A stretch of 25,234 nt of DNA from positions 1-25,234 of the forward strand of contig JAFZQK010000072.1 of NCBI GenBank assembly GCA_017620455.1, given 5' to 3'. The notes beneath the pieces were generated by a model. That model saw nothing but the letters and a program-made list of their open reading frames with translations. It was not told the DNA's origin and ran no database searches. Shown piece by piece: positions 1-25,234 of this stretch. The stretch is from Clostridia bacterium. GTDB lineage: Bacteria > Bacillota_A > Clostridia > Christensenellales > Aristaeellaceae. Position 1 is the stretch's first letter; every line of letters begins with the position of its first letter. The position numbers and the translations under genes are program-made.

Positions 1-1403
1 GCGCCGCAGGTGTCGATGGACTGCAGGGTGTGGGCTTTGGACGAGCCGGTGGCCCCGCCGCAGCCGTCCCGGCCGGTACGTCCGCCCAGCAGGATGATGT
101 TGTCCCCCGGGGCGGGCGCCTCCCGCCGCTCGTTCTGCGCCGGCGCAGCGGCGATCACCGCGCCGATCTCCATACGCTTGGCGGCGTAGCCGGGATGGTA
201 GATTTCATGCACCTCGCCGGTGGCCAGGCCGATCTGGTTGCCGTAGGAGGAATAGCCCGCCGCAGCGGTGGTGACGAGCTTGCGCTGGGGCAGCTTGCCG
301 GGCAGGGTTTCGGACAGGGGCACGGTGGGGTCCGCCGCGCCGGTGACGCGCATGGCGGCGTACACGTAGGCCCGGCCGGAGAGCGGGTCCCGGATAGCGC
401 CGCCGATGCAGGTGGCCGCGCCGCCGAAGGGCTCGATCTCGGTGGGGTGGTTATGGGTTTCGTTCTTGAACAAAAGCAGCCATTTTTCCGTGCCCTTTTC
501 GGTTTCCACGTCGATCTTCACCGTGCAGGCGTTGATCTCCTCGGATTCGTCCAGCTTGTCCAGCAGCCCCTGCTTTTTCAGGTATTTTGCGCCGATGGTG
601 GCCATGTCCATAAGGGTGACGGGCTTTTGGATCTTCAGCTCTTCTCGGACGGCCAGGTATTTTTGGTAGGTCTTTTCCGCCGCCGGATCGTCGAAGGCAA
701 GATCTTTGAGGCGGGTGAGGAAGGTGGTGTGGCGGCAATGGTCGCTCCAGTAGGTATCCAGCATGCGGATTTCCGTGAGGGTGGGGGCGCGGCCTTCCTT
801 CCTGAAATACTCCTGGCAGAATTCCAGGTCGTCCTCGTCCATGGCCAGGCCGTATTTTTTCACGAACGCCGCCCGGCCCGCCCGGTCCATGGCCTGAAAG
901 CCGTCCAGCGTTTCCACCATGGGCGGCATTTCATACGCGGTTTTCAGGGTGTCGAAGGCGGCCAGGGAGGCTTCCCGGCTCTCCACGGGGTTGATGACGT
1001 ATTTTTTCACGGCGGAAACGTCCTCCGCCGTGAGATCGCCGTACAAATAATAGACCTTGGCGCTGCGCACCAGGGGACGTTCGCCCTTGGAGATCAATTG
1101 GATGCACTGGCTGGCGCTGTCCGCCCGCTGGTCGAACTGGCCGGGGAGATACTCCACCGCGAACACCTGCGCGCCGGCGGCGTCGGGCAGTTCTTCCGTT
1201 ACGGCGTCCAGCTGGGGCTCGGCGAACACGGTGGTTTTCAGCTGCTCAAACAGCGGCCGGCCGATGTCCTCCACGTCGTAGCGGTTGAAAAGCCGTGCGT
1301 TCGCAAGGCCCCGGATGCCCAGCAGGGATTGCAGGTCGCCTTTCAGGGCCTGGGCCTCGTGATCGAGCCCGGGCTTTTTTTCCACATAAACGCGATAAAC
1401 CAT
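1..1403 (-). CDS. purL: Phosphoribosylformylglycinamidine synthase, single-chain PurL (partial, N-terminal 467 codons)
   Basis: FGAM synthase converts FGAR, glutamine and ATP to FGAM, the fourth step of IMP synthesis. The start ATG at 1403-1401 follows a GGAGG ribosome site and lies 4 nt after the purD stop. The frame stays open to the left edge, so the C-terminal part, including any glutaminase domain, is outside. Visible signatures are the TYWSDHCRHTTF block, FKNETHNHPTEIEPFGGAAT (the ATP/metal-binding loop), AIRDPLSGRAYVYAAMRVTG, and GGATGSSKAHT close to the window edge. The PurS-like N-terminus fused to the synthase domain fits the long single-polypeptide type (about 1,200 residues or more) found in many Clostridia rather than the split PurS/PurL/PurQ. 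The full length is inferred, not seen. Confidence 0.95.
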   Translation of the reverse strand, partial: MVYRVYVEKKPGLDHEAQALKGDLQSLLGIRGLANARLFNRYDVEDIGRPLFEQLKTTVFAEPQLDAVTEELPDAAGAQVFAVEYLPGQFDQRADSASQCIQLISKGERPLVRSAKVYYLYGDLTAEDVSAVKKYVINPVESREASLAAFDTLKTAYEMPPMVETLDGFQAMDRAGRAAFVKKYGLAMDEDDLEFCQEYFRKEGRAPTLTEIRMLDTYWSDHCRHTTFLTRLKDLAFDDPAAEKTYQKYLAVREELKIQKPVTLMDMATIGAKYLKKQGLLDKLDESEEINACTVKIDVETEKGTEKWLLLFKNETHNHPTEIEPFGGAATCIGGAIRDPLSGRAYVYAAMRVTGAADPTVPLSETLPGKLPQRKLVTTAAAGYSSYGNQIGLATGEVHEIYHPGYAAKRMEIGAVIAAAPAQNERREAPAPGDNIILLGGRTGRDGCGGATGSSKAHTLQSIDTCG

Positions 1404-1407
1404 GCCG

Positions 1408-2679
1408 TCAATCCTCCTTTTTCAGGGCGCGGGCGCCGATGTCCCGGCGGCAGAAGGCGTTTTCAAAGTGCGTTTTTTCCACGGCGGCGTAGGCGCGCTT
1501 TACGGCGGTTTTCAGGTCCTCCGCCGTGGCGGTGACGCCCAGCACCCGGCCGCCGGAGGTGACCAGTTCGCCGTTTTCATTCAGCTTCGCCCCGGCCACG
1601 AAGGTGGTGATCTCGTCGGTGTCCGGGGTGAGGGTGATGGGGAAGCCCTTTTCGTAATGCTGGGGATAGCCCTTGCTGGCCATCACCACGCAGCAGGCCG
1701 CGCCGGAGGAAAACTCCACGGGGCAGCTTTCCAGCGTCCCGTTCCGGGTGGCCTGCATGATGGAGAGCAAATCGCTCTTGAGCAGCGGCAGCACCACCTG
1801 GGTTTCCGGATCGCCGAAGCGGCAGTTGTATTCGATCACCTTGGGGCCGTCCTTGGTGATCATCAGGCCGAAATACAGGCAGCCCCGGAAGGGACAGCCC
1901 TCCTTCTCCATGGCCCGGACGGTAGGGAGGAAGATTTCCTCCATGCAGCGCGCGGCCACGTCGGCGGTGTAATAGGGGTTGGGGGCGACGGTGCCCATGC
2001 CGCCGGTGTTCAGGCCCTGATCGCCGTCCAGGGCGCGCTTGTGATCCATGGAGGACACCATGGGCTTAACGGTCTTCCCGTCGGTAAAGGCCAGCACGCT
2101 GACCTCCGGCCCTTCCAGGAATTCTTCGATGACCACCCGGCTGCCGCTGTCGCCGAACACCTTGTTTTCCATCATGTCGGTGATGGCGGCGTCCGCCTCT
2201 TCCCGGGTTGCAGCGATGATGACGCCCTTGCCCAGGGCCAGGCCGTCCGTCTTGATCACCGTGGGCAGCGGCGCGGCCTGCACATATTCCCGGGCGGCGC
2301 CGGCGCTGTCGAACACGCGGCATTTCGCCGTGGGAATGCCGTACTTGTCCATCAGCTTCTTGGCGAACACCTTGCTGCTTTCGATCCGGGCGGCGGCTTT
2401 CACAGGCCCGAAGCAGGGCACGCCGGCGGCCTCCAATTCGTCCACCGCGCCCAGGGCCAGGGGATCGTCCGGGGCCACCACGGCGAAATCGACGTTTTTC
2501 AGCACCGCGAAATCCACGATCTCGCCGATCTCCTTCGCCCCGATGGGGATGCAGACGGCGTCCTTCGCAATGCCGCCGTTGCCGGGCAGAGCGTAGACCG
2601 TTTCCACCTCCGGGTTCTTTTTCAGGCTTTTGATCAGGGCGTGCTCCCGCCCGCCGGAACCGACCACCAGGATTTTCAT
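1408..2679 (-). CDS. purD: Phosphoribosylamine-glycine ligase (GAR synthetase)
   Basis: PurD joins glycine to phosphoribosylamine using ATP (second step of IMP synthesis). The 423-residue length is normal for the family. It opens with MKILVVGSGGREHAL and has NGGI early on, the ATP-grasp region with VIEEFLEGPEVSVLAFTDG, the segment DGDQGLNTGGMGTVAPNP, and the metal-binding YNCRFGDPETQ near residue 280. The start ATG at 2679 has a strong AAGGAGG about 8 nt upstream. The stop lies 4 nt before purL, so the two are probably co-translated. No convincing separate promoter was found in the 94-bp gap to the preceding gene, so it may depend on transcription from that gene or from the main pur promoter. 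Confidence 0.97.
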   Translation of the reverse strand: MKILVVGSGGREHALIKSLKKNPEVETVYALPGNGGIAKDAVCIPIGAKEIGEIVDFAVLKNVDFAVVAPDDPLALGAVDELEAAGVPCFGPVKAAARIESSKVFAKKLMDKYGIPTAKCRVFDSAGAAREYVQAAPLPTVIKTDGLALGKGVIIAATREEADAAITDMMENKVFGDSGSRVVIEEFLEGPEVSVLAFTDGKTVKPMVSSMDHKRALDGDQGLNTGGMGTVAPNPYYTADVAARCMEEIFLPTVRAMEKEGCPFRGCLYFGLMITKDGPKVIEYNCRFGDPETQVVLPLLKSDLLSIMQATRNGTLESCPVEFSSGAACCVVMASKGYPQHYEKGFPITLTPDTDEITTFVAGAKLNENGELVTSGGRVLGVTATAEDLKTAVKRAYAAVEKTHFENAFCRRDIGARALKKED

Positions 2680-2773
2680 GGAGAAACCTCCTTGCTGAAA
2701 TTAGGTGTAAATAACCCGGAATTGTATGATCAACTTCCGATTTGGCGCTTCATCTTTGCATTTCTCTTTTGCT

Positions 2774-3295
2774 TTAAAATACGTCTTCCAGCTTCTCACG
2801 ATTAATTGCATTCAGCGGAATCACGTTTTCTTGTCCCTCTGAAACAATAAGCAGTTCCGCACCTTCCAGGATCGTTTCGTCTTTTCCTTTGAAGAAGAAT
2901 AACAGATCAAAATTATTCTGTTCTTCGGCGATTGTGGGGAACCCGCCGCCTTCCGGCTTGATCAGGGTATGAAACATGATGGAGGCGCCTTCGACTGTCT
3001 CCCCATCGGCAAGGCGTATGAGCAGCTCAGCGTATGCCGTATCGTCCAGAATGGCTTTCGATATGGTTCCATCCGCCGGCACAAAGCGTACCATGGCGAA
3101 CAGTCCGTCTGTCCGCAGATTCGGAATATTGATATCCTTTGAATCCGTCGTCAGCCAGACCACTTTCAGCGTGTACCCACGCCAACTGACATTCTCCGTT
3201 ACGGATTCTTCCGGAGTTTCCCCTGCAAGGGCAGGCAAAGCAGCCATGATAATGCACAGTGCCATCAGCAGCGAAGCAAGTATAACCTTTTTCAT
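2774..3295 (-). CDS. Secreted protein of unknown function, 173 aa, lying inside the pur cluster
   Basis: I do not recognise a family. Residues 1-24 form a clear Sec signal peptide: MKK, a long hydrophobic stretch, then ALPALA with likely cleavage before GETP. There is no convincing lipobox; the Cys at residue 14 lies inside the hydrophobic core. The mature part (about 149 residues) alternates hydrophobic and polar residues as in a beta-sandwich and has no cysteine, repeat or sorting signal. An AAAGGAGG site lies 8 nt before ATG 3295. By eye the gene is much richer in A+T than the purine genes on both sides, which suggests later insertion. Its place between purH and purD gives no functional clue. 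An extracytoplasmic product in a cytoplasmic pathway cluster is odd. Confidence 0.75.
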   Translation of the reverse strand: MKKVILASLLMALCIIMAALPALAGETPEESVTENVSWRGYTLKVVWLTTDSKDINIPNLRTDGLFAMVRFVPADGTISKAILDDTAYAELLIRLADGETVEGASIMFHTLIKPEGGGFPTIAEEQNNFDLLFFFKGKDETILEGAELLIVSEGQENVIPLNAINREKLEDVF

Positions 3296-3314
3296 TTGAA
3301 TTCCTCCTTTGAAT

Positions 3315-3343
3315 ATTTCATTTGTCTGTCAGCGTTCGGTCAA
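3315..3343 (-). promoter_or_regulatory. Possible sigma-A promoter of the secreted-protein gene, with a PurBox-like CCGAAC over the -35
   Basis: Reading leftward, TTGACC (3343-3338) and TGAAAT (3320-3315) are separated by exactly 17 nt and lie just upstream of the ribosome site for the gene starting at 3295. The -35 matches the consensus at five of six positions and the -10 at four of six. The sequence CCGAAC, the core of the Bacillus PurR box, overlaps the -35 (complement of 3334-3339), but its flanks match the PurBox consensus poorly. If real, the promoter would give the secreted gene and purD-purL their own transcription. Confidence 0.35.
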
Positions 3344-3381
3344 AAGCCCAATGATCCTGAACGGCTTTCTTCGGAAGGGGG

Positions 3382-3429
3382 TCTGGGGGGAACCCATTCT
3401 TTGGCCCCAAAGAATGGGTTCCCCCCAGA
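3382..3429. repeat. Perfect 23-bp inverted repeat with 2-nt loop, downstream of purH
   Basis: Bases 3382-3404 are the exact reverse complement of 3407-3429, with only CC between them. The stem contains a run of six G/C pairs and the core AACCCATTCTTTGG. It starts 14 nt past the purH stop in the direction of transcription. It could act as a strong RNA hairpin that stops or protects the upstream pur transcript, but neither side is followed by a T-tract, so it is not a standard intrinsic terminator. A mobile or dispersed palindrome (REP/MITE-like remnant) is another possibility. Confidence 0.9.
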
Positions 3430-3442
3430 AAACCTCGTTACT

Positions 3443-4627
3443 TTAATGATGGAACAATCTCATCCCCGTGAAGGCCATGGCCATGCCGAAGCGGTCGCAG
3501 GTTTCGATGACCTGATCGTCCCGGATGGAGCCGCCGGGCTGGGCCACGTAGGAGACGCCGGAGCGGCGGGCGCGCTCGATATTATCGCCGAAGGGGAAGA
3601 AGGCGTCGCTGCCCAGGGACACGCCGGTGATCTTGTCCAGATAGGCGCGCTTTTCTTCCCGGGTGAAGGGAGCGGGTTTTTCAGTGAAATACTGCTGCCA
3701 CTTGCCCTCGCCCAGCACGTCCTCGTCCTGATCGGAGAGGTACACGTCGATGGTATTGTCCCGGTCGGCGCGGCCCAGGGTGGGCAGGAAGGGCAGGCTC
3801 AGCACTTTTTCGCTCTGGCGCAGGTGCCATTTATCGGCCTTGTCGCCCGCCAGGCGGGTGCAGTGGATGCGGCTCTGCTGGCCGGCGCCCACGCCGATGG
3901 CCTGGCCGTCGTAAGCGTAGCAGACGGAGTTGGACTGGGTGTATTTGAGGGTGATCAGGCTGATGATCAGATCCCGCACGGCCTCGGGGGGCAGATTCTT
4001 ATTGGCGGTGGGGATGTTTTTCAGCAGGCCTTCGTTGATTTCAAAATTGTTCCGGCCCTGCTGGAAGGTGACGCCGAACACATCCTTGGTTTCGATGGGA
4101 TCGGGCACGTAGCTTTCGTCGATCTTGACGATGTTGTAATTGCCCTTGCGCTTGGTTTTGAGGATCTCCAGGGCTTCGTCGGTGTAGCCCGGGGCGATGA
4201 TGCCGTCGGAAACCTCGCGCTTGATGATACGGGCGGTGGTTTCGTCGCACACGTCGGAAAGGGCGATCCAGTCACCGAAGGAGCTCATGCGGTCGGTGCC
4301 CCGGGCGCGGGCGTAGGCGCAGGCCAGGGGGGAATCGTCCAGGCCGGGGATGTCGTCCACGAAGCAGGCCTTTTTCAGCGGATCGCTGAGCTTCAGGCCC
4401 ACGGCGGCGCAGGTGGGGGACACGTGCTTGAAGGAGGCGGCGGCGGGGAGGCCCAGGGCGGCCTTCAATTCCTTCACCAGCTGCCAGGAGTTCAGCGCGT
4501 CCAGGAAATTGATGTAGCCGGGACGGCCGGAAAGGATCTCAAAGGGCAGATCGGCGCCGTTCTTCATGTATACCTTGGCGGGCTTCTGGTTGGGGTTGCA
4601 GCCGTATTTCAGTTCAAATTCCTTCAT
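3443..4627 (-). CDS. purH: AICAR transformylase, stand-alone (PurH C-terminal domain only)
   Basis: This enzyme formylates AICAR to FAICAR with 10-formyl-THF, the ninth step of IMP synthesis. At 394 residues it corresponds only to the transformylase half of bifunctional PurH (about 510-590 residues). The N-terminal MGS-like cyclohydrolase domain is absent, and the protein starts directly with MKEFELKYGCNPNQKPAKVYM. The catalytic Lys-His pair is present in SFKHVSPTCAAVG, and the substrate-binding block LKYTQSNSVCYAYDGQAIGVGAGQQSRIHC is intact. The missing cyclohydrolase step is supplied by the neighbouring PurO-type gene 15 nt upstream. This is a natural short form, not a truncation: start, ribosome site (GAGG) and spacing are all normal. 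Confidence 0.95.
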   Translation of the reverse strand: MKEFELKYGCNPNQKPAKVYMKNGADLPFEILSGRPGYINFLDALNSWQLVKELKAALGLPAAASFKHVSPTCAAVGLKLSDPLKKACFVDDIPGLDDSPLACAYARARGTDRMSSFGDWIALSDVCDETTARIIKREVSDGIIAPGYTDEALEILKTKRKGNYNIVKIDESYVPDPIETKDVFGVTFQQGRNNFEINEGLLKNIPTANKNLPPEAVRDLIISLITLKYTQSNSVCYAYDGQAIGVGAGQQSRIHCTRLAGDKADKWHLRQSEKVLSLPFLPTLGRADRDNTIDVYLSDQDEDVLGEGKWQQYFTEKPAPFTREEKRAYLDKITGVSLGSDAFFPFGDNIERARRSGVSYVAQPGGSIRDDQVIETCDRFGMAMAFTGMRLFHH

Positions 4628-4642
4628 GGCCGGTGTTCCTCC

Positions 4643-5350
4643 TTACTGATGCTTGTTGACGATGCGGGTGTCGGCCTTGCCGGTTTCCAGGTCCACAAAG
4701 CGGACGAACAGGGAAATCCTGTTGCTTTCGTTGAGGCTGCCCCAGACGGTATCGGTGAGCGCGTCGATATCGTCCATCAGCTCCACCTGCTCGGGCTCGC
4801 CCTCGAAGGAGGGGAGGGGATTGCCGTCGCCCACGTAGGTGTGGATGAAGTGGCCCAGGCCCGGCACGGGGGCCAGATCGAAGGTGAAGCGGTTGCATTT
4901 GGTGCCCTGGCCGTCGGCGCATTTCAGGATGCTGAGCTGATACCAGTAAACCTTGTCGAAATGCAGCAGCGCGCTGATCCGGGGGGTATAATTGGGCTTG
5001 TCCGGCTCAAAGCCCCGGGTGCGCAGGGCGTTTTCAAAGGAATCGCCGTTTTTGAGGAAATCCCGCACGGTATCGGTCTGATCGCCGTTGGTGACGATCA
5101 GGGCGCGCTTCACGGAGCGGACCGGGGCGTAGATGATGAGGGAGGGATCCTCCACCTTGCTTTCGTCGTAGGGATAGATCATCACGTCGTCCCCCTCGGC
5201 GCGGAAAACGCGGTTGCGGCTGTTTTCGCTGCGGCCCATGATGAAATAGACGGCCGCGGCCTTTTTGCCGTCCGGCGTGAGCCCAGCGATGATGCCCCGG
5301 CCGGGGTAGGCGTTGGAGGAAAGAAGAGAAGCGAGGGACTGCTTGTTCAT
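4643..5350 (-). CDS. purO: IMP cyclohydrolase, PurO type
   Basis: The 235-residue protein matches the IMP_cyclohyd (PurO-like) family, first known from archaea, which closes the ring of FAICAR to make IMP, the last step of the pathway. Supporting sequence includes the start region NAYPGRGIIAGLTPDGKKAAAVYFIMGRSENSRNRVF, typical of this Ntn-hydrolase-like fold, the YPYDESKVEDPSLIIYAPVR block, and VTNGDQTDTV. It bears no resemblance to the MGS-like cyclohydrolase domain of ordinary PurH. AAGGAGG precedes ATG 5350. The gene lies 36 nt after purN and 15 nt before the transformylase-only purH, which explains why the latter can lack its cyclohydrolase half. The symbol is given by family; the activity has not been tested here. 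Confidence 0.9.
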   Translation of the reverse strand: MNKQSLASLLSSNAYPGRGIIAGLTPDGKKAAAVYFIMGRSENSRNRVFRAEGDDVMIYPYDESKVEDPSLIIYAPVRSVKRALIVTNGDQTDTVRDFLKNGDSFENALRTRGFEPDKPNYTPRISALLHFDKVYWYQLSILKCADGQGTKCNRFTFDLAPVPGLGHFIHTYVGDGNPLPSFEGEPEQVELMDDIDALTDTVWGSLNESNRISLFVRFVDLETGKADTRIVNKHQ

Positions 5351-5386
5351 GGAGACGCCTCCTTTTTGAATTCTGTGGGAACGGGG

Positions 5387-5989
5387 TTATTCGTTCGCGA
5401 TCCGCTCCGCGGCCATTTCCGCGGCCCGGGGGAGCAGCAGCCATTCGGCCTGCTCCATTACCCGGCGCTGGAGGGTTTCCGGGGTGTCGCCGGGGAGCAC
5501 GTCCACGGCTTTTTGCAGCAGGATCTCGCCCCCGTCGGCGATCTCGTTGACGTAATGCACCGTGGCGCCCGTCACCCGGACCCCCCTTGCCAGAGCGGCC
5601 TCGTGGACATGCAGGCCGTAGAAGCCCTTGCCCCCGAAGGCGGGAAGCAGGGCGGGGTGCACGTTCAGGATGCGGCGGGGATAGCGGCGGACGAAATCCG
5701 CGGACAGGATGCTCATGAACCCCGCCAGGACGATCAGCTGCACCCCGTCCTTTTCCAGCAGGCGGAGGATCTCCGCCTCGAACGCTTCCTGGGTGCTGCC
5801 CCTGCGGGGGACGGTATGGGCGGGGATGCCGGCCTTTTCCGCCCGGACCAGGGCGTAGGCGTCGGGCCGGGAGGCGATGACGGACACGAATTCCACATGG
5901 GGCATTTTCCCCGCCTGCCATTCGTCGATCAGGGCCTGCAGATTGGTGCCGCCGCCGGAGACCAGCACGGCGGTTTTCACGCGCTTCAC
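5387..5989 (-). CDS. purN: Phosphoribosylglycinamide formyltransferase (GAR transformylase 1)
   Basis: PurN formylates GAR with 10-formyl-THF (third step). I chose the GTG at 5989, which overlaps the purM stop by 4 bp (GTGA) and has GAAGGAG about 9 nt upstream. This gives 200 residues, the usual family length. A further upstream ATG at 6049 would add 20 Arg-rich residues that read through the end of purM and do not look like PurN. The N-terminus KTAVLVSGGGTNLQALID, the SVIASRPDAYAL segment, LAGFMSILS and the catalytic block ILNVHPALLPAFGGKGFYG (Asn-His) are all present, followed by TGATVHYVNEIADGGEIL with the conserved Asp. Only purN is seen; no formate-dependent PurT. Confidence 0.95.
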   Translation of the reverse strand: MKRVKTAVLVSGGGTNLQALIDEWQAGKMPHVEFVSVIASRPDAYALVRAEKAGIPAHTVPRRGSTQEAFEAEILRLLEKDGVQLIVLAGFMSILSADFVRRYPRRILNVHPALLPAFGGKGFYGLHVHEAALARGVRVTGATVHYVNEIADGGEILLQKAVDVLPGDTPETLQRRVMEQAEWLLLPRAAEMAAERIANE

Positions 5990-6996
5990 GCCAGGATCAC
6001 TCCTTCGTCGCCTTCCACGGTTTCGCCCAGCACGTAGCTGCCGGGGCACAGGGACAGGACCTTGAGGGCGCTGTCCGGGTCCGCGGTGAGCACCATGCCC
6101 ACGCCCATGTTGAAGGTGTTGAACATATCGCGCTCCGGCACGCCGCCCTTTTCCTGAAGGAAGCGGAAGATCTCCGGCGTGCGCAGGGCGGAAAGGTCCA
6201 CCTTGGCGGCCAGGCCGTCGGGCAGGCTGCGGGGGATGTTTTCAAAGAAGCCCCCGCCGGTGATGTGGGCGGCGGATTTGATCAGCTTGCTTTCGATCAG
6301 GGGCAGCAGCTCTTTCACGTAGATCTTCGTGGGGGTCAGCAGCGTTTCGCCCAGGGTGGTTTCGCCGAAGGGCATATCCAGATCCATGCCGGAAATGATC
6401 CTGCGGATCAGGGAAAAGCCGTTGGAATGGACGCCGGAGGAGGGCAGGGCGATGAGGGCGTCCCCCGCCCGGACGGCGGATTTGTCCAGGATCTTTTCCC
6501 GGTCCACCACGCCCACGCAGAAGCCCGCCAGGTCGTATTCGTCCTTGGGGTAGAAGCCCGGCATTTCCGCCGTTTCGCCGCCGATCAGGGCGCTGCCGGC
6601 CTGCACACAGCCTTCGCATACGCCGCTGACGATGGAGGCGATCTTTTCCGGCACGTTCTTGCCGCAGGCGATGTAATCCAGGAAGAAAAGGGGCCTGGCG
6701 CCGCAGACGATCACGTCGTTGACGCACATGGCCACGCAGTCGATGCCCACGGTGTCGTGCTTGTCCATCCGGAAGGCCAGCTTCAGCTTGGTGCCCACGC
6801 CGTCGGTGCCGGATACCAGCACGGGCCGCTGCATGCCCTTCACGTCCAGCTCAAACAGGCCGCCGAAGCCGCCCACGCCGCCGATGGCGCCGGAGGTGAG
6901 GGTGCGGGCGATGTGCTTTTTCATCAGCTCCACGGCCCGGTAGCCCGCGGTGATATCCACGCCGGAGGCCTTGTAGGACTCGGAATAGCTCTTCAT
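5986..6996 (-). CDS. purM: Phosphoribosylformylglycinamidine cyclo-ligase (AIR synthetase)
   Basis: PurM closes the imidazole ring, turning FGAM into AIR with ATP (fifth step). The 336-residue length is typical. It begins SYKASGVDITAGYRAVELMKKH and contains GGFGGLFELD, the glycine-rich SGTDGVGTKLKLAF, GIDCVAMCVNDVIVCGARPLFFLDYIACG, IGGETAEMPGFY, and HITGGGFFENIPRSLP, all hallmarks of the family. ATG 6996 overlaps the purF stop by 4 bp (ATGA), and the stop overlaps the purN start in the same way, so purF, purM and purN are probably translationally coupled. Confidence 0.97.
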   Translation of the reverse strand: MKSYSESYKASGVDITAGYRAVELMKKHIARTLTSGAIGGVGGFGGLFELDVKGMQRPVLVSGTDGVGTKLKLAFRMDKHDTVGIDCVAMCVNDVIVCGARPLFFLDYIACGKNVPEKIASIVSGVCEGCVQAGSALIGGETAEMPGFYPKDEYDLAGFCVGVVDREKILDKSAVRAGDALIALPSSGVHSNGFSLIRRIISGMDLDMPFGETTLGETLLTPTKIYVKELLPLIESKLIKSAAHITGGGFFENIPRSLPDGLAAKVDLSALRTPEIFRFLQEKGGVPERDMFNTFNMGVGMVLTADPDSALKVLSLCPGSYVLGETVEGDEGVILA

Positions 6997-8428
6997 TCTT
7001 GCGGCTTCCTTTCGCTTTTTTTGTATTCGAACCGGGATTTGGCGGTGCGGGAGGGCACCTCGGTGGGATACTTGCCGGAGAAGCAGGCGTCGCAGTAGCC
7101 GCCGCAGGTGGCGTTTTCCGCCAGCAGGTGCACGTCCCCCAGGTCCAGATAGCCCAGGGAATCCACCCCGATGATCTCGGCGATCTCGGGAACGGTGTGG
7201 CGGCAGGCGATCAGGTTCTCCCGGGAGTCGATGTCCGTGCCGTAATAGCAGGGATTGAGGAAGGGCGGCGCGGTGACGCAGAAGTGCACCTCCGTGGCCC
7301 CGGCGTCCCGCAGCAGCCCCACGATGCGCTTGCTGGTGGTGCCGCGGACGATGCTGTCGTCGATCAGCACCACCCGCTTGCCCCGCACCACGGCGGAAAT
7401 GGGGTTCAGCTTGATCTTCACCTTGTCCTCCCGGGATTTCTGGCCCGGGGAAATGAAGGTGCGGCCGATGTAGCGGTTTTTGATGAAGCCCAGGCCGTAG
7501 GGGATGCCGCTCTGCCGGGCGTAGCCGATGGCGGCGTCCAGGCCGGAATCCGGCACGCCGATGACGATGTCCGCCTGCACGGGATGCTTGAGGGCCAGCA
7601 GCGCGCCGGCCCGCACCCGGGCCTGATGCACGCTGGCGCCGTCCACCACGGAATCGGGCCGGGCGAAATAAATGTACTCAAACACGCACAGGCTGGGCTT
7701 GCACTTGCCGCAGTGCTCCCGGATGGAGCGGACGCGGCCCCGCTCGAAAACCACGATCTCGCCGGGGTCCACGTCCCGGATCAGCGTGGCGCCCACGGCG
7801 TCCAGGGCGCAGCTTTCGCTGGCCAGGATGAACCCGCCGTCCGGCCGCATGCCGTAGCACAGGGGGCGGAAGCCGTTGGGGTCCCGGGCGGCGATGAGCT
7901 TGCTAGGGGACATGACCACCAGGGAATACGCGCCCTTGATCCTGTTCATGGCGCGGCAAAGCGCCTCCTCGATGGAGGGGGCGGAGAGGCGTTCCTTGGT
8001 GATGATGTAGGAAATGACCTCGGTGTCGGAGGTGGTGTGGAAAATGGAGCCTCCCAGCTCCAATTCTTCCCTCAGGTCATAGGAATTGATCAGGTTTCCG
8101 TTGTGGCACAGGGCCATGGGGCCCTTCACGTGGTTCACCACGATGGGCTGGGCGTTGGCGCGGCTGGCGCTGCCGGTGGTGCCGTAGCGCACGTGGCCGA
8201 TGGCCATGTCGCCCTGGCCCAGCTTTTCCATCACCGCGGGGGTGAACACGTCGTTCACCAGCCCGGTGTCCTTATGGGCGGTGAAGATCCCGTCGTCGTT
8301 CACCACGATGCCGCAGCTTTCCTGGCCCCGGTGCTGCAGGGCGAAAAGGCCGTAGTATACGGTGGACGCCACGTCGCACTTTTCCGGGGCCAGCACGCCG
8401 AAAACGCCGCATTCTTCATGTAACTGGC

Positions 8429-8432
<4 letters not shown>
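6993..8432 (-). CDS. purF: Amidophosphoribosyltransferase, Fe-S type
   Basis: PurF commits PRPP to purine synthesis using the amide of glutamine. The protein has 479 residues. Cys8 ([12 protein letters not shown]) is the Ntn nucleophile expected to be exposed by removal of a 7-residue propeptide, as in the Bacillus enzyme. The PRPP loop is [14 protein letters not shown]. Cysteines 249 ([14 protein letters not shown]), 395 (NPCYYG), 447 and 450 (CDAC) match in spacing the four ligands of the [4Fe-4S] cluster known in Bacillus subtilis PurF, so this is the oxygen-sensitive type rather than the cluster-free E. coli type. The start overlaps the purC stop (ATGA). Confidence 0.97.
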
Positions 8433-9145
<713 letters not shown>

Positions 9146-9176
9146 TTTCTTTTCCTCCTTGTCAGATGGGTGGAGT

Positions 9177-9668
9177 TCAAATGAATCGGGCGGTGATTTC
9201 CCGGTCTTTCGCCAATACCTTTTCGGCGGCCTCCCGCCGCAGGGCGGCCAGCTTTTCCGTGAGCGCCGCATCGGACACCGCGATGATCTGGGCCGCCAGC
9301 AGGGCGGCGTTCTGGGCCCCGTCGATGGCCACAGTGGCCACCGGGATGCCTGAGGGCATCTGCACGGTGGACAAAAGCGCGTCCAGCCCGTCCAGGGTGG
9401 AGGATTTGATGGGAATGCCGATCACCGGCAGCACCGTGTTGGCGGCGATGGCCCCCGCCAGGTGGGCCGCCTTGCCCGCCGCGGCGATCAGCGCGCCAAA
9501 GCCGTTCTCCGCGGCGTTCAGGGCGAAGGACCGCGCCTGTTCCGGCGTCCGGTGGGCGGAAAAAACGTGCACCTCGAAGGGAATGCCCAGGGCCTTTAGC
9601 TGATCCGCCGCTTTCTGCACCACGGGCAGATCGCTGTCGCTGCCCATGACGATGCCGACTTTTTTCAT
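9177..9668 (-). CDS. purE: N5-carboxyaminoimidazole ribonucleotide mutase (PurE)
   Basis: PurE makes CAIR (sixth step). The ATG at 9668 follows AAGGAG, giving 163 residues. Signatures are [31 protein letters not shown] with the catalytic His, and [25 protein letters not shown]. The AAHL block resembles class I PurE, which in most bacteria works with PurK. No PurK is encoded next to it or elsewhere in the window, so PurK is either elsewhere or not used. This is the first gene of the cluster, about 50 nt downstream of the strong promoter, and lies 31 nt before purC. Frames reaching further upstream to 10106 are not coding. Confidence 0.95.
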
Positions 9669-9720
9669 GCGAATTGCTCCTTTTGCGTTTTGCCCGCTTC
9701 CTTGGGGAACGGACAAGCCG

Positions 9721-9749
9721 ATTATACCATGAGGAAAACCGATATGCAA
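9721..9749 (-). promoter_or_regulatory. Sigma-A promoter of the pur cluster
   Basis: Reading leftward, TTGCAT (9749-9744), a 17-nt spacer and a perfect TATAAT (9726-9721) precede purE. The predicted start near 9714 leaves a leader of only about 45 nt before the purE ATG. That is too short for a purine riboswitch, so control, if any, should act on initiation. No competing promoter was seen between purE and purH, so this one probably serves at least purE-C-F-M-N-O-H. Confidence 0.85.
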
Positions 9750-9783
9750 GGAAAATTCTGAATAATAAATGTTAAATTCCTGT

Positions 9784-9860
9784 AATCGTTCGTGTTTTTG
9801 ACGAACGGAATGAAGAAAATGCGGGAAAAGCGGCGAAAGGGCGGGCAATATCCGAACGAT
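9784..9860 (-). promoter_or_regulatory. Candidate PurR operator region (three CGAAC motifs)
   Basis: Upstream of the pur promoter are three close copies of the PurBox core. Bases 9848-9860 (ATATCCGAACGAT) match the Bacillus consensus AWWWCCGAACWWT at 12 of 13 positions. The complement of 9784-9797 reads AAACACGAACGATT, nearly the same as the first PurBox of the B. subtilis pur operon (from memory). ACGAACGGAAT at 9801-9811 is a weaker copy and forms a 7-bp inverted repeat with 9787-9793. Order and spacing differ from the Bacillus pair (the best boxes are about 62 bp apart and divergent). The long intergenic stretch 9669-9993 otherwise holds only the two promoters and ribosome sites. Confidence 0.45.
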
Positions 9861-9931
9861 CAGGAATAGACGAATGGCCGCTTTTCCGCCCGGATCTTCC
9901 ATTTCCTGCGGTTTTCCGCTTAGGATTTCCA

Positions 9932-9962
9932 GCATATTGCCCATCGGAAGGGAGGCATATTG
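9932..9962 (+). promoter_or_regulatory. Possible sporulation (sigma-G-like) promoter of spoIVB
   Basis: GCATATT (9932-9938) and CATATTG (9956-9962), separated by 17 nt, resemble the -35 and CATACTA-type -10 of forespore sigma-G promoters and lie about 30 nt before the spoIVB start. Sigma-G control of spoIVB is known in Bacillus. No sigma-A promoter was found at this place. The match is partial. Confidence 0.35.
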
Positions 9963-9993
9963 GGAAGGAAGAAAAAACGGGAGGGACCAGCGG

Positions 9994-11235
9994 ATGAGAA
10001 GGAAAATCGGCCGGATGCGGGCCGCCGCGGGGACGGTCACGGCCCTGATGACGGCGTGGATGGTGTTTTCGCCCACCTCCGCGGCGCTCAGGAGCCTGCC
10101 GGCCACCTACCGGCTGGGGGTGGGGCAGACGGCGGACGTGCACCTGGGGGTGGCGGCGCTGAGCAGCCAGGATGAAAGGCTGTCCGCCGCGGGAAGCACC
10201 CTGAGCGCCCGGGCCGAAGGGGAAGCGGAAGTGACGGTGAACCTGTTCGGCCTGTTCCCCGTGGGGCGCATGCGGGTGGACGTGGAAAAGGAGCGCGTGC
10301 TGATGCCAGGCGGCGCGGCGGTGGGCGTCGCGCTGGCCACCCAGGGGGTGCTGGTGGTGGGCGTTTCCGACGTGGCGGGCAGAAGCCCTGCCCAGGCCGC
10401 GGGCCTGCGCCCCGGGGATCTGATCCGCACCGTGGACGGCCAGGCGGTGGACACCAGCGAAGCGCTGACGGCGCTGATCGCCGCGTCCGGCGGGAAGCAG
10501 ATGCAGGTGACATTCCAGCGGGACGGCCGGGAGGGGACCGCGCTGCTCACCCCCGTGCTGGACGGCGCGGCGGGAAAGTACCGCATGGGCGCCTGGGTGC
10601 GGGACAGCACCGCGGGGGTGGGTACTCTGAGCTATTATGACCCGGCCAGCGGCGTGTACGGCGCCCTGGGCCACGCCATCAACGACGCGGACACGGGCAG
10701 GCTGCTGCCGGTGCGGGAAGGGGCGCTGCTGGAGGCGGACATCGTGGACGTGAAAAAGGGCCTGCGGGGCGCGCCGGGAGAGCTGCGGGGGGATTTCCTC
10801 AAGCGCCGGGTGATCCTGGGGAACATTGAGGAAAACACCGTGCTGGGGATCTACGGCAGGCTGGACGCGCCCTACGTGAACCACCTGTACCCGGAGGGCC
10901 TGCCCATCGGATATCAGGAAACGGTGCGCAGGGGACCGGCGGAGATCCTTTCCACCCTGGACGGCACGGGGGTCAAAAGATACAGCGTGGAGATCGAACA
11001 GGTGACCCGGCAGCTTTCCCCCGGGCAGAAGAGCATGGTGCTGCGGGTGACGGACCCGGCCCTGCTGGAAAAGACCGGGGGCATCGTGCAGGGCATGTCC
11101 GGCAGCCCCATCATCCAGAACGGGCGTATCATCGGGGCGGTGACCCACGTGTTCGTGGACGACCCCACCCACGGCTACGGCCTGTTCATCGAATGGATGC
11201 TGGAAACGGCGGAATTGATCGATCAGGCCGCCTGA
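9994..11235 (+). CDS. spoIVB: SpoIVB sporulation signalling protease (S55 family)
   Basis: SpoIVB is made in the forespore, crosses its inner membrane and signals for processing of pro-sigma-K in the mother cell. ATG 9994 has GGGAGGGA at about 7 nt and gives 413 residues (B. subtilis about 425); longer openings to 9874 add unrelated sequence. An N-terminal hydrophobic anchor lies at about residues 10-32. A PDZ domain at about 115-180 includes the ligand loop SPAQAAGLRPGDLIRTVDG. The S55 peptidase domain carries His227 (ALGHAI), Asp354 and Ser369 (GIVQGMSGSPIIQNG), with spacing equal to the known B. subtilis triad, then GAVTHVFVDDPTHGYG. It is the best evidence that the host makes spores. In Bacillus it lies beside spo0A; here it lies between the pur cluster and nagA. 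Confidence 0.96.
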   Translation: MRRKIGRMRAAAGTVTALMTAWMVFSPTSAALRSLPATYRLGVGQTADVHLGVAALSSQDERLSAAGSTLSARAEGEAEVTVNLFGLFPVGRMRVDVEKERVLMPGGAAVGVALATQGVLVVGVSDVAGRSPAQAAGLRPGDLIRTVDGQAVDTSEALTALIAASGGKQMQVTFQRDGREGTALLTPVLDGAAGKYRMGAWVRDSTAGVGTLSYYDPASGVYGALGHAINDADTGRLLPVREGALLEADIVDVKKGLRGAPGELRGDFLKRRVILGNIEENTVLGIYGRLDAPYVNHLYPEGLPIGYQETVRRGPAEILSTLDGTGVKRYSVEIEQVTRQLSPGQKSMVLRVTDPALLEKTGGIVQGMSGSPIIQNGRIIGAVTHVFVDDPTHGYGLFIEWMLETAELIDQAA

Positions 11236-11236
11236 T

Positions 11237-11265
11237 TTGACAGGACGGGCGGAAGAAAATATAAT
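11237..11265 (+). promoter_or_regulatory. Perfect consensus sigma-A promoter at the start of a gene-free stretch
   Basis: TTGACA (11237-11242), a 17-nt spacer (11243-11259) and TATAAT (11260-11265) match the vegetative consensus without a mismatch. It begins 1 nt after the spoIVB stop. Transcription should start near 11272, leaving about 437 nt before the nagA ATG. It could drive nagA through a long leader, a separate non-coding RNA, or both. Confidence 0.85.
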
Positions 11266-11271
11266 GAAACC

Positions 11272-11708
11272 GTAACTGCCCAGTCGCAGAAAAAACGCTT
11301 TCAAGCACTTACGAAGCAGGGGCCTCCGCGGCCCCTGAACCCCGCGGCAAGGGATTTCATCCCTTGCATTCCATTTGACAAAACAGCGCCGTTGGGAATA
11401 CCGACAGACTTCGCCTGCCGCACTGGGTTTACGAAATTTTGGAAAGTTTCTGGCCCCAGGAAACCCGGAAAAATCCCAGGGGGGGGGAAAGCGAGCTTTC
11501 CTCTGGGGTTTTTCCGGGTTTTCCCCGGATGCTTTGCATCCGGGCGGGCCGCTTTCAGCGGCCGGGCCAGAAACTATATGCCGCCAAGTTTTCCAGAATG
11601 GAGTCCAGGGGCCGAAGGCCCTTTGTTCAGGGGTCAGGGGGCTGAAGAAGCCCCCTGGCATGAAACCAATGAAAAACGGCCTCGCGGGCCGGAAAGGACG
11701 AAAGACGC
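11272..11708 (+). other. Gene-free, hairpin-rich stretch: structured nagA leader, ncRNA or repeat cluster
   Basis: No convincing gene is present. Short open frames cross it but none has a ribosome site, a recognisable protein or conserved-looking composition. Hairpins seen in order are: CAGGGGCC/GGCCCCTG (11317-11337, 8 bp), GCAAGGGAT/ATCCCTTGC (11347-11367, 9 bp, TTC loop), the four-way fold at 11445-11575, AGGGGCC/GGCCCTT with GAA loop (11607-11623), and CAGGGGGCT/AGCCCCCTG with GAAGA loop (11635-11657). No hairpin is followed by a clear T-tract, so no terminator separates the promoter from nagA. An AAAGGA ribosome site for nagA sits at 11693-11698. Confidence 0.7.
11445..11575 (+). repeat. 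131-nt four-way-junction-like nested inverted repeat
   Basis: A perfect 12-bp outer stem pairs 11445-11456 with 11564-11575 and encloses three hairpins. Branch A pairs 11461-11479 with 11503-11521 (19 bp, one G-U) and is capped by GGAAAG/CTTTCC (11486-11491 with 11496-11501). Branch B pairs 11524-11532 with 11536-11544 (9 bp, TTT loop). Branch C pairs 11547-11553 with 11557-11563 (7 bp, TTC loop). The branches are separated by only 2-4 unpaired bases, and branch C abuts the outer stem directly, so nearly every base is paired. This is a cloverleaf-like RNA or a cruciform-prone DNA element. It is not a tRNA: arm lengths and loops do not fit. Confidence 0.85.
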
Positions 11709-12854
11709 ATGCGTGCCATCGTGAACGGGCGGCTGCTGCTGCCGGAAGGGGAAAAAGCGGACGCGGCGCTGCTGTTTGACGAAAAGATCCTCGCCGTCAC
11801 CCGGGAGGAGATCCCGGCGGGGACGGAGGTCATCGACGCCGGGGGCTGCTTCGTGTCGCCCGGGCTCATCGACACCCACATCCACGGCTGCGCCGGAGCG
11901 GACGCCTCCGACGCGGACGCAGAGGGGCTGAAAGCAATGGCCGGGGCGCTGCTGAAAAACGGCGTCACCGGCTTTCTGCCCACCACCATGACCGTGGCCT
12001 GGGAAACGCTGGAAGCCGTTTTCCGCCAGGTACGGCAGCTGATGCCGGAGAGCCTCCGGCCGGAGTTTCCCGGCGCGGAGATCCTGGGCTGCCACGCGGA
12101 GGGGCCCTTCATCAACCCGGAAAAGAAAGGCGCCCAGGCGGAGGAAAACATCCTGCCGCCGGACGCGGAAAAGATCCTGCCTTTTGCGGATGTGATCCGC
12201 CTGATCACCTTCGCGCCCGAAATGCCGGGAGCGGCGTGGTTCATGAAATCGATCCGGAAAAAAACGAAAATCGGGCTGTCCATCGGGCACACCGCCGCCA
12301 CCTATGAGCAGGCCATGGATGCGGTAAACATGGGCGCGGGGCGGTTCACCCATCTGTTCAACGCCATGCCGCCGGTGCACCACCGTTTCCCCGGGGCCGC
12401 GGCCGCAGCGCTTTGCAGCGGCGCGTACGCGGAGCTGATCGCCGACGGCATCCACGTGCACCCGGCCCTGTTTCCCCTGCTGTACCGCCTGAAGGGGGAA
12501 AAGCTGGTGCTGATCACCGATTCCCTGCGGGCCGAGGGGATGCCCGACGGGGAATACACCCTGGGCGGGCAGCGGTTCACCCTGCGGGGGCGGGAATGCC
12601 GCCTGGAAAGCGGCGTCATCGCCGGCAGCGTGCTGCGGCTCAACGAGGCGGTGCTTTTGCTGCGGGACCATGCCGGCATCCCCCTGCACGCCGCCGTCCG
12701 GGCCGCGTCCCTGAGCGCCGCGGAATCCGCGGGCCTTTCGGAAACGAAGGGCTCCCTGACCCCGGGCAAGGACGCGGACATCGTGCTCATGGACGAAAAC
12801 TGCCGGGTGAAGCGCACTATCGTCCGGGGCGTGACAAAATACACCGATATATGA
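11709..12854 (+). CDS. nagA: N-acetylglucosamine-6-phosphate deacetylase
   Basis: NagA removes acetate from GlcNAc-6-phosphate, feeding amino sugars from cell wall or chitin into glycolysis or wall recycling. The 381 residues form the amidohydrolase TIM barrel with a beta-sandwich built from both ends. Metal and catalytic residues are in place: His57 and His59 (DTHIHG), Glu131 (HAEGPF), His194 (GHTAAT), His215 (THLFNAM) and Asp271 (ITDS). The C-terminal SLTPGKDADIVLMD segment is typical. AAAGGA lies about 10 nt before ATG 11709. No nagB or sugar transporter is adjacent; the gene stands alone between the structured stretch and a terminator, so its regulation probably lies in the long leader. 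Confidence 0.95.
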   Translation: MRAIVNGRLLLPEGEKADAALLFDEKILAVTREEIPAGTEVIDAGGCFVSPGLIDTHIHGCAGADASDADAEGLKAMAGALLKNGVTGFLPTTMTVAWETLEAVFRQVRQLMPESLRPEFPGAEILGCHAEGPFINPEKKGAQAEENILPPDAEKILPFADVIRLITFAPEMPGAAWFMKSIRKKTKIGLSIGHTAATYEQAMDAVNMGAGRFTHLFNAMPPVHHRFPGAAAAALCSGAYAELIADGIHVHPALFPLLYRLKGEKLVLITDSLRAEGMPDGEYTLGGQRFTLRGRECRLESGVIAGSVLRLNEAVLLLRDHAGIPLHAAVRAASLSAAESAGLSETKGSLTPGKDADIVLMDENCRVKRTIVRGVTKYTDI

Positions 12855-12886
12855 AAAAACCGGGGCCGCGGAAGCCCCGGTTTTTT
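12854..12886. terminator. Bidirectional intrinsic terminator between nagA and mtaB
   Basis: A perfect 13-bp stem (12854-12866 with 12874-12886) has a 7-nt loop. The stem starts with six A and ends with six T, so it works as a GC-rich hairpin plus T-tract on both strands. It begins at the last base of the nagA stop and ends 1 nt from the mtaB stop on the other strand, serving both converging genes. Confidence 0.93.
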
Positions 12887-12887
12887 G

Positions 12888-14171
12888 CTATTCCATGATG
12901 TTCCCGGTCAGGCCGTCTTCGGCGAGGCCGGCGACGGTCACGCGGTACATATTTCCCGGCGCGCCGCCGGAAAAGACGCAGGGGATGTATTCGGCGGTGT
13001 AGCCCCGGGTGAGGCCGTTTTCGTCCGTCTCCTCGGAGAGCACCTCCGCCGTGCGGCCGATCCAGCCCCGGCGGTAGGCAAGCGTCAGCTTGTTCCCCAC
13101 GGCGATGAGGCGGCGGGCCCGGTCCTCTCGGAGCGCCCGGGGCACCTGATCCGGCATGGCCGCGGCGGGCGTGCCCTGGCGGGCGGAATAGGGGAACACG
13201 TGCATCCGGGCAAAGCCGATCTCCCGGCAGAAGGAAACGGTTTCCTCAAATTCGGCCTCCGTTTCTCCGGGAAAGCCGCAGATCACGTCGGTGGTCAGGG
13301 CGCAGCCGGGGAAGGCGGCGCGAAGGATCTGGGCCGAGCGGCGGAATTCCTCCGCGGTGTAGCGCCGGCGCATGCGCCGGAGGACCGGATCGCTGCCGGA
13401 CTGCAGCGCCAGGTGGAACTGGGGGCAGACCTTTCCGATCCCGGCGAGGCCATCGGCAAATTCCTCCGTCACGATCACCGGCTCCAGGCTGCCCAGGCGG
13501 ATGCGGCGCACCCCGCTTTGATCGCAGGCGCGCACGGCGTCCAGCAGGGTTTCGCCCTGCAGGTCCCGGCCGTAGCTGGTCAGGTGGATGCCGGTGAGCA
13601 CCAGCTCGGAAAACCCGGCGCGGCTCAGGCGCGCGGCTTCGGCGGCGATGTCCTCAGGCGGGCGGGAGCGGATGCCCCCCCGGACGTAGGGGATGATGCA
13701 GTAGGCGCAGTACCGGTCGCACCCCTCCTGGATCTTGAGCACCGCCCGGGTATGGCCCTCGTGGCTGGAAATGCACAGCGGCTCGTAGGGCACGCGGAGG
13801 ATATTTTCCACCGCCGCCACCCGTTCGTTTTTTTCCACGGCTTCTTCCAGCAGCGTCACCACCTCGCTTCTGCGGGCGTTGCCGATCACCAGCCGGGCGC
13901 CGGTGGCCAGCAGCTTTTCCCCGTCCCGCTGGGCCAGGCAACCGGCGATCACCACCTGGGCGGCGGGATTGCGGCGCAGGGCGCGGCGCACGGCGTTCAG
14001 GCTTTTCTTATCGCCCGTGCCGGTGACGGTGCAGGTGTTGACCACGTATACGTCGGCCGTCTGAGAAAAATCCCGGATCTCATAGCCGGCTTTTTCAAAT
14101 AATTCCAGCATCGCCTGGGAATCATACTGATTGACCTTGCAGCCCAGGGTGTGAAAAGCCACGGAAGGCAT
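12888..14171 (-). CDS. mtaB: tRNA (t6A37) methylthiotransferase MtaB
   Basis: MtaB is a radical-SAM enzyme that adds a methylthio group to t6A at position 37 of ANN-decoding tRNAs. The 427 residues show the three-domain plan: an N-terminal UPF0004 domain with Cys11 (LGCKVNQ), Cys47 (NTCTVT) and Cys78 (AGCLAQ) for one 4Fe-4S cluster; the radical-SAM core with Cys151, Cys155 and Cys158 (EGCDRYCAYCIIPYVRG); and a C-terminal TRAM-like domain from about residue 365. The HTLGCKVNQYDS start and LTGIHLTSYGRD favour MtaB over MiaB or RimO. GAAGGAG precedes ATG 14171. It lies 25 nt after rsmE and is probably co-transcribed with it, so the pair is a small RNA-modification operon. Confidence 0.93.
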   Translation of the reverse strand: MPSVAFHTLGCKVNQYDSQAMLELFEKAGYEIRDFSQTADVYVVNTCTVTGTGDKKSLNAVRRALRRNPAAQVVIAGCLAQRDGEKLLATGARLVIGNARRSEVVTLLEEAVEKNERVAAVENILRVPYEPLCISSHEGHTRAVLKIQEGCDRYCAYCIIPYVRGGIRSRPPEDIAAEAARLSRAGFSELVLTGIHLTSYGRDLQGETLLDAVRACDQSGVRRIRLGSLEPVIVTEEFADGLAGIGKVCPQFHLALQSGSDPVLRRMRRRYTAEEFRRSAQILRAAFPGCALTTDVICGFPGETEAEFEETVSFCREIGFARMHVFPYSARQGTPAAAMPDQVPRALREDRARRLIAVGNKLTLAYRRGWIGRTAEVLSEETDENGLTRGYTAEYIPCVFSGGAPGNMYRVTVAGLAEDGLTGNIME

Positions 14172-14196
14172 GGTTCAGGCTCCTTCGTTCGTTGAT

Positions 14197-14913
14197 TTAC
14201 TGCATGTCGCCGCTGAGGGTCAGAAGGGAGATCAGCGCGGCCAGCCCGGCGGTTTCCGTGCGGAAGATGCGGGGCCCCAGGGTGACGGGCACGCCCCCGG
14301 CGGCGGTCAGCGCTTCGATTTCCCCGGCGGAAATGCCGCCCTCCGGGCCGATCACGAGCGCCACGTCCTCCTGTCCCTGCCATTGGGAGGCGATGCCCCG
14401 TCCCCGCTGCTCCTCCCAGGGGACCAGCGCGAGGGCGTGCCGGGGCAGGGCGCGGCAGAGGGCGGAAAAATCCAGCGGAGCTTCGATTTGGGGCAGCAGC
14501 GCCCGGCCGGACTGTTTGGCCGCCTCCGCGGCGATGCGCTGCAGGCGCTGGCGCTTTTTTTCCGCGTCCTTTCCGTCCCACCTGGCCACGCACCGGGAAA
14601 AGGCCACGGGCACGACGCGGCACACGCCGGCTTCCGTGCATTTCTGCACGATATAATCCATTTTGTCGCCCTTGGGGATGCCCTGGTACAGCGTCGCGCG
14701 CACCCGGGCTTCCGGGGAGGGCATTTCTTCCGTCAGCTCCAGCGTCACCCCGGGGGAAACGGACAGGATGCGGGCGGCGAAGATCCGCCCGTCCACCAGC
14801 GCCTGGCATGCGTCCCCCGCCGCCATGCGCAGCACCCGCAGGCAGTGGGCCTCCTCCTCCGGCAGCAGCCGGGCGGTATTATTTTCCAGAGCCTGCGCGA
14901 AAAACCGGTGCAT
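14197..14913 (-). CDS. rsmE: 16S rRNA (uracil1498-N3)-methyltransferase
   Basis: RsmE methylates U1498 of 16S rRNA in the 30S subunit. ATG 14913 follows GGGAGG and gives 238 residues, normal for the family; a longer opening to 15153 runs through the promoter region and was rejected. The start MHRFFAQ, EEAHCLRVLRMAAGD in the PUA-like N-terminal domain, GIPKGDKMDYIVQKCTEAGV, the SPOUT-fold block ALVIGPEGGISAGEIEAL and LGPRIFRTETAGLAALISLL (the knotted SAM-binding end) are all present. In many Firmicutes it follows prmA; here it is first in its operon and is followed by mtaB. Confidence 0.95.
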   Translation of the reverse strand: MHRFFAQALENNTARLLPEEEAHCLRVLRMAAGDACQALVDGRIFAARILSVSPGVTLELTEEMPSPEARVRATLYQGIPKGDKMDYIVQKCTEAGVCRVVPVAFSRCVARWDGKDAEKKRQRLQRIAAEAAKQSGRALLPQIEAPLDFSALCRALPRHALALVPWEEQRGRGIASQWQGQEDVALVIGPEGGISAGEIEALTAAGGVPVTLGPRIFRTETAGLAALISLLTLSGDMQ

Positions 14914-14964
14914 GGCGCGTCCTCCCTTCGGGGATCTGTCCGGGCGGAGGCCCGGCGCGCCTTC

Positions 14965-14993
14965 ATCATACCACAGCCGGGGCGAAAAATGAA
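14965..14993 (-). promoter_or_regulatory. Extended -10 promoter of rsmE-mtaB
   Basis: Reading leftward, TGGTATGAT gives an extended -10 (TG-N-TATGAT, -10 at 14970-14965) with a poor -35 TTCATT (14993-14988) 17 nt upstream. The predicted leader of about 45 nt contains a 6-bp hairpin (14940-14945 with 14950-14955) before the rsmE ribosome site. Confidence 0.6.
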
Positions 14994-15052
14994 GGGCATT
15001 TTTTCCCCGGACCGGGCGGAGGAACGACGCGGAAATTGCGCTGTATTTTCTC

Positions 15053-15081
15053 TTGTGAAATGTGTCGATTTCTGGTATACT
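15053..15081 (+). promoter_or_regulatory. Sigma-A promoter of the beta-propeller gene
   Basis: TTGTGA (15053-15058), a 17-nt spacer and TATACT (15076-15081) lie just upstream of the GGGAGG ribosome site. Transcription is predicted to start near 15088. It is divergent from the rsmE promoter, about 60 bp away. Confidence 0.75.
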
Positions 15082-15119
15082 GTCAGGGAATCCAGTGGAA
15101 TGCAGGGAGGGATGAACCT

Positions 15120-17651
15120 GTGAGCGATTATCGTGATCCCGTGCGCCGGGCAAACGGCCAGAATGAGCCGGTCCGCCACAGGCGCAGCGACAGATACCGC
15201 CAGGCGGAGGAGATCCCCGCCGCGCCCCGGGAAGCGCAGGAAGAGCCGATCCAGTGGTCCCGCCGCGCGCCGGACGGGAATTTCAACACCCGGGACGACG
15301 CGCTGCGCCCCGTGGTGAGAATGGCGGACACCAACGAGTATTACGACGACGCCAACGACTATGACGAGGACGAGCGCGGGGCGTTTCCCTGGCGCAAAGT
15401 GCTTCTGATCGTGCTGGCGGCGGCGCTGATCCTGGGGATGGGGCTGTTTTTATATAAAACGTTTATCAGGCCTGTGAAGCCCCAGCCCGAAGCCGTGTCC
15501 TTCCAGACGCCCAGCAACGAGGGCATGACCGATACCCGCATGGTTTTTTCCGTCACCACCAATCAGGCGGTGGACGGCGTGAAGATCGTCAACGAGAACG
15601 ATGAAGAAATCGAAGCCGTGGTGAACCAGCTCAACGGCAGCAACGAAACCAACCGCATCTGGCAGGTGCAGGCGGTATTCGACGAGCCGTATACCGGGAA
15701 CATTTATGCCATGATCCGTTCCGGGAACGAATGGAAAAAAACGGACAAGAGCGTGGCCCTGGTGATCGCCAGCCCCACCCCGGCACCTACGGAGGCCCCC
15801 ACGGAAGCGCCCACGCCGGCGCCCACGGAAACCCCGACCCCGGCCCCCACGGAGGCGCCGACTCCGGCGCCCACGGACGCGCCGGCGGTCATCCCCGCCT
15901 CCACGGACGCGCCGGAAGCCACCCGGATCCCGGAAACCGCCGTGCCCGTGCCGGCGGTGACCTGGGCCCCCACCAATCCCCCCGCGGTTCCGGATGCGCC
16001 CTTTGATGCGGACGCCACGGACGCGCCCACCGCGCTGCCCACCCTGGCGCCTACGGAAGCGCCCACCGAGGCGCCCACGCCGGCGCCTACGGAAGTGCCC
16101 ACCCCCACCCCCATGCCCCGGCTGGAGGCCCAGAGCGGCGGCATCAAGGTCACGGAAAAAACCTATCAGGGCGGCAAATCCCTCTCCTTCCAGCGGGCGG
16201 CGGGCTACATCGCCCCCAACCCCGATCAGTATTCCTATTACGCCGCCGGCGTGCTTACCTTCCGGGGCGACAATTTCCGCCGGAACGCCGCTTTCGGCAC
16301 CGTGAACGTGGAAAAGGGCCAGCTGAACGTGCTGTGGAAGGCGCCCATCGGCTCTCTGCGCACGGCGGACAGCGGCACGCTGTACGGCGTGGGCTGGACC
16401 GGCCAGCCCGCCATCGTCAAATGGACCACGGAAGTGCGCCAGATGATGAACCTGTATGAAGATAAAAAGAACACCATGGCTCTGCGGGAAGTGATCTTCG
16501 GGGCCCAGGACGGCAACATTTATTTCCTGGACCTGCGGGACGGCACCCCCACCCGGGACCCCATCAGCGTGGGCTTCCCGATGAAGGGCAGCGTGGCGGT
16601 GGACGCCTACGGCCGGCCGCTGCTGGCGGTGGGCCAGGGCGTATCCAAGCTGCCCAACAAGACGGGCAGCATCGGATTGCACGTCTACTACCTGACGGAC
16701 GGGACGGAGGCGTTCCTCCTCAACGGCCGCAAATCCAGCACCCAGGTGCAGTACACCACCAACGGCGCCTTCGACGGCACCCCCCTGTTCCTCTATGACA
16801 GCGACGCCATGATCGTGGCCGGGGAAAACGGGCTGCTTTATACGGTGGACCTGAACAGCAAATTCGTCTATCCCACGGCGGAGGAGCCGGATGCGGAGCC
16901 GTCCATGAAGGTTAACCGCGCTGTCACCTACCTGTACACCAAAGCGGACGCGGAGAAGGACGCGCAGGTGGGCGTGGAGAGCAGCGTGGCGATGTACGAC
17001 AAATACATCTTCATGGCCGATACCTACGGCGTGGTGCGCTGCGTGGATTCCGACACCATGAAGACCGTGTGGGCCGTGGACTGCGGCGACAATACCGACG
17101 CCGCCGTGGCCCTGGACATGGACGGGGACGGCACCGTGAGCCTGTACACCGGCAACACCGCCTATGCCAGACTGACCAATAAAAAGGACGTGACCATCCG
17201 CCGCCTCAACGCCATGACGGGCGAGGAGATCTGGGCGTATTCCATCAAGGCGGAATACGCCAAGGACCAGACCGGCGGCTGCAAGGCCAGCCCGGTCATC
17301 GGCCAGAAAAATGTGAGCGATCTGGTGTTCTTCACCGTAAACCGCGTGGAAAAGGGCAGCCGCCTGGTGGCGCTGGACAAGCGCACCGGCGCGGAGGTGT
17401 GGACGAAGCAGTTGGAGGCGGAGGCCGTCTCTTCCCCGGTGGCGGTGTACAACGATCAGGGCGACGCCTGGATCATCCAGGGCGACGAGGGAGGCCGCCT
17501 GACCATGCTGAACGCCCGCACGGGCCAGACGGTGACCACCCTGGAGCTGGGAGGCCCCATCGAAGGCAGCCCGGCGGTGTACAAGAATTATCTGGTGGTG
17601 GGCACCTCCGGCAGCGGCAACAGCTTCATGTACGGCATCCTCATCGAATGA
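15120..17651 (+). CDS. Membrane-anchored PQQ-like beta-propeller protein with Pro/Thr/Ala-rich linker
   Basis: The GTG at 15120 has GGGAGG at 9 nt and a promoter 39 nt upstream, giving 843 residues; larger openings to 14808 cross the promoter and are not coding. An acidic and Arg-rich cytoplasmic tail (about 1-92) precedes one membrane helix (93-115), so the rest should face outward. An Ig-like segment (about 125-217) follows, then a low-complexity linker (218-333) of [13 protein letters not shown] units, then a domain of about 500 residues with PQQ-like beta-propeller blades (VYFLDLRDG-, VYTVDLNSK-, [17 protein letters not shown] and [17 protein letters not shown] strands). Such propellers often bind proteins or ligands without PQQ. 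The role is unknown. Alone between its own promoter and terminator, it is probably a surface sensor, binder or wall-associated protein. Confidence 0.85.
15771..16118 (+). repeat. Degenerate tandem repeats encoding the PTPAPTEAP linker
   Basis: Within the beta-propeller gene, units of 12 and 24 bases around GCGCCCACGGAAGC are repeated in two blocks (about 15771-15885 and 16045-16118) separated by a more varied Pro/Ala/Thr segment. They encode a flexible, probably extended wall-spanning linker. Such repeats can change copy number by slippage. Confidence 0.85.
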
Positions 17652-17672
17652 CGGCGGGCCTTTCGCCTCTTT

Positions 17673-17699
17673 CCCCGTCCGGCGCTGTGCCGGGCGGGG
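17673..17699 (+). terminator. Intrinsic terminator after the beta-propeller gene
   Basis: An 11-bp stem (17673-17683 with 17689-17699, one G-U pair) with a 5-nt loop is followed by CTTTCTTTTCCTT. It lies 21 nt past the stop codon and just before the next promoter, so it separates the two transcription units. Confidence 0.85.
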
Positions 17700-17710
17700 C
17701 TTTCTTTTCC

Positions 17711-17739
17711 TTGCGGGACGCCACATAATATGGTATAAT
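17711..17739 (+). promoter_or_regulatory. Sigma-A promoter of the ACT-UPF0210 operon
   Basis: TTGCGG (17711-17716), a 17-nt spacer and a perfect TATAAT (17734-17739) precede the ACT gene by 38 nt. A GGGGAGG ribosome site follows at 17764-17770. No other promoter was found up to the right edge, so this one may serve the whole run of ten genes. Confidence 0.85.
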
Positions 17740-17777
17740 CAAAATGCGTAAATCTGCGCAGCAGGGGAGGAAAAACA

Positions 17778-18059
17778 ATGAAGCAGGTATCGAAAGCCGT
17801 GGTGACGGTGCTGGGCTACGACCGCAAGGGCATTATCGCCAAGGTGAGCCATGTGCTCTTTGAAAGGAGCATCAATATCCTGGACATCAGCCAGACCATT
17901 GTGGACGGCTTTTTCAATATGGTGATGGTGGTGGATATTTCCGAGCCCACCTGCCCCTTCGATGAATTGCAGGAAGACCTGAACCGCCTGGGGAAAGCGA
18001 TGGGCGTGCAGATCCGCATCCAGAAGAACGAGATCTTTGAAGCCATGCATCAGATCTGA
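17778..18059 (+). CDS. ACT-domain protein (UPF0237 family)
   Basis: The 93-residue protein is a single ACT domain: AVVTVLGYDRKGIIAKVSHVLFERSINILDISQTIVDGFFNMVMVVDIS gives the usual beta-alpha-beta-beta-alpha-beta order with the ligand-site Asp-Arg-Lys-Gly-Ile turn after strand 1. ACT domains bind amino acids or other small molecules and regulate partner proteins. This stand-alone UPF0237 type resembles the glycine-cleavage regulator GcvR but has one domain only. In many Firmicutes and other bacteria it is paired with a UPF0210 gene, as here 12 nt downstream, so it probably forms or regulates a complex with that protein. No ligand can be inferred. Confidence 0.9.
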   Translation: MKQVSKAVVTVLGYDRKGIIAKVSHVLFERSINILDISQTIVDGFFNMVMVVDISEPTCPFDELQEDLNRLGKAMGVQIRIQKNEIFEAMHQI

Positions 18060-18071
18060 GGGGAGACGCGT

Positions 18072-19424
18072 ATGATTCAGACCAATCAGATTTTGGAAAC
18101 GCTGCGGATGATCGACCAGGAGAAGCTGGACGTGCGCACCATCACCATGGGCATTTCCTTGTTCAACTGCGTGTGCGACGACGTGCAGCGCCTGGCCAGC
18201 CGGGTGTACAGCCGCATCGCCCGGCAGGCGGAAAACCTGGTGAAGGCGGGGGAGGAGATCGAAAGGGAATTCGGCGTGCCCATCGTGAACAAGCGCATTT
18301 CCGTCACCCCCGTGTCCCTCATCACCGGGGCGGTGGGGGATCCCCTGCCCGTCGCCCGGGCCCTGGACCGGGCGGCCCACGAAACCGGGGTGGATTTCAT
18401 CGGCGGGTATTCCGCGCTGGTCCCCAAGGGCATGACCGAAGCGGATCGGCGCCTGATCGCGTCCATTCCCGAGGCCCTGGCCGGAACGGAGCTGATGTGC
18501 GCCTCCGTCAACGTGGCCTCCACCCGGGCGGGCATCGACATGGACGCCGTGCGCCTGTGCGGCCAGGCCGTCAAGGACCTGGCGGAAAAAACGAAGGCGC
18601 AGGACGGCCTGGGCTGCGCCAAGCTGGTGATCTTTTCCAACGCCGTGGAGGACAATCCCTTCATGGCCGGGGCTTTCCACGGCCCCGGGGAGGGCGACTG
18701 CGCCGTTTCCGTGGGCGTCAGCGGCCCCGGGGTGGTGAAGCGCGCGCTGGAAAACGTGCGGGGCGAATCTTTCGACGTGGTGGCGGAGACCGTGAAAAAA
18801 ACGGCCTTCCGGATCACCAGGGTGGGCCAGCTGGTGGCGCTGGAGGCCAGCCGCCGCCTGGGGGTGCCCTTCGGCATCGTGGATCTGTCCCTGGCGCCTA
18901 CCCCCGCCGTGGGCGACTCGGTGGCGCATATCCTGGAGGAGATGGGCCTGGAAAAGTGCGGCACCCACGGCTCCACCGCCGCGCTGGCGCTGCTCAACGA
19001 CGCGGTGAAGAAGGGCGGCGTCATGGCGTCTTCCCACGTGGGGGGCCTTTCCGGCGCGTTCATCCCCGTTTCCGAGGACATCGGCATGATCGAAGCCGCC
19101 GCCTGCGGCGCGCTGACGCTGGATAAGCTGGAGGCCATGACCTGCGTGTGCTCCGTAGGCCTGGACATGATCGCCGTGCCCGGGGATACCTCCGCCGCCA
19201 CCATCGCCGCCATCATCGCGGACGAGGCGGCCATCGGCATGATCAACAGCAAAACCACCGCCGTCCGCGTGATCCCCGCGCCGGGCAAGCAGGTGGGGGA
19301 TTTTGTGGAATTCGGCGGGCTGCTGGGCAGGGCCCCGGTGATCCCGGTGCATCCCTTCTCCAGCGAAAAATTCATCGCCCGGGGCGGGCGCATCCCCGCG
19401 CCGCTGCACAGTCTGAGGAACTGA
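18072..19424 (+). CDS. UPF0210 / DUF711 family protein
   Basis: The 450-residue protein matches the UPF0210 (DUF711, PFL-type) family in length and in blocks such as the start [91 protein letters not shown] and [24 protein letters not shown]. The biochemical function of the family is not established; folds related to glycyl-radical-type barrels have been noted in solved members, but no catalytic radical motif is visible here. It follows the ACT gene with a GAGGGGAG site. The constant pairing suggests that the ACT protein senses a metabolite for this protein. Its stop is 2 nt before the next start. Confidence 0.9.
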
Positions 19425-19426
19425 TC

Positions 19427-19912
19427 ATGAAGATCAGACGTTTTGAGCCGGCGGACGCCGGGGCGGTGTCGGATGTGATCGTGAAAACCCTCCGCATCTC
19501 CAACACGAAGGATTATCCTCCGGAGATGATGGAGGAGCTGATCCTGCACCAGCAGCCGGCGGACGTGATGCAGCGCGCCTCCTGGACGCATTTCTACGTG
19601 GCGGAGGAAGAAGGGAAGATCGTCGGCTGCGGCGCCATCGGGCCCTACTGGGGGAAAGAGGACGAAAGCAGCCTGTTTACCATTTTCGTCCTGCCCGAAT
19701 GCCAGGGACGGGGCGTGGGCAGGAGGATCGTGGAAACCCTGGAGCGGGACGAATACGCCCTGCGTGCCCGGCGCATCGAGATCCCGGCGTCCATTACCGG
19801 GCTGCCTTTTTACCGGAAAATGGGCTACGGCTTCAAGGACGGCGTGGAGACGCCGGACGGGGAAGGGCTCTACCGGCTGGAAAAGATCAGAAGCGAGGCG
19901 GGAGAGAAATGA
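19427..19912 (+). CDS. GNAT-family N-acetyltransferase
   Basis: The ATG at 19427, 2 nt after the previous stop with a weak GAGG at about 9 nt, gives 161 residues; a longer opening to 19148 overlaps the UPF0210 gene and was rejected. The acetyl-CoA pyrophosphate loop is visible in IFVLPECQGRGVGRRIVETLE (Q-x-x-G-x-G), preceded by the beta-4 strand and followed by ITGLPFYRKMGYGFKDG, the usual motif B. The N-terminus MKIRRFEPADAGAVSDVI is typical. The substrate is unknown. Its stop overlaps the next start (ATGA). Confidence 0.9.
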   Translation: MKIRRFEPADAGAVSDVIVKTLRISNTKDYPPEMMEELILHQQPADVMQRASWTHFYVAEEEGKIVGCGAIGPYWGKEDESSLFTIFVLPECQGRGVGRRIVETLERDEYALRARRIEIPASITGLPFYRKMGYGFKDGVETPDGEGLYRLEKIRSEAGEK

Positions 19913-20310
19913 TCCGCGGCATCCATCATGTGTCCATGAAGTGCCTGCCCGGGGATGAATTTGCCCGGGCGAAGGCGTTTTATCTGGAGACGCTGGGCCT
20001 GCCCGTCCGGCGGGAGTGGCCCCGGGGGATCATGATCGACGCGGGCAACGCGCTGATCGAGATTTTCTGCACCGGCGAAGGGGTCAAAGAAAAGGGCGCC
20101 CTCCGGCATATCGCCCTGGCGGTGGACGACGTGGACGCTTACGCCGAAAAAGCGCGGCGGGCCGGCTGCGCAGTCCTGGCGGAGCCGGGCGGCCTGGTGA
20201 TCCCCTCGGATCCGCCCCTCCGGGCCCGGATGGCCTTCTGCCTGGGGCCGCTGGGGGAGCAGATCGAGTTTTTCTGCGAGGAGGAAGCGGAGGAGGACGC
20301 GCAGCCGTGA
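19909..20310 (+). CDS. VOC (glyoxalase/bleomycin-resistance) family protein
   Basis: At 133 residues this is a single VOC unit with two beta-alpha-beta-beta-beta modules. Likely metal ligands are a His in GIHHVSM, a Glu in LIEIF, a His in LRHIALAVDD and a Glu in GEQIEFF. The pattern fits a small glyoxalase-like lyase or metal-dependent enzyme. The family also includes fosfomycin- and bleomycin-resistance proteins, and no substrate can be assigned. ATG 19909 overlaps the GNAT stop (ATGA), with GGAGAGAA upstream. Confidence 0.9.
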   Translation: MIRGIHHVSMKCLPGDEFARAKAFYLETLGLPVRREWPRGIMIDAGNALIEIFCTGEGVKEKGALRHIALAVDDVDAYAEKARRAGCAVLAEPGGLVIPSDPPLRARMAFCLGPLGEQIEFFCEEEAEEDAQP

Positions 20311-20807
20311 AAGAAATGGAGATCTCCGGCGCGAACCGGTTTGAAACCTGGACCAAAACCCGTTCGGGCAGCCGCGCCCTGATCCTGCGGGACGGGAATA
20401 TCCTTTTGATCCACGAAGCCCTGCAGGATCTCTGGCTGATCCCGGGCGGCGGCCTGGAGGCGGGCGAGAGCCCGGAGGCATGCTGCATCCGGGAGGCGGA
20501 GGAGGAAACGGGGCTGCTGGTGCGGCCGGAGAAGAAATTCCTGATCCTCAGCGAATACTATGAAGAGTACCGATATATCAGCCATTACTTCGTCTGCGCC
20601 GTTACGGGCAAAGGGACGATGCGCCTGACGGAGCAGGAAAAGGCCCGGGCCCCGCGGCCCGAATGGATCCCACTTCGGGACGCGCTGGGCATTTTCTCCC
20701 GGCATCGGGAGTACGCCGCCGTCAGCGAGGAAAAGCGGGGGATCTATCTGCGGGAATTTACGGCCCTGACGGAATACTGCGATCAATGCGAACGGGAGCG
20801 GTTATGA
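20307..20807 (+). CDS. NUDIX hydrolase
   Basis: I chose the GTG at 20307, which overlaps the VOC stop (GTGA) and has AGGAGG at 10 nt, giving 166 residues; ATG 20316 is a possible alternative but is too far from that site. The NUDIX box is complete: GGLEAGE then seven residues then REAEEETGL, matching G-x5-E-x7-REUxEExGU, with the preceding strand LWLIPGGG. NUDIX enzymes cleave a nucleoside diphosphate linked to another moiety; the specificity is not visible. The C-terminal part, with PEWIPLRDAL, is normal. Confidence 0.93.
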   Translation: MKEMEISGANRFETWTKTRSGSRALILRDGNILLIHEALQDLWLIPGGGLEAGESPEACCIREAEEETGLLVRPEKKFLILSEYYEEYRYISHYFVCAVTGKGTMRLTEQEKARAPRPEWIPLRDALGIFSRHREYAAVSEEKRGIYLREFTALTEYCDQCERERL

Positions 20808-21706
20808 ACGAAAATTTTCAAGTGATGAACCTGCCGGACGAAATGCTGCACATCACCCTCATGGACGGCCAGGCCAAGGTGCTTCTGTGCCGCACCACGG
20901 CCATGGCGCGGAAGGCGGCGGAAATCCACCTGCCTTCCTCTACGGCGCTGGCCGCCATGAGCCGCACCATGACCGCCACGGCCATGCTGGGCGTCATGAT
21001 GAAGGACGACCGGGCCTCCGTCACCGTCACCGTGGCCGGGGACGGCCCGGGAGGCCGCATCACCGCGGTGGCCCACGGCGGGGACGTGAAGATCTCCATG
21101 GCGCATCCCCAGATGGAGCTGCCCCTGAAGGCGGACGGGCACCTGGACGTGGGCGGCCTGGTGGGGCACAGCGGGCGGCTGACGGTGATCAAGGACCTGG
21201 GGCTCAAGGAGCCCTACGTGGGCCAGTGCGCCCTGGTCAGCGGCGAGCTGGGCGAGGATTTCGCCCGGTATTTCACCGTGTCCGAGCAGCAGCCCTCCCT
21301 GGTGGCGCTGGGCTGCCTGGTGCACGAGGGCTACTGCCTGTCCGCCGGCGGCGTGCTGGTGCAGGCCATGCCGGGGTGCAGCGGGGAATTGCTGGATCAG
21401 TTGGAGCTGCGCTCCGTATTTTTCACCGCCATCAGCCGGGAAGTGGCCGACGTGCCGCTGGAGGAATTGGCGAAGGCCTGGTTCGACGGGCTGGAGATGC
21501 GCGTTCTGTCCCGGGAAACGGTGCGGTATCAGTGCGACTGCAGCCGGGAAAAGATGGAAAAGGCGCTGATCGCCCTGGGCCGGGAGGAACTGCGGAAAAT
21601 GATCGACGAGGACGGCGGGGCGGAGCTGACCTGCCATTTCTGCCGCTCGGCCCACCGCTTCACCCGGGAGGACCTGGAGGACCTGCTGGAGAGGGCGACC
21701 CGATGA
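20804..21706 (+). CDS. hslO: Redox-regulated chaperone Hsp33
   Basis: Hsp33 is a cytoplasmic holdase switched on by oxidation. ATG 20804 overlaps the NUDIX stop (ATGA) and gives 300 residues, the normal length. The zinc-binding redox switch is intact at the C-terminus: Cys244 and Cys246 (QCDCSREKMEKAL) and Cys277 and Cys280 (TCHFCRSAHRF), giving CxC then CxxC. The core contains GDGPGGRITAVAHGGDVK, GHLDVGGLVGHSGRLTVIKDLGLKEPYVGQCALVSGELGEDFARYFTVSEQQPSLVALG. The neighbouring VOC and NUDIX genes could belong to a stress or damage-repair theme, but this is inference from position only. Confidence 0.96.
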   Translation: MNENFQVMNLPDEMLHITLMDGQAKVLLCRTTAMARKAAEIHLPSSTALAAMSRTMTATAMLGVMMKDDRASVTVTVAGDGPGGRITAVAHGGDVKISMAHPQMELPLKADGHLDVGGLVGHSGRLTVIKDLGLKEPYVGQCALVSGELGEDFARYFTVSEQQPSLVALGCLVHEGYCLSAGGVLVQAMPGCSGELLDQLELRSVFFTAISREVADVPLEELAKAWFDGLEMRVLSRETVRYQCDCSREKMEKALIALGREELRKMIDEDGGAELTCHFCRSAHRFTREDLEDLLERATR

Positions 21707-23037
21707 AGACGAACGGCAAAGTGGTGCCCTTTGAGCGCCCGGCGGCGTATTGGGCCGTGCGGGCCCGGCGGCATCAGGCGGCGGACCGGCAGACGGACAG
21801 AGCGCGGCTTCTGCGCAAGGCGCTGGAAGAAAGCGGCGATCCCCGGATCGCGCTGGAGCTGTCCGATTTGTATGCGGATATGGACTGCCTGACCGCGGCG
21901 GAAAGGTATCTGCTGATGGCGGTGATCAGCGGCGGGATGACGGGGGAAGCGTGCTTCCGCATCGGCTGCTGCGCCCTGAGCCGGGGGAACGAAGCCCTGG
22001 CGGAGGACGCCCTGGACCGGAGCCTGCGGCTGGACCCCGACGGCGCGTTTTCGGATCGGGCCCAGGATCTGCTGGAAACCTATCCCTGGGCCTACGGCGC
22101 GCCCCTGCCGGGCACGGCCCGCGGCGAGGTGCTTTGCCGCCGCGCCCGGGAAGCGTGGGCGGCCGGCCGGCGTAAGGAAGCCGTTTCCCTGGCCCGCCGG
22201 GCCTGGAAAAGAGGCCGCGGCCGGGAAGCGGCGTCGCTGCTGGGCGCGCTCCTGCCGCCTGCGCAGGCGGTGAGATATCTGGAAAAGATCGCCGCGCTGG
22301 ACGGCGGGAAGCCGTGCTTTTCTCTGGCGGAAGCGTATGCCCTGGCCGGGAAGAAGGACAAGGCCCGGCAGGCGCTGCAGGCGATGATGCCCCTGTGCGG
22401 CACCCAGGACCAGTGCGCGGCCTTCTGCCATGCGGCATGGACGGCGGACTGCGGGGATCTGGCCTTGCGGCTTACGGACGCACTGATCCGGAAAGCGCCC
22501 CTCAGCGCGGATTATCTGCGGCTGCGCAGCCTGTGCCTGCGCCGCCTGGGCCGGGAGGAGGAGGCGCGCTTCACGCTGGAAACGCTGCTGGATATTGACC
22601 CGGACGACACGGCGGCCCTCTGGTACCGCCGCCATCCCGGGGAAATGCGGGAGGATCATACCGGTTCTTCCCTGCTGGCGGCGCTGGGCGCGATGGTGCG
22701 CCTGCTGCCGGAAAGGCTGCGGCGGGGGCCGCTGAACCGGATGCTGCATCTGCTGGTGATGATGCTGGCGGGCCGGGTGGAAATATCGCTGATTTACCGG
22801 ACGGTGCCGGCCTTGTGGCGGCGGCTGTCCCCGGCGGAAAAATACGCCGCGGACCAGCGGCGCAGCCCGTGCCTGGCGGAGGCGTTCGCGGTCTATCTGC
22901 TTTTGTCCGCCGGGAAAAGGGAGGACGCGGCGCAGCTGCTGGGCGGGGCGCCGGGAAGGAAACGCACGCTGCGCCTGACGCGCAGGCTGATCCGATGGAG
23001 CGAGGAGGATGCGAAGGATGCGCTGCATCAACTTTGA
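21703..23037 (+). CDS. TPR-like repeat protein, function unknown
   Basis: ATG 21703 overlaps the hslO stop (ATGA), giving 444 residues; openings further upstream cross hslO. The sequence is almost entirely alpha-helical, rich in Ala, Leu and Arg. Tetratricopeptide-like units are visible, for example IALELSDLYADMDCLTAAERYLLMAV, FRIGCCALSRGNEALAEDALDRSLRLDPDG, FSLAEAYALAGKKDKARQALQAM and LRLRSLCLRRLGREEEARFTLETLLDIDPDD. No signal peptide is seen; a more hydrophobic stretch near RMLHLLVMMLAGRVEISLIY (about residue 345-365) is too irregular for a sure membrane helix. No catalytic motif was found. It overlaps the following HEAT-like gene by 20 bp, so the two are probably made together, perhaps as a scaffold pair. 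I do not recognise a named family. Confidence 0.8.
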   Translation: MKTNGKVVPFERPAAYWAVRARRHQAADRQTDRARLLRKALEESGDPRIALELSDLYADMDCLTAAERYLLMAVISGGMTGEACFRIGCCALSRGNEALAEDALDRSLRLDPDGAFSDRAQDLLETYPWAYGAPLPGTARGEVLCRRAREAWAAGRRKEAVSLARRAWKRGRGREAASLLGALLPPAQAVRYLEKIAALDGGKPCFSLAEAYALAGKKDKARQALQAMMPLCGTQDQCAAFCHAAWTADCGDLALRLTDALIRKAPLSADYLRLRSLCLRRLGREEEARFTLETLLDIDPDDTAALWYRRHPGEMREDHTGSSLLAALGAMVRLLPERLRRGPLNRMLHLLVMMLAGRVEISLIYRTVPALWRRLSPAEKYAADQRRSPCLAEAFAVYLLLSAGKREDAAQLLGGAPGRKRTLRLTRRLIRWSEEDAKDALHQL

Positions 23038-23848
23038 CAAGGAATTCGAGCGGTATGTGTCCCAATGGATGCGGGAGCACGCCCGGGAATACCGCAATGT
23101 GGAAGAAATGGAAGACGCCATGCCGGAGGTGTACGCCCGCTTCCTGGATACGCCGGTGAACTGGCTGGGCGGCAAAAAGCCCGGGGAGTATTTCGCCCAG
23201 TTCGATCAGCCCAGGCAGCTGGTTAACTGGATGGAGGATTATTTCAAGCAGCGCATCCCCGTGCCGGATATGCTGCTCAACCGCATTACGGAGCTGGGAG
23301 AGGCCAGCGAGGAAGCGCTTTTGCATTTTCTGCACAAGGAAAGCGCCACCCGGGAAATGCGGATGGCGGCGGTGACGCTGCTTCGGGAAATCGGCAGCGC
23401 CGGGGCGCTGGAGGAATACGTGCAGTGGCAGTGCGACCGGCAGGAAGGGGAGGACGAATTGGCGGACAACGCCCTGGAGAGCCTCGCCGCCCTGGGGGAC
23501 AAGGCGGTGCCCGCCATGCGGGACAGGCTGTCCGCCGGGTCCCCGGACGGGCAGGAAGCCCTGCTGACGCTGCTGTGCCATTATCCCGGGGACGAAAACG
23601 TGTTCCGGACGGCCATGGACCTTTTTGACGCCCGGCCGGACCGGGCCGCCGTGCTGGCGGACTGCCTGGGGAAAATGGGGGACGAACGGGCGCTGCCCGC
23701 CCTGATCCGCCGGGCCGGAAGCGAAACGACCCCATACCTGGATTACATCGAGCTGCGCAGCGCCATCGAGGCCCTGGGCGGCGACGCGCCGGAGCGGGAG
23801 TTCGACGCTGAGGACCCGGCGTACGAGGCCATGCGGAACATACAGTGA
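23018..23848 (+). CDS. HEAT-like repeat protein, function unknown
   Basis: I chose ATG 23018, which has GGAGG (23004-23008) at 9 nt; the ATG at 23009 sits directly on that site and is unlikely. This gives 276 residues. The N-terminal 90 residues (CINFDKEFERYVSQWMREHAREYRNVEEMEDAM, then NWLGGKKPGEYFAQFD) are acidic, with aromatic residues. The rest is built of helical pairs of HEAT type, for example REMRMAAVTLLREIGSAGALEEY, ELADNALESLAALGDKAVPAMRDRL and VLADCLGKMGDERALPALIRRAG. No membrane segment or active site was seen. It starts inside the end of the TPR gene, so the pair is translationally linked. Its role is unknown; a protein-binding scaffold is the fair reading. Confidence 0.8.
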   Translation: MRCINFDKEFERYVSQWMREHAREYRNVEEMEDAMPEVYARFLDTPVNWLGGKKPGEYFAQFDQPRQLVNWMEDYFKQRIPVPDMLLNRITELGEASEEALLHFLHKESATREMRMAAVTLLREIGSAGALEEYVQWQCDRQEGEDELADNALESLAALGDKAVPAMRDRLSAGSPDGQEALLTLLCHYPGDENVFRTAMDLFDARPDRAAVLADCLGKMGDERALPALIRRAGSETTPYLDYIELRSAIEALGGDAPEREFDAEDPAYEAMRNIQ

Positions 23849-23861
23849 GGAGAAAACCAAA

Positions 23862-24992
23862 ATGAAATCGGCGAAACGGACTTTCGCGATCCTGATGCTG
23901 GCGGCGCTGCTGCTGGCGCCTGTTCCCGGCATCCGGGCGGAAAACGCGGTATCGGGGGAATTTGAATATACCGTGCTTTCGGACGGTACGGCGGAAATCA
24001 CGGCCTATCTGGGCAAGGAAGAAGTTTGCGTGATTCCGGAAACGGTGGATGGGTATCTGGTGATCGGTCTGCGGCAGGACCTGCGGATCGGCGTCAGAGA
24101 ATACAGCGAAGTCTTCGATGCGTATATGGTGCGGATGCCGTCCGTGCTGGAAATCCCCGCTACGGTGACGCACATCGGCATGGTGCAGGAGGAAGCGCTG
24201 GAGGGGTATCATGATCTCTCGCGGTCGGTGACGGTATGGAAAGGCGAATGGAAGGTATCGGCGGACAATCCGGTTTACCGCGATATCGACGGCGTGCTGT
24301 TCGATCGGTCGGGGGAGACGCTGATCCTGTATCCCGCAGGCCGCGAGGATGAAGCGTATGCCGTTCCGGAAGGTACGCAGGAGATCCGGCGCGATGCGTT
24401 CGGCTTCACAAACAAGCTGAAGGAGCTGCGGCTTCCCGAAACGCTGCAGAGAGTCGGGGACTATGCCTTCGCCGGCTGCGAAGACTTGCAGGCAATCAGG
24501 ATCCCGGAGCGGACGGTTTCCATCGGCAGGCGGGCGTTTCCGGGCAGGCACGATGGAGGTAGACAATTCCAGAATATCCGGGTATCGCCGTACAACAGCG
24601 CGTATTATGATGTGGACGGGGTGCTCTTTTCCCGGACAGACCGGAAGCTGATCTGCTATCCTGCGGGACGGCAGGAGGCCGAATACGACGTGCCGGAGGG
24701 AACGCGGATCATCGGCGCGTATGCGTTTGCGTACAACAGGGCGCTGCGGGTGCTGCGCATCCCGGAGGGCGTGACCGATCTTGAAGAAATGGCGCTCGGG
24801 GCCTCTCCGACGAAGGAAGGCCTGCGGATCTATTTTCCTGCCAGCGTGACGCAGATTCAGGACAGACAGTTCGCTATGGATGAACAAATCAAGTTTACTT
24901 ATGTGGTCGTTCCCGGAAGCCCGATGGACACATACATTCAGCAGCGCTATATAAATGTGTATCAGTATGAATATGCGCAGGAAGGCGAATGA
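23862..24992 (+). CDS. Secreted leucine-rich-repeat (BspA/LRR_5-type) protein
   Basis: The 376-residue protein starts with a Sec signal peptide (1-26, cleavage after GIRA). The rest consists of LRR_5-type units recognised by IPxxVTxIG- and YAFxxCxxLxxIxIPE-like strings: VLEIPATVTHIG, EGTQEIRRDAFGFTNKLKELRLPETLQRVGDYAFAGCEDLQAIRIPE, and a second round ending AYAFAYNRALRVLRIPEGV. Two VYRDIDGVLFDRSGETLILYPAGR-like inserts (about residues 137-156 and 247-266) form an internal duplication. No LPxTG, SLH or choline-binding end is seen, so it may be released or bound otherwise. Base composition looks less GC-rich than the genes before it. A GAGGAG site 13 nt after the HEAT gene ties it to the operon. 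Confidence 0.88.
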   Translation: MKSAKRTFAILMLAALLLAPVPGIRAENAVSGEFEYTVLSDGTAEITAYLGKEEVCVIPETVDGYLVIGLRQDLRIGVREYSEVFDAYMVRMPSVLEIPATVTHIGMVQEEALEGYHDLSRSVTVWKGEWKVSADNPVYRDIDGVLFDRSGETLILYPAGREDEAYAVPEGTQEIRRDAFGFTNKLKELRLPETLQRVGDYAFAGCEDLQAIRIPERTVSIGRRAFPGRHDGGRQFQNIRVSPYNSAYYDVDGVLFSRTDRKLICYPAGRQEAEYDVPEGTRIIGAYAFAYNRALRVLRIPEGVTDLEEMALGASPTKEGLRIYFPASVTQIQDRQFAMDEQIKFTYVVVPGSPMDTYIQQRYINVYQYEYAQEGE

Positions 24993-25033
24993 ACGGCGGG
25001 GACGGCCGGTTTTGACCGAAGGGAGATACTTCC

Positions 25034-25234
25034 ATGGTATGTGAGCAGTGCGGCAATTTCGTGCCGGACGGCGCGACGGTGTGCGATCAGTGCGGCGCGC
25101 AGATCCAGGCGGTACCGCGGGGCGGCGGCGTTTCGGGGCGGCGGCAGGGCCGGCCGGATACGCCCGCGCAGCAGTATTCGCCCAGCGTGATGCCCGTGGT
25201 GGACGCCCGCCGCGCAGCGGATCAGGCGCGGGCC
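25034..25234 (+). CDS. Zinc-ribbon protein (partial, N-terminal 67 codons)
   Basis: The ATG at 25034 is preceded by GAAGGGAG. The N-terminus VCEQCGNFVPDGATVCDQCGAQ has two CxxC knuckles spaced as in the zinc_ribbon_2 / zf-ribbon_3 type found at the start of many Gram-positive membrane proteins. A Gly/Arg- and Gln-rich stretch follows and the frame is open at the window edge. In such proteins a membrane helix and a variable extracellular domain usually follow, which cannot be seen here. The 41-nt gap to the LRR gene suggests the same transcription unit. Confidence 0.75.
   Translation, partial: MVCEQCGNFVPDGATVCDQCGAQIQAVPRGGGVSGRRQGRPDTPAQQYSPSVMPVVDARRAADQARA

Follow-up and report, generated by a model that had tools for sequence, protein, structure and literature searches.

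What does a strong promoter serve when it is followed by several hundred nucleotides of hairpins and only then by a gene? The question is posed by the gap between spoIVB and nagA in the window, that is, the whole 25,234-nt stretch of DNA analysed here. A sequence-only reading had offered two answers, an undescribed structured leader in control of amino-sugar catabolism, or else a separate non-coding RNA made from this promoter; it kept as a serious alternative a cluster of dispersed palindromic repeats that lies behind a promoter by chance. It is this last possibility that matches the data: the structure recurs at unrelated loci, and the stretch is very probably one copy of an interspersed, MITE-like repeat that is specific to its lineage and is situated here in the nagA leader.

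The gap between spoIVB and nagA

The gap is bounded by the following features.

9874..11235, + strand: spoIVB (SpoIVB peptidase; TIGR02860, 426 bits against a cut-off of 305)
11237..11265, + strand: consensus sigma-A-type promoter, TTGACA-17-TATAAT, outside the repeat and the sole evident nagA promoter
11709..12854, + strand: nagA, N-acetylglucosamine-6-phosphate deacetylase (TIGR00221, 313.8 bits against a cut-off of 225.65)

As a description, the sequence-only reading holds in its particulars. The perfect promoter it saw just after spoIVB is there, with the spoIVB stop directly 5' (TTGACA at 11237-11242, a 17-nt spacer, TATAAT at 11260-11265; 12/12 matches). This is the sole promoter-like match on either strand between 10000 and 13000, where shuffles give a mean of 0.4 matches at the looser 9/12 threshold; the same scan located no second promoter between the repeat element and nagA. 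Perfect promoters are in themselves unexceptional: 400 kb of tiles from a related genome (G153) hold 11 of them at spacings of 16-18. The 437 nt before nagA are gene-free as claimed, containing only mechanical ORFs (for example 11375-11779 and 11392-11724, with TTG starts), none of them gene-supported. The heavy folding is equally real: 11272-11708 folds at -222.1 kcal/mol, as against -166.0 ± 6.6 for its shuffles (z -8.46), and 0 of 100 shuffles equal it. As to the T-tract terminator that the reading found missing, terminator-like sites are no commoner in 10000-13000 than chance would give (4 versus 3.1 ± 1.6 expected); two of these sites, at 11347 and 11479, are hairpins of the + strand within the element itself. 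A known Rfam RNA was considered and rejected: no family reaches its curated gathering score in the window (0 matches; best sub-threshold score 34.9 of 66 bits), and 20 loci of the repeat gave only an unrelated Moco riboswitch.

Some features of the neighbourhood may be recorded here. Six of the ten closest genomes have purE and spoIVB in divergent arrangement (L048-L052 and L055; tblastn). Within the pur cluster of the window (3443-5350, - strand), a PurO-like IMP cyclohydrolase (PF07826) lies next to a separate AICARFT/IMPCHase-type protein, which matches only the later part of the PF01808 profile (76-311); a fused single PurH is the arrangement in most bacteria. A 173-aa protein adjoining purD (2774-3295, - strand) has no Pfam match at E 1e-3.

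The repeat family and its fold

A SpoIVB search of the genome_contigs collection returned 27 loci, the closest of them in a sheep-rumen Clostridia MAG (L001, 64% identity). The comparison set consisted of 200 genomes sampled from the family of this MAG and of the 29-genome genus that contains it; the genus was chosen as nearest by SpoIVB (the protein of the window shares 61-68% identity with its ten closest counterparts), and the window may lie outside it. Searched as DNA, 11272-11708 has matches (E ≤ 0.001) in all 10 genus genomes tested, from at least 4 to at least 63 per genome, with no more than 40 candidates scored in each, a ceiling reached in 8 of the 10; the best match, in G153, extends over 342 nt (window 11316-11657) at 75% identity. 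The gap is therefore mostly dispersed repeat. Model R1, a covariance model of the repeat's core, matches 28 of the 29 genus genomes, at unrelated loci, and 19 of the 200 family genomes under stricter filters. Its matches are unevenly distributed, from 2 in G001, 4 in G217 and 5 in G214 to more than 100 in others; these figures are not copy numbers, since one near-palindromic copy can register a second time as a weaker antisense match and scoring stopped at 113 candidates per genome. Among the R1 matches listed for G179, at least 37 distinct places are represented.

A plasmid or phage element was rejected: the repeat matched none of 72,556 plasmid records and none of 50,697 phage records (E 1e-5). 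The viral_contigs collection contains one exact 19-nt core match, on an IMG/VR contig (L257) with a complete-looking element at about 1800-2300; although filed as viral, this contig may be a host contig. In G001, which has only two core matches, solo two-hairpin modules with no visible core are present between genes at L028, L033, L038 and L043.

The general build of the repeat is a core, made of a closing stem and three arms, followed on either side by spacers and by two inverted modules of two hairpins each; parts are missing or altered in some copies. The copy in the window is laid out as follows.

11312..11661, + strand: dispersed repeat element, recognizable extent (core and modules; DNA match in G153)
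11317..11337, + strand: 5' module, outer hairpin CAGGGGCCTCCGCGGCCCCTG, with a perfect 8-bp stem; the exact hairpin is in 0 of 83 other copies
11347..11367, + strand: 5' module, inner hairpin GCAAGGGATTTCATCCCTTGC; the exact 21-nt hairpin is in 10 of 83 other copies
11445..11575, + strand: three-armed core (inverted repeats; alignment and consensus structure; profile and model R1 matches)
11445-11456 with 11564-11575, + strand: closing stem of the core, TTCTGGCCC...GGGCCAGAA, almost invariant among copies
11461-11521 (long arm), 11524-11544 and 11547-11563, + strand: arms of the core (inverted repeats, consensus structure)
11609..11621, + strand: 3' module, inner hairpin GGGCCGAAGGCCC, present as GGGCCTTCGGCCC letter for letter in 3 of 83 other copies
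11635..11657, + strand: 3' module, outer hairpin CAGGGGGCTGAAGAAGCCCCCTG (CAGGGGGCTTCTTCAGCCCCCTG on the reverse strand); the exact 23-nt hairpin is in 6 of 83 other copies

The repeat covers about 350 nt (approximately 11312-11661), less than the full 437-nt gap, and its outer terminal inverted repeats are unrecognized by eye in this copy. Scans with the profile and the model find a single core in the 25-kb window.

Copies for comparison were taken at 80 loci in four genomes (G153, G179, G138 and G098), picked roughly best first from the DNA-search matches listed; these loci yielded 86 cores scoring more than 70 bits. A profile that excludes the window, being built on copies in other genomes, finds the window core at 107.7 bits (E 1.3e-31); model R1, of which the window is one of 42 sequences, gives it 125.8 bits. 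The hairpins of the modules vary as whole perfect palindromes: among the 84 rows counted (83 other copies and the window), 39 have all four hairpins intact by the rules of the script, and these 39 display 35 distinct four-hairpin combinations.

The core alignment contains 42 sequences, namely the window and the 41 of 75 full-length cores left by thinning at 93% identity; 98.7% of its cells are paired. Changes on both sides have occurred in 13 of 45 pairs. Shuffles give 3.3, with none of 500 reaching the observed value, and slid controls give 1-5; kinship among copies inflates such counts, and the slid control retains that kinship. Because the hairpins show compensatory changes, base pairing is probably maintained, a trait that belongs to the repeat family rather than to nagA. 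The matches and the alignment together establish a repeat dispersed through one MAG-represented Clostridia genus, the nearest by SpoIVB, with its stems kept by compensatory changes. Among non-Watson-Crick cells, G-U outnumbers C-A by 66 to 12; strand-specific selection is only hinted at, because the excess comes mostly from three pairs (without the three most G-U-rich, 19 versus 9, p 0.09).

Association with nagA and with the promoter

One way to understand the locus is as a riboswitch, or other dedicated structured leader, by which nagA would be controlled in response to a sensed amino-sugar phosphate. Location between a strong promoter and nagA, a strong fold and compensatory changes are all in keeping with such a device. 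The relatives of nagA speak against it: they are found in 28 of the 29 genus genomes, and at the 30 nagA-family places in these 28 genomes the core model finds 0 cores in the leader (upstream DNA of 111 nt to 1.5 kb was covered, at least 613 nt for 28 of the 30). Two of the 30 places have a core elsewhere near nagA: at L125 it is downstream, at L121 about 1.26 kb upstream. Nor was a structured leader like that of the window seen by eye within 260 nt upstream of the 30 nagA-family matches (of which L132 is a weaker, partial match and L131 has a shortened upstream region); in these relatives, nagA has a promoter-like box near its start or a preceding gene. With the same structure at many unrelated places, and no Rfam match at the gathering score, a sensor role is without support; the nagA riboswitch was rejected for its lack of association at the 30 places, and the probability left to it is close to nil. 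The literature on nagA leaders held nothing relevant among the matches listed.

The sequence-only reading had itself named an outcome that would tell against a leader: the same hairpins scattered at many unrelated sites, unlinked to nagA and lacking compensatory base changes. Scatter and absence of linkage are indeed what is found; the remaining part does not apply, as 13 of 45 pairs covary.

The linkage was also examined from the side of spoIVB: nagA was not found downstream of the gene, within at most 1.5 kb, at the ten closest spoIVB loci. At L057 (G167), inspection by eye shows two hairpins of the same style directly 3' of spoIVB, with no nagA; the position behind spoIVB may thus have been hit, or kept, more than once.

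The other answer of the sequence-only reading supposes a functional multi-copy non-coding RNA, transcribed as such and owning the promoter. A conserved fold with compensatory changes suits this idea, and the preponderance of G-U over C-A cells would fit an RNA of this strand. The promoter does not travel with the repeat: when only perfect promoters are counted, 0 of 83 other copies have one within 400 nt upstream of the core, on which ground the promoter was rejected as a part of the element and the claim of a separate RNA from it lost its footing. Orientation at tandem sites, given below, is unbiased and tells against the same idea. A functional RNA of this kind is quite improbable.

The copies lie mostly between genes. 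Of the 86 cores, 72 were classified as intergenic, 2 lie inside a predicted gene and 12 are at edges. Among the 72, 48 are between co-directional genes, where read-through is possible, 19 between convergent and 5 between divergent genes; at the tandem sites, 21 point along the genes and 27 against them (p 0.47). The baseline, from tiles of G153 (400 kb, mostly contig starts), is 161 tandem, 26 convergent and 35 divergent gaps. Convergent gaps are accordingly enriched (19 of 72 copies versus 26 of 222 baseline gaps; Fisher p 0.004) and divergent gaps look depleted (p 0.07), in a comparison with gene calls from a home-made caller, copies from four genomes and a baseline from one. The pattern is compatible with insertions tolerated away from promoters. 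From the gene-caller context of the copies and the unsupported ORFs of the gap, we infer that the repeat is non-coding.

Mobility and comparison with known elements

Evidence of movement comes from sites compared between species. One site in G179 (L183) is occupied, and the core is absent from 6 of 6 orthologous stretches in other species, three of them with both flanks. The flanks are 52 nt apart in L259, as against 530 in the occupied form, and 220 nt apart in L260, as against 741; L261 has about 1 kb of other sequence between them. One occupied/empty site is thereby demonstrated, filled at L183 and with both flanks but no core in two related species (L259 and L260); for the site at L187, a single flank was recovered. 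A further intergenic site, shared by G179 and G138 (L177 and L213, flanks about 95% identical), carries the element in opposite orientations, the two elements being 80% identical over 238 nt. Several copies lie at contig ends, as is typical of repeats in draft assemblies.

Some copies have inverted ends, TAACAGYYATGTTSTSAAGG, beyond the modules; 85 matches were found in G179 and 64 in G138 at no more than 2 mismatches (control, 0). If 3 mismatches are allowed and the search is confined to 330 nt from the core, such terminal repeats stand at either end of 20 of the 86 copies, and 9 copies have both. Either end was found in 9 of 22 copies in G179, 7 of 23 in G138, 4 of 20 in G098 and 0 of 21 in G153; both ends were found in 0 of 20 in G098. 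A scan of 110 loci for pairs of ends, identical pairs being dropped, gave 16 pairs of less than 900 nt, all in G179 or G138 and 108-649 nt long (a 17th, of 2686 nt, was omitted as two elements); 14 enclose a core (409-649 nt) and 2 do not. The two ends of a pair usually differ (TGTTCTC versus TGTTGTG). No target-site duplication was found at the 16 pairs, whose ends are not fixed to the base, and by eye the positions of terminal repeats listed in two draft genomes offer no candidate autonomous partner or transposase. Core-less short forms with the same terminal inverted repeats are seen at L269 (1413-1520, 108 nt) and L282 (1295-1520, 226 nt).

A MITE-like repeat lodged in the nagA leader remains the preferred reading. 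Against it stand the presence of terminal repeats in a minority of copies only, the failure to find target duplication or transposase, the single occupied/empty site, and a maintained pairing beyond what a purely passive parasite would require of its RNA. The element would have arrived between the nagA promoter and the start codon by transposition in trans; nagA would then be read through it from the promoter at 11237, giving a leader of about 437 nt with the element in the 5' UTR. If nagA is affected at all, the effect would be passive and of the kind general to such elements in a UTR, through double-strand-specific cleavage, altered mRNA stability or spacing, with no metabolite sensing, and the element may have no measurable effect on nagA.

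A stronger form of the MITE-like reading, not exclusive of it, supposes co-option: the insertion would by now have a measurable hold on nagA expression, for instance by way of how the 437-nt leader is processed or how stable it is. The strong promoter before an intact fold, with no other promoter between element and nagA, lends this some plausibility, and such repeats have precedents in UTRs according to the accessible portions of two reports (PMC10969869, PMC3446304). Set against it, the promoter-element-nagA arrangement occurs in no other genome examined, and the outer ends are unrecognizable in the copy of the window; co-option is thus a tentative proposal, on balance doubtful. In a related proposal, exchangeable hairpin cassettes (whole stems replaced by other perfect palindromes), a fold under RNA-level selection and an element that can be re-placed in opposite orientation at one site would describe a portable module for mRNA processing or stability that was recruited to the nagA leader. 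This we regard as unlikely.

The agent of movement might be sought among the Y1 transposases. REP elements are associated with RAYT transposases, and a REP/BIME-type repeat moved by such a RAYT (Y1) enzyme would, like the present one, be palindromic, intergenic and present in many copies; Y1_Tnp is found in 10 of the 29 genus genomes, including G189 with at least 107 core matches, and weakly in the match-rich G119. Against this, the Y1 transposase was not found in the draft genomes G138, G179, G213 and G034, each with at least 111-112 core matches, and across the 29 genus genomes its presence does not track match number. The element is also far larger than a REP. A RAYT-mobilized REP was rejected on the absence of the enzyme from the four match-rich genomes, and we give it hardly any credence. 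Likeness to REP elements extends to their hairpin-based, extragenic, high-copy character (PMC3733652); they are 20-40 bp long, as against the multi-hairpin element here.

Other known families are closer in kind. The bcr1-bcr18 repeats of the Bacillus cereus group are, like this one, interspersed and intergenic; in the portion of PMC3446304 available, bcr1-3 are called MITE-like and are often in UTRs or within operons, and bcr10 and bcr18 are structurally conserved. The present repeat differs by its lineage, its three-armed core and its exchangeable two-hairpin end modules, a distinction made by description only. The Correia/NEMIS, ERIC and RUP MITEs share with it a non-coding, intergenic nature, inverted ends (recognized here in a minority of copies) and stable transcript folds (excerpts of PMC2229807 and PMC10969869). 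They are given in the former as about 100-200 bp, whereas elements here that have a core between two terminal repeats measure 409-649 nt; no target duplication was found in the repeat here. Some MITEs of these types are processed by RNase III (same excerpts), and there is broader precedent for repeats so processed or tied to mRNA decay (PMC2229807, PMC10969869 and PMC3446304, in the parts seen). Stem-loop families from a survey of 40 genomes, such as Clop-1 of C. perfringens and Clot-1 of C. tetani, are likewise intergenic with a shared predicted fold; their models are 93 and 74 bp in the available text of PMC2267715, and they are set apart from the repeat here by description only. The repeat family was not met among the matches listed in open-licence literature on repeats of Clostridia, the rumen, Faecalibacterium, Ruminococcaceae or Christensenellales. 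Structured, MITE-like interspersed repeats are a known kind; this family, new among them, has a large and modular build.

The transformation of an apparent riboswitch candidate into a repeat family is a caution against taking a strong fold near a promoter for a regulator. At the same time, modular covarying hairpins, together with the difference of orientation at one site, provide a natural system for testing selection on RNA structure in bacterial repeats.

A second repeat motif, GGCTCAATNGTCGCAANTC, is present in 16 of 297 loci (for example L170, L175, L209, L173, L185 and L211); in several copies, by eye, its start falls within the core's third arm or beside a hairpin, as if it were nested into hairpins.
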